A stretch of DNA of 64,000 bases from Spirochaetia bacterium (GTDB lineage Bacteria > Spirochaetota > Spirochaetia > Treponematales > Rectinemataceae), in contig JARKOY010000074.1 of NCBI GenBank assembly GCA_029975555.1, positions 1 to 64,000 of the forward strand, in the 5' to 3' direction. The position numbers were made by a program, and so were the translations under genes. The notes beneath the pieces are model-generated. The model ran no database searches, was not told the DNA's origin, and worked only from the letters and a program-made list of their open reading frames with translations. Numbering within the stretch: the first letter of the stretch is position 1; each line of letters starts with the position of its first letter. This document shows positions 1-64,000 of this stretch, piece by piece.

Positions 1-50
1 TTGAATCAAAAGGCCTCAAAGGCTGCGTCATTGTGGTGGAGGTGAACAGC

Positions 51-758
51 ATGAAAAAACTACTTGCAACCCTCGTGGCGCTGGCCTTCGCTGCTGTCGC
101 GGCGATGGCCCAGGGGCCGGCCACAGCTGGCGCCATAGAGCAGGCTGGGGCGCTCGGCCCAGGCGGCACTCCGAAGGGCAGCGCTGTGTTTGCAGAGGCG
201 GCCTTCGCCGAGGTGGCGGGCATTCCCCTCGGGGAGGCTGAGGCGGCCATGGTGAAAGGAGGCGACCTTGTGCTGGCCGTCCACCGCGACAGCCAGACCA
301 TGACCGTCTACAGCGGCACGCCCGCCGCAATCGTCAATGGCCTTGCGGAGGTTTACACTGTCCCCGTCACGACGCGCGTGGTGAAGGCCAGTTCGTCGCA
401 GTATAGAGACGACATGACACGAGATGAGTATGTGGAATACGGAGGTGTTGTCTATCGGCCCACCCAGTTGCCGGAAGGGACCTACCGGTTAGACTATACC
501 CAGCGAGATGTCGCCGGCTACGGCCCGGGCATCCACATCGACGCCTATGTCGAGACAGAATTAAAAAATGGTGGCACCATGAAAATGAATGATTACTTTG
601 TGCACGGGACGGACATCGACAACACCTGGGGCTGCGTGGGGGTGAAGAACGGCGCCATGGGCAGGGTCATGAGTACGTATACCCGATCGTATGGGCCGAG
701 GATCTTGACCATCGACGCGTATTCGGCGCGGAGAGGCCCGTCCAAGAGGGACGATTAG
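51..758 (+). CDS. Exported L,D-transpeptidase-like protein
   Basis: A 235-residue protein with a clear Sec signal peptide (MKKLLATLVALAFAAVAAMA). The C-terminal half ends in a YFVHG...WGCVGV segment (H185, C195), recalling the His/Cys motif of YkuD-type L,D-transpeptidases that cross-link or modify peptidoglycan in the periplasm. The match is imperfect: the His-Cys distance is about 10 residues and the usual SHGC His is a Trp, so a DUF2778/Tlde1-like relative is an alternative. The ATG at 51 is chosen over the in-frame GTG at 33 because GGAGG at 38-42 sits 8 nt before it. A stem-loop and an unknown lipoprotein gene follow. Confidence 0.5.
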   Translation: MKKLLATLVALAFAAVAAMAQGPATAGAIEQAGALGPGGTPKGSAVFAEAAFAEVAGIPLGEAEAAMVKGGDLVLAVHRDSQTMTVYSGTPAAIVNGLAEVYTVPVTTRVVKASSSQYRDDMTRDEYVEYGGVVYRPTQLPEGTYRLDYTQRDVAGYGPGIHIDAYVETELKNGGTMKMNDYFVHGTDIDNTWGCVGVKNGAMGRVMSTYTRSYGPRILTIDAYSARRGPSKRDD

Positions 759-773
759 GGGAAAGCAACAAAG

Positions 774-796
774 CCGGCTGCCTGCGTGGCAGCCGG
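774..796 (+). other. Intercistronic stem-loop
   Basis: Perfect inverted repeat: CCGGCTGCC (774-782), loop TGCGT, GGCAGCCGG (788-796). No T-run follows, so it is not a classical terminator. Its 3' arm touches the ribosome binding site GGAAGGAGG (795-803) of the downstream lipoprotein gene, so it could limit translation or set an mRNA end. Confidence 0.6.
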
Positions 797-809
797 AAGG
801 AGGAAAAGC

Positions 810-1781
810 ATGAAAAAATCGTGGTGGATCGCATGCGTTGCACTGAGCCTACTGGTGGTGGGGTGCACCAAGCAGGAGCACGCGGCATCGCCAGGGCAAG
901 ACGCGCGTGGAGCGGCACAGCACACAGTCGATCTCAAAAACACGGTGCGGTTCGTCGACGAACCCCAACTCGTATTGCACGAGGCCTTCACGCTGTGGGT
1001 GAAATATTATACCTCTGATGCTGATAGACAACCCATTGGAGAAGAATCCTATGTCGGCTACACCGACCAGGCTGGCCTCGTCCGAAAGCTCATCCATAGG
1101 GATACCTACTTCAAAACCAACAAGACCTTTGCAGAAGAAGTTGTCATTCGGAAAACGAGCGACGGGTTCTATTACGAGATTCTCTCTGTTATCTGGGGAA
1201 AAGAATACAGCATGGATAAATATCATTATCGATTAAACAACAAAGGTTTCATCATAACCATGCAGATGCAATTCTTAGGACAAGAGGCCATCGCCTTGAA
1301 TGGGGAACAGAAAACGACGACCACGCACATCTCCTACCTGCACGAGGACGGCTACCTCTGGCAGTCGGACTATAAAAAGGCCAAGATAGAGAACAATCAG
1401 TACTTCGAACACTATTATGTGAAAAAAGAGGACATGTGGGACAATATCATTTATACAGATAATACAATGTTGCTCTATTATGAATATGATCAGGAGACTC
1501 GCAAACCCTTGATCAAGTACAAGTACGTCTTCTCCTACACCAAGGACCCCAGCTCTGGCGAGATCTCGGGGAAGCTCGTCGATTGGCTGTGGAACATGAG
1601 GGCCCTCTTTGATGGCCCCGAGCAATGGAAAAAGAACCCCAAGGAGATCGAGCTGCACGTCAAAACCAATCTTCACGCGCAGGACAGGAACATCAACATC
1701 CTCAATCAATGCATCATCCCCCACAGCGAGTATTTGATCCCTTTTATCTACGGATTAACAGTGAATTACAAAGAGGATTGA
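810..1781 (+). CDS. Lipoprotein of unknown function
   Basis: A 323-residue protein starting with a lipoprotein signal (MKKSWWIACVALSLLVVGC), with the acylated Cys at residue 19. The ATG at 810 follows GGAAGGAGG at a good distance; an in-frame GTG at 786 is rejected because the signal would be displaced. I do not recognise the mature part. It is rich in Tyr, Lys, Asp and Asn, with many beta-strand-like stretches. The second half uses A/T-ending codons (AAA, TAT, GAT) much more than its GC-rich neighbours, which may reflect transfer or relaxed selection. It could form a unit with the transpeptidase-like gene upstream. It ends 36 nt before the convergent FecE-type gene. Confidence 0.6.
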   Translation: MKKSWWIACVALSLLVVGCTKQEHAASPGQDARGAAQHTVDLKNTVRFVDEPQLVLHEAFTLWVKYYTSDADRQPIGEESYVGYTDQAGLVRKLIHRDTYFKTNKTFAEEVVIRKTSDGFYYEILSVIWGKEYSMDKYHYRLNNKGFIITMQMQFLGQEAIALNGEQKTTTTHISYLHEDGYLWQSDYKKAKIENNQYFEHYYVKKEDMWDNIIYTDNTMLLYYEYDQETRKPLIKYKYVFSYTKDPSSGEISGKLVDWLWNMRALFDGPEQWKKNPKEIELHVKTNLHAQDRNINILNQCIIPHSEYLIPFIYGLTVNYKED

Positions 1782-1816
1782 TGTGATGTGGAGACTGGGG
1801 CGACATGCGCAACTCT

Positions 1817-2578
1817 TCAGTAGGTGCTCGGTAATTCCTTTAATGAAAAAGAAATACCATATGATCGTGCCAGCATATCTGTGTCGCGCAAGTCCGTTGT
1901 AGGGCCGTTCCATCGGATCTTGCCGTTGGCAAGGATCAATGCCTGACCACCTAAGAAAATGCCGAGGCCTATGTCGTGCGTCGTATAAATGATGGTCTTG
2001 CCGGCTTCCGCGAGCGACAGGAGGGCGTCGGCGATGTGCCTGGCGTGCGCGGGATCGAGCATGCTCACCGGCTCATCGAGGATGAGGATCGAAGCTCCCT
2101 GGGCGAGGCAACGCGCGAGGCGCGCGAGCTGAAATTCTCCCCCCGAGAGTTCGCCAATATTTCTCATCTCGAATGAAGCCATGCCGAGCGAGGCAAGCGC
2201 GTCGTGTGCCGCCGCTCTGTCCTCTGGCCCTGGCAGCGCCAGTGTTTCCATGTGCGGAGTGCGTCCCATCAGGACAAAGTCGAGCACGCGGTAATTGAAG
2301 GCGAGCTTTTCGAGCTGCGGCAGGAAAGCGATGTGGCGGGCGCGCTCCCGTGCCGAATATGAGGCGAGCGGACGGCCGTCGAGTTCCACGACACCGACGC
2401 GCGGACTCAGTCTGCCCGAAAGAATGGAAAGAAGCGTCGTCTTGCCGGCTCCGTTCGGGCCCAAGATGGCGAGGGTTTGGCCGCGCACGATTTCCAGCGA
2501 TACCCCATTAAGAACAGGCTGCCCGCCGGGCCAGGCGAATGCAACGCCCTTTGCAGAGACGCATGCGGTTTCTTTCAT
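1817..2578 (-). CDS. FecE/BtuD-type ABC importer ATPase
   Basis: A 253-residue ATPase of the family that powers uptake of ferric siderophores, haem or cobalamin. Walker A GPNGAGKT (40-47), signature LSGGE (144-148), Walker B ILILDEP (164-170) and the H-loop (TTHD) are all intact. The start ATG at 2578 overlaps the stop of the upstream permease remnant by 4 nt (ATGA), the normal coupling of a FecCD-FecE pair. The partner permease is broken and no binding protein is encoded nearby. The ATPase is therefore either an orphan, shared with another permease, or just beginning to decay. Substrate cannot be assigned. Confidence 0.85.
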   Translation of the reverse strand: MKETACVSAKGVAFAWPGGQPVLNGVSLEIVRGQTLAILGPNGAGKTTLLSILSGRLSPRVGVVELDGRPLASYSARERARHIAFLPQLEKLAFNYRVLDFVLMGRTPHMETLALPGPEDRAAAHDALASLGMASFEMRNIGELSGGEFQLARLARCLAQGASILILDEPVSMLDPAHARHIADALLSLAEAGKTIIYTTHDIGLGIFLGGQALILANGKIRWNGPTTDLRDTDMLARSYGISFSLKELPSTY

Positions 2579-3414
2579 CGCGCGAGCTCCACCCTGCGCA
2601 CCGTGAGCATCATCGCGAAGCTCAGCGCGCCGAGGAGGGAAGTCACGATGCCGAGCGGAATTTCCCCCGAGAAGAGCGAGCGCGCAAGCGTATCCGAAAC
2701 GAGCACGAATATCGCCCCGCCGAGCATGGAGCGCGGCAACACCGACCGAGCGTCGGGCCCGTCAAGGGCTCGGACGATCTGCGGCACGACGAGCCCCACC
2801 CAACCGACAACGCCGCACACCGCCGTCATGACTCAACGCATGGCGTACAGTACGGCCAGCGAAGCCAGCGCCACGGGCGCTGCAGATTCGAGTCTCTCCC
2901 AGCTCATCGGCACCAGTGAGCCCATCGTCCAGAACACGATGGTGGGCAACTGATTCAGAGGATCGGCGACATATTTCATCATCGACAGAAGCGAGGAGAA
3001 GAACGCGGACACCGCGAGGCCCGCCAATATGAGCCTCAAAATCTGACCGCCATACCTGAAGCGCTCGGCAAGCCACATCGACAGCGTGAGCGCCACGAGG
3101 GCCATTCCGAACGCCAATGCCGCGATGAGCGAATAGGCACGAAGCCCCAGCACGAGGGAGACCGCCGCTCCGAAGGCTGCCCCCTGCGACACACCGAGGA
3201 ATCCTGTGACGCCTCGCCCGATGCCGCAATCCGGGCCACGAGGACCTTTGGTTTCTGGCTCGCGCTGAGTTTCGACGTGCGCGCAATGACCTTCGCCTCG
3301 TGGCTCGCGAACCAGCTCACCACTTCCGGGCCGCGCTCCTGTCGAACGAAACATTGTTCTTAAAATATAGCGGTCAAGATAAGACGTCTCCGCACAGGTG
3401 AACGTTTCCTTCAC
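2575..3414 (-). pseudogene. FecCD-family permease, truncated and interrupted
   Basis: Remnant of an iron-siderophore/B12 permease (intact members are about 330 residues). Recognisable homology starts near 3219 at GFLGVSQGAAFGA, runs through several membrane helices to VLYAMR, then hits an in-frame TGA at 2833-2835 and resumes in the same frame as GVVGWVGLVVPQ to the normal C-terminus. Two things are missing: the N-terminal roughly 90 residues (none of the three frames upstream of 3219 looks like a FecCD N-terminus) and some 40-50 residues around the TGA, where the loop before the GxVGxVGLVxPH motif belongs. Two deletions plus a stop make function very unlikely. Confidence 0.8.
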
Positions 3415-5396
3415 TCTTCCGGCATCTGCACGTGTTCGGCGACGAATTCGCGGTAGGAGGCGTTGTTTGCCATGAGCTCGGAATGTGTTCCGAAACCGGC
3501 GATACGCCCGCCATTGAGGAAAAGGACGCGGTCGACATACTGGATGCTCGAGAGGCGGTGCGAGACGGCGATCACCGCGGCACGGGCAAATTCGGGCATC
3601 TCCGCAAGCGAGCGCCAGAGTGTCTCCTCGTTGGCGGTATCGAGCGATGCGGTCATGTCGTCGAGGAGGAGGATGGCTGGGTAGCCAGCGAGCGCCCGTG
3701 CGATGGCGATCCGCTGCTTCTGGCCCCCCGAAACGCTGGTGCCGCGCTGTCCGAGTTTGGTATCGAGGCCATCAGGGAAGGCAGCGACCTCCTCGCTGAG
3801 TCTCGCCACTTCGATCAGTCGCGCCAATTCGCTGTCGCTCATGCGCTGTCCATCCCGACAGCCGAACAGAATGTTCTCGCGGATTGTTCCGCTGAAGAGG
3901 AGGGGGTCCTGGGGAACATATCCGATAAGCCCACGGCGCTCCTCAGGGCCCATGGCGCGCACAGACTTTTCATTGATCGTCACGCGCCCACTCCGTGGCT
4001 CGAGGAGGCCGAGCGCCGTCTTCACGAGGGTTGTCTTGCCCGAGCCAACAGGCCCGATGACGAGGATTTTTTCGCCCGGAGATACCTCGAAATCGATGTC
4101 GGCGATCGCTGGCTTGCTCTTGTGTTCGTAATACACGGTCGCCTTTTCGAACCTGAGGGAACGCAAGGCTGCTGTCTGTGGCCCCGCATTGTCACGTACC
4201 CCTGGAGCCAAGGTTTGCCGGAGCGCAGCATTCAGATGTCCTTCCCCTGCCCCCCTCTGTCCGGCGCAGTCCGTGGAGCGACGCGCTTTTCCCTTGGGTG
4301 CATCTTTTTCCTCTGGCACATAGCCGCGCATCTCCTCTAGACGGTCTATGTTCACAAAGGCGCGCTTGCCGAACACGAAGAGCTGGGGGATATCGAGCAC
4401 TGGATAAATGAGCATGTTGAGATAGTTGTAGAAGGCGTAGAAGGTTCCGATTGAGATCGTGCGCTTTGTGACCATGAGCCCGCCCACAAACACGAGGGCG
4501 ATTTGTGCCACATAATCGATGTATTGGTAGATGAGCTGCATCACGGTCTCGAGTCTGATGACGCCCATCTCTGTCTCAAAGCGGCGGCCGAGGGCATCGC
4601 GGAAGAATCTCGTGTATTTCTCTTCGCCCGCAAAGGCCTTGATGACGCGCACGCCAGAAAAGCTCATCTCGAGCTGATTGTTGATCGATGAGATCGCCTG
4701 CTCGTTTTTGTTGACGCGGTCGTAGATGGCAGCCTGGGTCCTGGCAAAGACAAAGAGCATGATGGGCAGGGATGCGAGCGACGCCAGCGCGAGCCTCCAG
4801 TCGAGGCTGAGCATCGCGGCCACACAGAAAGTGACTTTGCTCGCCGACTCCACAGCCCTAAAAATACCTGAGCAGAGGAACCAAGACAGTTTCGGAAAAT
4901 CGGAGATGTCCGAAGTCAGGCGCGTGATCACATCGCCCGAGCGGAATTTGCCGAAGAAGCGCATGTCCTTCCGGACAACTTCGCCGAAGTACTTCTTCCT
5001 AACGAGATAATCGAAGACAATGTTGAGGGCACCTCGCACCCCAGGGAAGGTGCCAGCGACAAACCCAGCGACCCCAATCGCCACGAAATACAGCGCGATG
5101 CGCCTCACCTGTGCCATCGCGACATCCTCGCTCATTTTGCTGTCGATCGCATGTTCCAGAAGGTCGAAGAGCTGCTTCGTGACGAGGGGAAACGCGACTG
5201 CCACCGCGCTCGACAAGAGCGTCAGAAAGAGAAGCAGCCAGATGAGGCCTTGTCGTTCGCGCCACACTTCGCGGATCCACAGGATATGGAAAAACCTTGG
5301 TCGAGGGGTGCCCTGCTGCGCGGCACCACCGGCAGGTCGAGTGGACGGCCGGGGGACAGAGCCTTTCTTTAAGTTTTTATTGCTCCGGAATTTCAT
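3411..5396 (-). CDS. ABC exporter subunit with degenerate catalytic site
   Basis: A 661-residue half-transporter: six membrane helices, then a nucleotide-binding domain. Walker A is GPVGSGKT (about 449-456) and the signature is VSGGQ. Walker B reads LLLDD (near 575), so the catalytic Glu is Asp, as in the degenerate site of heterodimeric exporters such as TM287/288. A roughly 50-residue basic, Gly/Ala-rich linker between the membrane and ATPase parts (around 365-420) is unusual. The start overlaps the stop of the partner gene by 4 nt (5393-5396), so the two are translationally coupled. Probable role is export of drugs, lipids or peptides; substrate unknown. Confidence 0.9.
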   Translation of the reverse strand: MKFRSNKNLKKGSVPRPSTRPAGGAAQQGTPRPRFFHILWIREVWRERQGLIWLLLFLTLLSSAVAVAFPLVTKQLFDLLEHAIDSKMSEDVAMAQVRRIALYFVAIGVAGFVAGTFPGVRGALNIVFDYLVRKKYFGEVVRKDMRFFGKFRSGDVITRLTSDISDFPKLSWFLCSGIFRAVESASKVTFCVAAMLSLDWRLALASLASLPIMLFVFARTQAAIYDRVNKNEQAISSINNQLEMSFSGVRVIKAFAGEEKYTRFFRDALGRRFETEMGVIRLETVMQLIYQYIDYVAQIALVFVGGLMVTKRTISIGTFYAFYNYLNMLIYPVLDIPQLFVFGKRAFVNIDRLEEMRGYVPEEKDAPKGKARRSTDCAGQRGAGEGHLNAALRQTLAPGVRDNAGPQTAALRSLRFEKATVYYEHKSKPAIADIDFEVSPGEKILVIGPVGSGKTTLVKTALGLLEPRSGRVTINEKSVRAMGPEERRGLIGYVPQDPLLFSGTIRENILFGCRDGQRMSDSELARLIEVARLSEEVAAFPDGLDTKLGQRGTSVSGGQKQRIAIARALAGYPAILLLDDMTASLDTANEETLWRSLAEMPEFARAAVIAVSHRLSSIQYVDRVLFLNGGRIAGFGTHSELMANNASYREFVAEHVQMPEE

Positions 5397-7162
5397 GCGC
5401 GTGCCCTCTTCTTAGCCGGAAACTGCTGATCCACGAGGAGGCGGTATGCGGGCAAGTTCTGATAGAGACTCTCGTGTGTTCCTTGCGCAATCAGCCGCCC
5501 GCCGCTCAAAAAGAAAATCCTGTCGGCGCTCAGCACGGACGAGAGGCGGTGGGCGACGACGATCATCGTCCTGCCCTTGCGGAGCACATCCATGCTCTCC
5601 TTAATGCGCTTCTCGGTCGTCATGTCCACATTGCTCGTCGCCTCATCGAGAAGAATGAGCTTAGGATTGGCCGCGAGCGCCCTCGCAAAGGAGACGAGCT
5701 GACGCTCACCCGAGGAGAGGTTTGCTCCCCTCTCCCAGAGGTTTGTCGCAAGGCCCTCGGGGAGGGCCTCTATTGCGCCATCCACGTGGACGACCGATAT
5801 CGCTTCGCGCACTTTGGCTTCGCTTATTTCTTCATGGTAGAGCCTTGTGTTCTCGAGCACCGAAACCGGAAACAGAAAGGATTCTTGAAGCACCAGGCCG
5901 ATGTGCTTGCGCCAGGCGACAATGTCGATTTCATCCAGGGGCACGCCGTCGATGAGGATGTGCCCCTTCTGGGGATGGGCAAAACCGCACAAAAGGCTGA
6001 TGATCGTGGATTTTCCTGAACCACTCGCCCCGACTATGGCGGCAAAACTGCCCTTGGGTATGACAAACGAGAGGTCGCGGAGCACCCACTCGTCGCCCTC
6101 GTACGCGAACCACACATGGTCGAAGCGGATTTCTCGATCGAGGGACGGAGCTTTGCCAACTCCCCGGTTTGGTTCTTCAGCAATTGCCATGAGCTTCCGA
6201 ATTCTCGAGAGCGAAGTCCTCGCCTGCTGGAGGCTCCGGAGGCTCTCCGCAATCTCTGCGATGGGTCTGAGGAGTCTGGCACCGTACTCGACGAACAAAA
6301 GGACCATGCCGAGCGTCATCGTGCCCGTGAGCACCTTCGGCGCATACAGGAGGAGCAGCGCGACAATGAACAGCGGCCCGATCAGCGACTCAAGCACCGA
6401 CATCATCGTATACTCGATGAGCGAGATGCGCACCTCAAGCGATACCCGCTGTTTGGCAGCTGCATCGAGTTCCGTCTCCGCCCAGCCGGTCCTGCCATAG
6501 GCCTTCAGCACTTCGATGCCTTGAATGAACTCCGTCACCTTCGCCACGATCGCCGCGTAAAAAGAGCGCGCCTTCTCATACATCGAAAAAATCTTCGAAA
6601 AGAATACGATCAAAACAGTGAGAAGCAGGACTGAAACACCCGCCATTATGAGCGCCAACCTCGGCACGAGGGCGAACGTCACCCCAAAGATGCCGATCAT
6701 AGTGAGGACGTTTACGATGAGGTTTGCACCCAGGTTCGAGAACATGTCCCGCACGCGCTCGGTGTCGGTCTCTGTCCGCGACATGAGCTCGCCGACGGGA
6801 TGCTTGTCGAAAAACGATATCGGCAGTTTTAAAAGATGCGAAAAGAGGTCCTGTTTTATGAGCGTCACGATCGAAAGTCCGAGGCGCGCCAACAGCATCA
6901 TGCCGACGTAACTCAGAAGGCCCGTCACCGACACAATGCCGAGGAAGGCAAAAGCGTATGCCAGAAGAAGCCCCGTATCCTCCTTCGGAACCGCGACATC
7001 GATGATCTGCTTGAGTATGTAGGGCCCCGCAAGCTGGCCCAGCGCAATGAGCGCCATCACGGCCAAGCCCGGCAGGGCGAGCATTCTGTAGCGCGAGAGA
7101 TAGCCCAGAATTGTGTGCAGGTAGTCGTTTTGAACTGATTTTTTTGTCATAGGTTGCATCAA
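5393..7162 (-). CDS. ABC exporter subunit with canonical Walker B
   Basis: A 589-residue partner half-transporter: N-terminal membrane domain, Walker A GASGSGKST (near 376), Walker B LILLDEATS (near 504) with the catalytic Glu. Its signature is LSSGE instead of LSGGQ, the change expected when this signature faces the degenerate Walker site of the other subunit. Together the pair looks like an asymmetric heterodimeric exporter. The start is uncertain: a TTG at 7162, ATG at 7159 or ATG at 7150 (MTKKSVQNDY), none with a strong ribosome binding site. It is first in a two-gene unit. Confidence 0.9.
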   Translation of the reverse strand: MMQPMTKKSVQNDYLHTILGYLSRYRMLALPGLAVMALIALGQLAGPYILKQIIDVAVPKEDTGLLLAYAFAFLGIVSVTGLLSYVGMMLLARLGLSIVTLIKQDLFSHLLKLPISFFDKHPVGELMSRTETDTERVRDMFSNLGANLIVNVLTMIGIFGVTFALVPRLALIMAGVSVLLLTVLIVFFSKIFSMYEKARSFYAAIVAKVTEFIQGIEVLKAYGRTGWAETELDAAAKQRVSLEVRISLIEYTMMSVLESLIGPLFIVALLLLYAPKVLTGTMTLGMVLLFVEYGARLLRPIAEIAESLRSLQQARTSLSRIRKLMAIAEEPNRGVGKAPSLDREIRFDHVWFAYEGDEWVLRDLSFVIPKGSFAAIVGASGSGKSTIISLLCGFAHPQKGHILIDGVPLDEIDIVAWRKHIGLVLQESFLFPVSVLENTRLYHEEISEAKVREAISVVHVDGAIEALPEGLATNLWERGANLSSGERQLVSFARALAANPKLILLDEATSNVDMTTEKRIKESMDVLRKGRTMIVVAHRLSSVLSADRIFFLSGGRLIAQGTHESLYQNLPAYRLLVDQQFPAKKRARA

Positions 7163-7301
7163 AAATTCTCAGCCAGTCTGAATGCCTCATTCGCCCTTTG
7201 AAGGACACCTAACATTGGGGGACATCTAAAAATACAAAAGCTTTTTATTCTATATCAGTTTTCAATACATGTGCAAGCGTAATTGAACACATAGCACCAA
7301 T
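7163..7301. other. Intergenic region upstream of the exporter
   Basis: About 140 bp of relatively AT-rich sequence between the exporter start and the fucI terminator. It must hold the exporter promoter, read leftward, but no convincing -35/-10 pair stands out. No gene is visible. Confidence 0.5.
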
Positions 7302-7354
7302 AAAAAAGGCAGCGCTGCGGAACCCCTGATCTGTGGCCCCCCACTGCGCTGCCT
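7302..7354 (-). terminator. Rho-independent terminator of the fucI end of the sugar operon
   Basis: On the minus strand, AGGCAGCGC (7354-7346) pairs with GCGCTGCCT (7315-7307), with a 30-nt GC-rich loop that can fold further, followed by a run of six T (7307-7302). It lies 38 nt after the fucI stop and closes the minus-strand sugar unit. Confidence 0.8.
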
Positions 7355-7392
7355 CAACTTTCATCGTTACGTACTGGTCTTACGTATAAAGC

Positions 7393-9207
7393 TCACTTAT
7401 ACAGAGGCCCGAGCGTCGAACAGGCCCGGTAATCCGCCCCTTCGGGGTCCATGCCGAATGCGTTCCAGTAGCTCGGCCTAAAGATTTTTTCGGCGGGCAC
7501 GTTGTGCATCGCCACAGGGATGCGGAGAATCGCGGCGAGACTTATGAGGTCGGCGCCGATGTGTCCGTACGAAATTGCCCCGTGGTTCGCACCCCAGTTC
7601 GCCATCACGGAGTAGACGTCTTTGAAAGGCCCATTTCCGGTGAGGCGCGGCGCAAACCATGTCGTCGGCCAGGTGGGGTCAGTGCGCAAATCGAGCGTGT
7701 CGTGCACTTCCTTTGGCAGGGTCACGGTGAATCCTTCCGCGATCTGGATCATGGGCCCGAGGCCCTTCACAAGGTTGATGCGGGTCATGGTGACGGGCAT
7801 GCCTCCCTCCGTGAGGAAATCGGAGGAGTATCCGCCGCCGCGGAAGTAGCCGAGGTTCGCGTAGCGCCACTGCGTTGCCTTGAGCGAAGCCTTCGCTTCC
7901 TCAGGCTCGACCTGCCACCAAGGTTTTATCGCAGGCTTGCCGTCGATGCGCTGGCACCCTGTACCGTCGAGGCATGTCGCCCCCGAATTGATGAGGTGAA
8001 TAAAGCCGTGCTCGGCAATCCCAGAGGGCTTCCACCCCGTGACGCGCTGGACCGCCCCGGGGCTCCAGTAGGTGCGCACGTCGGAGAATATCTGGGCGCT
8101 CCCTGTGAGGAGATGCCCGAAGAGCATGGAGGCCCCGTTCAGGGAATCGTTCTCCGTGGCGACGAGGTAGGGCTGACGTATGCCCGTCCAGTCGAAGCTC
8201 GAATTGAGGATCGTCTCCAGAAAATCTCCGTTGGGGAAGTGGTCGGTCCACTGCCGCTGTCCCTGGAAGCCGGCGAGAATGGCGTTGTGGCCGAGCGATT
8301 CCTCGATGAAACCCTTTCGGCGCAGGTCTGGGTTGCCGACCATCAGGTCGCGCACGATGATGGCCATCTTCGCGCTCATCTGCCAGACCTTGTCCTTGCG
8401 GGCGCGAGAATGCTGCTGTGCGGGAGGATTGTTGTCGGGCCCCTCCACGCAGTAGGCCTTGATCCACTCCATCGCGCGGTGGAATTCGGCCTCCGAGTAT
8501 ATCTTCTCCTCGACGCGGCGGATTATTTCGCTCATGTCGACATATTCGTTGCGCATGCCGAGGTACTCGCGGAAGAAGTCGGGATCGACGATCGAGCCCG
8601 CGATGCCCATGGACACTGAGCCGATAGAGAGGTAGCTTTTGCCGCGCATCCACGCCGCAGCGAGCCCAGCGCGGGCGAAGCGGAGTATCTTCTCGGCGAC
8701 GTCGGCCGGTATTTTGCCCGTATCGCTGAGGTCCTGCACATCGTGCCCATAGATTCCGAACGCAGGCAGCCCCATCTGGGTGTGGGCAGCGAGGACTGCC
8801 GCCAGGTACACCGCGCCGGGGCGGTCTGTACCATTGAAGCCCCAGACACCCTTCACCGTGAGAGGGTCGCTGTCCATCGTTTCTGAACCATAGCACCAAC
8901 AAGGCGTCACCGTGAGGGTGACCGCCACGCCTTCGCGCGCGAACTTCTCGGCGCAGGCTGCGGCTTCAGCCACACCCCCTATGGTGGAATCGGCGATGAC
9001 GCACTCGACTTTTTCTCCTGTTGGATGGCGGAGATTCTCCGAGATGAGCTTTGCCGCCGCCTTTGCCATGTCCATGGTGACATTCTCCAGCGACTCGCGG
9101 ATTCCTCCGCGCCTGCCGTCGATGACAGGGCGAATTCCGATTTTCGGCGAGCTTCCCTTTAACCTGTTTCTTGGCTGTTGCAGCACAAAATCCTTCGTCT
9201 GTTCCAT
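7393..9207 (-). CDS. fucI: L-fucose isomerase
   Basis: A 604-residue enzyme close in length to E. coli FucI (591). It interconverts L-fucose and L-fuculose, and D-arabinose and D-ribulose, using Mn2+. Family landmarks are clear: the [16 protein letters not shown]-terminus, [29 protein letters not shown], and the C-terminal [17 protein letters not shown]. The ATG at 9207 follows GGAGG by 6 nt. It is last in the minus-strand operon, just after the LacI gene. It is the strongest evidence that the imported sugar is a 6-deoxyhexose or D-arabinose-like aldose. No FucA-type aldolase gene is linked, which is unusual. Confidence 0.95.
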
Positions 9208-9237
9208 GTGTTTCCTCCGATAGATTCACCTCGACAC

Positions 9238-10248
9238 TCACCGTGCGAGCGTGTGTTGTATCAATCGCGTCTTGAACCGAAGTATCTGAGGTTCAGGCGG
9301 CCCCTTCCCTTCAATCCTGTCGATGATGAGGTTTGCGGCGGCCTTGCCCATCTCGGCGATGGGCTGCTGGACGGCATACCTGCAGTATCGCAAAAGCGGA
9401 GAATAGGGCATCTCATCGAAGGCCGCAAAGGTAATCCGCCGCGCCCTCTCCCCTCCTTCGGAGATGAGATAATTCGTCGCCCCCAGGTGTGCGAAGAGGT
9501 TGACGATAAACCATGTATCCGGCGAATCCGGGTCCTTGACGATGTCTTCCATAGTGCGGTAACCAAAGGGAAGCGTGGGGTGGCCGAAGCGCACGTAGCG
9601 CTGCTCAATCTCGAGTCCTGCTTCCTCCATCGCCCTGCGGTAGCCGGCAAAACGTTCTCCTGCGGTCGTAACTTCAGGTTTGCCTCCGAGAAAGCCAATG
9701 CGGCGGTGCCCTTCCCTGATCAGGGCACGCACAGCTTCATAGGCCCCAGTCTCATTGTCAGCGAGCACCTGATCGGCCTCGCAGCCCTTAAGCCCCCGGT
9801 CCACAAGCACGATGGGAATGCCCAAGGCGGAAATCTGCGGCAGGTAGGTGCTCGAACTGCCTATGGGGATGAGGACGATGCCGTCGACGAGGCGCTCGGC
9901 GAGGTGTCGAAGGCGCTTTGCCTCTTCTTCCTCCGAGTCTCTCGACGTGCTCACGACAATGGAGTAGCCGTGGAGGGTCAGCTCCCGGTTCATGCTCTCA
10001 GCAATGAACATGAAAAAGTCGCCTGCAAGGTCAGGCGCAACGACGCCGATCGTATGGGTGCGGCTCGTTTTGAGACTGCGTGCCACAAAGTTGATCTTGT
10101 AGCCTAGCGACTCCATCGCCTCCAGCACGGCATTCTTCGTTTCGTCCCGCACTCGGGGGTCATTGTTGAGTACTCGCGACACGGTGGCCGTCGACACGTG
10201 TGCCTTCTGCGCGACATTCCTTATGGTTATTGTGCCATGTGCCATCAT
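9238..10248 (-). CDS. LacI-family transcriptional repressor
   Basis: A 336-residue regulator. The N-terminal helix-turn-helix reads TIRNVAQKAHVSTATVSRVL, followed by the hinge NFVARSLKTSRTHTIGVV and a periplasmic-binding-protein-like sugar sensor domain. It starts at 10248 (or 10245), overlapping the stop of the AEC transporter gene by 4 nt, and lies 30 nt before fucI. Two LacI-type palindromes at 16342-16357 and 16406-16421 in the rbsA promoter region are the likely operators, so it probably controls its own operon in response to the sugar or a phosphorylated intermediate. Confidence 0.92.
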   Translation of the reverse strand: MMAHGTITIRNVAQKAHVSTATVSRVLNNDPRVRDETKNAVLEAMESLGYKINFVARSLKTSRTHTIGVVAPDLAGDFFMFIAESMNRELTLHGYSIVVSTSRDSEEEEAKRLRHLAERLVDGIVLIPIGSSSTYLPQISALGIPIVLVDRGLKGCEADQVLADNETGAYEAVRALIREGHRRIGFLGGKPEVTTAGERFAGYRRAMEEAGLEIEQRYVRFGHPTLPFGYRTMEDIVKDPDSPDTWFIVNLFAHLGATNYLISEGGERARRITFAAFDEMPYSPLLRYCRYAVQQPIAEMGKAAANLIIDRIEGKGPPEPQILRFKTRLIQHTLAR

Positions 10249-11183
10249 GCGACTCCCACTATCGCGAGCACCGCGACCAGCACCACGGATACAAGCGTGA
10301 ACAGCGTGAGCACGCTGCCGACGAACCGCTCATTGCCTCTGTAGTACACGGGTATGACAAAAGGCGGCGGCAACACAAACAGCATCATCGCCGCGCGCGC
10401 ATGCCAGTCTGAAAACCCCAGGGCCGGCACAATCATGTACGCACATACCAACCCCATGCCGGCCGCCACAACGGCGCGCGCGGCTACTACGCGAATCAAG
10501 TACTTGTCCACGACAATGCCCGCGCTGAGGGAAGCCCCGATCACAAGGCAGACCAGCGGGGTTGTCAGCCCGCCTATGGTATCGAAGATGGTGGATGTCG
10601 TTCCGCTCGTAACCGCCAGAGTCCTCGAAAAGGCCGGCGCAAGCAACGAGAGCAAAAGGCCACCCCCGATCGCCCAGAGCACCTTGGAACGCACGATGTC
10701 GCGCCAAGGAAAATTCGGCCCTCCCTTCTCCTTTTTGGAGTCTGCGCCAGCCCCAAGACTCATCTGAGCCATGAGTACGGTGAACACATAGAGAACCTGT
10801 CCCAAGTCGAGGGCGGCAAAGGCCGGCAGATGTTCGCTCCCGTGGTACCCCGCGTAGAGCGCGTAGCCCAGCATCCCTGCCTCAAACCCCTGAAAAAGAA
10901 GGCGCGTCTCTGGTCTCGGCGTGTGGACTACGCGAGCAATCAGAGCTCCCGCAAGCCCCATCGCCGCACAGGCTGTGAAGACACCAGCCGCGAGCAGAAT
11001 ATTCCTGCCGTCGGGCCTCAACTGCAGAAAAGCCTGAAACAGCAGCAAGGGGAGCGTCAAATTCGTGATGAGCTTTTTGAGCCCCTCGATGGCTCGCTCA
11101 CCCAGCCAGCCTCGCTTCGCGAGCACATAGCCGACAATCATGAGAATCGCAATCGAAAGAAGAGAACCCGCTGCCTGTTCCAT
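10245..11183 (-). CDS. AEC (auxin efflux carrier) family transporter
   Basis: A 312-residue integral membrane protein with about ten hydrophobic helices and the AEC pattern (LITNLTLPLLLFQAFLQL near the N-terminus; a conserved GASLSAG helix in the middle). Family members move organic acids or similar anions out of or into the cell. In this operon it could export an acidic product or carry a second substrate; this is inference. It sits between the mutarotase and LacI genes with short or overlapping junctions. The ribosome binding site is weak (GAAGGG). Confidence 0.8.
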   Translation of the reverse strand: MEQAAGSLLSIAILMIVGYVLAKRGWLGERAIEGLKKLITNLTLPLLLFQAFLQLRPDGRNILLAAGVFTACAAMGLAGALIARVVHTPRPETRLLFQGFEAGMLGYALYAGYHGSEHLPAFAALDLGQVLYVFTVLMAQMSLGAGADSKKEKGGPNFPWRDIVRSKVLWAIGGGLLLSLLAPAFSRTLAVTSGTTSTIFDTIGGLTTPLVCLVIGASLSAGIVVDKYLIRVVAARAVVAAGMGLVCAYMIVPALGFSDWHARAAMMLFVLPPPFVIPVYYRGNERFVGSVLTLFTLVSVVLVAVLAIVGVA

Positions 11184-11210
11184 GGCCGATACGACCCTTC
11201 AGTCTTCTAT

Positions 11211-11648
11211 TCAATCCGAAACTGGTGGAACACCTTTTTTCAGAATGATGTTGCCGTATTTGACCGTCTCGCCTGTCATGACCACCGCAAAGGCCTTCTT
11301 TGCCCTCTCATAGAAGGCGAAGCGTTCCATGCGCGCGATCGGCGGCGTATCTGGCCAGTAGCGATCGATGACCAGGCGGTACCTGCGCTCGACGTCAGGA
11401 TCGAGGACGTCTCCCACCGACGGCTGCATCATGATCACCGGTGCATCGACGTAGCTGTCGAGGTTGATGAGTCGCAAAATACCGTCGAGGAGGTCGGGGA
11501 TGCGTATGCCGTCGGCGCGCACTACGCGCGGATTGAGCGCGTCGCCACAGAAAAAAGCGTCGGCGAGGACAATTTCGTCCCCGTGACCCATTCGGTAGAG
11601 CACCGAAAGCAGCTCGGCCGAAATGCAAGGTTTAATACCAATCAGCAT
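11211..11648 (-). CDS. fucU: L-fucose mutarotase (RbsD/FucU family)
   Basis: A 145-residue protein starting MLIGIKPCISAELLSVLYRM with the family motif MGHGDEIVLADA, whose His acts in anomer conversion. FucU speeds interconversion of alpha- and beta-L-fucose; the RbsD branch handles D-ribose. Linkage to fucI favours the fucose role. The ATG at 11648 follows AAAGGAG, and the gene overlaps the PfkB stop by 7 nt. Confidence 0.88.
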   Translation of the reverse strand: MLIGIKPCISAELLSVLYRMGHGDEIVLADAFFCGDALNPRVVRADGIRIPDLLDGILRLINLDSYVDAPVIMMQPSVGDVLDPDVERRYRLVIDRYWPDTPPIARMERFAFYERAKKAFAVVMTGETVKYGNIILKKGVPPVSD

Positions 11649-12634
11649 ATGCGCTCCTTTACCGTGAATGTAGACATGAATCCAGGGGCAAAGCGCACCG
11701 CCTCCGGATCGAAGACCGCCACCTCGTGCAGCGTTGGCGGCTCTGCGCCGCGCTTCGTGCAGTCGAGGGCGGCTACCGCCGTGGCGAGGCGCAGCACCGC
11801 CTTAAGACTATCCTCGGGCAACGAGGCGAGGCCGCTGCGGTCGCGCACCTTGAGCCAACCAAGGCCCGCAAGGAGCGCCGCCTGGAAGCTGTCCCCCGCG
11901 CCGATCGTGTCGACGACCTTCACACGTGCCGCAGGAAGCTCGCAGCGGTACTTCTTTGTAAACATCATGGCACCACGCTCTCCAAGGGTGAGCGCCACAA
12001 GTTCCGGCCCCAATGCCAGCACCCTCGACACCGCATCCTCGGCAGGCATTTCATAGACCCACTCGAGGTCCGAATCGCTCGCCTTCACAATTGCGCTGCG
12101 CCGGCACACCCACTCAAAGCGGGCCCGGTATTCGGATTTGGACAGGATGAGGCTCGGCCTGACGTTCGGGTCGAAGCTTATGAGTCTGCGCAAATGTTCA
12201 CGCTCGATCAGAGAGAGAATCGTCGAACACGATGGTTCTTCGACGAGAGAGATGGAACCGACGACAAGAAAGACCGCTTGCTCGGGCAGCGCAGCTGGCA
12301 GGTCCGAAGGCATAAAAAAGCGATCGGCAGCATCCGCCGAATAGAAGGCGTATTTCGCATTTCCTTCCGCGTCGCGCTCGACAAAGGCAAGGGTCACCGC
12401 CTGCTCGCTCCGGACGAGCATAGAGGTGTCGACGCCAGAATCCCGCAGTTTGGCGACGATCTTGTCGCCGAGAAAGTCCTTCGATGTCTTCCCTATGAAC
12501 CATGTGGGCACGCCGAGTCTCGCCGCAGCGATTGCGCTGTTGTAGGGACAGCCTCCGGGGCAGGCCTCAAAGAGGTGCACCCCTTGCGCTGACGGGACCA
12601 TATCGATCAGGCTCTCGCCGCACGCTGCAATCAT
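11642..12634 (-). CDS. PfkB-family carbohydrate kinase
   Basis: A 330-residue sugar kinase with the N-terminal ACGESLIDMVP motif and the C-terminal PfkB signature DTIGAGDSFQAALLAG holding the catalytic Asp. Closest in look to fructokinases: NSAIAAARLGVP near residues 35-46, and FDPNVRPSL in the middle. In this operon it would phosphorylate a free ketose or a related intermediate. A second kinase (FGGY type, 25241) lies in the divergent unit, so the locus has two kinases for possibly two substrates or two steps. The ribosome binding site is GGAGGAG. Confidence 0.88.
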   Translation of the reverse strand: MIAACGESLIDMVPSAQGVHLFEACPGGCPYNSAIAAARLGVPTWFIGKTSKDFLGDKIVAKLRDSGVDTSMLVRSEQAVTLAFVERDAEGNAKYAFYSADAADRFFMPSDLPAALPEQAVFLVVGSISLVEEPSCSTILSLIEREHLRRLISFDPNVRPSLILSKSEYRARFEWVCRRSAIVKASDSDLEWVYEMPAEDAVSRVLALGPELVALTLGERGAMMFTKKYRCELPAARVKVVDTIGAGDSFQAALLAGLGWLKVRDRSGLASLPEDSLKAVLRLATAVAALDCTKRGAEPPTLHEVAVFDPEAVRFAPGFMSTFTVKERIC

Positions 12635-12721
12635 CGCTCTTTCTCTCCTCCTTTCTTATTCAACGTCGCACGCCACGGATGGTCAGGCTCAGTCGGAGCG
12701 CTTTCCATCTCCCGGAGAAGT

Positions 12722-12750
12722 GGGTGAGCAAGCCGCATGCCTGCTCACCC
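12722..12750 (-). other. Stem-loop between rbsB and pfkB
   Basis: Perfect 9-bp inverted repeat GGGTGAGCA / TGCTCACCC (12722-12730 and 12742-12750) with an 11-nt loop. No T-run on either side. It lies just after the binding-protein gene, a usual place for an RNA structure that protects the upstream mRNA from 3' decay. Confidence 0.65.
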
Positions 12751-12773
12751 GAAATTGTCACGCCATTATGAGA

Positions 12774-13712
12774 TCACTGATACAGAACTGCCTGAATCTT
12801 CGGATCGTTGATGTTGGTCTTGTCGTACCAGTAGAAGCCGGTATCGACAAACTTAGGAAGCTTCTCGCCCTTCAGGGCCTTGACCGCGCTGACCACGACC
12901 TGATACCCGATGCCCACAGGGTTCTGAGTGATCGCGCCCGCCATCTCTCCGGAACGGATCGCGGCAATCTGCTGCGCACCGGAATCATAGCCGATCACCA
13001 CGATCTTGCCAACCTTGCCCATTTCTTTTACACCGTTCAGAACGCCTATCGCCGAACCTTCGTTGGCGCCGAAAATGCCCTTGAGGTTCGGATGGGACTG
13101 GATGATGGCCTTCGTGAGGTCGGTGGACTTAAGCTGGTCGCCGCCGCCGTACTGTACAGTGACGATGGTGATCTTCGGGTATTTCGATTTGATGCGGTTG
13201 ACAAAGCCATCGCGGCGATCAATGCCCGTGCGGCTCGTCTGGTCGTGGACCACGACGGCAATCTCTCCTGACCCGCCGATCAGTTCCGCCATCTTGTCCG
13301 CCGCGTAGGCCGCTGCGGCGACGTTGTCCGTGGCGCAGGTGGTGAGCGGAATGTCGCTATCGACGCCGGAGTCGAAGGCGATGACGGGGATCTTCTTGGC
13401 TTTGGCTTGCTGCAGATAAGGAATCGCTGCCTTGCTGTCGAGCGCCGCAAAACCGATGGCCGAGGGGTTTTTAGCCAGTGCCGCAGCGAGCATGTCGATC
13501 TGCTTGTCGACCATCGCCTCGGTCTCCGGGCCCTCAAAGGTAATGGTCACGCCCAGGTCCTTGGCCGCCTGCTCGGCTCCCTGCTTGACCGCCTGCCAGA
13601 ACTGATGCTGGAAGCCCTTTGAAATGAGTGGAATGTAGTACTGCTGCGCGGCGAGCGAACCTACCGCAACCAGCATGAGTATGAATGCGAGAACGACCGT
13701 GCGTTTTTTCAT
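12774..13712 (-). CDS. rbsB: Sugar ABC transporter substrate-binding protein (RbsB type)
   Basis: A 312-residue periplasmic binding protein with a signal peptide (MKKRTVVLAFILMLVAVGSLAAQQ). It has the type I sugar-binding fold: two Rossmann-like lobes, with IPLISKGFQHQFWQAVKQGA at the N-terminus and FGANEGSAIGVLNGVKE in the second lobe. The sequence resembles ribose/fucose/rhamnose binding proteins; the ligand cannot be read from sequence alone, but linked fucI and fucU suggest a deoxy sugar or similar aldose. A strong GGAGG site lies upstream. Stem-loops on both sides of the gene suggest raised transcript stability, as expected for a protein needed in excess over the permease. Confidence 0.92.
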   Translation of the reverse strand: MKKRTVVLAFILMLVAVGSLAAQQYYIPLISKGFQHQFWQAVKQGAEQAAKDLGVTITFEGPETEAMVDKQIDMLAAALAKNPSAIGFAALDSKAAIPYLQQAKAKKIPVIAFDSGVDSDIPLTTCATDNVAAAAYAADKMAELIGGSGEIAVVVHDQTSRTGIDRRDGFVNRIKSKYPKITIVTVQYGGGDQLKSTDLTKAIIQSHPNLKGIFGANEGSAIGVLNGVKEMGKVGKIVVIGYDSGAQQIAAIRSGEMAGAITQNPVGIGYQVVVSAVKALKGEKLPKFVDTGFYWYDKTNINDPKIQAVLYQ

Positions 13713-13735
13713 GGCGTTACTCCTCCTTATACGTT

Positions 13736-13755
13736 CCGCTTCCGTACGGAAGCGG
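13736..13755 (-). other. Stem-loop between rbsC and rbsB
   Basis: A 20-bp perfect palindrome, CCGCTTCCGT/ACGGAAGCGG. It lies upstream of the AAGGAGG site of the binding-protein gene. It may mark an mRNA processing point or a barrier to 5' decay; a regulator operator is a weaker alternative. Confidence 0.6.
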
Positions 13756-13766
13756 GTATTCCCTTG

Positions 13767-14777
13767 TTATCGCCTCTTGCGGAGCATATCCATATACACC
13801 GCGAAGATGATGATGATGCCCGTCGTTACGATCTGCCACTCCTGAGGCACCGACAAAATGCGCAGCCCATTGGTCAGCGTGCTCATGATGAAGGCGCCGA
13901 TGATCGTCCCCAGAATCGTCCCCTCGCCGCCCGACAGCGAAGTGCCCCCGATGACCGCCGCGGCGATCGCGTCGAGTTCATAGCCCTGGCCGAGCGCTGG
14001 CTGCGCGGAATTGAGCCTCGAGGCGATCAGAACGCCGGCGATGCCGCAGATCAGACCGTTGACCGCATACACCGCGATCTTCCACCTGTCGGTGTTGATA
14101 CCAGACAGGCGCACCGCTTCCTCGTTGGAACCGATGGCAAAGGTGTAGCGCCCGAAGATGGTGTTGTTGAGGACAAAGCTCGCCAAAACCGCGAGGACGA
14201 AAAGAATGATGACGGCGTTGGGAATCTGGAAATTTTGCAGGAATGGAAACATGGTGCCCATCGATATCTTCGAGAACGATGGCGCGTTGGTAAAATAGAT
14301 GGGTTTTGAGTGTGCGATGATGAGCGAGAGTCCCTTCGTGAGCATGTTCATGCCGAGCGTGGCGATGAAGGGCGGTATCTTGAACTTGGCCACCATGACG
14401 CCCGAGGCGAGGCCGCAGATCGCCCCCACGATGAGCGCCGTGAGCACGCCCAAGGCGACCGGCAAGTTCCACACCGCGACGGTCTGTGCGGCCATGACGG
14501 CGGTGAAGGTCATCGTCGTGCCGACGGACAGGTCAATGCCGCCCGTGATGATGACGAAGGTGACGCCGATGGCCAACACGCCGTTGACGGCCGTCGCCAG
14601 CATAATCGCGATGAGATTGTAGGGCTGAAAGAAATTCGGAGAGAGAATCGAAAAGACAATGACAAGAAGCACCAGACTTGAAAATGCCAGCAGCTTCTGT
14701 CGGGCAGAAGCACCCCTCGTTGCAAACGCCGTCTTCGCAGGCGACACGGCAGTGGCTGCATTGGTTTTATTCGCCAT
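13767..14777 (-). CDS. rbsC: Sugar ABC transporter permease (RbsC type)
   Basis: A 336-residue membrane protein of the carbohydrate uptake transporter 2 family with 8-10 hydrophobic helices. Typical blocks are FVIITGGIDLSVGT, PPFIATLGMNMLTKGLS, AVYAVNGLICGIAGV and AAAVIGGTSLSGGEGTILGT, the last forming the coupling helix for the ATPase. The start ATG at 14777 has GAAGGGA before it. It is second in the operon, 28 nt after rbsA. It forms the membrane channel for the rbsB ligand. Confidence 0.93.
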   Translation of the reverse strand: MANKTNAATAVSPAKTAFATRGASARQKLLAFSSLVLLVIVFSILSPNFFQPYNLIAIMLATAVNGVLAIGVTFVIITGGIDLSVGTTMTFTAVMAAQTVAVWNLPVALGVLTALIVGAICGLASGVMVAKFKIPPFIATLGMNMLTKGLSLIIAHSKPIYFTNAPSFSKISMGTMFPFLQNFQIPNAVIILFVLAVLASFVLNNTIFGRYTFAIGSNEEAVRLSGINTDRWKIAVYAVNGLICGIAGVLIASRLNSAQPALGQGYELDAIAAAVIGGTSLSGGEGTILGTIIGAFIMSTLTNGLRILSVPQEWQIVTTGIIIIFAVYMDMLRKRR

Positions 14778-14805
14778 AATAATTCCCTTCTGTAATATAT
14801 TGGTA

Positions 14806-16323
14806 TTATGCTGTTTTCATCATGGTCTCGCGCTGGGTCGCGAGCTTCATGATCGCCTCTTCCGTCGCAGTGGAACCATCCAGTTCGCCGGTAATGCGCC
14901 CCTCGCACATCACGACGATTCTGTCGCTCATGCGCAAAATTTCCGGCAGCTCGGAGGATATCATCACGATCGCCTTGCCGAGCGAGGCCAGTTCGTTGAG
15001 AAGCTGGTAGATTTCTTGCTTCGCACCGACGTCGATGCCGCGCGTCGGCTCGTCGAAGAAGAGCACGTCGCAGTTTTTCACGAGCCATTTTGCGACGACG
15101 ACCTTCTGCTGGTTGCCTCCCGAAAGAAATTTCACTTTCTGCAAAAGACTCGGCGTCTTGATAGAGAGGGCCTGTATCTGCTCCGACGCGGTCTTCTCCA
15201 TCTTTTTGGGTTTCAGCACACCGAGCGAGTTTATGAACGTGGGCAGATCGGTCATGCAGATGTTATCGATCACTGACATGCCCACCGCGAGGCCATAGCG
15301 CTTGCGGTCCTCCGACAGATACCCGATCCCATGCTTCGCCGCATCTCTGGGATGGCGAATGACGACCTTCTTTCCTTTTACGTATATCTCGCCCGAATCG
15401 ACCGGATCCGCCCCGAACACGGCCCTCGCAACCTCCGTCCGTCCCGCACCCATGAGCCCCGCAAAACCAAGTATCTCGCCTCGGCGTACGGTAAAGCTCA
15501 CATTCTTTACAAGGCGCCCGCGATTCAGATTGCGCACTTCGAGGACGACCTCGCCGGGCTTTCCTTTCGGCACCCGCCGGGCACTCTCGTCGATCTTGCG
15601 CCCCACCATGAGGGAGATGACCTGGTCGAGATTCGTCTCCGAGGCGCGGTACGTGCCCATGTACTGTCCGTCGCGGAGCACGGTGATCCGGTCGGAAATG
15701 CGAAACAGTTCGTCCATGCGGTGCGAAATGTAGACGATACCGACGCCCTGTGCGCGCAGGTGCCGTATGATCTCGAAGAGCTCCTCCACTTCGGCCTCAT
15801 TGAGCGGGGATGTCGGTTCATCCATAATCAGCACGCGCGCATCGAAGGAGAGCGCCTTCACGATCTCCACCATCTGCTGCTTGGCGATGGTGAGTTCTCC
15901 AACCTTGACTCTGGGGTCCAAATCCACATGCAGCATGTCGAAAAGCGCCTTTGCCTTCGCGTTGATGGCTTTTTCGTCGAGGAAAAAACCGCCGGCACGG
16001 CGCGGCTCTTTCCCTATAAAAATGTTCTGCGCCGCCGTGAGGTGGTTCATGAGGTTGAGTTCCTGATGGATGATCGAGATGCCGAGCCGCTGTGCAGCAC
16101 GCGGGGTGTTGATCTCCACAGGTTTTCCGCCTATGAGGATTTCTCCAGAATCACGCTGGTAGACGCCGGAGAGAATCTTCATGAGCGTCGATTTTCCTGC
16201 CCCGTTCTCTCCCACGAGCGTGTGCACCTCGCCGGGATAGAGGTCGAACTGCACATCCTTGAGCGCCTGCACGCCGGGGAAGGCCTTGCTGAGGTTCCGC
16301 ACGACAATGATAGGTTCCGCCAC
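14806..16323 (-). CDS. rbsA: Sugar ABC transporter ATPase, two fused domains (RbsA type)
   Basis: A 505-residue ATPase with two nucleotide-binding domains in tandem, as in RbsA/XylG/MglA. The N-terminal half has Walker [10 protein letters not shown] and Walker [10 protein letters not shown] but a modified signature (LTIAKQQ). The C-terminal half has a degenerate Walker A (GLMGAGRTE, no Lys) but a good signature LSGGNQQ and Walker [10 protein letters not shown]. This asymmetry is normal for the family. It starts at a GTG (16323) after GAGAGG. It is first in the minus-strand operon and is driven by the promoter at 16369-16397. Confidence 0.93.
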
Positions 16324-16341
16324 GCCTCTCGCCTCGCTTTC

Positions 16342-16357
16342 ATGTATACGTTTACAT
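16342..16357. promoter_or_regulatory. LacI-type operator, proximal
   Basis: ATGTATACGTTTACAT, an imperfect palindrome centred on CG that differs from ATGTAAACGTTTACAT at one position. It lies about 5 to 20 nt downstream of the predicted rbsA start point, a classic repression site. The linked LacI protein (9238-10248) is the likely ligand. It also nearly fits a CcpA-type cre site. Confidence 0.65.
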
Positions 16358-16368
16358 TAGTCCTTATT

Positions 16369-16397
16369 ATTTTCAGGGCACTTTTCCAATCTGTCAA
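16369..16397 (-). promoter_or_regulatory. Promoter of the rbsA operon
   Basis: Read leftward: -35 TTGACA (16397-16392), 17-bp spacer, -10 GAAAAT (16374-16369; 4 of 6 match). The predicted start point is near 16362. It is bracketed by the two LacI-type operators. Confidence 0.6.
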
Positions 16398-16405
16398 GAG
16401 CAAAA

Positions 16406-16421
16406 ATGCAAACGATTACAT
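16406..16421. promoter_or_regulatory. LacI-type operator, distal
   Basis: ATGCAAACGATTACAT, two differences from the ideal ATGTAAACGTTTACAT. Its centre is 64 bp from the proximal operator, close to six helical turns, which would allow a repressor tetramer or paired dimers to loop across the rbsA promoter. Confidence 0.6.
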
Positions 16422-16443
16422 ACATGCTTACGGCCAAGACACC

Positions 16444-16472
16444 TTGCGCACCATTCCAGGCGGTGGTATATT
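16444..16472 (+). promoter_or_regulatory. Promoter of the deoR-E2-E3-E1 operon
   Basis: -35 TTGCGC (16444-16449), 17-bp spacer, -10 TATATT (16467-16472). It would start the plus-strand sugar operon about 60 nt before the regulator ATG at 16541. Confidence 0.6.
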
Positions 16473-16540
16473 TAAGAAGGCGAATTGAAGCATTTTCGAA
16501 GCAACTACGAAAGATATTCCGAAGTTTTTCGGAGGTGAAC

Positions 16541-17296
16541 ATGCTGTTTGACCTGAACGATCGCGACAAAGCCATTCTCGAGCTGCTTTCGGATCGCAGT
16601 TTCATCTCCGTCTCCGAACTGGCACATGCGCTCGGCGTATCCGAGGTGACCGTGCGCGGCGATCTTTCGAGCCTCGAAGAGCGCGGCTACCTCGTAAGAA
16701 TCCGGGGCGGCGCTGCCCCCTCGATGCACAGGAGCATCCTCGAACACCAGAAGTTGCACATGGAAGAAAAACAGCGCATCGCAAAGAAGGCGGCGGAGCT
16801 CGTCCGCGACGGCGACAGAATCATGATCGAGGCCGGCACCACCACTGCGCTCATCTCGAGGTACCTCGTCGGAAAACAGGATGTACAGATCGTAACCAAC
16901 TCGATGTTGGCCTTTTCATACTCCCGCACGAATCCGTTCATCAACTTGATTCTCACGGGCGGCACGTTCAGACGCGAGACGGAGTCGTTGGTGGGCCCTA
17001 TTGCGGTGCAGAGCCTCGCCAGCTTCAATGCCCGGCTCGCCTTTGTCGGCACCGACGGCTTTTCTCTCCAGAGGGGAATGACGACCCAGCTGACCGAGGG
17101 GGCCGAGATCGTCCGCGCGATGAGCAAGCTGGCGGAAGTCACCTGGCTCGTGGCCGATTCCTCGAAATTCGACAAGGTCGGCTTTGTCAGTGTGTTGCCG
17201 CTCAAGGCGGTGCACGGCATCATCTCCGATACGGGTCTGTCCAAAGAAGCTGTAGAAGCGCTTAAGGCCGAGGGGCTTGAGGTGCTTCTTGCATAA
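16541..17296 (+). CDS. DeoR-family transcriptional regulator
   Basis: A 251-residue regulator. The N-terminal winged helix-turn-helix reads RDKAILELLSDRSFISVSEL and then HALGVSEVTVRGDLSSLEE. A C-terminal DeoR sensor domain follows, with IEAGTTTALISRYL, TNSMLAFSY, LILTGGTFRRET and a VADSSKFDKVGF phosphosugar-binding segment. The ATG at 16541 has GGAGGTG 4 nt upstream; a longer upstream frame is rejected. It is first in the plus-strand operon, 18 nt before E2, and divergent from rbsA. DeoR regulators usually sense a phosphorylated sugar, which suits a pathway that makes sugar phosphates. Confidence 0.92.
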   Translation: MLFDLNDRDKAILELLSDRSFISVSELAHALGVSEVTVRGDLSSLEERGYLVRIRGGAAPSMHRSILEHQKLHMEEKQRIAKKAAELVRDGDRIMIEAGTTTALISRYLVGKQDVQIVTNSMLAFSYSRTNPFINLILTGGTFRRETESLVGPIAVQSLASFNARLAFVGTDGFSLQRGMTTQLTEGAEIVRAMSKLAEVTWLVADSSKFDKVGFVSVLPLKAVHGIISDTGLSKEAVEALKAEGLEVLLA

Positions 17297-17314
17297 TAGA
17301 GGGGAAAATAAGCT

Positions 17315-18700
17315 ATGGCGACAACGATCATTATGCCGAAACTCGGCAACACGGTGGAGTCGAGTGTCATCGTTTCATGGAAAGTGAAGCCCGGCGACCA
17401 CATCGACAAAGATTCGGTGCTCTGCGAAATCGAGACCGACAAGGCGACGATGGATGTCCCTGCCGGCGTGGAAGGTACCGTGCTCGCCCTTTTGCACAAA
17501 GAGGGGGACGATGTGCCAGTCCTCGAGCCTATCGCCGTGATAGGCGAGCCCGGAGAGACGTGGGCGGAGGCACAGGCGCCTTCGGCGCCGGATGCCGCGC
17601 GCCCAGGAACTGTTCCTGAGCCGAGCTCTCAGGCTCAAGAAAGTCCGACGGTGGCTTCCACTATGCCGCAGGATGCGGCTGTTCTAGACAAACACGCCAG
17701 CCCCAGGGCGCGACAGGCCATGTCCCGGCTCGACGTGCACATCGACGCCATCGCGCAGGGCAGCGGGCCTGACGGGAGGATTCTCGAGCGAGACGTCATT
17801 GCGGCCTCCCTTGAGGCGGCCTCTCCGCGCGCGGCCGAACCGAAAGCCGCATCTTCCGCCGTGGAGACAGCTGCGCCGAAGGTCGAAGCTCCTATTGCGG
17901 GCCCCGCAGCCGCGGCCATGGCCGCGCCGGGGGTTGAAGCTCCTGCTGCCGCGATCACCCCGCCCACACCAGGCGGCAGCGATCTCCTCGGACCTTACAC
18001 CGACACACCCATCAAGGGCATACGAAAAATCATCGCCGAACGCATGATGCGCTCTCTGCAGTCGAGCGCGCAGCTCAGCTTCAACGCGAGCGCTCCCGCG
18101 GAGCGGCTCCTCGCCTTACGGACTAGACTCAAGAACTCGGATCCGGCACTCGGCCTATCGGGCGTGACAGTAGGAGACCTCGTGGGCTTCGCCGCCGTCC
18201 GCGTGCTCGCAAGGTATCCGCGCATCAACGCGCATGTCGTAGACACCACGATCCGGAGCTATGCGCACGTCCACCTCGGCCTCGCAGTCGACACGCCGCG
18301 CGGGCTGATGGTTCCCGTGCTCAAAAACGCCGACGCAATGTCGCTCCGCCAATTCTCCGAGGAATCGAAGCGGCTCGCGAAGGGCTGTTTGGAAGGGACA
18401 ATCACCCCTGACGAGCTCTCGGGCGCGACCTTTACGGTGACCAACCTAGGGGCCTTCGGCATAGAGAGCTTTACGCCGATCCTCAATTCGCCTGAAACGG
18501 GCATTCTTGGGGTAGACTGCATCGTCCCGAGGCCGACGGCCGAGAGCGTCATGGCGCATGCGGCCGTGCCCACGTTCGAAATGCGGATCGGTTTTTCCCT
18601 CACCGTGGATCACCGTGTCGTCGACGGCGCCGACGCGGCCCGTTTCCTCAAAGACCTTTCCGATTTTATCGCGAACATCGACATTGCGGTGCTCGTATGA
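17315..18700 (+). CDS. Dihydrolipoamide acyltransferase (E2) of a 2-oxoacid/acetoin-type complex
   Basis: A 461-residue E2 in three parts. An N-terminal lipoyl domain (1-80) has the lipoylated Lys in ETDKATMDV. An Ala/Pro-rich linker contains an E3-binding domain (about 130-165, ASPRARQAMSRLDV). The catalytic domain (about 225-461) has the HRVVDGADAARF active site. It passes the acyl group made by E1 from lipoyl-Lys to CoA. It is followed directly by E3 and the fused E1, so the operon encodes a full complex. Its place among sugar genes, not next to pyruvate or branched-chain genes, is odd and bears on substrate. Confidence 0.92.
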   Translation: MATTIIMPKLGNTVESSVIVSWKVKPGDHIDKDSVLCEIETDKATMDVPAGVEGTVLALLHKEGDDVPVLEPIAVIGEPGETWAEAQAPSAPDAARPGTVPEPSSQAQESPTVASTMPQDAAVLDKHASPRARQAMSRLDVHIDAIAQGSGPDGRILERDVIAASLEAASPRAAEPKAASSAVETAAPKVEAPIAGPAAAAMAAPGVEAPAAAITPPTPGGSDLLGPYTDTPIKGIRKIIAERMMRSLQSSAQLSFNASAPAERLLALRTRLKNSDPALGLSGVTVGDLVGFAAVRVLARYPRINAHVVDTTIRSYAHVHLGLAVDTPRGLMVPVLKNADAMSLRQFSEESKRLAKGCLEGTITPDELSGATFTVTNLGAFGIESFTPILNSPETGILGVDCIVPRPTAESVMAHAAVPTFEMRIGFSLTVDHRVVDGADAARFLKDLSDFIANIDIAVLV

Positions 18701-18730
18701 CGCATATATGAAAGGAACGAGGTGTACACC

Positions 18731-20113
18731 ATGAAATATGATGTCATCGTCTTAGGAGGAGGCCCTGGGGGCTATTTGGCCGCCGAGCGCCTCGCTGCAG
18801 AGAAGCTGAAGGTCGTCCTCATCGAAAAAGCCGAGGTAGGAGGCACCTGCCTCAATATCGGCTGTATACCGACGAAAACCCTCCTCAACAGCGCAAAGCT
18901 CTACGCCCATGCGCGCGACAGCGCCGCCTTCGGTATCGAGGCCGAAGGCGTGCGCGTCAACTGGCCGCGCGTCGTGGCGTGGAAGGAGGAAGTAGTCTCC
19001 CGTCTGCGCCGTGGGTTGGAACTCTCCCTCAAAAAAGGAGGGATCGAAATCCTGCGCGGGCAAGGGAGACTCACGGGCCCGCACAGCGTTGCGGTGGATA
19101 CTAGCACAGGCGAACATCTACCCCTCGAGGGGGATAGCATCATCGTCGCGACAGGCTCTTCGCCCATCATCCCGCCGATCCCCGGCGCTCAGGGGAACCC
19201 GGCTGTCCTCGATTCCACCGGCATGCTTGCGCTGCAAGAAGTGCCCCAGAGGCTCTGCATCATCGGAGGCGGGGTGATCGGCGTCGAGTTCGCGAGCCTC
19301 TTTTCCTCGCTCGGCTCGAAGGTGACCGTCATCGAAATGCTGAACGAAATCGTCCCGGTCATGGACAAGCAGATGGCCATGATGCTGAGAAATGCGCTCA
19401 AACAGGTCACCTTCACGCTTGGAGCAAAGGTCACTTCCATCGAAGGCCAGCGCGTGCTCTATGAAGGCGCCGGCGGCGAGAAAGGCGCGGTGGAAGCCGA
19501 TGTCATCCTCATGGCTGTAGGCAGGAAGGCCAACACCGAAGGCTGGGGAGCCCGGGACATTGGGCTCGAGATAAAGAACCGCGCGGTGGCGACGGACGCG
19601 CACCAGCGCACGAACCTTCCCGGCATCTGGGCAATCGGCGACGTCACGGGCAAAAGTCAGCTCGCCCACGCCGCGTACCGCATGGCCGAAGTCGCAGCCG
19701 CGGACATTCTGGCCTCCCTCAAGGGCGAACGCAGCGCCCAAGAGTTTGTGCCGGAGACCGTCCCCTGGGCCCTCTTCTCCCTGCCGGAGGCAGCCGGGGT
19801 CGGGTACACGGAGCAAGAGGCGAGGGCGAAAGGGTACGACGTGGACGTCGTTAGGACCCCTTATGGCGTCTCCGGCCGCTTCATCGCCGAAAACGGCTTC
19901 AGCTCACCCGGCTCTGTCAAAATAATCTTTGAAAAAGACAGCCAAAGAATTTTGGGCGTCCACATGCTCGGCGCCTACGCCTCCGAACACATATGGGGCG
20001 CGGCACTGGCGATCGAAAGGAAATTACCGCTCTCCGCGCTTCGGACCATGGTCTTCCCCCACCCCACCGTGTCGGAAGTTATCCGCGAAGCTGCATGGAG
20101 TGCACACGAATAG
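18731..20113 (+). CDS. lpdA: Dihydrolipoamide dehydrogenase (E3)
   Basis: A 460-residue flavoprotein that reoxidises dihydrolipoyl-E2 and makes NADH. It has the FAD motif [18 protein letters not shown], the redox disulfide [13 protein letters not shown], the NAD motif [16 protein letters not shown], an ATNLP-type second FAD motif ([13 protein letters not shown]), and the C-terminal AHPT-like HPTVSE for the interface catalytic His. The ATG at 18731 follows GAGG by 8 nt; the in-frame GTG at 18722 overlaps that site and is less likely. Confidence 0.95.
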
Positions 20114-20141
20114 GCTATACATTCGAAAAGGAGTATATGAT

Positions 20142-22598
20142 ATGCCAAAATCACTGCCGATCGAACCTGACAAGGTTCGCACATCTGGAACCCTGAAATT
20201 CCCAGAAATCCCCATCAATCAATATAAACGGAACATCAAGGAAGAACTGGCCTGCTTCGGCGCAGCAGGCCTTGTGGCGATGCTCCACGACATGATCCTC
20301 GTGCGCGAATTCGAGACGATGCTCAACACCTTCAAGACCATGGGAGCGTGGGAAGGCATCGAATACAACCACAAGGGGCCTGCGCACCTCTCCATCGGCC
20401 AGGAGGCCGCAGTGGTCGGACAGGCTGCAGCCCTCGATCCAGAGGATTTCATCTTCGGCTCGCACCGCAGCCACGGCGAAATTCTTGCCAAATGTCTCTC
20501 CGCGGCGCGCAAACTCGACGACAGAAAGCTCGTTTCGATCATGGAAGCCTGGCTCGATGGGGAAACCTTCGAGTTCGCGAAGCGCATGCCCCATTCCGAC
20601 ACCTTCTCTCTGGCGCGCAACTTCATCGTGTTCGGCACCCTCGCCGAAATCTTCGCGCGCAAGGCCGGCTTCAACAGGGGTATGGGCGGGTCGATGCACG
20701 CCTTCTTCCTCCCCTTCGGCTCCATGCCGAACAACGCGATCGTCGGCGGGTCCGCCGACATTGCCCTTGGCGCAGCGCTCTTCAAGCGCATCAATAAAAA
20801 GCCGGGCATCGTCATCGCGAACATTGGCGATGCGTCCATGGGCTGCGGCCCGGTGTGGGAGGCCATGGCGATGGCCTCCATGGATCAGTATCGAACGCTG
20901 TGGCCCGAATCCGCAGGTGGCGCGCCTCCGATTCTCTTCAACTTCTTCAACAACTTCTACGGCATGGGTGGCCAAACCTACGGTGAGACCATGGGCTTCG
21001 GCGTGCTCGCGCGCGTCGGCGCAGGCCTCAACCCCGAAGCCATGCACGCCGAACGCGTGGACGGCCTCGATCCGCTGGCGGTGGCCGATGCCGTGCTCAG
21101 AAAGAAAAAAATCCTCCTCGAAGGCAAAGGACCCGTCCTCCTCGACACCATCACCTACCGCATTTCGGGCCACTCGCCCAGCGACGCCTCGAGCTATCGC
21201 ACGAAAGAGGAAGTCGAGGCGTGGCAGAAAAACGACTCGATCGTCGAATTCTCGAATTACCTTTTGCAGAACGGAATCATCGACGAAGCGGCATTGACGG
21301 CCATGCGCGAAAGTATTCACCACACGATCGTCGAAGCGGCAAAACTCGCGACGGACGAGGCGGCCTGCCCGCGCGCCGACGGCAAATTCATCGAATCGGT
21401 CATGTACTCCAACAAAAAACTTTTAAAGCTCGAAGACCGAGAGGCGGAAGTCCTCCAGACAGGCGAGGACAACCCGCGCGTGCAGGCCATTGCCCGCCGC
21501 GCGCGCTTTGCCCTCGATGCCGACGGCAAACCCCTGCCCAAAAACAAAATCTACCAGCTCCGCGACGGCATCTTCGAGGCCCTGCTCTACCACTTCAAAC
21601 AGGACCCCACCATGGCTGCCTGGGGAGAAGAGAACCGCGACTGGGGCGGCGCATTCGCCGTGTACCGCGGCCTCACCGAGGCACTGCCCTACCCGCGCCT
21701 CTTCAATAGCCCGATCTCGGAAGGAGCTATCGTCGGTTCGGGCGTGGGCTACGCGCTCTCCGGTGGCAGAGCCGTCGTCGAGCTCATGTACTGCGATTTT
21801 TTGGGCCGGGCTGGCGACGAGATATTCAACCAAGCCTCCAAGTGGCAAGCCATGTCGGCGGGGCAGCTCAGAATGCCGCTCGTCATCCGAGTCTCCGTCG
21901 GAAACAAATACGGGGCCCAGCACAGCCAAGACTGGTCTGCCCTTGTGGCGCACATTCCAGGCCTAAAGGTGTACTTCCCTGCGACGCCTTATGACGCCAA
22001 GGGGATGATGCACCTCGCCCTGAGTGGCACCGACCCGGTGGTCTTTCTCGAGAGCCAGCTCTTGTACGATGTGGGCGAGCAGTTTGAAAAAGGTGGCGTG
22101 CCCGAGGGCTACTATGAAATTCCCGAAGGCGTGCCGGCGGTGAGAAAGGCAGGCAAGGACATCACCATCGCGACCTACGGTGCGACCCTGTACCGGGCAC
22201 TGAAGGCCGCGCAGGTGCTCGAAGAAAAATACGGCGTGTCCGCCGAAGTGATCGACCTCCGCTTCATCGTGCCCTTCGACTATGAGCTCCTCGTCGAGAG
22301 CGTGCGTAAAACAGGTAGGCTCCTCCTCGCCTCAGATGCCGTGGAGCGCGGTTCTGTCCTCCACACCATCGCATCGAACGTGCAGGAGCTCGCCTTCGAT
22401 TGGCTCGACGCACCGGTCGCGGTGGTGGGATCGCGCAACTGGATTACACCGGCCGCGGAACTCGAGGGCATCTATTTCCCTCAGCCAGAGTGGATTATCG
22501 ACGCGATCCACGAGAGGATATTGCCATTGCGGGGGCATGCGCCTTCGACCGTGCAAGGCTCTCAGGAGATCGCGCGGCGGTACCGGGCTGGGGTATAA
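20142..22598 (+). CDS. Thiamine-diphosphate dehydrogenase E1, alpha and beta fused
   Basis: An 818-residue single-chain E1. The first part (about 40-440) is E1-alpha-like: [26 protein letters not shown], a ThDP/Mg site from [14 protein letters not shown] to [13 protein letters not shown], and the lipoyl-contact loop [19 protein letters not shown]. The second part (about 465-818) is E1-beta-like: [46 protein letters not shown]. It decarboxylates a 2-oxoacid, or cleaves an acetoin-like ketol, and acylates the E2 lipoyl group. The ATG at 20142 has AAAAGGAG upstream. Sequence alone does not tell pyruvate, branched-chain or acetoin use; the sugar-operon context suggests an unusual substrate. Confidence 0.88.
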
Positions 22599-22619
22599 AA
22601 AAGAGGAAACAAGAAAGCG

Positions 22620-23993
22620 ATGAACGATCAGCACGACGCGACCTTGATCATTGCGGACGCTGCCCAGACGCCGGCGCAGCGCCTTAAGGCGCTGGCCACG
22701 GTAGCTCGGGCGCTCGGTCGGCCAAAGGGCCGATCGGGCGAATCGAACAATCACATCCACACGTGCTACAGCTTCAGTCCGTACACGCCAGCAGGAGCAG
22801 CGCTCGCGGCGCGCGGGGCAGGCCTCGACGTCGCAGGTTCGGTGGACCACGACTCGTACGCGGCTGCGGGCGAAATGCGCGCCGCTTGTGCCATGCTCGG
22901 CATCGGCGCCGTCACCGGCTTTGAGCTCAGGGTCTCCCTCAAGAAAGCCGCCCACCGCTTCCCCGAAAAAATCGCCCGGCTTTTGACCGAACGCAAGCTC
23001 AACAACCCAGATTCGACCGGCATCCTCTACATGACGATCCAGGGCGTACCCGCCCAGGCTGGTGCAGAGGTCGAAGTCTTCCTCGCACCGGTGCGCCGTG
23101 CCCGCTACGAGCGCACCAAGCGCATGGTGGAGCGGGCAAACGCGCTCCTCGGCGACATCGGCCTTCCGAGCATCGACTTCGAGAAAGATCTCGTGGCGGC
23201 ATCGAAGTTCGCCGAAGGCGGCACCATCACCGAGCGCCACCTCCTCGCCGCGGTGTCCCGCTCGATACTCGCGGCCGTGGGCCCGGGGCCCACCCTCACC
23301 GCATGGCTCGAAGGGACCCTCGGCCTGCGACTCAGCGATTCCCAGCGCCGGATACTCTCGGACCCGGCAAATCCACACCTTTCCTACGACCTGCTCGGTG
23401 CCCTCAAGGCGGGCTTCCTCGATAGGATCTTTATCCAGCCCGAGGAGGAATGCGTAGACGTCTTGGATGCCGTCGAATTTGCCATGCGCATCGGTGCGAT
23501 CCCCGCCTACGCCTACCTCGGAGACGTCGCCGAATCGCCGACGGGGGACAAGAAGGCGGAAAAATTCGAAGACGACATCCTCGACGAGCTTATGCCGGCG
23601 CTCAAAGAGATGGGCTTTCCCGCGATCACCTACATGCCGCCGCGCAACACGCTCGCCCAACTTGCGCGCCTGCAGAGGCTCTGCGAGCGCTACGGCTTTA
23701 TGGAGATATCGGGCGTGGACATCAACCAGCCGCGCCAGTCATTCAACTGCCCCGAACTGCGGCTGCCGGCCTTCAGGCATCTCGACGACGCGACGTGGGC
23801 CATGGTCGCCCACGAAGCACTCAGCGCCGTCGACCGCCGCTTCGGTATCTTCTCGAATGAAAACCCCCTGTCGCGCTTCCCCATACGGCAGAGGATCACG
23901 ATGTTCGCCCAGGCGGGGCGGCGCATCGACCTCTCGGACCCCCGTTCAATCGAAGAAACGGCCAACACCCTTCTCCAGGAGAAGAATGTATGA
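22620..23993 (+). CDS. PHP-domain metallo-phosphoesterase-like protein
   Basis: A 457-residue protein with PHP-domain metal motifs: HIHTCYSFSPYTP (near 46-58) and SVDHDS (near 80). In PHP proteins such His/Asp clusters bind two or three metal ions and usually hydrolyse phosphoesters (histidinol-phosphate, nucleotides). The C-terminal part (about 270-457) holds family-specific blocks such as AYAYLGDVAESP and EISGVDINQPRQ that I do not recognise. It sits between E1 and the SDR and overlaps the SDR by 4 nt, so it belongs to the pathway. A sugar-phosphate phosphatase or a hydrolase is possible; unproved. Confidence 0.7.
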   Translation: MNDQHDATLIIADAAQTPAQRLKALATVARALGRPKGRSGESNNHIHTCYSFSPYTPAGAALAARGAGLDVAGSVDHDSYAAAGEMRAACAMLGIGAVTGFELRVSLKKAAHRFPEKIARLLTERKLNNPDSTGILYMTIQGVPAQAGAEVEVFLAPVRRARYERTKRMVERANALLGDIGLPSIDFEKDLVAASKFAEGGTITERHLLAAVSRSILAAVGPGPTLTAWLEGTLGLRLSDSQRRILSDPANPHLSYDLLGALKAGFLDRIFIQPEEECVDVLDAVEFAMRIGAIPAYAYLGDVAESPTGDKKAEKFEDDILDELMPALKEMGFPAITYMPPRNTLAQLARLQRLCERYGFMEISGVDINQPRQSFNCPELRLPAFRHLDDATWAMVAHEALSAVDRRFGIFSNENPLSRFPIRQRITMFAQAGRRIDLSDPRSIEETANTLLQEKNV

Positions 23994-25213
23994 ATGTCAA
24001 GGTTTCTCCCAATTCGATCGCGCCTATTCTGCGCGGATTGGTCCTCGCGGAGGCCTCATTTTCCTGTATGGTGAAATCCTGCACCGAGGGCCAGCCATGT
24101 CAGAAAGCGCGCCTCAGCCTCGACGTCGACGATGACATCCTCCTGAATGCTGAGATCGACGACGCACAGCTTGCAAGTGCGCTGAGGAAAGCCTTTCGGC
24201 CTCAGGACGTCCAGACCCTCCGTAGCTGGCTCTCCAACGGAGAAGATATCCGCGTCGATCTCGTAGGCAGGGACGGAGGCGTGTTCGCCCCCTACATCCT
24301 CGTGCCACTCGAACCTTTGGATGCCCGCCACCGTCTGGAGATCGAGGCTCCCGGCGACGAGAGCCTCCTACCGAGCGCAGCCCGGGCCTCCGTCGTGAAA
24401 GGCAAAATCGCCTTCGTGACGGGAGGGGCTCAAGGCTTTGGGGCCGAGATTGCGCGAGGGCTTGCGCAGTCGGGTGCGGTCGTCTGGATCGCGGACATAA
24501 ACCTGCCGGCCGCACAGCGCTTCGCTCAAAAGCTCGCTGCGGAAGTGGGCGAGCTGCGCGTGTACGCCGTCGACATCGATGTCAGCGACGAGACTTCGGT
24601 CCAGCGCGCCTTCGAACTCGTCGCCAGCACGACAGGAGGGCTGGACCTCGTCGTGTCGAACGCAGGCATCCTGAAGGCCGGCTCCATCCTCGAGCAGCCA
24701 GTCAAGGATTTCAGGCTCGTCAACGAGGTGAACTACGTGGGCTTCTTCAACGTTGCGCAGCACGCGGCGAGGCTTTTCAGGCTGCAGTGGCTCGGAGATC
24801 CGGACTGGTACACCGACATCATCCAGATAAACTCCAAGTCAGGCCTTGAGGGTTCGAACAAGAACGGCGCCTATGCGGGCTCAAAATTCGGCGGCGTAGG
24901 GCTGGTGCAGAGTTTTGCCCTCGAGCTCGTCGAGTACCGCATCAAAGTCAACGCGATCTGCCCAGGAAACTTCTTCGACGGGCCGCTCTGGTCCGATCCG
25001 CAGCGGGGGCTTTTCGTCCAATATCTCAATTCCGGCAAGGTCCCCGGCGCAAGAACAGTGGAAGATGTGCGCAGGTTCTACGAAGCGAAGATTCCGATGA
25101 AGCGGGGCTGCTATGGCCCCGACGTCCTCAAGGCGATATATTACCTCGTCGAGCAGGTCTACGAGACAGGACAGGCCCTGCCCGTGACGGGCGGACAGGT
25201 GATGCTGCATTGA
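23990..25213 (+). CDS. SDR oxidoreductase with extra N-terminal domain
   Basis: A 407-residue protein. Residues about 135-407 are a classical short-chain dehydrogenase: NAD(P) motif TGGAQGFGAEIARGL, SNAG, catalytic Ser (INSKSG) and YAGSK, then a PG motif (ICPGNFFDGPLW). It resembles sorbitol-6-phosphate 2-dehydrogenases. The N-terminal 130 residues carry SIAPILRGLVLAEASFSCMV and a Cys pair but match no family I know; a similar N-terminal segment might shape a substrate or oligomer contact. The start overlaps the PHP stop by 4 nt. Likely oxidises a polyol phosphate to a ketose phosphate next to the SorE-like reductase. Confidence 0.82.
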   Translation: MNVKVSPNSIAPILRGLVLAEASFSCMVKSCTEGQPCQKARLSLDVDDDILLNAEIDDAQLASALRKAFRPQDVQTLRSWLSNGEDIRVDLVGRDGGVFAPYILVPLEPLDARHRLEIEAPGDESLLPSAARASVVKGKIAFVTGGAQGFGAEIARGLAQSGAVVWIADINLPAAQRFAQKLAAEVGELRVYAVDIDVSDETSVQRAFELVASTTGGLDLVVSNAGILKAGSILEQPVKDFRLVNEVNYVGFFNVAQHAARLFRLQWLGDPDWYTDIIQINSKSGLEGSNKNGAYAGSKFGGVGLVQSFALELVEYRIKVNAICPGNFFDGPLWSDPQRGLFVQYLNSGKVPGARTVEDVRRFYEAKIPMKRGCYGPDVLKAIYYLVEQVYETGQALPVTGGQVMLH

Positions 25214-25240
25214 AAATCAAAACTCACTGAGGGAGGCACC

Positions 25241-26746
25241 ATGACCGATGCGATTGCGGTACTCGATATAGGAATGACGAATAAGAAGGTCGTACTCTAT
25301 TCCACCGAGCTCTCGATGATCGCGGAGAAAAAGCGAGTATTCCCCCCGCTCATGCGCGATGGGTTCGAGACGCACCATCTCGCCGAGATGGAGGAGTGGT
25401 TTCTTCACGTACTCCAAGAATATTCGCGCGAATTCGCGATCAGGGCCATTGCGGTGAGCACGCACGGCGCCACCTTCGTCTGCACCGACGAGGAAGGAAA
25501 TCCCGTCGCGCCGTGCATCTACTACACGCATGAACCGAGCCGCGAATTCCACGACCGATTCTTCTCGCTCGTCGGCGAGCGAACCGCGCTCCAGGCAACG
25601 ACGGGCACGCCGGACTTCTCCGCGCTGATCAACGCCGCAAAGGGCATTTTTTTCCTGAAGGAGCGTTATCCCGACGAATTCGCTGCGACGCGCTGGGTCC
25701 TACCCTATCCCCAGTACTGGGGCATGCGGCTCACGGGCAGAGCCTCGGCTGAGGGCACCTACATCGGCTGCCACACCTTCTTTTTCGACTGGCACAACGA
25801 AGATTACTCCAGCGTCACCGATGCCCTCGGCATCCGCGACAGGCTGCCTTACCCCATCCGGCAGGCCTGGGATGTGCTCGGCACGCTCGACCCTCGCCTC
25901 GCCGCGCGCACGGGTCTGTCCCCAGACACGCTCGTCACCTTAGGCATCCACGACTCGAACGCCTCGATTCTGCCGCACCTCGCCTCGAGCGGGGGACGCG
26001 ACTTCGTCCTCAACTCGACGGGCACGTGGTGCGTCCTCATGCACCCCGTCGACAGATACGGCTTTGAACCCGACGAACTCGGTAAGGTCGTCTTCTTCAA
26101 CAGGTCGGCATGGAACACGCCGATCAAGACCGCCATCTTCCTCGGCGGCAAGGAATACGAGACTTGGATACAGCGCATCGCCGGGCTGCAGCTCAGGACT
26201 CCCAGGGAGCTTCCCCTGCCCGAGAAAGAAGATTACGAGCGCGTGCTCAGAGAGAAAAAGTATTTCATCCTGCCGGAAATCGTGCCCGGCTCTGGACAGT
26301 TTCCCGGCTCCGTCGCACGCGCGGTCGAGGAAGGCACACAGTACCCGCTCTCCGCGATAGAAGAGGGAAAAAACATCCCTCTATTCCTGCGAGATCCAAG
26401 GACAGCCCAGGCCGTGCTCAATCTTTCGATCGTCCTCCAGACCGAGGTCGCCCTCCGCAGAACAGGCCTTAAAAAAAATGCGGACATTCTCACGGAGGGA
26501 GGATTTCGCAACAACGGCGACTACAACAGGCTCCTGGCCTCTGCATTCCCGGACAACTCAGTCTACCTCACAGACCTTCAGGAAGCGACGAGCTTCGGCG
26601 CCGCGATGACGGCCCTCGTGGCGCTCAAGGGCATCGACCCCGTGGCACTGTCGCGGTTCATTCACATCGAAAAGGCACTCGTGCCCCCCATGCTGCCGTC
26701 CACCGCCATCGATGCATACCGAGATGCATGGCGCGCCCTAATTTAG
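25241..26746 (+). CDS. FGGY-family carbohydrate kinase
   Basis: A 501-residue kinase of the FGGY class (fuculokinase, rhamnulokinase and xylulokinase relatives). It has the N-terminal nucleotide motif AVLDIGMTNKKVVLY, a middle GIHDSNASILPHLASS segment with the catalytic Asp, the adenosine-side LNSTGTWCVLM and the C-terminal LTEGGFRNNGDYNRLLASAF. It transfers phosphate from ATP to a ketose, typically at the terminal hydroxyl. With fucI in the divergent unit, L-fuculose to L-fuculose-1-phosphate is a natural reaction. The ribosome binding site is GGGAGG. Confidence 0.88.
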   Translation: MTDAIAVLDIGMTNKKVVLYSTELSMIAEKKRVFPPLMRDGFETHHLAEMEEWFLHVLQEYSREFAIRAIAVSTHGATFVCTDEEGNPVAPCIYYTHEPSREFHDRFFSLVGERTALQATTGTPDFSALINAAKGIFFLKERYPDEFAATRWVLPYPQYWGMRLTGRASAEGTYIGCHTFFFDWHNEDYSSVTDALGIRDRLPYPIRQAWDVLGTLDPRLAARTGLSPDTLVTLGIHDSNASILPHLASSGGRDFVLNSTGTWCVLMHPVDRYGFEPDELGKVVFFNRSAWNTPIKTAIFLGGKEYETWIQRIAGLQLRTPRELPLPEKEDYERVLREKKYFILPEIVPGSGQFPGSVARAVEEGTQYPLSAIEEGKNIPLFLRDPRTAQAVLNLSIVLQTEVALRRTGLKKNADILTEGGFRNNGDYNRLLASAFPDNSVYLTDLQEATSFGAAMTALVALKGIDPVALSRFIHIEKALVPPMLPSTAIDAYRDAWRALI

Positions 26747-26775
26747 TATATTAATCATTATATAGGAGGTTTTGA

Positions 26776-28038
26776 ATGAAGACCAAAGCAGTCCGATTAT
26801 ATGGCGTGAACGACCTGAGGCTCGAGGAGTTCGAACTGCCGCGCCTGAAGGACGATGAAATTCTTGCCCGCGTCGTGAGCGATTCCATCTGCATGTCGTC
26901 CCACAAGCTCGCCATGCAAGGAGACGCACACAAGCGCGTCCGCGCGCCGCTCGCGCAGCATCCGGTCATCATCGGCCACGAATTCTGCGGCGAAATCGTC
27001 GAGGTAGGCAAGAAGTGGGCGCACAAGTTTTCGCCCGGTATGCCCTTCGCGATCCAACCGGCCCTCAACTACAAAGGCACACTCTGGGCGCCTGGCTACT
27101 CATACCAGTACATCGGCGGAGACGCCACCTATATCATCATTCCGAACGAAGTCATGGAGATGGACTGCCTGCTCGAATACAAAGCCGACGCCTTCTTCAT
27201 GGGTTCGCTCTCCGAGCCCGTGTCCTGCATCGTCGGCGCCTACCACGCCCAGTACCACACCAAGCCAGGCTCCTACATGCACGAGATGGGCATCCGCGCC
27301 GGAGGTTCGCTCGCCCTCCTCGCTGCGGTCGGCCCCATGGGCCTCGGGGCCATAGACTACGCGATCCACGGCGGCATAAAGCCTGCCCGCATCGTCGTCA
27401 CCGACATCGACCAGGCGAGGCTCGACAGGGCACAGAGGCTGATACCCCCCCAGACGGCGCGCGCCGAGGGCATCGAACTCATCTACGTCAACACGAAGGA
27501 CATTGCCGACCCCGTCGCGACCCTCCGCGAGCTCAACGGCGGCAAGCTCTTCGACGACGTCTTCGTGTTTGCGCCGGTCCGCAGCGTCGTCGAAATGGCC
27601 GACAAGCTCCTCGGCCACGACGGCTGCCTCAACTTCTTCGCGGGCCCGACCGACCCGAGCTTCTCGGCGATGTTCAATTTCTACAACGTCCACTATGAGT
27701 CGCACCACATGGTGGGCACCTCGGGCGGCAACACCGACGACATCCGCGAATCGCTCGAGCTCATGGCGAAGGGTCTTTTGCGCCCCGAGGCGATGATCAC
27801 CCACGTCGGCGGCCTGAACGCCGTCGCCGAAACGACGATCAACCTCGACAAGATTCCCGGTGGCAAGAAGCTCATCTACACCCACAAGAAGCTCGACCTC
27901 GTGGCGATCGCTGACTTTGCGGAGCGCGGAAAGACCGACCCCTTCTATGCCGCCCTTGCGCAGATCACCGCAGCGCACGACGGACTCTGGTGCAAGGAGG
28001 CGGAAGACTACCTCCTCGCCCATGCGCCCGAGATATGA
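26776..28038 (+). CDS. L-sorbose-1-phosphate reductase-like zinc dehydrogenase
   Basis: A 420-residue medium-chain dehydrogenase. The N-terminus (MKTKAVRLYGVNDLRLEEFE), SICMSSHKLAMQG, GHEFCGEIVEVG and GYSYQYIGGDATYIIIPNEV match the L-sorbose-1-phosphate reductase (SorE) branch, in which a ketose-1-phosphate is reduced at C2 to a polyol phosphate. An inserted segment before the NAD motif (LAAVGPMGLGAIDYAI) is normal for the branch. The ribosome binding site is AGGAGG. With the FGGY kinase before it and the SDR, it recreates a kinase-reductase-dehydrogenase module like that for sorbose. The end of the gene carries a 16-bp tandem duplication. Confidence 0.85.
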   Translation: MKTKAVRLYGVNDLRLEEFELPRLKDDEILARVVSDSICMSSHKLAMQGDAHKRVRAPLAQHPVIIGHEFCGEIVEVGKKWAHKFSPGMPFAIQPALNYKGTLWAPGYSYQYIGGDATYIIIPNEVMEMDCLLEYKADAFFMGSLSEPVSCIVGAYHAQYHTKPGSYMHEMGIRAGGSLALLAAVGPMGLGAIDYAIHGGIKPARIVVTDIDQARLDRAQRLIPPQTARAEGIELIYVNTKDIADPVATLRELNGGKLFDDVFVFAPVRSVVEMADKLLGHDGCLNFFAGPTDPSFSAMFNFYNVHYESHHMVGTSGGNTDDIRESLELMAKGLLRPEAMITHVGGLNAVAETTINLDKIPGGKKLIYTHKKLDLVAIADFAERGKTDPFYAALAQITAAHDGLWCKEAEDYLLAHAPEI

Positions 28039-28058
28039 GTAACCCGAGATATGAGTAA
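28027..28058 (+). repeat. 16-bp tandem duplication at the sorE-like stop codon
   Basis: CCCGAGATATGAGTAA occurs twice head to tail (28027-28042 and 28043-28058). The first copy holds the TGA stop at 28036-28038, so the second copy is outside the gene. It looks like a slippage event that left the protein unchanged. Confidence 0.85.
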
Positions 28059-28079
28059 AATGATCAAAAGGAGCCAACT

Positions 28080-29249
28080 ATGGACGATTTTGTCTTTCAG
28101 AACCCCACGACGATATATTTCGGAAAAAGTCACGAGGCCGAGATTGGGCGCATTGCCTCCCAATACGGTTCGCGCGTGCTCGTACACTTCGGCGGCCAGA
28201 GCGCCGAACGCTCGGGCCTCCTTCCTCTGATACGAAAGGAGCTTGCAGCCGCGGGTCTCGCCTACTATGAGCTGGGCGGCGTCCAACCGAACCCGCGCCT
28301 CAGTCTGGTCTATAAGGGTATCGAGCTGTGCCGGAAACACGACGTAGACCTCATCCTCGCCGTGGGCGGTGGGAGCGTCATCGATTCTGCAAAGGCGATC
28401 GCCGCAGGCGTGCCCTACCCCGGCGACGTGTGGGATTTCTACACTGGCAAGGCGACCCCGGAGAAGGCGCTCCCCGTGGGCACCGTCCTCACCATCCCCG
28501 CGGCGGGGAGCGAGTCCAGTCCAGGCTCTGTCATCACAAAGGAAGAAGGGCTCCTCAAGCGCGCGGTCAACGCCGACTGCCTCTTCCCGCGCTTTTCGAT
28601 CCTCAACCCGGCGCGCTGCTTCACACTCCCCGCGGCTCAGGTCGCCAACGGCGTCACCGACATCATGTGTCACCTCATGGAGCGCTACTTTACGAACTCC
28701 AGGCCCGTCGAGTTCATCGACAGACTCATCGAGGCGACCCTCCGCACCGTCATCGCCACCGCACCCCGCGTGCTCGCAAGGCCAGACTCGTACGACGATT
28801 GGGCCGAGCTCATGTGGGCAGGCACGATTGCGCACAACAATCTTCTCAGCACGGGACGGGAAGGGGACTGGGCCTCGCACGACATCGAACACGAGCTGAG
28901 CGCGGTGTACGACATCGCGCACGGCGCAGGGCTCGCCATCGTCACCCCCGCATGGATGAAGTACGTGCTGAAGCACGACATTGCACGCTTCGCGCAGTAC
29001 GCCGTGCGCGTCTGGGGCGTAGAGGACGACTATTTCGACCCCGAACGCGTGGCGCGCGCCGGCATCGAACGCCTCGAGGCTTTCTGGCGCTCGATCGGGC
29101 AGAAAGTCCGCCTCTCGGAGATCGGGATCGACGATTCGCGCTTCGAGGAGATGGCCCGCAAGTGCACCGACGGCGAGACGCACACCGTAGGCCACTTCGT
29201 GCCCCTGAAATCCAAGGATATCGAAGCGATCTACAGGCTCGCGCGGTAA
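28080..29249 (+). CDS. Iron-dependent alcohol dehydrogenase (YqhD/butanol dehydrogenase type)
   Basis: A 389-residue group III alcohol dehydrogenase. It has an N-terminal Rossmann part (NPTTIYFGK; AVGGGSVIDSAKAIAAG) and a C-terminal all-helical domain whose metal ligands are in TDIMCHLMERYF (Asp, His), and HDIEHELSAVYDIAHGAGLA (two His). YqhD-like enzymes are NADPH-dependent reductases of short aldehydes. As the last gene of the sugar operon, it may reduce an aldehyde or sugar-derived carbonyl to recycle cofactor. The ribosome binding site is AAAGGAG. Confidence 0.92.
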   Translation: MDDFVFQNPTTIYFGKSHEAEIGRIASQYGSRVLVHFGGQSAERSGLLPLIRKELAAAGLAYYELGGVQPNPRLSLVYKGIELCRKHDVDLILAVGGGSVIDSAKAIAAGVPYPGDVWDFYTGKATPEKALPVGTVLTIPAAGSESSPGSVITKEEGLLKRAVNADCLFPRFSILNPARCFTLPAAQVANGVTDIMCHLMERYFTNSRPVEFIDRLIEATLRTVIATAPRVLARPDSYDDWAELMWAGTIAHNNLLSTGREGDWASHDIEHELSAVYDIAHGAGLAIVTPAWMKYVLKHDIARFAQYAVRVWGVEDDYFDPERVARAGIERLEAFWRSIGQKVRLSEIGIDDSRFEEMARKCTDGETHTVGHFVPLKSKDIEAIYRLAR

Positions 29250-29350
29250 GCGCCGCGCGCCGGCCTATCGGTGCCTGCCTTTCGCCTGTCGACGGACCTG
29301 CCGCGGCGGGCTGGCAGCGAGCGGCGCGACCCCAGGTCGGCCGAGGTCAG
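29250..29350. other. Convergent intergenic gap
   Basis: About 100 bp between two convergent genes. It has GC-rich self-complementary stretches (GCGCGG/CCGCGC near the left end) but no T-tailed terminator on either strand, so termination here may be Rho-dependent. No gene seen. Confidence 0.5.
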
Positions 29351-30745
29351 TCACTCAAGCGCGAGCCAGGCCCGCAGCCGCTCGATCTGTTCGCGCACGC
29401 GCAAGGGGGCAGGCCCGCCCGTCTGCATTCTACGCGCGACACAGGCCTGCGGTTCGAGGTACTGCGCGAGCTCGGCGGCGCTGATGCCTGCTTTTTCAAA
29501 GGCCTCATGGACGCTGAAATCGGCCTGCGTGATCTCGCGCAAGCCTTTTTTTGCGTCGATGCAGCGCTGCACGAGCAGCTTCGATGCTTGATAGGCCGTC
29601 CTGAACGGCACGCCGCGCTTTACGAGGAACTCCGCGACATCCGTCGCCTCGAGGTACCCCGCATCGAGGGCCGCCCGCATCCGAGCAATGTCCGGCTCAA
29701 GACTCTTCACGAGCACACAGAAGGCGCCGAGCGCGCCGTTCACCGTATCCTCGAGCTCGAAAAACAGGGCCTTGTCCTCCTGCAGGTCGCGATTGTAGGC
29801 ATAGGGAGTTCCCTTCTCCATCGCGAGGAGGGCCTGAAGGTCGCCGAACACCCGCCCTGCCTTGCCGCGGATGAGCTCGGCAGGATCGGGGTTGCGCTTC
29901 TGCGGCATGATGCTCGATCCCGTGCTGGCACGCGGCGAGAGCTTTACAAAGCCGTACTCCGACGAGGCCCACAGCACGATATCCTCGCAGAAACGCGAGA
30001 GGTGCGCCATGAGCGTCGCCGCAGCCGCCGCATATTCGATCGCGGCATCGCGGTCGGCGACCGCGTCCATCGTGTTTGTGGACACGCGCGCAAAGCCGAT
30101 GAGCCCAGCCGTGCGCTCTCTGTCGACGGACAAGCCGCTCCCCGCCAGCGCACCGGCGCCCAAGGGGCTCTCGTCGGCCCGAATTGCCGCGTCGGCGAAG
30201 CGGCCTGCGTCGCGCTCCAGGGCTGCGCACCAGGCAAGGAGATGGTGGGCCAGCGTTACCGGCTGAGCCCGCTGCAGGTGGGTGTAGCCCGGCATGAGCG
30301 TGCCGATATGCTCATCCGCCACGTCAAGGCAGGCGGCGATTGCGTTTCGCACGAGGCCGCGCGTGCGCCGACATGCAGACCGCACGTGCAGCTTGAATGC
30401 GGCTGCGACTTGGTCGTTGCGGCTGCGGCCGGCATGGATGGACTTGCCGACATCCCCGAGCCGCCTCGTCAGCTCGTCTTCGAGGAAACTATGGACATCT
30501 TCGGCGGCAAGATCGACCCTGAGTGAGCCAGCCTCGAGCTCCTTGCGGATTCTCGCAAGCTCATCCACGAGCGCCGACGCATCCTGCCGAGGGATGATTC
30601 CCTGCTCGCCGAGCATGATCGCGTGCGCCTGCGAGCACTCGATGTCTTCGAACACGAGGCGCGAGTCGACCTCTACGCTTGAAAGAAATTTCTCGACCAT
30701 AGGATCGAGCTCTTCTGCCCCCCCCGTCTGCCACAGCTTCGACAT
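29351..30745 (-). CDS. argH: Argininosuccinate lyase
   Basis: A 464-residue enzyme of the fumarase/aspartase superfamily that splits argininosuccinate into arginine and fumarate, the last step of arginine synthesis. Signature blocks are SIHAGRSRNDQ, MPGYTHLQRAQPVT and the flexible catalytic loop GSSIMPQKRNPDPAEL. It starts 6 nt after the argG stop, so the two genes are cotranscribed from the argG promoters. Confidence 0.97.
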   Translation of the reverse strand: MSKLWQTGGAEELDPMVEKFLSSVEVDSRLVFEDIECSQAHAIMLGEQGIIPRQDASALVDELARIRKELEAGSLRVDLAAEDVHSFLEDELTRRLGDVGKSIHAGRSRNDQVAAAFKLHVRSACRRTRGLVRNAIAACLDVADEHIGTLMPGYTHLQRAQPVTLAHHLLAWCAALERDAGRFADAAIRADESPLGAGALAGSGLSVDRERTAGLIGFARVSTNTMDAVADRDAAIEYAAAAATLMAHLSRFCEDIVLWASSEYGFVKLSPRASTGSSIMPQKRNPDPAELIRGKAGRVFGDLQALLAMEKGTPYAYNRDLQEDKALFFELEDTVNGALGAFCVLVKSLEPDIARMRAALDAGYLEATDVAEFLVKRGVPFRTAYQASKLLVQRCIDAKKGLREITQADFSVHEAFEKAGISAAELAQYLEPQACVARRMQTGGPAPLRVREQIERLRAWLALE

Positions 30746-30751
30746 AGCGCC

Positions 30752-32029
30752 TCAGTCTCCCGCAGGCGCGGTGTATCCCGAATTTCCCGGCTTCACCACG
30801 TCGGGGCCGGCCGCCACGCCGAACTTCTTGAGCCGTTCGTTCAGGCGCGCTCGGACCTTGGTGGGGAGCCCGAACAGATTGATGAAGCCCGTCGAGTCCT
30901 TGTGCGAGAACAGCGGCCCGGTCGTAAAACTCGCCAGGCTCGCGTCGTAGAGCGAATAGGGCGAGCTGGCTCCCGCAAAGACGAGGTTGCCCTTGTACAA
31001 CTTGAGTCTGACCTGGCCTGACACCACGCTCTGCGTCGAGTCGATGAAGGCGCACAGTGCCTTGCACAGCGGGCTGAACCATTCGCCTTCGTAGAGAATC
31101 TCCGCAAAGCGCTGCGCCACGGTCATTTTGAACGAAAGCGTCTTTTTGTCCAGGCAGAGCTGCTCGAGCCTGTCGTGCGCCTCCATGATGATCGTGCCAC
31201 CCGGCGTTTCGTAGACGCCGCGGGACTTCATGCCCACTACGCGGTTTTCCACCATGTCGGCGATTCCGATGCCGTTCGCCCCGCCGATCTTGTTGAGGGT
31301 GCGGACAATCGAGACGGGATCGAGTTTTTCCCCGTTCACTGCGACAGGCACGCCATTTTCAAAACCGATACTCACGTATTCAGGCTTATCGGGGGCCTTC
31401 TCTGGCGTGACACACATCTTGAGCATACCTTCGAAGTGCGGCTCGTTCGCCGGGTCTTCGAGGTCGAGCCCCTCGTGGCTGATGTGCCAGAGGTTGTCGT
31501 CGCGGCTGTAGGAGTCAGATTTTTTCATGGGCACGGGGATGCCGCGCGCCTCGAGGTAGGCTATCTCCTCGTCGCGGCTCTGGATGTCCCATATCCGCCA
31601 GGGTGCGATCACTTCCATCTCCGGCGCGAAGGCCTTCACACCGAGCTCGAAGCGGACCTGATCGTTGCCCTTGCCCGTGCATCCGTGCGCCACCGCGTCG
31701 GCACCTTCGGCGAGGGCGACCTCCGCGAGGCCCTTCGCGAGGAGGGGGCGAGCCGCACTCGTGCCCAGCAGGTATTTTTTCTCGTAGGGCGTACCCGCCT
31801 TGACGAGTGCCCAGAGATATTCTTTGACAAACTCTTCTTTTTGATCGAGCCTTATGAACTTCGAGGCTCCGGAGGCGATGGCTCTCTTGCCGATCGCGTC
31901 GAAATCCGCCTCCTGCCCCACATCGCCGCAGACGGCGATGACCTCACAGTCATAATTCTCTTTGAGCCAAGGGACGATCACCGTTGTGTCGAGGCCGCCC
32001 GAGTAGGCAAGCACAATTTTCTTTTTCAT
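30752..32029 (-). CDS. argG: Argininosuccinate synthase
   Basis: A 425-residue ATP-dependent ligase that joins citrulline and aspartate. The N-terminal PP-loop [16 protein letters not shown] binds ATP; the citrulline-site block is [13 protein letters not shown]; the middle block [15 protein letters not shown] is typical of the longer argG subtype. The ATG at 32029 follows AGGAG by 9 nt; a longer in-frame extension lies upstream of the ribosome binding site and is rejected. Two promoters lie upstream at 32079-32107 and 32183-32211. Confidence 0.97.
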
Positions 32030-32078
32030 GTATTTCTTTCTCCTGTAAATATATATTGAAGATATCGCTTGAACGCGC

Positions 32079-32107
32079 AGTATAGAGGCTCTACGCAGCC
32101 GCATCAA
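32079..32107 (-). promoter_or_regulatory. argG proximal promoter
   Basis: Read leftward: -35 TTGATG (32107-32102), 17-bp spacer, -10 TATACT (32084-32079). The predicted start is near 32072, giving a leader of about 43 nt. Confidence 0.6.
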
Positions 32108-32182
32108 AAATCATCGTTGACGGAGTCGGGCCTTGTGGAATATCAGGTAACGCCATACGGGGGAGTGAATCTTCATACAATG

Positions 32183-32211
32183 AATATAGCATTACTTATT
32201 ATTTTATGCAA
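32183..32211 (-). promoter_or_regulatory. argG distal promoter with possible ArgR box
   Basis: Read leftward: -35 TTGCAT (32211-32206), 17-bp spacer, extended -10 TGCTATATT (TATATT at 32188-32183). Its predicted start, near 32176, falls inside TGAATCTTCATACA (32166-32179). That sequence is one base off the TGAAT-N4-ATTCA half-site pattern of ArgR/AhrC operators. No ArgR gene is in this window. Confidence 0.45.
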
Positions 32212-32314
32212 CAGGCTTGTATTAATATGTAACACTGCGCTGGCCCGCCCTGCCGCTCTCCCGTTCAAAGAGGCGGAACGCCCTAATAGGCGCTTTCACT
32301 GCGCCGCACTTTTG

Positions 32315-32329
32315 TGCTACATTCTCAGT
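32315..32329 (+). promoter_or_regulatory. Extended -10 promoter of a leaderless transcript
   Basis: TGCTACATT (TACATT at 32318-32323) followed by six bases, CTCAGT, and then the ATG at 32330. The expected start point is the A of the ATG. TTCACT at 32295-32300 is a possible -35, 17 bp away. No Shine-Dalgarno site is present. Confidence 0.6.
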
Positions 32330-33313
32330 ATGTTTCAAGATAATGACATTTCGCGAACCGAAGTATCTGCGGCCACGGCGCAGGACTTCTCCCCCAACAA
32401 TACAAACCCCCGATTCCTCTGCGTCTGCCTCAACCCCGTCATTCAGAAAACCTTGGTATTCAAGACGATAGAACCCGGCGAGGTGAATAGGACCGCGAAC
32501 TGGCGCATCGATGTGGCAGGAAAGGGAATCATTCCCACGCGCGTTCTGACGCAACTCGGCGAGCATGCCGTGCACCTCACGCAGCTCGGAGGCCCGACTC
32601 GCGATTGGTTCCTCGCGATGTGTGCAGAGGACAAACTCGCAATCGAATGGGTCGAATCAGGAGCCCCCATACGCTTCTGCACCACGCTCATCGAAGAGTC
32701 CTCAGGCCGCGCCACCGAGCTTGTAGAAGAATCCCTGCCGGTCGCGCCGGGCACGGAAGATGCGCTCGTCGGACGCTTCGCCACCCTCGTCGACGCCAAG
32801 ACCGCGGTCCTCCTCTCCGGCACGGTCGCGACCGGCATTGCGCCGGGCACCATGGCCAGGTTTGCCCGCCTCGCAGCTGAGGCCGGCGCCCGCCTCTACC
32901 TCGACATAAAAAAGCAGGACCTCCTCGAATGCCTTCCATTCCATCCGGTGTGCGCGAAGCCGAACCTCGAGGAACTCGCTCAGACCCTCGGCATCCCCTA
33001 CGCGCAGGTCCGCGACGAAAAGCCCGCGCGAGCACTGGTCGCCGAGACGGGCAGGCGCTTCTTCGATGAGTACGGCACCTACCTCGTGGTGACGCGCGGC
33101 GCTCATCCGACCCTCTACTGGGACGGGCACGTGCTCTGCGAAGAGCCCATCCAGCCCGTCATGGTCAAAAACCCCATAGGCTCGGGCGATGCGTTCGGCG
33201 CAGGTGTGGCTCGCGTCCTCGAGCGCGGCGGCTCGATCTATGAGGCCGTCAAGGAAGGCACGCGCCTCGGCGCTCTCAACGCCTCCCAACTCAAGCCCGG
33301 AACGATTCGTTGA
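32330..33313 (+). CDS. PfkB-family sugar/sugar-phosphate kinase (FruK/LacC type)
   Basis: A 327-residue kinase resembling 1-phosphofructokinase and tagatose-6-phosphate kinase: CLNPVIQKTLVF and GEVNRTANWRIDVAGKGI at the N-terminus, PKPN-like CAKPNLEELAQTLG in the middle, and the PfkB signature NPIGSGDAFGAGVARVL with the catalytic Asp. It stands alone, divergent from argG, 78 nt before a convergent symporter gene. The ATG at 32330 is chosen because a -10 box ends 6 nt before it. The first 27 residues (rich in Ser, Thr, Asn) are longer than usual. Substrate unknown. Confidence 0.85.
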   Translation: MFQDNDISRTEVSAATAQDFSPNNTNPRFLCVCLNPVIQKTLVFKTIEPGEVNRTANWRIDVAGKGIIPTRVLTQLGEHAVHLTQLGGPTRDWFLAMCAEDKLAIEWVESGAPIRFCTTLIEESSGRATELVEESLPVAPGTEDALVGRFATLVDAKTAVLLSGTVATGIAPGTMARFARLAAEAGARLYLDIKKQDLLECLPFHPVCAKPNLEELAQTLGIPYAQVRDEKPARALVAETGRRFFDEYGTYLVVTRGAHPTLYWDGHVLCEEPIQPVMVKNPIGSGDAFGAGVARVLERGGSIYEAVKEGTRLGALNASQLKPGTIR

Positions 33314-33319
33314 AGCCAC

Positions 33320-33348
33320 AAAAAGGGGCGCCATTGAAAGCGCCCCTT
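33320..33348 (-). terminator. Rho-independent terminator of the symporter gene
   Basis: AAGGGGCGC (33323-33331) pairs with GCGCCCCTT (33340-33348) around an 8-nt loop. On the minus strand the stem is followed by five T (33324-33320). It may also slow the convergent kinase transcript. Confidence 0.85.
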
Positions 33349-33391
33349 GTAGAAAAACCTCAAATCGCACTGATACCACTATTGTTCGCTC

Positions 33392-34699
33392 TTACTTCCA
33401 CTTCGACATATCGAGCTCTTTCTCCGTCTTGGCCACGATCGAAGAGCCGACCATGTCTCCCGTCACATTGAGGCACGTGCGCCCCATGTCCAAGAGGGCG
33501 TCGATGCCGAGGATCATCGCGTAGGCGGCGGCGACTGCAGACCCTTCCACGACCTTCAGTCCTACCGATTCGAGCACCATGATCAGCATGATCGCCCCTG
33601 CACCCGGAACCCCCGCGGTGCCGATGCTCGCCAGCGTCGCGGTGATGATCACCGTCAGCTGCTGGTTCAGCGTGAGTGGCTGGTTCGTCGCGAAGCCGAT
33701 GAACATGGCGCACACGCCCAAGTAGATCGCCGTGCCGTCCATGTTGATGGTCGCGCCGAGAGGCAGCGTAAAGGATCCTATGGTGCGGGGCACGCCGAGG
33801 TTCTCCTCGCTGCAGCGCATGGTCACCGGCAACGTGCCGCTCGACGAACGGGTCACGAAGGCGGTGATCATCGCCTCGTTCGCGCCTTTTAAGAATTTGC
33901 CGAATCCCAGCTTATACACCGACAAAAGCCCTCCATAAATGACCACGAGGTGGACAATGAGCCCCACGTAGACGGCCAGCGTCACCATGAGCAAAGGTCC
34001 GATCGCCTTCGCGCCCTGCTGGGCGAACACCTGCGCGATGAGCACGAACACGCCGATGGGTGCATACTGCATAATACCGTGCACGACTTTGTACATCGTC
34101 TCAGCCGCCGCATTGACGGCGGAGAGAAGTATCTCTCCGGACTTTGCAAGCGCCTGCTGCTTTGCATCCTTGATGTAGGAAAGACCGATTCCGAACACCA
34201 CGGCGAAGAAGATGATCGGAAGCACGTCTCCCTTCATCAGCGATTCGAAAGGATTGGTGGGCACGATGTTGAGCAGAATTTGCGCGATGGTCGGCGGAGC
34301 GGCCTGGGTGCCTTTCACCGCGGCATCCCCTACGACGTTGAACCCTGCGCCGGGCTGAAAAATGTTGGCAAAAACGAGGCCTATGAACACAGCGAAGGCG
34401 CTGGTCAACAGATAATAGACGAGTATCTTTACCCCTACCCTTCCCAATCTCGAAGGCGCGATGCTTGCAGCCCCGGCGATGAGCGAAAACAGAATGACCG
34501 GCACCACGATCATCTTAAGGAGTCTGATGAACAGGTCCCCGAAAAACTTCGAGTTGTCGACGAAAGGCTTGACCGAGTCTGGGAAAAATCCGAGGATGAT
34601 GCCGACGATCGCGCCTAAGACGAGGCCGATCAGAATTCGCGCCAATAGGTTGGTCTTAAAATACCACGCAAAGGCGCCTTTTTTCTTTTCTTCCGCCAT
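33392..34699 (-). CDS. Dicarboxylate/amino acid:cation symporter (DAACS family)
   Basis: A 435-residue membrane transporter related to GltP/GltT/DctA, which import glutamate, aspartate or C4-dicarboxylates with Na+ or H+. Landmarks are the re-entrant loop [13 protein letters not shown], the cation site [15 protein letters not shown], and [10 protein letters not shown] plus [18 protein letters not shown] near the C-terminus. The ATG at 34699 follows AAGGAGG. It is a single-gene unit with its own terminator. Confidence 0.93.
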
Positions 34700-34826
34700 G
34701 CAGAACCTCCTTGCTTTACGAGTGTACGTGAAGCAAGAAGAATTATGAATCGGATTCTGCCCGTCCGCAAGAGTAAAATTTTGCCCCATATTTACAGAGT
34801 ACGCCCAAGCCATACATAATATGGCC

Positions 34827-35540
34827 ATGAACAAGGGAGTCATCGGCGTCCTCGGCGGGATGGGGCCGGAGGCCACGGCGGCTTTGTTTTCCATGCTGGT
34901 GAGGCTCGATGTCGCCGCATCCGATCAGGACCACCTGCGCATCGTGGTGGACTCGGACCCTTCCATCCCCGACCGCACGAGGCATCTTTTGGAGGAAGGC
35001 CCAGACCCTCTTCCGGCGATGCTCGCCTCTGCCCGGAGGCTCCTCGCTGCAGGTGCGGATGTTGCAGGGATACCATGCATGACGGCCCACGCATTCCTGC
35101 CCAGCCTTCGCCGCAACTGCACGCTGCATTTCCTGTCTGCATTCGAGGAGACCGGAAGGGCCCTCGACGCCTTCTCACCACCGATCCGGCGCCTGGGCAT
35201 CCTCGCGACCATGGGCACGCGGTGCACAAGGCTCTTCGAAGAAGCCATGCCGAACAGAGCCATACTCTGGCCATCCGAGGACGATCACCGCTTTTTAGTC
35301 ATGGAAGCGATCTATGGCCCTCGAGGCATCAAGGCGGGCAATCTTGGCGAAGAACCTCATCGGCTCCTCGTCCGTGCGGCGCAGGGTCTCATCGAACAGG
35401 GTGCGGACGCGATCGTCGCAGGCTGCACGGAGGTGCCCCTCGTGCTCTCCCAGAAGGACTTCGACATTCCCTTCATAGATCCAATGTATTTCCTCGCGCG
35501 CGCCCTCATAGGGGCCGCCAGGAAAGGAGTACCGGCATGA
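34827..35540 (+). CDS. Aspartate/glutamate racemase-family protein
   Basis: About 237 residues; an in-frame ATG at 34821 is an alternative start. The fold is that of two-Cys, cofactor-free racemases: [14 protein letters not shown] at the N-terminus, a first Cys in GIPCMTAH and a second in [11 protein letters not shown]. Enzymes of this family have CNTAH at the first site; here the Asn is Met, so racemase activity is doubtful, though both Cys are kept. Its stop overlaps the cupin start by 4 nt, and a Rieske protein follows. TACATA/TAATAT -10-like sequences lie just before the start. Confidence 0.78.
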
Positions 35541-35884
35541 TCATCAGAGCGAATGAACGTGTATTCGAAACCAGACACGAAATGCGAGGCGGAAAGGGCG
35601 ACGTGAGCCTCGCCCAACTTCCCGGCGATGCGCTCGCCCCTCACCTGCGCCTTCTGTCCGAGCTCACCATCCCCCCAGGCGCAGGGATAGGCACGCACGC
35701 TCACAGCGGAGAAACAGAATATTTCTATATATTAGAAGGAACTGGTACCGTCAACGACAACGGTTCTACGGTGGAGGTTCGGCCCGGCGATGTCGTCGTC
35801 ACAGGAGGCGGCGCGATGCACAACATCGAAAATCACACCAGGGCGCCTGTGCGCCTCATCGCCGTCATCGTCACCGAAGCGTAA
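35537..35884 (+). CDS. Small cupin-domain protein
   Basis: A 115-residue single cupin. Metal ligands are in GIGTHAHSGETEYFYILEG (two His, Glu), and the second cupin motif is GDVVVTGGGAMHNIEN (His). Such proteins bind Fe, Mn or Zn and act as isomerases, dioxygenases or ligand sensors. The ATG at 35537 overlaps the racemase stop and has GGAAAGGAG upstream; the Rieske gene begins 2 nt after its stop. No substrate can be given. Confidence 0.85.
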   Translation: MIIRANERVFETRHEMRGGKGDVSLAQLPGDALAPHLRLLSELTIPPGAGIGTHAHSGETEYFYILEGTGTVNDNGSTVEVRPGDVVVTGGGAMHNIENHTRAPVRLIAVIVTEA

Positions 35885-35886
35885 GT

Positions 35887-36867
35887 ATGATTCCGAATCA
35901 ATGGTACGTCGTCGCTTCTTCCGATGAAGTCGGTCTGAGGCCCGTGGGCATGACCAGATTCGGGCAAAAGATCGTGCTCTATCGGACATCGAGCGGTTTT
36001 CTCGCATGCCTTTCGGATACCTGCTGCCACCGCGGGGCCGCGCTCTCGCTCGGCAAGGTCTGCAATGGCGACCAGATTCAGTGCCCCTTCCACGGGCTCG
36101 AGTACGACCCTTCCGGCAAATGCACCGTAATTCCGGCGAATGGGCGCTCTGCACCCGTCCCTTCCAATTTCAGGGTGAAATCATGGCCCGTGTATGAAGC
36201 GCATGGATTCATCTGGGTGTGGTATGGGAGCGAACCGCCGGATCCAGAGATACCTGAATTTTTCGATGACATCCCGGAAGGGGCCAGGTACGCCACCGTT
36301 AAAGACCACTGGAAAACTCATTACTCCAGGGTCATCGAAAATCAGCTGGACTGCGTCCACCTGCCCTTCGTCCACGCCACCACGATAGGTCGGGGCAACC
36401 GGACCCTCGTCAACGGCCCCGCAGTAGAATGGGTCTCCGACCACAAGTTCTTCATGTATGTGTACAACGAGGTCGATCAGGGCCAAAAGCCCAAAAAACC
36501 AGACGAGGTCCCCGTGCCTTCCCCCAGCGGCTACAAGATCGAATTTCTTTATCCCAACCTCTGGCAAAACAGGATATCCGACAAAGTGCGCGTGGTGGCG
36601 GCCTTCGTCCCCATCGACGATGAGAACACTCGTCTCTACCTCCGTTTCTATCAGGCATTTGTCCGTGTGCCCGTCCTCGGCCATCTTGTTGCGCTGGCGG
36701 CAATGCCGTTCAATCTCTATGTCGCGCATCAGGACCGCCGCGTCGTTCAAACGCAGAAACCCACGATTTCTGGGCTCAAAATCGGAGAAAACCTTTTCCA
36801 GGGAGACTTTCCCATCCTTGAGTACCGCAAGAAACGGCGAGCGCTACAAGAACATTCCCCTGAATGA
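35887..36867 (+). CDS. Rieske non-haem iron oxygenase
   Basis: A 326-residue protein with an N-terminal Rieske [2Fe-2S] domain (CCHRGA at about 47-52 and CPFHGLEY at about 66-73) and a C-terminal catalytic domain whose iron site is NQLDCVHLPFVH (two His) plus a later Asp. It resembles ring-hydroxylating or pheophorbide-a/vanillate-O-demethylase-type oxygenases. Oxygen-dependent catalysis is unexpected next to fermentative genes; oxygen removal, micro-aerobic use or a non-oxygenase reaction are possible. No reductase gene is linked. It is third in the racemase-cupin-Rieske unit, with a weak terminator after it. Confidence 0.85.
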   Translation: MIPNQWYVVASSDEVGLRPVGMTRFGQKIVLYRTSSGFLACLSDTCCHRGAALSLGKVCNGDQIQCPFHGLEYDPSGKCTVIPANGRSAPVPSNFRVKSWPVYEAHGFIWVWYGSEPPDPEIPEFFDDIPEGARYATVKDHWKTHYSRVIENQLDCVHLPFVHATTIGRGNRTLVNGPAVEWVSDHKFFMYVYNEVDQGQKPKKPDEVPVPSPSGYKIEFLYPNLWQNRISDKVRVVAAFVPIDDENTRLYLRFYQAFVRVPVLGHLVALAAMPFNLYVAHQDRRVVQTQKPTISGLKIGENLFQGDFPILEYRKKRRALQEHSPE

Positions 36868-36894
36868 TGCCCATTTACTCGGGCGTCCTTTTTT
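36867..36894 (+). terminator. Weak rho-independent terminator
   Basis: ATGCCC (36867-36872) pairs with GGGCGT (36881-36886) around an 8-nt loop, with one G-T wobble, followed by CC and six T. It closes the racemase-cupin-Rieske unit. Confidence 0.5.
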
Positions 36895-36912
36895 CATATA
36901 GTTAGGGACATT

Positions 36913-37782
36913 ATGCTATTCCGAGACCGCTGCGACGGAACGCGTGTCACTGGGCAGCACGCGCTCAACGCTTTGATGCCTTACATGATGAGGGGACGGA
37001 ACGAATCCGCTGTGTACTACGAAAAAGAGGTCAACATAGAGAACGCCCTCTCGTATCTCAAAAAACTGAAAATGGCCCAGGGAACCAAAGATGATCAGGA
37101 CCGTTTTACGCTGTTCGGCATCATCATTACGGCAGCATTGAAGACCATGGCGCTCTATCCTTGGCTCAACCGCTTCATTCACAGAAGGGCGATGTACCAG
37201 CGCAAACACCTGATCTTCTCGTTCATCGTCAAGCAGCGCTTCGACACCGAGGCGCCCGAAGTGAATGCCCGACTCTTCCTCGACCCCGAGGACTCGTTCG
37301 AGACCGTGAGCACGAAAATCCGCTCGGCAATTCTCAGCGCGCGAACCCGCGGAGAGGGGGACGGCGAGCAGTTTGCGAACATCTTCCACAAGATACCCGG
37401 CGGCAAGGCCCTGCTCATCGGCATCTACCGCCTCTTGGACCGCCTCAACCTCGCGCCATGGAGTCTCATCAAGATGGACCCCTTCTATTCGAGCATCTAC
37501 ATCGCCAATCTTGGCTCACTTGGCCTCAACGCGCCCTACCACCACCTCTACGAATGGGGAAACACGAGCATATTCCTCGTAATCGGCAAGATGTTCTCCA
37601 AAGAGCTCTGGCATGGAGGCACGCGAGTGCGCCAGCGGTATATCGAGCTGAGGGTGACGATCGACGAGCGCATCGCGGACGGCTACATCTTCGCCGAGGC
37701 CGCCTCTGCCTTTTATCGGATGCTCTCGAATCCTGAACTGCTTGAATTACCCCTGGATGCGCTGAGAGACGCCCTCAAATGA
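36913..37782 (+). CDS. CAT/E2-fold acyltransferase-like protein lacking the catalytic His
   Basis: A 289-residue protein with the overall look of the chloramphenicol acetyltransferase/E2 catalytic fold: IITAALKTMALYPWLNRFI near residues 75-95, and a C-terminal RVTIDERIADGYIFAEAASAFY. That last segment lines up with the HxxxDG active site of the fold, but the His is replaced by Glu (ERIADG), so ordinary acetyl transfer is unlikely. No lipoyl or E3-binding domain is present. A TATAGT -10-like box (36897-36902) lies 10 nt before the ATG and suggests its own promoter. The role is unknown. An inverted repeat, GCCCTCAAATGAGGGC (37771-37786), overlaps its stop codon. Confidence 0.65.
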   Translation: MLFRDRCDGTRVTGQHALNALMPYMMRGRNESAVYYEKEVNIENALSYLKKLKMAQGTKDDQDRFTLFGIIITAALKTMALYPWLNRFIHRRAMYQRKHLIFSFIVKQRFDTEAPEVNARLFLDPEDSFETVSTKIRSAILSARTRGEGDGEQFANIFHKIPGGKALLIGIYRLLDRLNLAPWSLIKMDPFYSSIYIANLGSLGLNAPYHHLYEWGNTSIFLVIGKMFSKELWHGGTRVRQRYIELRVTIDERIADGYIFAEAASAFYRMLSNPELLELPLDALRDALK

Positions 37783-37791
37783 GGGCCACCG

Positions 37792-38085
37792 TCAACTGGC
37801 CTTTTCCTTTGCGGCCGCAGCGCTGGAGCTGGCCTCTTTGCCTGAGCTCGCGGAAGATGCGGAATTCTCGGCGGACGAAGAACCCCCCGTCGACGCGGAT
37901 TGGGCCTTCTTTGAGTCAGTGATATAGAAGCCCGAACCTTTAAATATTATGCCGCTGCCTCCGCCGATGAGCCGCTTCACGTCGCCGCCACACAGGGGGC
38001 AGGTCTTGATCGGAGCATCGTTGATGGACTGAAATGCCTCAAATGTATAGCTGCATTCCCGGCATTCATATTCATATGTAGGCAT
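37792..38085 (-). CDS. FmdB-type zinc ribbon protein
   Basis: A 97-residue protein. The first 45 residues are the FmdB/CxxC_CxxC_SSSS zinc ribbon (MPTYEYECREC, then CPLCGG), followed by a GSGFYITDSKK segment typical of the family. The last 40 residues are low-complexity Ser/Ala/Glu/Lys. FmdB was named as a regulator of formamidase but its role is not settled; zinc binding is safe. The ATG at 38085 follows GAGAGGTG. The AT-rich 84 bp upstream, with TTGTTG and TATAC/GATATT boxes, probably holds its promoter. Confidence 0.88.
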   Translation of the reverse strand: MPTYEYECRECSYTFEAFQSINDAPIKTCPLCGGDVKRLIGGGSGIIFKGSGFYITDSKKAQSASTGGSSSAENSASSASSGKEASSSAAAAKEKAS

Positions 38086-38178
38086 CGCAATCACCTCTCA
38101 GAGAGAAAAAATATTAATATCGTATACAACAAAAAATACCAACAAAAGCCCCAAAGGTAAAGAGGAGCAGCTACCCAG

Positions 38179-39405
38179 CTAGATCACGCCTAGCTTCTTG
38201 CCGACCTTCGTAAAGGCCTCCACGGCCGCACGGATCTGCGCCTCTGTGTGCGCCGCAGAGAGCTGCACGCGAATGCGCGCCTTGCCCTTCGGAACCACTG
38301 GGTAAGAGAAGCCAATGACGTAGATGCCTTCCTCGAGTAGTTCGTCCGCCATGCGATGGGCGAGCTTTTCGTCGTAGAGCATCACGGGACAGATGGGATG
38401 TTCCCCCGGACGAATGTCGAACCCTGCCTCGGTCATCAGGCGTCGGAAAAGCTTCGTGTTTGCCTCGAGGCGGTCGCGCAGCTCCGTCGATTGGGTAAGA
38501 ATTTCAAGCGCCTGCAGAGTTCCTCCGACGATCGCCGGCGCGAGCGTGTTCGAAAAGAGGTAGGGACGCCCTTTCTGCCGCATGTACTCGACGATCTCCT
38601 TCCGGGAGGCGATGACCCCTCCCGACGCACCGCCGAGCGCTTTCCCAAACGTCGTCGTGATGATATCCACTCTCCCCGCAACGCCGCAGTGTTCCCAGGT
38701 GCCTCGGCCGTGCGCCCCCATAAAGCCGGTCGCATGCGAGTCGTCCACCATCACGAGCGCACCGTATTTCTCCGCCAGGTCGCAGATCGCAGCCAGGTCC
38801 GCGACATCCCCGTCCATCGAAAATACGCCGTCAGTCGCGATCATGATCGCGTGGCTTCCTTGCGCCTCTCTCAGGCAGCGCTCAAGCCCCTTGAGGGATT
38901 TCCCCGTCTCTGGGTCGGTCTCTTCGACATCGCGCATGTCGGCGTGTTTGTAGATCCAGCGCTTCGCTCTACAGAGCCTGACGCCGTCGATGATCGAGGC
39001 ATGGTTCAAGCTGTCTGTGATGATGGCGGAGTCTTCGTCGAGCAGAGGTTCGAATACTGCGCCGTTCGCATCGAAGCAAGAAGAAAAGAGGATCGCGTCT
39101 TCCATGCCCAAAAATTCGGCCACTTTCCGCTCGAGCTCTTTGTGCTGAGACTGCGTGCCGCAGATGAAGCGCACCGACGACAGGCCATAGCCATACTTCT
39201 GCATCGCTGCGACTGCCGCCGCCCGAATGCGCGGATCATCCGCCAGGCCGAGATAATTGTTTGCGCAGAAGTTCAACACTTCCTTGCCGTCAGAGACCCG
39301 GATCGATGCGCCCTGCGGCGTGATGATCACCCGCTCTTCCTTATACGTTCCGTCCGCGCGGATCGCATTTAACTTCCGCGTCAGTTCATCCTTCAGTGTA
39401 TACAT
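38179..39405 (-). CDS. kbl: Glycine C-acetyltransferase (2-amino-3-ketobutyrate CoA ligase)
   Basis: A 408-residue PLP enzyme of the alpha-oxoamine synthase family. It converts 2-amino-3-oxobutyrate and CoA to glycine and acetyl-CoA. Visible are [13 protein letters not shown], the PLP-stacking [12 protein letters not shown], the [10 protein letters not shown] block, and the PLP Lys in [13 protein letters not shown]. The N-terminus ([20 protein letters not shown]) is characteristic of Kbl. No threonine dehydrogenase gene is adjacent. It is last in a unit with the rhomboid, exonuclease III and a small unknown gene. Confidence 0.93.
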
Positions 39406-39420
39406 ATCGCCACCTCGAAG

Positions 39421-39975
39421 TTATTTTTTGCGATAAAAACCAAGGATGCTGCCCACAAGGCCGCCGATAATGTGCGAAAACTGCGAGATGTTGTCCTGCT
39501 TCGTGAGTGCATCCCACACCTGACCGCCGAGATACACGATCATCACCAAAATAAAGGTGAGGGGCACCTCACCCTTTGAAAAATTCGTGATCGACGCGAG
39601 CATGATCATCATGAACACCACGCCCGACGCCCCCAAGAGCACGACGTTCGGAAACAGAAGCGCGTTCGAAAGCCCCGTCGCGAGGGCGGTGATCAAGATG
39701 CTGAGGAACAAAAAGCCCGAGCCATAGACGCTCTCCAGTATCGGCCCCAACAGCAGTATCATGGTGAAGTTGCCGATGAAGTGCTGGATGTTCTCGTGGC
39801 CGAGCACGTGGGTGAAGAGCCTCACATAATCGACAAACACGTTCGTCCGAAAAGGCACCGGTGTCGAAAAGAACGAGAGGATGATGCCCGGCGCGATGGT
39901 CTGGCTCACCACGAGCACCACTGCGGCAAAGAGCGTAAACGTGAGCGTCACCGGTGCGTTATAGCGAATGCGCAT
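39421..39975 (-). CDS. Rhomboid-family intramembrane serine protease
   Basis: A 184-residue protein with about six hydrophobic helices and the rhomboid catalytic dyad: Ser in LLGASGVVFMMIM and His in QFSHIIGGLVGSILGF. The HFIGNFTMI segment matches the conserved HxxxN helix. It should cut membrane-anchored substrates inside the bilayer. The ATG at 39975 has GGAGG upstream. It begins 27 nt after the exonuclease III gene and ends 15 nt before kbl. Confidence 0.85.
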   Translation of the reverse strand: MRIRYNAPVTLTFTLFAAVVLVVSQTIAPGIILSFFSTPVPFRTNVFVDYVRLFTHVLGHENIQHFIGNFTMILLLGPILESVYGSGFLFLSILITALATGLSNALLFPNVVLLGASGVVFMMIMLASITNFSKGEVPLTFILVMIVYLGGQVWDALTKQDNISQFSHIIGGLVGSILGFYRKK

Positions 39976-40002
39976 GCACAAACCTCCGAACCTAAATCTC
40001 CT

Positions 40003-40785
40003 CTATCGTAGATCGAAAAACAGTGAGACCGGACAATGGTCCGAGCCCATGACATCGGCATGGATGTCCGCTGCCACGAGCGCGGGCGCGAAGGCCGAAT
40101 CCACACAGTGGTAATCGAGACGCCATCCGACATTGTTCTCCCTGGCCCTGGGGGCTCGGTAGCTCCACCACGAATAGTGCCCCGGCTCTTTGCAGAACCA
40201 GCGGAATGTATCGATGTAGCCTGCCGAGAGAAAGCGATCCATCCAGGCGCGCTCTTCGGGAAGGTAGCCGGCGTTGCCCTCGTTCTGCTCGGGTCTGGCG
40301 AGGTCTATGGGGGTATGGGCGATATTGTAATCGCCCGCGACAATCACGTGTTTGCCAGCTTCCCGCTGCCGATCGCAGAATTTCAATATGGCGTCGCAGA
40401 AGCGCAGCTTGTAGTCCAGACGCGCGCCCGCCTCCTGGCTGTTCGGGAAATATGCGTTTACGAGCACAAACTGGCCATAATCGGCGACCACCGCCCGCCC
40501 TTCGAGATCGAATTCAGGGATGCCCAGCCCCGACACCGCAATTGGCTCCCGCATGGTGTACAGGCCTGTCCCCGAATACCCCTTCCGCTCGGCGAAAGCC
40601 CAAAAGCTCTGATACCGCTTGCCGCTCCGCGCCAGAGGGTGGAGGAGCTCCTCGGTCAGCTGGGATTGCTGCAGTTTGGTCTCCTGCACGCAGATAAAAT
40701 CCGCATCCGAAGCTTCGATCCACTCCAAAAGGCCCTTTTGGGCGCAGGCGCGAAGGCCATTCACATTCCACGAATAGCTTTTCAT
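40003..40785 (-). CDS. xth: Exodeoxyribonuclease III / AP endonuclease
   Basis: A 260-residue member of the exonuclease III family for base excision repair. Motifs are SWNVNGLRAC (Asn), the metal Glu in CVQETKL, GYSGTGLY, GDYNIAHTPIDL, and the C-terminal GSDHCPVSLFF with the catalytic Asp-His. The ATG at 40785 is used (a TTG lies directly before it). It starts 13 nt after the stop of a small unknown gene. Confidence 0.93.
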   Translation of the reverse strand: MKSYSWNVNGLRACAQKGLLEWIEASDADFICVQETKLQQSQLTEELLHPLARSGKRYQSFWAFAERKGYSGTGLYTMREPIAVSGLGIPEFDLEGRAVVADYGQFVLVNAYFPNSQEAGARLDYKLRFCDAILKFCDRQREAGKHVIVAGDYNIAHTPIDLARPEQNEGNAGYLPEERAWMDRFLSAGYIDTFRWFCKEPGHYSWWSYRAPRARENNVGWRLDYHCVDSAFAPALVAADIHADVMGSDHCPVSLFFDLR

Positions 40786-40798
40786 CAACGGTAGTGCC

Positions 40799-41104
40799 TC
40801 ACTCTTTCAATATCGAATCGATGAGCTTTTTGAGTTCGAGGTCGATATCGCCTTTCTCCTCCACGCGGCCCATGTCTATCTGGAACACGCCGTCGCGGAA
40901 CACGATCGGACCACGCTCGGGCGGCAGAGGAATTTCCTCATCCTCCTGTTCCAACTTTGCAAGCGCGCGGACGTAGCTGTCTTTTTCTTCGTTTGGGGAG
41001 TGCCTGTAGCCGTCCTTTGCAGGCATGGAACGCCACAGAGGCTGGGTATATCGGACTGCCCCTACCCGAAGGTCATCGTCCTGTCGTTCAGATTTCTGAT
41101 TCAT
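40799..41104 (-). CDS. Small acidic hypothetical protein
   Basis: A 101-residue, highly charged protein (rich in Glu, Asp, Lys, Arg) with no membrane segment or signal and no domain I recognise. The C-terminal end (DIDLELKKLIDSILKE) could form an amphipathic helix. It is the first gene of the unit with exonuclease III, the rhomboid and kbl. It has no Shine-Dalgarno site; a TGTAAT -10-like box ends 5 nt before the ATG, suggesting a leaderless message. Confidence 0.65.
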   Translation of the reverse strand: MNQKSERQDDDLRVGAVRYTQPLWRSMPAKDGYRHSPNEEKDSYVRALAKLEQEDEEIPLPPERGPIVFRDGVFQIDMGRVEEKGDIDLELKKLIDSILKE

Positions 41105-41109
41105 GAGAG

Positions 41110-41115
41110 ATTACA
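41110..41115 (-). promoter_or_regulatory. -10 element of the exonuclease III unit
   Basis: TGTAAT on the minus strand, five bases (CTCTC) before the ATG at 41104. No clear -35. It is paired with the divergent DinG promoter across 77 bp. Confidence 0.45.
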
Positions 41116-41166
41116 GGATATACCCAGCGCCCCATATCTGCAACTACCTCATGTATCCGCCGGTTG

Positions 41167-41181
41167 TGCTATACTGGCTCC
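41167..41181 (+). promoter_or_regulatory. Extended -10 promoter of the JAMM-DinG gene
   Basis: TGCTATACT (TATACT at 41170-41175), then six bases GGCTCC, then the ATG at 41182. This is the same geometry and the same TTGTGCTA core as before the kinase gene at 32330. The first transcribed base should be the A of the start codon. Confidence 0.65.
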
Positions 41182-43701
41182 ATGAGCAAAAAGCACAGTG
41201 CCGTCGTCGACGCTGCAACGCGCTTCTCTCCGGAGGCGCGGGACAAGCTCCGCGAGGCCATCTTCAGCATGGAAGGAAGGGAAGTCTTTGCAATAGGTGC
41301 GCTCGACGCCGCCGGCATCGTCCAGACAGTCGAGGTCGTCGCCCGGGGGACAGAGGGCGCCGTGGCCGCACCGTTCCGTTACAGAGCGCGCGCGCAGGTG
41401 CTCATTCACAATCACCCTTCAGGGACGCTCTTTCCCTCGGAGGCGGATATCGCCGTGGCAGCCGAAGCGGGGACAGAGGGCATCGGGAGCTACATCGTTG
41501 ACAATGACGTGTCGCAGGTGCTGGTCGTCGCAGAACCGTCCCGCCCCAAGGTGCTCCGTCCGCTCAGCGCCGATGAAATCGCGGGTGTCCTCGACACAGG
41601 CGGAAAGCTTTCGCGCGTCATGCCCGACTTCGAGCCGCGTCCTTCGCAGGTCGATATGGCCCACGACGTCTCAGAAATCATCTCTGACGGTGGCATCCTC
41701 GTCGCCGAAGCTGGCACGGGGGTCGGCAAATCCTTCGCGTATCTCATACCTGCCCTCGCCTGGGCCATCGGCAATGATGAGCGCGTGGTCATCTCCACCG
41801 CGACGATCAATCTCCAGCAGCAGATATTCAAAAAAGACTTCCCCCTTGTGAGCGCACTCTTCAAAAAGCCGGCAAAGGCCGCAGTGGTCAAAGGCCGGGG
41901 AAACTATCTGTGCAAGCGCCGGCTCTACGAGGCGATCGAGGAAGACACCCTATTTTCTGACTCATCCATCAAATTGAAGCAGATTCTGGAATGGGACAAC
42001 AGTGGAGGAAGTGGGGACAGAGCTGATCTAGGAATTCCCGACGATGATCCGATATGGAGCCGCGTGTGTTCCGAGAGCGACTTTTGTCTCTCCGTACACT
42101 GCGCATACCACGACAAATGCCATGTCCTCCGCGTCAGGCTCGAGGCGGCGAGCGCGCAGATCATCATCGCGAACCACCACGTGCTGCTCGCGGACCTGGA
42201 GGCGAAGCGACTCCGGGAAGGGAGCATGAACACCATCCTGCCTTCTTACCAAGCGCTGGTGCTCGACGAGGCCCATGCGATGGAAAGCAGTGCGACAAGC
42301 CTCTTCTCCGAGACCTTTTCAAAGCGCTCCGTCCAGAGGCTGCTGGCAAGGCTCTTCAGGCGAAAAAAGAGGGTGCAGAGAGGAATTCTCCCGGCCCTAG
42401 CCGCGCTGTCGGACATTCCTTCCGCGCTCATCGATGCGGCGCGCGCGCAAGCCGAGAGCGCCGGGGCGGCCGTCGATGCGTTCAATGCAGTGGCGGTGGC
42501 GTCGTTTTCGGAAAAAGACTCGAGCCTCTTAGTGCGAAACCTCGAAGGCCTCAGACGCACGGCATTTCATTCGGCGCTGCAGAATCTCGAGCGCGAAATC
42601 GCGAGACTCGTGACCCGCCTCGGAGAAATCATCGAGGCGACGCCTCCGAAGTTCGAAGACGAAGAGGCCGTGATCGACCTCAAGCTCACCACGCGCGCGC
42701 TCCAGGAGATTGCGGCCCTCGTGCCGAGGTTCAAAACTCCCGAGGCTGAGCCGACCACCATCTTCTGGCTCCAAGTCGACCATACAAACCCTAAAGAGAC
42801 GATAGCCATTTGTACGGCCACCCCGCTGGAGGTAGCCCCACTCCTCGCCGAGCGGCTGTTCAGCAAGGTTCGTTCCTGTATCTGCACCAGCGCGACCCTG
42901 ACGATCAACGGCTCGTTCCAGTGGTGGCGGAGTCGTGTGGGCCTTTTGAACAGAGAGAGCGAGGCTGCCCATCTGTCCGACACGACACCCGAAGGGCAGT
43001 CTCTGCCCCGCACCATCCGCATCGTGGAAAAAACCTACCCCTCGCCCTTCCCCTACGCCCGCCACGCGATGCTGGCCATCGACACAGGCGCTCCATCACC
43101 AGATGCGCCTCAGTTTCCGTCCTACTTGCATGAGGCGGTGGCGAAGCTTCTGCAGGCCTCGAAGGGAAGGGCCCTGGTGCTGTTCACCAGCCACAAAGCG
43201 CTCTGCGACACCTACGATGCAGTCGCCCCCCTCCTCGAAAAAGAAGGCATCCTCGCGCTCAGACAGGGGCAGAAAGACCGATATTCACTGTTGCACACCT
43301 TCGTGCACGACATTTCGAGCGTGCTCTTCGCCACGGAATCCTTCTGGGAAGGCGTCGATGCGCCGGGAGAGACGCTTTCACTCGTGGTCATCACGAAGCT
43401 CCCCTTCCGCGTGCCCACGGACCCCATTCAGTCGTCCAGGGCCGCGGCCATCGACGCCCGGGGCGGCAACTCCTTTGTCGAGATGAGCATCCCCGAGGCC
43501 GTAATCCTTTTCAAACAGGGGTTTGGAAGACTCATCCGCCACTCGAACGACAGGGGGGTGGTGGCGGTGCTCGATGTGCGAATCGCCAAAAAGACATACG
43601 GCTCACTCTTCGTTTCCAGTCTGCCCACGTGCAGGCTCGAAACCGGCCCTCTGGATCAGCTCTGCGCCAGTGTGGCAGAATTCCTCGACGACGGAAGGTG
43701 A
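41182..43701 (+). CDS. DinG/XPD-family helicase with N-terminal JAMM (RadC-like) domain
   Basis: An 839-residue fusion. Residues 1-150 form a JAB/MPN domain with an exact JAMM zinc motif: H76-x-H78-x7-S86-x2-D89 (HNHPSGTLFPSEAD), plus an upstream Glu, closest to RadC. The rest is a superfamily 2 helicase: Walker A EAGTGVGKS, four Cys in NYLC, SDFC, VHC and DKC placed for a [4Fe-4S] cluster, DEAH (LDEAH), and C-terminal motifs SFWEGVDAPG and QGFGRLIRH. DinG unwinds R-loops, forked DNA and G-quadruplexes. The JAMM domain may act on a ubiquitin-like or peptide partner or only bind it. The ATG at 41182 is set by a -10 box. Confidence 0.9.
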   Translation: MSKKHSAVVDAATRFSPEARDKLREAIFSMEGREVFAIGALDAAGIVQTVEVVARGTEGAVAAPFRYRARAQVLIHNHPSGTLFPSEADIAVAAEAGTEGIGSYIVDNDVSQVLVVAEPSRPKVLRPLSADEIAGVLDTGGKLSRVMPDFEPRPSQVDMAHDVSEIISDGGILVAEAGTGVGKSFAYLIPALAWAIGNDERVVISTATINLQQQIFKKDFPLVSALFKKPAKAAVVKGRGNYLCKRRLYEAIEEDTLFSDSSIKLKQILEWDNSGGSGDRADLGIPDDDPIWSRVCSESDFCLSVHCAYHDKCHVLRVRLEAASAQIIIANHHVLLADLEAKRLREGSMNTILPSYQALVLDEAHAMESSATSLFSETFSKRSVQRLLARLFRRKKRVQRGILPALAALSDIPSALIDAARAQAESAGAAVDAFNAVAVASFSEKDSSLLVRNLEGLRRTAFHSALQNLEREIARLVTRLGEIIEATPPKFEDEEAVIDLKLTTRALQEIAALVPRFKTPEAEPTTIFWLQVDHTNPKETIAICTATPLEVAPLLAERLFSKVRSCICTSATLTINGSFQWWRSRVGLLNRESEAAHLSDTTPEGQSLPRTIRIVEKTYPSPFPYARHAMLAIDTGAPSPDAPQFPSYLHEAVAKLLQASKGRALVLFTSHKALCDTYDAVAPLLEKEGILALRQGQKDRYSLLHTFVHDISSVLFATESFWEGVDAPGETLSLVVITKLPFRVPTDPIQSSRAAAIDARGGNSFVEMSIPEAVILFKQGFGRLIRHSNDRGVVAVLDVRIAKKTYGSLFVSSLPTCRLETGPLDQLCASVAEFLDDGR

Positions 43702-43709
43702 ATGAACTC

Positions 43710-44963
43710 ATGAGCGCAAAGAATGTACGGATGCAACGAGGCGAAAGGCCCCTGCCATGCATCGCCCTTCTTGAAAATCCAGTCCAACAGTACGCATGGG
43801 GCGATACCCCTGGGATTCTGCCCTTCGTCGAGGCCGAGGCTAAGCCCGGCCACCCCATCGCCGAGGTGTGGATGGGCAGCCACAGACTCGCCCCCTCGAA
43901 ATTGCGGCTCGACGACGGCTCTTCTCCGCTCGACGAGCTCATCCGCCAGGCCCCTGAGCATTGGCTCGGAACCGGCATCGCCAGCGGGTTTCACGGGCTT
44001 CCCTTCCTCTTCAAGGTGCTCGCCGCAGGCACGCCGCTCTCCTTGCAGCTCCATCCGACACAGAGGGAAGCCAAAGAAGGCTTCGAGAAGGAAGAGCGGG
44101 CTGGCATCCCCCTTTCGGCTCCTGAACGCACCTTCAAGGACGCCAACCACAAGCCTGAACTCGCCGTGGCCCTTACCCCCTTTTGCGCGATGGCAGGTTT
44201 TCGCAGCGCGCCAGAGATTGCGGACCTCCTCGGCCCTGAGCTCTGCAGCGACTTCAGCCTTGATGGACGCGGGCCGCAAGAACTCCGAAACTTCGTAAGG
44301 CGCGTTTTTTCCATAAGGGGAGACGCATACCGCAACCTTGAGGCGACGCTTGCGGCGCGCGCAGCGGCGCTCCTCCGGTCGAATTCTCAGCGGGAGCGCG
44401 AGGCCGGTGCGATGGTCCTCGAGCTTCAGTCCCTGTACCCGCAGGACCCAGGCCAGTTCGGCCCGCTCATGCTCAACATCCTGAACCTCGAACCGGGCGA
44501 GGGGCTCTTCGTGCCCGCCGGCGTGATGCACGCCTATGTCAGGGGAAGCATCCTCGAAGTCATGGCATGCTCCGACAATGTCATTCGGGCAGGGCTCACG
44601 ATCAAGCACGTCGATGTAAACCTGCTCTGCGACATCCTCAATCCGGACGCCCAGCCCGCACTGATCAGGCCGAACCGTGAGCACCTTGCATGGGGAAGCC
44701 GCAGCGTCTACGCCGCACCGGCTGTGGAATTTTGTCTCGAGCGCCTCGACGTAGATACGTCCGGGGCAGTCACGCCGTATGCGCCTGCAGGACCTGAAAT
44801 TCTTCTGTGCACGGCGGGAAGCTTTCGTATCCGGGCAGGGAGCGAAGGAGAAGAACTCGCGCTCCCCGCGCGGTCGTCGTGTTTTGTCGCTGGTTCCTGT
44901 CAGGAAGTCAGGATTGAAGGCGCAGGAACCCTGTGGCGCGTCACACCGGGGAATCAGGCATGA
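43710..44963 (+). CDS. manA: Mannose-6-phosphate isomerase, class I
   Basis: A 417-residue zinc enzyme that interconverts mannose-6-phosphate and fructose-6-phosphate. Zinc ligands are in SLQLHPTQREA (Gln, His), HKPELAVAL (Glu) and MHAYVRG (His). LENPVQQYAWG is the family N-terminal block. The ATG at 43710 follows GGAAGGTG, 8 nt after the DinG stop; its own stop overlaps the next gene by 4 nt. Thus DinG, manA and the YaiI-family gene form one unit. Confidence 0.93.
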   Translation: MSAKNVRMQRGERPLPCIALLENPVQQYAWGDTPGILPFVEAEAKPGHPIAEVWMGSHRLAPSKLRLDDGSSPLDELIRQAPEHWLGTGIASGFHGLPFLFKVLAAGTPLSLQLHPTQREAKEGFEKEERAGIPLSAPERTFKDANHKPELAVALTPFCAMAGFRSAPEIADLLGPELCSDFSLDGRGPQELRNFVRRVFSIRGDAYRNLEATLAARAAALLRSNSQREREAGAMVLELQSLYPQDPGQFGPLMLNILNLEPGEGLFVPAGVMHAYVRGSILEVMACSDNVIRAGLTIKHVDVNLLCDILNPDAQPALIRPNREHLAWGSRSVYAAPAVEFCLERLDVDTSGAVTPYAPAGPEILLCTAGSFRIRAGSEGEELALPARSSCFVAGSCQEVRIEGAGTLWRVTPGNQA

Positions 44964-45517
44964 TGGGCGAAGAAAAACATCTCGACCATGGGGTGGGGCA
45001 TGAGCTCCGGGCGGGCCAGGAAAAGCTTGGCCCCCGCAGGCTCACCATCTGGGCCGATGCAGATTCTCTTCCGAAAGACATCCGCCCCTTTCTGATAAAG
45101 CGCGCCTTGGACAGGAGAGAATATGAAGGGATCACTGTCTGTGTGCAGTTCGTCGCCGCGCGTGCGCCCACCGATATCCCCCGCGCATGCCTCGTGCGTG
45201 TGGAACCAGGCGATGGAGCTGCCGACCGCTATATCGAGGCCCAGGCCGCTCCGTCCGATATCGTCGTCACGCGCGATATTCCCTTGGCAGAGCGCCTCGT
45301 GAAGCGCTCGGTGTACGTCGTGAACGACAGAGGGGACATTTTTACGGCGGAGAACATCGCCGAGCGCCGCTCCATCCGGGATGCGATGGCCGCGCTCCGC
45401 GCCACAGGCCTTGCGCCTCCCAGCCCGAAAAGTTCGCGGCGCACCGCGGCCGAGACGAAGCGCTTCGCCGACGCCCTCGAACGCCTGATCGTGCGCGCCA
45501 TACGGGAAAAAGCGTAG
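44960..45517 (+). CDS. YaiI/YqxD family (UPF0178, DUF188) protein
   Basis: A 185-residue protein of a PIN-like family of unknown function. The core begins at LTIWADADSLP with conserved Asp residues and continues with DIVVTRDIPLAERLV and VYVVNDRGDIFTAENI; the C-terminal RTAAETKRFADALERLI is typical. About 28 extra N-terminal residues precede the core if the ATG at 44960, which overlaps the manA stop (ATGA), is right; the overlap supports it. A nuclease-like role is inferred for the family. Confidence 0.88.
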   Translation: MMGEEKHLDHGVGHELRAGQEKLGPRRLTIWADADSLPKDIRPFLIKRALDRREYEGITVCVQFVAARAPTDIPRACLVRVEPGDGAADRYIEAQAAPSDIVVTRDIPLAERLVKRSVYVVNDRGDIFTAENIAERRSIRDAMAALRATGLAPPSPKSSRRTAAETKRFADALERLIVRAIREKA

Positions 45518-45545
45518 CACTGGCCGACGACACAATGAGGCATGG

Positions 45546-46526
45546 TCACGGCAGCGCCGGGGATGGCGATCCATCCTGCGGCGGCGCTCTCTGAGAGGAT
45601 GTCCTCTGAAGGGCTGCATCCTCGGCCGGTACCGCAGCCTCGGTGGACGTGCCGGCCGACGGCTCGGCCTCCGTCGGGCTTCCTTCGCCTGGTCCGGGTA
45701 GCCCAGGAGAAGCGATGTCTTCGGAACTCGAGAGGTCCGCAGACGGCTCTAAGCCTCCGGGAGGAGGAGTTTCTGGGGAAGGTGTCGGCGCGGCAACCGG
45801 CGCCACATAGCGGCGCACCAGAAATTCATAGCGCTCCCGCAGTATCAGCGAGCGGTAGAGGGTGTCGGGCCTGTACTTTATCGGCGAGGAGAGGAGTGCA
45901 ATGAGCCTCGCACCCTGATCCACCTGAAGGCTCGCGATGCCCTTCCCATAGTAGACTCGCGACGCCCTCTCGATGCCGAAGATGCCTCTCCCCCACTCGG
46001 CGTACCCAAAATACAGCTCGAGGATGCGGGCTTTCGAGAGGATGAGCTCCATCTCCAGCGCCGCGATTATCTCGAGATATTTGCGGACATAGCTCTTGTT
46101 CGGCAAAAGAAAAAGCGTGCGCGCCACCTGCATGGTGATCGTGCTGCCGCCGTACATGGGCCTGCCGATCTTCTGATTCAGCTCCCGCGCCCTCTTGAAG
46201 GCCTCCATGTCGATGCCGTGGTGATCGTAGAACTTGCCGTCTTCCACCGACACGAGCATTCTGCGCAGATAGGAAGGGATCTGCGCGGTCTTGAGGGGAA
46301 TCGGCTTTTGGACGTCCCAGTGGTTCACGAGCGAACGGTAGATCATGAGGACCGTCGTGGGAGGATTTGCGAATTTATAGACGAATATGAGCGCACTCGT
46401 GAGGAGTATGTACGCCCCGTGCGCAATGAGTATCGACAGAAGAAGAATGCGCACAACACGCCACACCGGTTTTCTTGACTTGCGTCGGCGCGCGGCGCCT
46501 GCGGCTGCTGGGAAACGAAGCTTCAT
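45546..46526 (-). CDS. mtgA: Monofunctional biosynthetic peptidoglycan transglycosylase with C-terminal tail
   Basis: A 326-residue protein. It has a basic N-terminus, one membrane helix (VVRILLLSILIAHGAYILLT) and a GT51 domain with the catalytic Glu in SVEDGKFYDHHGID, GGSTITMQ, and LELYFGYAEWGRGIFGIE. It polymerises lipid II into glycan chains. The last 80 residues form a Pro/Ser/Glu/Ala-rich tail of low complexity and no penicillin-binding domain. A perfect TATAAT (46542-46537) covers the upstream in-frame ATG at 46538, so the ATG at 46526 (MKLRFPAAAG) is preferred. Confidence 0.88.
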   Translation of the reverse strand: MKLRFPAAAGAARRRKSRKPVWRVVRILLLSILIAHGAYILLTSALIFVYKFANPPTTVLMIYRSLVNHWDVQKPIPLKTAQIPSYLRRMLVSVEDGKFYDHHGIDMEAFKRARELNQKIGRPMYGGSTITMQVARTLFLLPNKSYVRKYLEIIAALEMELILSKARILELYFGYAEWGRGIFGIERASRVYYGKGIASLQVDQGARLIALLSSPIKYRPDTLYRSLILRERYEFLVRRYVAPVAAPTPSPETPPPGGLEPSADLSSSEDIASPGLPGPGEGSPTEAEPSAGTSTEAAVPAEDAALQRTSSQRAPPQDGSPSPALP

Positions 46527-46536
46527 ACTACGGGGC

Positions 46537-46542
46537 ATTATA
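46537..46542 (-). promoter_or_regulatory. -10 element of mtgA
   Basis: TATAAT on the minus strand, 10 nt before the ATG at 46526. The expected leader is only 2-4 nt. No clear -35 is visible. Confidence 0.45.
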
Positions 46543-46646
46543 TGGAGAAAAAAGCTCCCCGCACACCCCCTGCCGGGCCGATATACTTTCAGAATTCAGA
46601 TAGCATCAGCCTCACCACACCGAGGAGACTCCTCTTGTTTCTGTCC

Positions 46647-47183
46647 TCAGGAAACCGCCTTTTTACCCTCTTCCACCGCAGCGATGTTGAGAGATATGAG
46701 CGCGCGTTTGTTCGACGAAAAGAAGCTCGTCAGGATGCTCTCGAGCTTGTCGAGCTTCACGGCGCCAGTGACCTTGCTGAGGGCGCCCATCATCACCATG
46801 TTGGCGATGCGCACATCCCCGAGCCTGAGCGCGATGTCGTTGCAGGGCACGTGGACGATCCTGGCATCGGGGCGCGCAGGATCGGTTTTGACGAGGCTCG
46901 AATTCACAAAGATCGTACCACCCTCCTTGCACACCTTCTCCGCAATCTGGACTGAATCCTGGTTCATGACGACGACGGAGTCGGCGCTCGTCACGATCGG
47001 ACTCTTTATTTCGTCGCTGGAGACGATGACGGAGGCGCGCGCGATGCCGCCACGCTTTTCCGCGCCGTAGAAGGGGAAAAAGGTCACCTTCAAGCCTTCT
47101 TTGATGGCGCTGTACACCCAGAGTTGCCCCAGAGAAATGATGCCCTGTCCCCCGAAGCCAGCCATAAAAGTCTTTTCGGTCAT
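46647..47183 (-). CDS. 2-oxoacid:ferredoxin oxidoreductase, gamma subunit
   Basis: A 178-residue catalytic gamma subunit with GFGGQGIISLGQLW at the N-terminus and the KRGGIARASVIVS segment that contacts CoA. It works with the alpha, beta and delta subunits encoded just upstream to decarboxylate a branched 2-oxoacid oxidatively to acyl-CoA while reducing ferredoxin. It is the last gene of the six-gene operon, 12 nt after beta. No T-tailed terminator follows. Confidence 0.9.
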   Translation of the reverse strand: MTEKTFMAGFGGQGIISLGQLWVYSAIKEGLKVTFFPFYGAEKRGGIARASVIVSSDEIKSPIVTSADSVVVMNQDSVQIAEKVCKEGGTIFVNSSLVKTDPARPDARIVHVPCNDIALRLGDVRIANMVMMGALSKVTGAVKLDKLESILTSFFSSNKRALISLNIAAVEEGKKAVS

Positions 47184-47195
47184 GGGATGCTCCTT

Positions 47196-47966
47196 TCAGC
47201 GCACCTGCCCAGGGGCTGTAGCCCCGAGGGTGTTCTTGATTTCGCCGAGCGGATAAAAGGCGATCATGTTCTTTTCGAGCCACTCGATCGATTCTAGAGG
47301 GGTCATTTGCCAGTTCGTAGGGCACTGAGAGAGAATCTCCACCATCGTGAAGCCTTCGCCGCGCATCTGCGCCTCGAATGCCTTGCGGATGTACCCCTTC
47401 GTCTTTCGGATGTTGACCGCATTGTTGACGGCACCGCGGGCGAGGTACTTCGTGCCCTCGAGCGTCGCGAGCAGCTCGCAGACCTTGATGGGATAGCCCA
47501 TCCCTGCTCCGATGGGGTCGCGGCCCTCTGGGGCCGTCGTCGCGCGCTGGCCGACCAAGGTCGTCGGAGCCATCTGCCCTCCGGTCATGCCGTAGATTGC
47601 GTTGTTGACGAAGATCGTCGTAAATTTTTCGCCCCGGTTCGCTGCGTGGATGATCTCCGCAGTCCCGATCGCCGCAAGATCTCCGTCCCCCTGGTAGCAG
47701 ATCACGAGGTGATCGGGGAGCATGCGCTTGACCCCTGTCGATGCGGCAGGCGTCCTGCCGTGGGCAGGCTGGACCGAATCGAAGTCGAAGTAGAGGTCTG
47801 CCCAGATCGAGCAGCCGACGGGGTTAGTGATGATCGCCTTGGCCTGCAGGCCCATCTCGTCGATGACTTCGGCGATGATTCTGTGGATCACGCCGTGGCC
47901 GCAGCCTGGGCAATACTTCGTCTGTATCGATTTCAAGCTCTTGGGATGCCCGTATGCGAGTTCCAT
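47196..47966 (-). CDS. 2-oxoacid:ferredoxin oxidoreductase, beta (ThDP) subunit
   Basis: A 256-residue ThDP-binding subunit. CPGCGHGVIHRII holds the Cys pair typical of beta subunits; the cofactor motif is QGDGDLAAIGTAEII followed by FVNNAIYGMTGGQMAPTT. It starts the decarboxylation and passes electrons to Fe-S centres. Linkage to butyrate kinase and phosphotransbutyrylase favours 2-oxoisovalerate or related branched substrates (VOR). Confidence 0.93.
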   Translation of the reverse strand: MELAYGHPKSLKSIQTKYCPGCGHGVIHRIIAEVIDEMGLQAKAIITNPVGCSIWADLYFDFDSVQPAHGRTPAASTGVKRMLPDHLVICYQGDGDLAAIGTAEIIHAANRGEKFTTIFVNNAIYGMTGGQMAPTTLVGQRATTAPEGRDPIGAGMGYPIKVCELLATLEGTKYLARGAVNNAVNIRKTKGYIRKAFEAQMRGEGFTMVEILSQCPTNWQMTPLESIEWLEKNMIAFYPLGEIKNTLGATAPGQVR

Positions 47967-47982
47967 AGTCTGTTCCCTCCAC

Positions 47983-49050
47983 TTATAGACCCATGAGGCG
48001 CTTCACCTCGGCGAAGACCTCTTCCTGGCTTGGGACATTCCCGCCCGAGCGGCCGTAGAAGTAGACCGGCGCCTTTCCGTTCGCGGCCAGCCGCACGTCC
48101 TCCACCATCTGGCCCATGCTCATTTCGACGGACAAAAAATGCTTGCCTTGCTCGGCGAGCTCGGACAATCTGACCGAAGGGAAGGGCCACAGGGTAATCG
48201 GCCTAAAGAGCCCGACCCTCATGCCCGCGGCGCGCGCCATCTCCAGCGCTCCGTGACAGACGCGGGCAGCGGTGCCATACGCCACAAAGACGAGATCCGC
48301 ATCCTCGACGTCGATCTCCTCATAGCGCACGAGTTCTTTTTTGATCTGATCATAGCGCTCGAAGCGCGCGCGGTTGGCAGCCTCGAGCTCGTCGGGCACG
48401 AGGTTGAGGCTCGTCACATGATTGTAGGGTCTGTGCATCTCGGCGGCATGGCCGACGGCCCAGTCCTTGCGCGGCAACGTTCCGGGGTCGATCGGCTCTG
48501 GCAGGACGACGCCTTCCATCATTTGGCCGATGAGACCATCCGCGAGGATGAGCACGGGGACGCGCCACTTCTCCGAGATCGAAAACGCCTCGTACGTGAG
48601 ATCGGCGGCCTCCTGCACCCCCTTCGGCGCAAGCACGATCGTGTAGTAGTCGCCGTGTCCGCCGCCACGCGTCGCCTGGAAATAATCGCCTTGACTTGGG
48701 GAAATGCCTCCGAGGCCAGGGCCAGAACGCGCCACGTTGACGATCACCGCGGGCAGATCCGCGCCGCACAGATAGGAGATGCCTTCCTGCTTGAGCGAAA
48801 TGCCGGGGCTCGATGAGCTCGTCATCGCGCGGACCCCGGTGGAAGAGGCGCCGTAGACCATATTGATCGCCGCAACCTCAGACTCGGCCTGAATGAAGGT
48901 TCGCCCCTTGGCGAGCATCTGCCTCGCCATATAGGCGGTCAGCTCATTCTGCGGAGTAATGGGATACCCGAAATAGGCAGCGCAGCCGGCGCGGACCGCC
49001 GCTTCACCGATCGCTTCGTTGCCTTTCATAAGGCGGATTTCTTCAGCCAT
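47983..49050 (-). CDS. vorB: 2-oxoacid:ferredoxin oxidoreductase, alpha subunit (VorB/KorA type)
   Basis: A 355-residue alpha subunit with GCAAYFGYPITPQNELTAYM, EAESEVAAINMVYGAS-like SEVAAINMVYGASSTG, and TSSSSPGISLKQEGISYL. These are the pyrimidine-domain features that complete the ThDP site at the alpha-beta interface. It starts 14 nt after the ferredoxin subunit. The length and PITP segment match 3-methyl-2-oxobutanoate dehydrogenases (VorB). Confidence 0.92.
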   Translation of the reverse strand: MAEEIRLMKGNEAIGEAAVRAGCAAYFGYPITPQNELTAYMARQMLAKGRTFIQAESEVAAINMVYGASSTGVRAMTSSSSPGISLKQEGISYLCGADLPAVIVNVARSGPGLGGISPSQGDYFQATRGGGHGDYYTIVLAPKGVQEAADLTYEAFSISEKWRVPVLILADGLIGQMMEGVVLPEPIDPGTLPRKDWAVGHAAEMHRPYNHVTSLNLVPDELEAANRARFERYDQIKKELVRYEEIDVEDADLVFVAYGTAARVCHGALEMARAAGMRVGLFRPITLWPFPSVRLSELAEQGKHFLSVEMSMGQMVEDVRLAANGKAPVYFYGRSGGNVPSQEEVFAEVKRLMGL

Positions 49051-49064
49051 ACTATCCTTCCTCC

Positions 49065-49280
49065 TCAGAGCTTATAGACGGCAATCGCGACATCCGGGCA
49101 CACGGTGAAACAGTTGCCACAGGCGATACACTTGTCGGCCGCGATCACCTTTGCAGGGAAATACCCCCAGGAGTTCGGCTCGGCGTCGACGCCGAGAACC
49201 TTGGTCGGACAGGCTCGAGTGCACAGCTGGCAGCCCTTGCAGCGCTCCCTGTCGATTTCGACAGAACCTTTCATCGCCAT
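49065..49280 (-). CDS. 2-oxoacid:ferredoxin oxidoreductase, delta (2[4Fe-4S]) subunit
   Basis: A 71-residue ferredoxin-like subunit with two CxxCxxCxxxCP clusters: CKGCQLCTRACP and CIACGNCFTVCP. It relays electrons from the ThDP site to external ferredoxin. It lies between ptb and the alpha subunit, 16 nt from ptb. Confidence 0.93.
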   Translation of the reverse strand: MAMKGSVEIDRERCKGCQLCTRACPTKVLGVDAEPNSWGYFPAKVIAADKCIACGNCFTVCPDVAIAVYKL

Positions 49281-49296
49281 TCGACTCTCCTTGTGT

Positions 49297-50223
49297 TCAG
49301 GCTCGAAGCCCTTTGTCTCCCAGAAGGGAGGCCAAGGCGATCGATGCCAGTTTGGTCTCTGCGCTGTCGGCGCGGCTCGTCAGCACCATGGGAACCGAAG
49401 CCCCCATGATCACGGCTGCCCCTTTCGCGCCGGCAAGATCCAGAAGACATTTATAAAGGATGTTGCCCGCCTCTATGTCGGGCACGACAAGAATGTCCGC
49501 ATCGCCCGCGACATCCGACTGTATCTTTTTGATGCGCGCGCTCTCGGCGCTGATCGCATTGTCGAGGGCGAGAGGACCATCGACGATGCAGTTTTTGATC
49601 TGGCCGCGGCGGTTCATCTGGGTCAGGACCGAGGCGGTGACCGTACAGGGCATCTTCTCGGGGTTGACCTTCTCGACCGCGGCGAGGAGCGCCACTTTGG
49701 GGGTCTTCACCTCAAGGGCGTTCGCCACCGCCACCGCCGAATCGATGATGTCGACAAAGGCGGAAAGGTCCGGCGCAATGTTGAGGGCCGCGTCGGTGAC
49801 GATCAAAAGCTTGTGGTACGTCGGCACTTCAATGACGGCCACGTGGCTCGCAAGCCTTCCAGCATTGAGGCCCGTTTCCTTATTGAGCGCGACCCTGAGC
49901 AAAAGGCTCGTATCTATGATGCCCTTCATCAAAAACTCAGCCTCGCCTGAGCGCACCAGCGCCACAGCCCTGGCCGCCGCCCCGGCTAAACTCGGTTCTC
50001 CCACGATTCTGAAAGACGAAATGTCGACGCCACTGCCCTTGTTCGCCTCAGCCGCCGCACGCGCTATTGCGCCGGGGTCCCCCACCAAAATGGGTTCGGC
50101 GATGCCCTCGCGGTACGCATCGGCGACCGCTTCGAGCACCGCAGCCTCCTGGGCAGACGCCACCGCGAGTCTCCGCCTGCCGAGGGTCTTCGCTTTTTCT
50201 ATAATCTCGGAAATTCGCTTCAT
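49297..50223 (-). CDS. ptb: Phosphate butyryltransferase
   Basis: A 308-residue enzyme of the phosphate acetyl/butyryltransferase family. It converts butyryl- or isobutyryl-CoA and phosphate to the acyl-phosphate. Visible are EPILVGDPGAIARAA, the FLMKGIIDTSLLLRVALN block, and the C-terminal DILVVPDIEAGNILYKCL and GAAVIMGASVPMVLTSRADS. Its start overlaps the butyrate kinase stop by 4 nt. With the kinase it harvests ATP from the acyl-CoA made by the downstream oxidoreductase. Confidence 0.92.
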   Translation of the reverse strand: MKRISEIIEKAKTLGRRRLAVASAQEAAVLEAVADAYREGIAEPILVGDPGAIARAAAEANKGSGVDISSFRIVGEPSLAGAAARAVALVRSGEAEFLMKGIIDTSLLLRVALNKETGLNAGRLASHVAVIEVPTYHKLLIVTDAALNIAPDLSAFVDIIDSAVAVANALEVKTPKVALLAAVEKVNPEKMPCTVTASVLTQMNRRGQIKNCIVDGPLALDNAISAESARIKKIQSDVAGDADILVVPDIEAGNILYKCLLDLAGAKGAAVIMGASVPMVLTSRADSAETKLASIALASLLGDKGLRA

Positions 50224-51293
50224 GGCACGTACTCCTTAATCTCCACCTCGCCCGAGAGCGCCATATTGCCTGCGAGCGCCAGCGCCTCAAGCTCTCCTTC
50301 GCCGGGATAGACCACCACAGGGGCGATGAAGGACACCATCTCAGCGATGCGGTCCGTGATGTCCCTCGAGTGAGCGATACCCCCGGTCAGAATGATGGCA
50401 TCGACCACACCGTGCGCCGCAGCGGCCACAGCCCCTATGCCCTTGCCCACCTGGTACACGAAGGCCCTGTAGTAGAGGTCTGCCTCTTTATTGCCCTCTT
50501 CCCTCATGCGGCTGACCTCGCGCATATCGTTCGTGCCGAGGAAACTGACCATGCCGCCTCTGCCGGTGATCATCTTGAGGACATCCTGCAGGGAATACTG
50601 ACCTGAAAAACAGAGCTTCGCAAGGTCGCCCGCCGGCAGCGTTCCGGAGCGCTCGGGCGAGAATGGCCCCTCGCCGCTGAGCGCTTGATTGACATCGACG
50701 ACTCTTCCCTGCCGGTGCAAACCGATTGAGACACCCCCTCCCATGTGCGCGACGATGAGGTTCATCTCTTCGTAGCGACGGTTGCAGCTCTTCGCATATC
50801 GACGGGCGACTGCCTTCTGGTTGAGCGCATGGAATATGCTCACCCGTTTAAAGAGCCTGTGTCCCGAAACGCGCGCCACGTCGTCGAGCTCGTCGACGAC
50901 GACGGGATCCGCAATGAAGGCGGGAATGCCGAGTCGTGCCGCGAAGGCATCAGCGATGAGGGCTCCAAGGTTCGAGGCGTGCTCGCCATAGCGCGCGGAC
51001 AGAAGGTCCGCTTTCATACTCTCGGTGACGCGGTAGACCCCTCCAGGGATTGGGTGCAAAAGGCCTCCCCTGCCCACCACGGCGTGCAGAGTCCCAAGGT
51101 CGAAGTGCCGTTCCTCGAGGGCGCGCCGAATCGCCTTTTCCCTGAACTCATATTGAGATGCCACGGTCGGAAAGCCTGCGAGCTCCGTCGCGGAGTGCGT
51201 CAGGCTCTGTTCGAATATCCTTTCCGTACCGCTAAATACCGCAAATTTCGTGCTTGTAGAACCCGGATTGATCACAAGTACAACAAAGGGCAT
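50220..51293 (-). CDS. buk: Butyrate kinase (branched-chain fatty acid kinase)
   Basis: A 357-residue acetokinase-family enzyme: INPGSTSTKFAVF at the N-terminus, AVVGRGGLLHPIPGGVYRV, VAHMGGGVSIGLHRQGR and ILTGGIAHS at the C-terminus. It makes ATP and butyrate or isobutyrate/isovalerate from the acyl-phosphate. It is the first gene of the buk-ptb-vor operon. The ATG at 51293 has GAGGAG upstream. Confidence 0.94.
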   Translation of the reverse strand: MPFVVLVINPGSTSTKFAVFSGTERIFEQSLTHSATELAGFPTVASQYEFREKAIRRALEERHFDLGTLHAVVGRGGLLHPIPGGVYRVTESMKADLLSARYGEHASNLGALIADAFAARLGIPAFIADPVVVDELDDVARVSGHRLFKRVSIFHALNQKAVARRYAKSCNRRYEEMNLIVAHMGGGVSIGLHRQGRVVDVNQALSGEGPFSPERSGTLPAGDLAKLCFSGQYSLQDVLKMITGRGGMVSFLGTNDMREVSRMREEGNKEADLYYRAFVYQVGKGIGAVAAAAHGVVDAIILTGGIAHSRDITDRIAEMVSFIAPVVVYPGEGELEALALAGNMALSGEVEIKEYVP

Positions 51294-51309
51294 TGGCGGC
51301 TCCTCAAAA

Positions 51310-51329
51310 AGTATAGCGATTTTAGTATA
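51310..51329 (-). promoter_or_regulatory. buk operon -10 elements
   Basis: Two TATACT boxes on the minus strand (51315-51310 and 51329-51324), 14 nt apart, just before the buk ribosome binding site. Either could serve as the -10; no perfect -35 is seen. Confidence 0.5.
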
Positions 51330-51467
51330 TCACTGTTTTGGAGAAACACAAGAGGAAATTTACAAATTTTGAAAAGCCGTTTTAATTAATAAAACAACGG
51401 CGTCGTTCGAGGGAGTGTCTTTGGGGCGCTTGGCGATGCGTGGCCCTGCGCGTGGTTGTGTGGTTCT
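51330..51467. other. Intergenic region upstream of buk
   Basis: About 140 bp, AT-rich near buk (TTTTAATTAATAAAA) and GC-rich further right. It holds the upstream part of the buk promoter. No gene is visible. Confidence 0.5.
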
Positions 51468-51506
51468 AAAAAAACAAAAGGCCGCCCCCTATCCCAGGGG
51501 GCGGCC
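51468..51506 (-). terminator. Strong rho-independent terminator
   Basis: GGCCGCCCCC (51480-51489) and GGGGGCGGCC (51497-51506) form a perfect 10-bp stem with a 7-nt loop. On the minus strand it is followed by TTTTGTTTTTTT (51479-51468). It ends the ATPase-Asp23 and mini-protein unit 29 nt after the mini-gene stop. Confidence 0.92.
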
Positions 51507-51534
51507 TCTGTTCAAGACCATTCGTGCGGCGCGA

Positions 51535-51627
51535 TTATTTGCGAGTTTTATGCCGGTTCAGTCTTCTTTTCTTTTTTCTCTTGTGCGTCGCTATTTTCTT
51601 GAGCTTTCGCTTTCTACCACAGGGCAC
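51535..51627 (-). CDS. AURKAIP1/COX24-like mini ribosomal-type protein
   Basis: A 30-residue, extremely basic protein read from a GTG (51627): it starts MPCGRKRKLKKIATHKRKKK and ends LNRHKTRK, with 18 Lys/Arg/His. This K/R-rich sequence with an ATHKRKKR-like core matches the COX24/AURKAIP1 family, small proteins of Bacteroidetes and Spirochaetes related to a mitochondrial small-subunit ribosomal protein. Support: AAGGAG 7 nt before the GTG, and a strong terminator 29 nt after the stop. It lies 65 nt after the ATPase-Asp23 gene. A ribosomal role is inferred from the family. Confidence 0.85.
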   Translation of the reverse strand: MPCGRKRKLKKIATHKRKKKRRLNRHKTRK

Positions 51628-51692
51628 CTTTATTCTCCTTGGAAACGATTGCTGCAGCGTCACTGCAGCCACAGCCGCATATGCTGGCAATA

Positions 51693-52739
51693 CTACACGG
51701 ACTGCCGACGGGCGTCAATAGCCCGGCTCCACTTCTGCTCTCTCTGGGGCCGGGCAGCCAGCCTGTCGATGACAATGTTCACCTCGGCCACCAGGATGCC
51801 GGTAAATTTTTCTATGCTGTCGACAATATATTCCTGGAGCGCATAGATCCTCGATGCGAGCCTGGTGCCGTAGGGCACTTCAAGCATGACGGTGATGCGG
51901 TATCCCTGCGTGTCGTTGCGAATGGCCAGGCGCATGATCCGCACATTGGGGGCGAATTCATTCACGCAGTGGACGACCATCTGAGACAGCGCCGCCTCCG
52001 AGATCGCGACCCTCCCCCGCTTGCCGTATTCCGGACGCACCACCGACTTTTCGTACAGCTTTGGGGACGTGGCGCCGACGCCGAAGCTCCGCTTCAAAAA
52101 CACCCGCACGCTGTCATAAAATATCGATGGATAGTTGCGCTTTATCTCGAGGGCGGGCACGGGGATGACGTGTTTGCCCTCGACCTTGCGCGACTGCACG
52201 GCTTTTTCGATTTCTGCCTTCGTCGCGATCTCTTCTATTTTTATGACCTTGACGGGGTGAGGAAGCTGGAGGCGCTCGCAAATCTTCTGCACCATGCGCT
52301 CGCTGGTGCCGATGATGAGGATTTTTCTGAAACGCTCGTGCTGAAGCGCGCGCGACACCATCTCCCGATGTTCCCGATCGTCGAAGAGCGCCGTCTTGAT
52401 GGCCCCAAGGTAGGTCGGATCTTTTTTGGCAGACCGCCCCGCGAGAATCTGATCGCCCCTGATCAGAAGGCCATCGTCGATGATGAGGTCGATCCCGTAT
52501 TTCTGAGCGACGAGCTTGGCGCGAAAACTCTTCCCCGTGCCCGAGGGCCCCACCAGGGCATAGCTCTTTACGCCCCGGAGAAGAAAGCGCAGGTGCTCAA
52601 AAATGCCAATCATTCTGTCGTTCAATATACTCTCGAAACGGTGGACGGGTAAATATCCGAAGCGGTAGGATTGCCGCTTGTTCTCAGGACACCCAAAAGG
52701 CATTACAATACTGTCTAGGAGCACCTGGATGTCACTCAT
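51693..52739 (-). CDS. P-loop ATPase fused to an Asp23-like domain
   Basis: A 348-residue protein. Residues about 40-220 form a P-loop NTPase: Walker A GPSGTGKS (64-71), ILIIGTSERMV as a possible later strand, and KVIKIEEIATKAEIEKAV. Residues about 240-327 (GRVAISEAALSQMVVH... to VAEVNIVID) look like an Asp23/Gls24 envelope-stress domain. The NTPase part does not match a family I can name. The start is uncertain: ATG 52739 overlaps the divergent pgm start by 11 nt and has GGGGTGG upstream; ATG 52703 (MPFGCPENKR) is the alternative. Both promoters must lie inside the neighbour's coding sequence or between these starts. Confidence 0.7.
   Translation of the reverse strand: MSDIQVLLDSIVMPFGCPENKRQSYRFGYLPVHRFESILNDRMIGIFEHLRFLLRGVKSYALVGPSGTGKSFRAKLVAQKYGIDLIIDDGLLIRGDQILAGRSAKKDPTYLGAIKTALFDDREHREMVSRALQHERFRKILIIGTSERMVQKICERLQLPHPVKVIKIEEIATKAEIEKAVQSRKVEGKHVIPVPALEIKRNYPSIFYDSVRVFLKRSFGVGATSPKLYEKSVVRPEYGKRGRVAISEAALSQMVVHCVNEFAPNVRIMRLAIRNDTQGYRITVMLEVPYGTRLASRIYALQEYIVDSIEKFTGILVAEVNIVIDRLAARPQREQKWSRAIDARRQSV
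52704..52709 (+). promoter_or_regulatory. -10 element of the pgm unit
   Basis: TACAAT, 7 nt before the AGGAG site (52717-52721) of the phosphoglucomutase gene. It lies within the N-terminal codons of the divergent ATPase-Asp23 gene if that starts at 52739. Confidence 0.5.
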
Positions 52740-54720
52740 CACCCACCCCTTTCTGGGGTTTGCAGTCGGAGATCCGGAGAGGATCCCGCTCACCAAAGAG
52801 ACGCTTCCCTCCCCGGAAGCAGTGCAGATGGCTGCACGCTCGCTTATTCTGTCCGCATCGGGTTGGCGCAAGACCTTCGCGGACCCAGCCGCCGACGGCC
52901 CGTACGCCCCCTGGGATTCGGGCCACAGCCCGGAAAACTCTCTTGCGCGGGGGCTCTGCCCCGCAGACACCGTCGTCGTCGCAGGCATGGCCATCGTCTT
53001 CTCTTCATTCATCAAAGAGCGGTGCATCGAAGAAACCAAGAGAGGCCGGCACCCAGTCGTGCTGCTCGGCATCGACACGCGTCCCACGGGCCCCGCGATC
53101 GCCGACGTCTTTGCACGCGTGCTCACGGGAGAGGGGTGCGAAGTGCGATATCTGTTCATCGTGCCGGCGCCCGAGATCATGGCGTATTCCGCGCAGACGA
53201 CGAACCTGCCACCCGAACACGAATTCCACTCGGACGGCTTCGCCTATATCTCCGCGAGCCACAATCCCCCGGGGCACAACGGCCTCAAGTTCGGCCTCGG
53301 CGGAGGGGTGTTGACGGGAGCGCAGATAGCCCCCCTCATCGCGGCATTCAGAGCCTTCATCGCAGATCCAGCCGCCCCGGAACTCGCCCTCGCGGCGATC
53401 AAAAAGGCCGAGCCCCACGAGCTTGCGGCGTGCTACGGGAAGGTTGCACACTGGAAGCGTCATTCGCAGTCGGCCTACATGCTCCTCGCGCACCGCATCT
53501 TCACCGATGAGCCCGCGTTGGACGCCCAAGAAAAAATGCTGTCGGAGATCGCGGCCGCCTGCGCCGAGCGCCCCCTCGGCGTCGTCGCGGAGCTCAACGG
53601 CTCGGCCCGCACCCAGAGCATCGATGTCGACTGGCTCTCGGCCCTCGGCATCCAGGTCAACGTGCTCAACGCCGAACCGGGGACCTTTGCCCACCGCATC
53701 GTGCCCGAACACGACTCCCTCCACGACTGCTGTGAGGCGCTGCAAAGAGCCCACGCGGAGAACGGCATCTATGCCCTCGGATACGTGCCCGACTGCGACG
53801 GAGACCGCGGCAACCTCGTGTACTACAGCAGAACGCTGCAGAGGGCCCTTCCCCTCGAGGCGCAGCAGGTGTTCGCGCTCGTCTGCCTGTCGGAGCTCGC
53901 ATATCTGCGGTGGCGAGGCGAGGCGCGGCCGATTGCGGTGGTCGTCAACGATGCGACGAGCATGCGCATCGAGGCGATCGCCGGGGCATTCGGCGCAAGG
54001 GTTTTCCGCGCCGAGACGGGCGAGGCCAACGTGGTCTCGTGTGCGGAAAAGCTCCGTGCGGAAGGCTGGGTCGTGCGCATTCTCGGCGAAGGCTCGAACG
54101 GCGGCAACATCACCCATCCCTCGAAGGTGCGCGACCCGCTCTCCACGCTCGGCTCGATGATCCGGCTTTTGCGTCTGGGCAACGCGGCGCGGGGCACGAC
54201 ATGCTTCAATCTTTGGCTCGATGCCATCGGAACCCCCGAGCGATACAGGCAGGACTACGATCTCGACGATGTGATCGCAAGCCTGCCCGTCTGGGCCACG
54301 ACCAGCGCGTTCGAGCCCTACGCCGCCCTCAGGGTCGCCGCCGACGACAAAATTGCCCTGAAACATGCCTATCGGCGCCTTTTTCTCGACGCGTGGCCAC
54401 AGGTACTGCCTGCATTGGAGAGACGCTTGGGCGTCGCTTCATGGAAGGCCTTCGCCTCGCTCGGCCCTGACGAATACGAAATAGGCCCCGATTTTGGAGC
54501 CTCAAAGAACGGAGGCCTCAGGATCGTTCTCTATGACGTTCGGGGAGAAGCACGCGCATTTCTCTGGATGCGGGCATCGGGGACAGAGCCCGTGTTCCGC
54601 ATCGGCGTCGACATCAGGGGCGGCACGAACGAGGACGAGGCGTGGCTGCGCAGCTGGCACGCAGACTTGGTGAACAAGGCTGATCTCCTTGTCTCCCACT
54701 CACAGAATGTTGTAGGATAA
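52729..54720 (+). CDS. Phosphoglucomutase/phosphomannomutase family
   Basis: A 663-residue alpha-D-phosphohexomutase. The catalytic phospho-Ser is in ISASHNPPGHNGLKFG, the Mg site is DCDGDRGN, sugar binding is at EGSNGGN, and the phosphate loop is RASGTEPVFRIGVD. It is longer than usual (about 460-580), like the spirochaetal type. It interconverts hexose 1- and 6-phosphates for glycogen or envelope sugars. The ATG at 52729 follows AGGAG. The PUR gene follows after 20 nt. Confidence 0.92.
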   Translation: MSLITHPFLGFAVGDPERIPLTKETLPSPEAVQMAARSLILSASGWRKTFADPAADGPYAPWDSGHSPENSLARGLCPADTVVVAGMAIVFSSFIKERCIEETKRGRHPVVLLGIDTRPTGPAIADVFARVLTGEGCEVRYLFIVPAPEIMAYSAQTTNLPPEHEFHSDGFAYISASHNPPGHNGLKFGLGGGVLTGAQIAPLIAAFRAFIADPAAPELALAAIKKAEPHELAACYGKVAHWKRHSQSAYMLLAHRIFTDEPALDAQEKMLSEIAAACAERPLGVVAELNGSARTQSIDVDWLSALGIQVNVLNAEPGTFAHRIVPEHDSLHDCCEALQRAHAENGIYALGYVPDCDGDRGNLVYYSRTLQRALPLEAQQVFALVCLSELAYLRWRGEARPIAVVVNDATSMRIEAIAGAFGARVFRAETGEANVVSCAEKLRAEGWVVRILGEGSNGGNITHPSKVRDPLSTLGSMIRLLRLGNAARGTTCFNLWLDAIGTPERYRQDYDLDDVIASLPVWATTSAFEPYAALRVAADDKIALKHAYRRLFLDAWPQVLPALERRLGVASWKAFASLGPDEYEIGPDFGASKNGGLRIVLYDVRGEARAFLWMRASGTEPVFRIGVDIRGGTNEDEAWLRSWHADLVNKADLLVSHSQNVVG

Positions 54721-54740
54721 CGCGATTCAAAGGAGTATCG

Positions 54741-55127
54741 ATGGGTATTCGCGGTGAATTGTTCTCCACGAGATTCAGTTGCGAAGGGAGAACATATTTT
54801 TTCAACGTCAAAGAAAACAGGAACGGCGACATCTTTCTGTCCGTGGTAGAGAGCAAACCGACCGAGACCGAAACCTACGACCGGCGCTCCATTGTAGTAT
54901 TTCAAGAGAACATGGAGGGCTTCATGCGGGCGATGAGGACTGCGGCTGGCTATATGGAGAAGGCGTGCTCACGGCAGAAACATGAGCCGGCCCCCCAGCA
55001 GCCGGTGCGGGTCCGCACCGGACACCGCGAGACGGGGGCTACGGCGCGCCGCATCGTCATACGGAAAAAGGCTCAGCCCTCCGATCCCTCTGAATCAAAA
55101 GAGTCAAAGAGCAAAGAGCTGGGTTGA
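54741..55127 (+). CDS. PUR-alpha-like single-stranded nucleic-acid-binding protein
   Basis: A 128-residue protein. Residues 1-75 form one PUR domain (DUF3276), with GELFSTRFSCEGRTYFFNVK and the NGDIFLSVVESK strand pair ending in a helix. In Borrelia the homologue (BpuR) binds RNA and DNA and regulates gene expression. The tail (about 85-128) is basic, then Ser/Lys/Glu-rich (PSDPSESKESKSKELG). The final 55 bp overlap the 3' end of RNase HII on the other strand. The ribosome binding site is AAAGGAG. Confidence 0.9.
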   Translation: MGIRGELFSTRFSCEGRTYFFNVKENRNGDIFLSVVESKPTETETYDRRSIVVFQENMEGFMRAMRTAAGYMEKACSRQKHEPAPQQPVRVRTGHRETGATARRIVIRKKAQPSDPSESKESKSKELG

Positions 55128-55741
55128 GCCAGGAGCTGAAACCCCTGCCGGTGAAATCTGGACGGTCCGCAGCGCTCGATCGCTTTTCGGTGCGCCTTGG
55201 TCGGGTATCCCTTGTGTCTCCCAAAGCCGTATTCGGGCATGAGCTCGTCGAGGCGGCACATGAGGTGGTCCCGGGCTACTTTTGCTAAGATCGATGCTGC
55301 CATCACCGCAGGGACAAGGCTGTCGGCCTTTGGCATCGTCGCAGCCTCGACGTAGGTCCCGTTCATCCACAGGTTCGGCGCGAAGATGCCGTCCACCACC
55401 ACAAGCGCAGGCCTCCGCGTGAGCCCCGCGAACGCCCTCTCCATCGCGCGCAGACTCGCCACGAGAATATTGGAGCGTTCGATCTCTTCGACCGTAGCCC
55501 AGCCGACGGCCCAGTCGATCGCCCCCTCCACGATCGCCCGATAGGCATCTTCGCGCCGCCGGGCGCTCATCCTCTTCGAGTCGTCGAGCAGCTCAAACGG
55601 AAAATCCGGCGGCAGCATAGCCGCAGCCGCCGCGACGGGGCCGGCCAGCGGCCCTCTTCCCGCTTCGTCCAGCCCGCACACGAGCTCAACGGGCACACCA
55701 AGCACTGCGTCGAACGTACAAAAATGGATCGATTTCTTCAT
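55073..55741 (-). CDS. rnhB: Ribonuclease HII
   Basis: A 222-residue enzyme that cuts the RNA strand of RNA-DNA hybrids. Catalytic acids are in CGLDEAGRGPLAGP (Asp, Glu), VVVDGIF (Asp) and the ILAKVARDHLM region (Asp). LLDDSKRMSARRRE and YGFGRHKGYPTKAH are family blocks. The start ATG at 55741 overlaps the stop of the acetyltransferase gene upstream by 4 nt. Its tail is Ser/Asp/Gly-rich and overlaps the PUR gene tail to tail by 55 bp. Confidence 0.94.
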   Translation of the reverse strand: MKKSIHFCTFDAVLGVPVELVCGLDEAGRGPLAGPVAAAAAMLPPDFPFELLDDSKRMSARRREDAYRAIVEGAIDWAVGWATVEEIERSNILVASLRAMERAFAGLTRRPALVVVDGIFAPNLWMNGTYVEAATMPKADSLVPAVMAASILAKVARDHLMCRLDELMPEYGFGRHKGYPTKAHRKAIERCGPSRFHRQGFQLLAQPSSLLFDSFDSEGSEG

Positions 55742-56592
55742 GACAGGCGCCTCGTCCCCCTCGTACTCATACCATAGTCGCCGACAGGCCGAAAGCCCGC
55801 ACGCCGATACACACTGATCGCCGGAACGTTCTCAGGCCGCACGAAGAGCACCGGGTCTCGCTGCTCCTCCTTGATCCTGCGCAACAGATGAAACAGTACG
55901 GCCTTTCCGACTCCCTTCGAACGGTATGCGGGCTTTACATAAAACCCGCCGATCTGATCGTAGAAATACCCGCGCGCGTTCGTGTTGACTTTGCCTATAG
56001 GCTCGTCGCCGCAAAAAGCTATGACGACCATCTGCCGTTCCAACAGCGATTGGATTCTCGCCACGGTCTCCGATCGTGTGGGTTTGAGATTGAGTTCCTC
56101 ACGCTCATACGCCATCTGGAGCGAAAGCAGCGCATCGAGATCATCTGCCCCTGCCTCTCTGACCTCGATGCGCGCATCGGTGGGAGGAAAGACCATGTCC
56201 ATGCTGCTCGCGCGCATGAGCAGGTACGACCGATCCAGCCACCCTGCTCCGCCGAGCGCCGAAACGACGCGCCTGACGTCGTCCAGGGGGCCAGAGACTC
56301 TGGGCACAGCATCCTGGCGTCTGAGCATCCTCGCAAGTTCATGGTCTTCCTGGGTGGAATCCGGCAACAGCACACAGAGCGCCCCATCGGAATCCGCCAC
56401 GGCAAGACCATCGATGCGGCCGGGAGCGACTATTCCAGGAATGTGGATATAGACTGAAAAAAACTCCCGCAATGCAGGGTTCGACAAGTACAGACGCAGA
56501 TTTTCAGAGGCTCGCACGCAGCGGAATTCGTGTTCGCAGAGAAAGCGGCGGACGGCCTGTTCATAGGCGACCCTGCACTCGTCGACCCACAT
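55738..56592 (-). CDS. GNAT-family N-acetyltransferase
   Basis: A 284-residue protein. The C-terminal 140 residues form a GNAT domain: IEVREAGADDLDALLSLQMA, then the acetyl-CoA loop YVKPAYRSKGVGKAVLFHLL (RxxGxG/A) and VPAISVYRRAGF. The N-terminal 140 residues are a poorly conserved partner domain seen in some GNAT proteins. The substrate is unknown. The ATG at 56592 lies 10 nt after the trxB stop; rnhB overlaps its end by 4 nt. Confidence 0.85.
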   Translation of the reverse strand: MWVDECRVAYEQAVRRFLCEHEFRCVRASENLRLYLSNPALREFFSVYIHIPGIVAPGRIDGLAVADSDGALCVLLPDSTQEDHELARMLRRQDAVPRVSGPLDDVRRVVSALGGAGWLDRSYLLMRASSMDMVFPPTDARIEVREAGADDLDALLSLQMAYEREELNLKPTRSETVARIQSLLERQMVVIAFCGDEPIGKVNTNARGYFYDQIGGFYVKPAYRSKGVGKAVLFHLLRRIKEEQRDPVLFVRPENVPAISVYRRAGFRPVGDYGMSTRGTRRLS

Positions 56593-56602
56593 GCCGGTCG
56601 CC

Positions 56603-57550
56603 TCAGCGGTAGGCCTGCCCCCTCTGCTCGTCGATATAGTTCGCCGCCGAGTGCGCGGCGATGGCACCATCTGCCGCCGCAGTGACGAGCTGGCGGAATG
56701 GGGTGGCCCTCACGTCGCCCGCCGCGAAGAGGCCCGGAATACTCGACTGCATGCCGCAGTCGGTGAGGATATACCCCGCCTCATCCATCTGAAGCCCCAT
56801 GTCGGAGAGAAAGCCCGTCTGGGGATTGGAACCGATAAAGACAAAGACCGCATCAAAAGGCTCCTCGACAACTTCGTGGGTCTCCACATGTTCCAGCACG
56901 ACCGAACGGAGCTTCGTGTCGCCCCGTATCTCTCTTGCGATGGTGTTGAATCGGACCTCTATCGAGGGGTTGCTGAGCACGCGCTGGGCGAGCGCCTTCT
57001 GGGCCCGAAAGCGGTCGCGGCGGTGGATCATGACGATCTTGTCCGAAAGCTTAGACAGGTAGGTAGCCTCGTCGCAGGCGGCATCGCCACCTCCGACCAC
57101 GAGCATGCGCTTGCCCTTGAAGAAGGGCCCGTCGCAGGTGGCGCAGTATGAAACGCCTTTGCCGATAAACTCCTCTTCGCCGGGAATCCCCAGGTGTCGG
57201 TGCTTCGCCCCTGTGGCGACGAGCACGGTGAGGCTCTCGATGGGGCCGCTGCTCGTCTCGATGACGAAGCCTCCGTTTTCTTTGCGCACCTTCGAAACGC
57301 TCGCCTCCAAGAAAGCACTGCCGAAGCGTTCGGCCTGTGCGCGCATGCGTTCGGAGAAATCATAGCCGTTGATGGGCTCCACGATGCCCGGATAATTCTC
57401 AAGCGTATCGATGAGAAGAGCCTGTCCCCCAGGGGCCATCTCTTCGATGACGAGCGTCTTCATGTTGGCGCGGGCGCCGTACTGGGCCGCCGCAAGGCCG
57501 GCAGCGCCGGCGCCGATGATGGTAAAATCGTAGCGTTGGTTCATCCCCAT
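56603..57550 (-). CDS. trxB: Thioredoxin reductase
   Basis: A 315-residue FAD/NADPH enzyme. It has the FAD motif IIGAGAAGLAAAQYGARA, the redox disulfide YCATCDGPFF, the NADPH motif VVGGGDAACDEATYLS and the C-terminal IPGLFAAGDVRATPFRQLV. It keeps thioredoxin reduced. The ATG at 57550 (or 57544) follows AAGGAG. It starts the trxB-GNAT-rnhB unit; a TATAAT (57567-57562) is the probable -10. Confidence 0.96.
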   Translation of the reverse strand: MGMNQRYDFTIIGAGAAGLAAAQYGARANMKTLVIEEMAPGGQALLIDTLENYPGIVEPINGYDFSERMRAQAERFGSAFLEASVSKVRKENGGFVIETSSGPIESLTVLVATGAKHRHLGIPGEEEFIGKGVSYCATCDGPFFKGKRMLVVGGGDAACDEATYLSKLSDKIVMIHRRDRFRAQKALAQRVLSNPSIEVRFNTIAREIRGDTKLRSVVLEHVETHEVVEEPFDAVFVFIGSNPQTGFLSDMGLQMDEAGYILTDCGMQSSIPGLFAAGDVRATPFRQLVTAAADGAIAAHSAANYIDEQRGQAYR

Positions 57551-57574
57551 GCTCCTTCAGGATTATATACGCTA

Positions 57575-57600
57575 AATATATATAATTTAATATATATAAT
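57575..57600. repeat. AT-rich direct repeat between trxB and the kinase gene
   Basis: AATATATATAAT occurs twice (57575-57586 and 57589-57600), separated by TT. It is striking against GC-rich surroundings. It may act as an UP-like or easily melted element before trxB. Confidence 0.7.
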
Positions 57601-59045
57601 CAAGTATATGTACCAAGCCTCAAACGACAGCGTTCATGAGGGCTTTTCCCTTCGAGCACCTCGAAGCTCGCGCCCGCATGGTGCAGCAGCGCGCGCATTA
57701 TGGGGGAATCGGCCCTCTTCAAAATGCCTTCGCCCTCCACCTCCAGCTCGCGGCATCGATCCTCTGTGCTGCCGAAGGCAAGCGTTACGGTGAGCTCGCC
57801 TCGTTTCTCGTACGCAGCCTGATACGCGCCTCCCAGCAATTCGAGGAGCGCAAGCGAGAGCGGCACGAGACGATCCGGGTCGAGCGGACAGTCGTCGGCG
57901 GAGAACCGCAGGTGCACCGTCGACCCCACCGTCTCGAGCGCTTCTTCCGCTGCACGGCAGAATTGAGCGAAAAAGTCCCGGGCACTCACTCGATCCACCT
58001 CTTCCGACTGGTAGAGCGCTTCGTGGACGAGGGCGATACTCTTGATCTGCGCCTCGAGCTCTCTGAGCACCCCGCTCGACGCCTGTGCACCTCCGGCTGG
58101 CTGAAGGTCTTCCGCCTGCTGCAGGTGGACCAGGCTCGCCACGAGCTGCAGGTTCGTCTTGACGCGGTGATGGATCTCGCGCAAAAGCCGCTCCTTCGTG
58201 GCCAGCGAATCTTCAAGGCTCTGCTGATAGAAGTGCATCGCGCTCACATCGTGCACCACGCCGATGGTCTGAGGATTCCGCCCGACCACCTCAGACAGCA
58301 GGGGAACGTCGAGATGCCTCTCCCCATAGGCGTTCACGAGGCCGTACACGATGTGTCCGTCCTTGTGGACGAGCCTCACTTCGAGGTCCCTGGTCATGCG
58401 CTGGCCAGACCTGCGCTCATCGAACAATTTGGGCGGGGTGTCCGGGAATTTGTTTGCCTGGTGTATTTTCTCCACCACAATCTCGCGCGAGATGTTCGGT
58501 TTGTCCTCAGGATGAATGATGATGCTGAAATGCCTGCCTATCAGTTCCGAAGGTTCATAGCCCAGCAAGCCTACCGAGTCATTCAAATATATGAAGTTGC
58601 CGCGCTCATCGAGTATGTAGACAATGTCCGGCACGGAGGAGAGGAGCGTCCGCAGTTGGCTATGGAGGGCGTTGACGATGGTCCGAGGGGCAAGCGCAGC
58701 ATCCCTTGCGGCGCAGACTTGGTGCGCTGCGGCGTAGGCGGCGGCCGGAGAGGCGCGCGCCGGCAACACCCGCACCAGGGGGGAGGTCTCTATGCCTCTT
58801 CGGCATGTGCCCTGACTCCCCAGGACGACCAGGGCCAGGGGAAGTTCCAAAAGCGCGCGGGCCTCCTCGGCGTCGAGCAGCGCCGCCTCGGCGATTATGC
58901 ATTCACAAGCACCGGGGGCCGCAGTCTTGTCTCTTTCGAAGATCTCGACGCTCGCGCCCCGCCTGATCAAGAATTGCATAAATTTTTCTCGCCTTTCCCG
59001 ATCGGACATGAGGAGCGCAAGAGATCTGACGGACGGCTCGGCCAT
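57600..59045 (-). CDS. PAS sensor histidine kinase (HisKA_2 type) with degenerate ATPase domain
   Basis: A 481-residue protein. The N-terminal 120 residues are unassigned, perhaps a receiver-like fold. A PAS domain follows (SSVPDIVYILDERGNFIYLN, GRHFSIIIHPED). Then comes a HisKA_2 box, LLREIHHRVKTNLQLVASL, with the phospho-acceptor His. In the ATPase domain the N-box Asn is missing (VPLSLALLELLGGAYQAAYE) and the Gly-rich boxes are hard to find, so ATP binding may be lost. No membrane helix and no response regulator gene are linked. The ATG at 59045 is set by a -10 box 6 nt upstream. Confidence 0.82.
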   Translation of the reverse strand: MAEPSVRSLALLMSDRERREKFMQFLIRRGASVEIFERDKTAAPGACECIIAEAALLDAEEARALLELPLALVVLGSQGTCRRGIETSPLVRVLPARASPAAAYAAAHQVCAARDAALAPRTIVNALHSQLRTLLSSVPDIVYILDERGNFIYLNDSVGLLGYEPSELIGRHFSIIIHPEDKPNISREIVVEKIHQANKFPDTPPKLFDERRSGQRMTRDLEVRLVHKDGHIVYGLVNAYGERHLDVPLLSEVVGRNPQTIGVVHDVSAMHFYQQSLEDSLATKERLLREIHHRVKTNLQLVASLVHLQQAEDLQPAGGAQASSGVLRELEAQIKSIALVHEALYQSEEVDRVSARDFFAQFCRAAEEALETVGSTVHLRFSADDCPLDPDRLVPLSLALLELLGGAYQAAYEKRGELTVTLAFGSTEDRCRELEVEGEGILKRADSPIMRALLHHAGASFEVLEGKSPHERCRLRLGTYT

Positions 59046-59057
59046 GACTTCATAGTA
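59046..59057 (-). promoter_or_regulatory. -10 element of a leaderless kinase transcript
   Basis: TACTAT (59057-59052, minus strand), then six bases GAAGTC, then the ATG at 59045. The nearest AGGAG is too far upstream for ribosome binding. Confidence 0.6.
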
Positions 59058-59091
59058 GAAAAGGGCTCCTGTTGCGTCAATATGCACCGAA

Positions 59092-59105
59092 TGCTAGGAT
59101 GGATC
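59092..59105 (+). promoter_or_regulatory. Extended -10 promoter of the PHP phosphatase gene
   Basis: TGCTAGGAT (TAGGAT at 59095-59100), then five bases GGATC, then the ATG at 59106. It is divergent from the kinase promoter; the two start codons are only 60 bp apart. Confidence 0.55.
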
Positions 59106-59972
59106 ATGGCCTTCAGTTTTCACACTCACACCACATTCTGCGATGGTAAGGCAGACGCAGCGACAATGGCGCGCGCCGCCTTCGAGCACCATTACACGCA
59201 CCTGGGTTTCTCCGCCCACGCGCCGGTGCCGATCAAGACGCGGTGGAATCTGCCGTGGGCGAGGGCAGAAGCCTACGTGGCCACGGTGCGCGCACTTGCG
59301 CAAGAATATGCTCCTAGGGGAATGAAGATATTCCTAGGCCTTGAGACGGACTATGCGCCCGGAATTACGATGCCGGATGAACCGGCCTATGGATCTTTCC
59401 ACCTCGACTTCAGCATCGGCTCGGTCCACTACATCACGGCTCCAGGCGAAGCCTCTTTCACGGTAGACGAACCTGAAGAACAGTTCGCATCCAAGGTCCG
59501 CGCCTGGGCGCCGGACGGCGATTACAGAAAAATATGGAAGCGGTACTGGCGCTACATGGCCGAGATGATCGAGCGCGGAGGATTCGACATAATCGGACAC
59601 TTCGATCTCGTCAAGAAGAATAATGCGGGCGGGCGCTGGTTCGACGAGGAGGACCCTGCCTACATCGATGCGGCCTTTCAAGCCGTGGACCTGGCGGCAG
59701 AAAAGGGGCTCATCGCAGAAATCAACACCGGGGGGCTGGCCCGCGGCAAACATCACGAGCCATATCCTTCGGCGCGTATCCTAAAGAGAATGCACGAGAG
59801 GGGCTTGAGAATAACCATAGGGGACGATGCCCATGCGCCCCAGCACATCGGAAACTATCAGCGCGTCGCGATCCATGCGGCACGAAATGCGGGGTTCACC
59901 TCGCTCTGGTACCTGGACGCGCCGGGCCTGTGGAAAGAAATTTCTCTCGATCAGGTCGAGAGCAGGCTCTAG
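59106..59972 (+). CDS. PHP-type histidinol-phosphatase-like protein
   Basis: A 288-residue PHP metallo-phosphatase of the HisJ/HisK type. Metal-binding motifs are FHTHTTFCDGKA (His pair), GFSAHAPVP, GLETDYAP (Glu), IGSVHYI (His), GHFDLVKK (His/Asp) and GDDAHAP (Asp/His), in the usual order. It probably hydrolyses histidinol-phosphate, though no other his gene is linked. An in-frame ATG at 59091 would lie inside the -10 box, so 59106 is preferred. Its stop overlaps the convergent dksA gene by 4 nt. Confidence 0.88.
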   Translation: MAFSFHTHTTFCDGKADAATMARAAFEHHYTHLGFSAHAPVPIKTRWNLPWARAEAYVATVRALAQEYAPRGMKIFLGLETDYAPGITMPDEPAYGSFHLDFSIGSVHYITAPGEASFTVDEPEEQFASKVRAWAPDGDYRKIWKRYWRYMAEMIERGGFDIIGHFDLVKKNNAGGRWFDEEDPAYIDAAFQAVDLAAEKGLIAEINTGGLARGKHHEPYPSARILKRMHERGLRITIGDDAHAPQHIGNYQRVAIHAARNAGFTSLWYLDAPGLWKEISLDQVESRL

Positions 59973-60325
59973 CGGTTCTTGCGCTCGTCGCTCTTTTGGC
60001 ACTCGACGCAGAGCACCGCATAGGGAATGGCCTCGAGCCGTTCCTGAGGTATCTTCTTGCCGCATTTCGCACAGAGGCCATAACGCCCCTGGTTGATCCG
60101 CAACAGTGCCGCTTCGATCGCACGGTAGCGTTTGAGGTCTTGGGAGCTGAGAGCTTCTATCATAATCCTGTCGACATCGTCGGATGCGATATCCGCCGAA
60201 TCCTTAGGATCGGTCTCAGAGAGCACTGTTCTGAGTTGCTCGTTTGACTCAGCGATGGTGTCTAAAATCTCCTGTCGCTGCGCGAGCAAGAGTTTCTTCA
60301 TTTTTTCGATGAAGGCATTCTCCAT
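59969..60325 (-). CDS. DksA/TraR-family zinc-finger regulator
   Basis: A 118-residue protein. It has a long N-terminal coiled-coil ([20 protein letters not shown]) and a C-terminal four-Cys zinc finger ([20 protein letters not shown] then CVEC). Members bind the RNA polymerase secondary channel and tune rRNA and stress promoters. The ATG at 60325 follows GGGGGAGAG; a longer frame is rejected. A TTGACA promoter lies about 50-80 bp upstream. Confidence 0.9.
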
Positions 60326-60376
60326 CTCTCTCCCCCTCATCAAATGCTGGCATCCACCAGCTAACAATGGATGGGC

Positions 60377-60405
60377 ACAATGCATCACATTGTCAAAAAT
60401 GTCAA
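60377..60405 (-). promoter_or_regulatory. Promoter of the DksA-like gene
   Basis: Read leftward: TTGACA (60405-60400), 17-bp spacer, CATTGT (60382-60377; 3 of 6 match). A second TTGACA (60396-60391) overlaps and could serve an alternative start. Confidence 0.45.
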
Positions 60406-60440
60406 GATGTGCAGGCAGCCACACCACAGCCCTCATCGTG

Positions 60441-60469
60441 TTGACATTCGATGCATTGGCTCATACTAT
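60441..60469 (+). promoter_or_regulatory. Promoter of infA
   Basis: Perfect -35 TTGACA (60441-60446), 17-bp spacer, -10 TACTAT (60464-60469). Start point near 60476, leader about 76 nt. It is the best consensus promoter in the window, as fits a highly expressed translation gene. Confidence 0.85.
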
Positions 60470-60551
60470 TTCACCAGAGCACAGGGTGCAAGAGAGGGCT
60501 TGTGCCCCGAATGCGGATCAAAATCTGATCATTTTTCGTATAGGAGTATCT

Positions 60552-60770
60552 GTGGCTAAAGAAGAAGCGATCGAAGTGGAGGGCATAGTCCGGGAGGCTC
60601 TCCCCAACACGATGTTTCGTGTGGAGTTGGCGAACGGGCATGTCATTCTTGCCCATCTTTCAGGCAAGATGCGCAAGCACTACATTCGGATTGTGCCTGG
60701 TGACAAAGTAAAAGTTGGTCTTTCTCCCTATGATCTGAACCGAGGACGAATTATTTACCGCGAGAAATAG
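60552..60770 (+). CDS. infA: Translation initiation factor IF-1
   Basis: A 72-residue S1/OB-fold protein that binds the ribosomal A site during initiation. It starts at a GTG (read as Met) with TAGGAG 6 nt upstream: [20 protein letters not shown]. The middle [20 protein letters not shown] and the end [20 protein letters not shown] are canonical IF-1. It ends 2 nt before the convergent Smr gene. Confidence 0.96.
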
Positions 60771-60772
60771 CC

Positions 60773-61285
60773 TCACCTGATGCGGACCCAGGTGGCTCCT
60801 CTTCCGCCATGCCGACCATCCGCAAAGCCGAATTCTCCCGCGTGTGGGTTGCGCTCGAGCTCTTCTCTCACGACATGCACTAATACCTGCGCATCCCGAG
60901 AATGATTTCCTTTTCCGTGGACGATGCTCACCTTCTCAAGCCCCTGGGCGGCACAGCGGTCGATGAAGGCCCGCAGGGCCTGGCGCGCCTCCGCCTCGCG
61001 CAGGCCGTGAAGGTCGAGCTCTGCCTGCGGCAACATCCGCTTGAATCGAGTATAGGCTGCAATCGTCTCCGCCTTGTCCTGATCGGCGGCCTCTCGTATT
61101 GAGGCGTCTTTGTCGGTGGTCCCGTGCTCATCGAGCCACTGCTCGAGGCTCTGCCGAACGCTGTCCGAGCCGGCCGGGGACTGATGCCCCTGGGGAGTGT
61201 CCTTCAGGATTTCCTCTGAATTCGAGGGTTTTTTGCGCGAATGCTGGCGCTTCTCCCACTGCTCGTAAATCGTGCCAAAATCCAT
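60773..61285 (-). CDS. Smr-domain protein
   Basis: About 170 residues. The C-terminal Smr domain has LDLHGLREAEARQALRAFID and VSIVHGKGNHS, then GRGATWVRIR. Smr domains act as nucleases or bind nucleic acid in mismatch repair or ribosome rescue. The N-terminal 80 residues are charged and probably flexible. The start is uncertain: ATG 61285 (MDFGTIYEQWEK) is preferred; ATG 61300 is possible. Neither has a Shine-Dalgarno site. Confidence 0.85.
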   Translation of the reverse strand: MDFGTIYEQWEKRQHSRKKPSNSEEILKDTPQGHQSPAGSDSVRQSLEQWLDEHGTTDKDASIREAADQDKAETIAAYTRFKRMLPQAELDLHGLREAEARQALRAFIDRCAAQGLEKVSIVHGKGNHSRDAQVLVHVVREELERNPHAGEFGFADGRHGGRGATWVRIR

Positions 61286-61412
61286 AGTGCACGAATACAT
61301 ACCACATAATTCGATTCGTTTCACGGGGTAAGAAATACGGCGCGAGGGTTAAACCATGCCCCTTCTTGTTCTGTCCTCCATCGATGGCTATCATATTTCG
61401 CAAGGATTGCCC

Positions 61413-62696
61413 ATGATACTCAAGCGCCGATACCACCCGACGAACTTCAAGTTTTTTACCTGGCTGTTGCGGCACACGTACGGCCTCTGGCTCAGGTGGA
61501 CGTATCGGATCACCGCGATCAATGCCGAGCTCTTTAAGACAGTCAAGCCTCCCTTCGTGATGGTCGGCAACCACACGACGCTCCTCGATCCCTTCATCGC
61601 CAATGCATTCGTGCCCTTCCCCGTCCATTGGGTGGCGAGCGACGGAAATATGCGAAACCCGATCATGCGCTTTCTGCTCCTGAAGCTGGTCGGCTGCATA
61701 CCCAAATCGAAGGCGATCCCGGACATCGAGACCGTGAGCTGGATCGTCGACATAATCCGTCGCAAGCACGGGGTTGTCGGAATGTATCCCGAGGGCCAGA
61801 GTTCATGGACGGGCACACCGTTCCCGGCCTTTTTCTCCAGCGCAAAGCTCTTGCGCCTTCTGCGGGTGCCCGTCGTATTGGCGAAGACGCACGGAGGCTA
61901 CCTCACAAAGCCGCGGTGGTCGCACGTGCGCCGCCCCGGCAAGGTGGAAGTTACTTTCTCCGTATTGTTTACGCCCGAGCAGCTGCACAGGGCCTCCCTT
62001 TCGGAGATAGACGGCGCGCTGAACGGTGCGCTTGCCTACGACGACACAGCCTGGTGCAGAGAGAGGGGCATTCAGTACAAGAGCGCGCGGGGCGCGGAGA
62101 GTCTTGAACTTGCGCTCTACATCTGCCCCAAATGTGCCGGCAAAGCGACCATGCACAGCGCGGGGAATGCCTTTAGCTGCGACCGCTGCGGTTTTTCCGT
62201 CGAATATCGGCCTGATGGGGCATTCTCGCTCCGCTCGGCTGGAAGGGGCCATGGCTACGTTCCTCCCTTCGACGAAGCGCCCTTCTTCGACTCCATCGTG
62301 ACATGGAACAATTTTCAGAACAGATATCTCTCCAAGCTCCTCGCCGAATGGAACGACGCAGGGAATACCGCGGGGCCGATCTTTTCAGATGAACTGGTCA
62401 CGCTGAAGCGCGGCAAGCGCATCGACTCCATGAAAACGATGCTGAAGGGGCGGATCGAGCTCTACGCGGACCGACTCGAATTCCACGACTGCCGGAATGT
62501 CGCCCGTAGCCCCGTCGTCTTTTCTCTCGAGCATGTGGAGGCAGAGGGCGTGCTCAAATGGAATTTTTTCGAATTCTACCAAGGGATGAATGTCTACCGC
62601 GTCGTCTTTAAGAACCCGAAGGCGTCGGGCAGAAAGTACGCCGACGCCATAGGGCTCCTTCGCGGCATTGCCGCCGGTCATTTGCCAGGCCGATAG
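61413..62696 (+). CDS. 1-acylglycerol-3-phosphate-type acyltransferase with zinc ribbon
   Basis: A 427-residue protein. Residues about 40-240 form a PlsC-like domain with the HX4D motif (GNHTTLLDPF) and the PEGQSSW block, which transfer acyl groups to lysophospholipids. Then comes a zinc ribbon (CPKCAGKATM...FSCDRCGFSVEY) and a C-terminal domain of unknown type (about 330-427). The ATG at 61413 with AAGGA upstream is preferred. The zinc ribbon is not typical of PlsC enzymes. The end overlaps the convergent GltS-type gene by about 19 bp. Confidence 0.82.
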   Translation: MILKRRYHPTNFKFFTWLLRHTYGLWLRWTYRITAINAELFKTVKPPFVMVGNHTTLLDPFIANAFVPFPVHWVASDGNMRNPIMRFLLLKLVGCIPKSKAIPDIETVSWIVDIIRRKHGVVGMYPEGQSSWTGTPFPAFFSSAKLLRLLRVPVVLAKTHGGYLTKPRWSHVRRPGKVEVTFSVLFTPEQLHRASLSEIDGALNGALAYDDTAWCRERGIQYKSARGAESLELALYICPKCAGKATMHSAGNAFSCDRCGFSVEYRPDGAFSLRSAGRGHGYVPPFDEAPFFDSIVTWNNFQNRYLSKLLAEWNDAGNTAGPIFSDELVTLKRGKRIDSMKTMLKGRIELYADRLEFHDCRNVARSPVVFSLEHVEAEGVLKWNFFEFYQGMNVYRVVFKNPKASGRKYADAIGLLRGIAAGHLPGR

Positions 62697-64000
62697 AAGT
62701 TCTCTCCAGGCGCGGCGAAACGGCGCTTCCTCGCCAGGACCCAGTAGACCACGGCGACGAAGATCAGATAGCCTACGGCAATTGCGAAAAACGTCCAGTA
62801 TGGGAGCATCGAACCGCTCGTATAGGCCTTTGCCGGCAGATTGATCGTCAGGATAAAAGGAATGGCCAGCGCAAAGGTGAGCCCAGCCGACAGCATGTAG
62901 TCCGAGGTGACCTTTGTTTTGAACTCAGGGTCCATGACCCTCAGCAGCGCCAGGCCCGTGGACAGCGTCCCCGTCGAAACGCCATAGATCATGAGCATGC
63001 GCTCGAAGCGGAAGTCGCGAAAAATCCTCGAGCTCACCCATGGAATCGTGTAGTACACCATAAAGCCGCACAGCGTCGACATGAGGAGGATGGGGAACCA
63101 GTATTTCCCCACAAACACGAGGGATATCGCCGCGAGCGCCCCTGCGACCATGTAATCGACCGACATGCCGGAAATCCTCGTCAGCGCGTCGTCGTCGAGC
63201 ACATGGCCAATCCTGAATAGATCCATGATCTTCCGGGCCACAATGGCGATTATTGCGGAGAAAATAAAATTGATGCCCCACAGGTTCGTCGCGAGCTCGG
63301 CGCCAGCCTTGCCCGCAAAGCCGAGCAGAAACGACACCGCTTTCAAAAACAGAAAACTCAAGAAATACACGAACACTACAACGGCCGCGTGGAAGCTGAA
63401 AGAGTCGATGGCCTCGGAGTCGGTGGTGAGGCGGTCTCCCACGGGTTTGTCGCTTTCTCTAGGGATGATGCCGGTCAAAAGCGCCTTGTCCGTCATGATG
63501 CTGAGCTGTTCGGGCTTCATCCAGCCCTTCCGGACGCCTTTGTGAATCAACAGCATGCCTCCGAAACAGGCCCAGAGGTACCCAAGGGCCGCGAAGGTCA
63601 AGCCCACGGTGGCTCCGCCTTCAAATCCCATCGACTCCCAGCCCTTGCCGATCGCGTACGCCTGGCCAGGCCCCAAGGCGAAGCCCAGAGGCAGATGCAG
63701 CCCGAAGGCAGGATGAATGCTGGGGAGGAAAAACAGAGTGAGCAGAAGCCCCAGAATGGCCTGCGACGCATACCCGAAGAGTATCAGCGCCGACATGCCG
63801 AGCACGCTGCCGTTGGACCTGGATCCTTTGATTTTAGGGGGCGAGGACCTGAGCGACATGCTTATGAAGGAGATGTTCAACAGATGATAGACGAGGTCTC
63901 CGAGCCTGTTGGTGGCATATCCCAGCGCCGGCATCAGATAATTGTACACGGGAAGAAGCAGAAATCCGGCAGTCAGTGCGTTGGGAACGAGGTATCGCTG
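62678..64000 (-). CDS. Sodium/glutamate symporter (GltS-like), partial
   Basis: At least 440 residues of a membrane protein with 10 or more hydrophobic helices. The reading frame is open to the right edge (RYLVPNALTAGFLLLPVYNY), so the N-terminus is outside the window; a GTG at 63949 is inside this block and is not the start. Segments such as LPLGFALGPGQAYAIGKGWE and the tandem-repeat layout match the GltS family of Na+-dependent glutamate importers. A cytosolic loop in the middle (about 180-200 from the visible start) is longer than in E. coli GltS. Confidence 0.8.
   Translation of the reverse strand, partial: QRYLVPNALTAGFLLLPVYNYLMPALGYATNRLGDLVYHLLNISFISMSLRSSPPKIKGSRSNGSVLGMSALILFGYASQAILGLLLTLFFLPSIHPAFGLHLPLGFALGPGQAYAIGKGWESMGFEGGATVGLTFAALGYLWACFGGMLLIHKGVRKGWMKPEQLSIMTDKALLTGIIPRESDKPVGDRLTTDSEAIDSFSFHAAVVVFVYFLSFLFLKAVSFLLGFAGKAGAELATNLWGINFIFSAIIAIVARKIMDLFRIGHVLDDDALTRISGMSVDYMVAGALAAISLVFVGKYWFPILLMSTLCGFMVYYTIPWVSSRIFRDFRFERMLMIYGVSTGTLSTGLALLRVMDPEFKTKVTSDYMLSAGLTFALAIPFILTINLPAKAYTSGSMLPYWTFFAIAVGYLIFVAVVYWVLARKRRFAAPGENFYRPGK

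Follow-up and report, generated by a model that had tools for sequence, protein, structure and literature searches.

DinG-type helicases may carry a further enzyme domain at their N-terminus, as in the ExoDinG and EndoDinG proteins of S. aureus and Bdellovibrio. A 2025 review names, in its section 3.8, a subgroup called 'RadC-like DinG' with a protein of Desulfuromonas soudanensis as the example; it notes the residues E/H/H/D, models a zinc ion and states that the subgroup has had zero research (PMC11981726). JAB domains of the RadC clade have been proposed by Iyer and Aravind to be nucleases, partly from their fusions to DinG and by an argument from context (PMC5512222, PMC3482391). The literature searched reports no activity for RadC-type JAB domains, nor nuclease activity for any RadC or JAB domain, and the name 'RadC' is itself disputed.

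The protein described here comes from a spirochaete of the genus Rectinema (Treponematales, Spirochaetota) and belongs to the RadC-like DinG subgroup, so the fusion is already known. Domain order, the E/H/H/D site, a YoaA-like helicase and the lack of HolC are shared with the description in the review, and nothing essential in that description differs. Its text on the subgroup makes no mention of Spirochaetes, of a residue-loss test or of decayed or deleted domains. What is added here is a residue-retention test, a set of whole-domain losses and two decayed copies, which are absent from the relevant text of PMC11981726, PMC5512222 and PMC3482391.

The Rectinema gene

The gene lies in a window of 64 kb, the whole stretch of DNA analysed, and its features are collected in Table 1. 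The open reading frame is intact, from the ATG to a stop codon ending at 43701. An in-frame TTG 18 nt 5' of the ATG could be an alternative start, but an alignment of six Rectinema species favours 41182. An extended -10 box (TG-C-TATACT, 41167-41175), kept in the six species with varying flanking bases, ends 6-7 nt 5' of the start codon; it was not among the boxes listed by a plain -35/-10 scan. Being so near the ATG, this box would place the start of transcription at about the start codon, and the mRNA may be leaderless.

Table 1. Predicted features of the RadC-like DinG gene and its product (window coordinates)
Feature	Position	Strand	Evidence
Complete gene, RadC-like JAB plus YoaA/DinG-type Fe-S helicase	41182..43701	+	839 aa; ORF, profile matches, orthologues
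RadC-type JAB/JAMM domain, residues ~17-120	41230..41541	+	PF04002; AlphaFold; matches RadC 2qlc and MPN+ enzymes
E34, predicted catalytic Glu of JAMM motif	41281..41283	+	Present in 102/103
H76-N-H78-PSGTLFP-S86-EA-D89, predicted JAMM metal site, HNHPSGTLFPSEAD	41407..41448	+	Each residue 102-103/103
Short linker, residues ~121-130	41542..41571	+	Predicted structure; helicase structural matches begin ~126-131
YoaA/DinG-like helicase, residues ~131-839	41572..43698	+	NF053712 544 bits; 6fws Z 35.7; motifs
Predicted Fe-S cluster ligands C244, C302, C307, C313	41911..42120	+	Conserved 96/96

The JAB domain

The first-pass annotation of this DNA had proposed a JAMM (RadC-like) domain fused to a DinG-type helicase, and the Pfam RadC profile, the YoaA/DinG profiles and the fold matches of AlphaFold models all bear this out. 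PF04002 matches residues 21-94 with 30-36 bits (cut-off 22.1); the first 153 residues by themselves give 36 bits (E 7e-9). The same 153 residues reach 16.8 bits with the Prok-JAB profile, under its cut-off of 25, and the NCBIfam RadC models are also below theirs (PRK00024.1, 31 against 180 bits; TIGR00608, 27 against 133.85 bits).

The JAMM motif has been defined as E-Xn-H-S/T-H-X7-S-X2-D, with distant relatives having Asn for the first Ser (PMC300881). The exact H-x-H-x7-S-x2-D that was first noticed within the N-terminal 90 residues is made up of H76-N-H78, S86 and D89; adding E34 as the catalytic Glu completes a motif that fits E-Xn-H-(S/T/N)-H-X7-S-X2-D. A chance motif was rejected on the profile and fold matches and on the single occurrence of H-x-H-x7-S-x2-D among the six reading frames of the window. 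The model of the domain alone has a pLDDT of 91, and that of the full-length protein a pLDDT of 88 and a pTM of 0.81. Structural matches of the domain include a Caldiarchaeum Rpn11 homologue (Z 10.6), CSN5 (Z 10.0) and RadC (2qlc, Z 8.4); Foldseek concurs in finding it to resemble MPN+/RadC folds. There are no nuclease folds among the structural matches listed, a list that does not exclude them.

With the RadC family the domain shares the JAB fold, the pattern HNHPSG...PS..D and a score above the Pfam cut-off, but it falls far below the NCBIfam RadC equivalog cut-offs and lacks the upstream HhH part. The LDH motif found after the Asp in the ordinary RadC of the same genome (at C113:155010) is missing as well. 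As an ordinary RadC is present besides the fusion, here and in most relatives, the fused JAB domain forms a separate branch. RadC-type domains outside DinG fusions were also seen within other large open frames, of 1993 aa (G044:C4:64186-64521), 815 aa (G047:C50:12364-12681) and 678 aa (G043:C54:5049-5402).

The first-pass annotation had also raised a deubiquitinase-like switch, in which the domain would strip a ubiquitin-like tag off the helicase or off a partner. The JAMM fold and motif and the presence of ThiF-type E1 relatives in the genome would suit such a switch, but ThiF is ordinary in bacteria, with matches in 12 of 14 control genomes, no ubiquitin-like gene adjoins the locus, the family fits the RadC profile rather than that of Prok-JAB, and the sequence offers no evidence of a ubiquitin-like partner. 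In the search for E2 relatives, the controls gave no match anywhere. We consider this idea very improbable.

The helicase

YoaA/DinG models match residues 136-835 at 544, 462 and 380 bits. The closest, NF053712 (YoaA), is nevertheless below its equivalog cut-off of 680 bits, and the protein differs from E. coli YoaA also in its extra JAB domain and in having no HolC in its genome, where a search that was positive in the E. coli and Caulobacter controls found none. The helicase motifs (Walker A, EAGTGVGKS, 176-184; DEAH, 362-365) are intact, and the four Cys are invariant in 96 of 96 family members; the original description of a complete DinG with four Cys thus holds. S. aureus ExoDinG, in contrast, is without the Fe-S cysteines. 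The helicase part of the model resembles that of E. coli DinG (6fws) with Z 35.7 and that of S. aureus ExoDinG (8zef) with Z 34.9. In the alignment to ExoDinG (8zef, 9ii8), helicase residue ~131 falls on residue 234-236, so that the JAB domain occupies the place of the exonuclease; ExoDinG and EndoDinG carry a nuclease where the Rectinema protein has JAB.

Distribution and genome context

With the full-length protein as query, a helicase match was found in 56 of 59 relatives and in 182 of 198 genomes sampled over Spirochaetota, and most full-length matches include the JAB domain. A domain-alignment scan of genome contigs gave 80 loci, from Treponema and other Spirochaetes, Desulfuromonadales, Planctomycetota, Gemmatimonadota, Halanaerobiales, Fusobacteriaceae and BRC1. 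The domain and a helicase share one ORF in 79 of them, and the remaining locus stops at a contig edge; the scan pattern contained HNHP and is unusable for judging histidine loss. A mobile-element origin was rejected, the JAB domain alone having no match in phage and plasmid records; matches there to the helicase only are to DinG proteins of other types or lie on chromosomes that were classed as plasmids.

Upstream lie a divergent gene for 101 aa (40799-41104, minus strand), an ExoIII-type gene and a rhomboid gene, and downstream are mannose-6-phosphate isomerase and YaiI. The 101-aa product has no Pfam match; counterparts of it, 42-87% identical, stand next to the helicase gene in 10 related loci. 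These neighbours are conserved mainly in close relatives and give no hint of a function.

Retention and decay of the catalytic residues

Retention was assessed in 124 distinct proteins plus that of the window, picked by full-length match rather than by motif from the relatives, a Spirochaetota-wide sample and fetched regions. E-H-H-S-D is complete in 102 of the 103 readable domains, and two further proteins clipped by contig ends keep H-H-S-D. A further 20 are without the domain; some 10 of them possibly belong to other DinG lineages, and one, L215 from a fragmented genome, begins within the domain. Eight columns are invariant among the 102 domains (E34, G56, H76, N77, H78, P79, S86 and D89), five of them JAMM residues, against a median column consensus frequency of 0.5. 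Within the genus, and where dS is measurable, dN/dS is 0.06-0.16 for the JAB domain, close to the 0.05-0.14 of the helicase. As judged from these comparisons, the JAMM site is demonstrably under strong selection.

By the first-pass annotation, its reading would fail if homologues had often lost the JAMM residues in nature, which would leave the domain only structural; such loss was looked for and not seen. Decayed copies were met in two proteins only. In one from a Treponema-group genome (L150, G236:C3) the residues read V-S-H-S-D, with E34 changed to V, H76 to S and the loop damaged or shortened; the helicase is otherwise intact. In the other, from Fusobacterium vincentii (L223, an 823-aa ORF), both metal histidines and the catalytic Glu are replaced within the N-terminal ~130 aa and the helicase is kept. 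The domain is intact in another Fusobacteriaceae genome (L130), and L045 also carries it (HNHPDG...PSEAD).

Such decayed but persisting domains would agree with a docking role, in which the JAB fold binds a fork partner as HolC does for YoaA and the metal only holds the fold; the lack of HolC in the window's genome and the survival of JAB-less relatives point the same way. A purely structural metal site, however, would not need an invariant E34 and S86, nor would the catalytic set be expected to supply five of the eight invariant columns, and we regard docking as unlikely. The retention of all five residues in 102 of 103 domains, together with their share of the invariant columns, makes the domain look catalytic rather than structural, and we hold catalysis to be quite probable.

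Loss of the whole domain

In a tree of the helicase part only, built by a quick method and with an uncertain root, short forms are nested in domain-bearing groups at least four times. L154 stands beside L141; L046 and L049 fall within a domain-bearing group of 13 rows (support 100); L047, L048 and L206 fall within another of eight rows (100); and L207 is beside L162 (100). Changes between presence and absence of the domain on this tree number slightly fewer than 13. The genomes of the L049/L050 type, 99% complete and each in a single contig, hold an ordinary RadC and no separate copy of the JAB domain. A split gene in the domain-less relatives was rejected, as only ordinary RadC was found and the flanks of their helicase genes contain no HxHP motif. 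From these sequences, the JAB domain appears generally to be either kept with its site or removed whole. The lineages that dropped it keep the helicase, so it is dispensable there. A search of their helicases for an interface signature gave one weak column only, W194.

Gammaproteobacterial YoaA (L219, L222) falls among domain-bearing rows, at forks that are open or weakly supported. By its place in this tree, YoaA could have lost a JAB domain.

Proposed function

The JAB domain is most likely, as far as sequence and predicted fold can tell, a hydrolase coupled to the helicase and standing where other DinG proteins carry nucleases. We favour, with a probability of roughly 45%, a chromosomal, vertically inherited YoaA/DinG (XPD-like) DNA-repair helicase with an N-terminal metallo-hydrolase that would process a nucleic acid strand or end. 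The helicase would be loaded onto the single-stranded DNA of a fork that is blocked or mispaired, and would then open the obstructing strand. The tethered JAB domain would hold zinc via H76, H78 and D89 and hydrolyse what unwinding exposes; E34 would act as the general base, and S86 would stabilise the transition state. Zinc binding, hydrolysis, coupling to unwinding and action at blocked forks are inferred. The joint role at stalled forks suggested in the first-pass annotation is plausible by kinship with YoaA.

Since a JAB domain with almost invariant catalytic residues is fused to a helicase, its substrate should lie at the DNA that the helicase opens. The domain sits exactly where ExoDinG and EndoDinG carry nucleases, which is why nucleic acid is taken as the leading candidate, a tentative choice by analogy with somewhat less than even odds. 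Intact helicase motifs and Fe-S ligands, and a domain usually removed whole if not kept, are in favour of the hydrolase reading. Against it, the literature searched gives no nuclease activity for a RadC or JAB domain, the closest folds with known chemistry are those of isopeptidases (the Rpn11 homologue and CSN5) and not of nucleases, and lineages without the domain can do without it.

The fold leads to the main alternative, a peptidase for proteins bound to DNA: the helicase would run into a crosslinked or tightly complexed protein, which the JAMM domain would clip. FANCJ and DinG are both XPD-like Fe-S helicases. The protein could be a one-chain counterpart of FANCJ and SPRTN, where FANCJ unfolds the crosslinked protein and the SPRTN metalloprotease then cleaves it (PMC12279946). 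This functional parallel is drawn by analogy, and the eukaryotic pair are two separate proteins of which SPRTN is not a JAMM enzyme. The full motif is invariant, including the Ser seen in isopeptidases, and the best structural matches are MPN+ peptidases at Z ~10. Known JAMM enzymes, on the other hand, are narrow isopeptidases and not general proteases, and RadC-clade JAB domains are said, in the discussion of that clade, to have no groove that would take a ubiquitin tail (PMC5512222). We hold the peptidase to be possible but doubtful. Its fullest form, an unrecognised one-chain bacterial machine of several phyla in which an XPD-family helicase and a JAMM metalloprotease would clear DNA-bound or crosslinked proteins, seems quite improbable. 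A nuclease, argued from position, and a peptidase, argued from fold, cannot be separated by the present analysis.

JAB domains of the RadC type abound in bacteria, and here one of them is durably tied to a DNA helicase. What such JAMM domains do thereby becomes testable in one protein via point mutants, with relatives that naturally lack the domain or carry a decayed one as controls.
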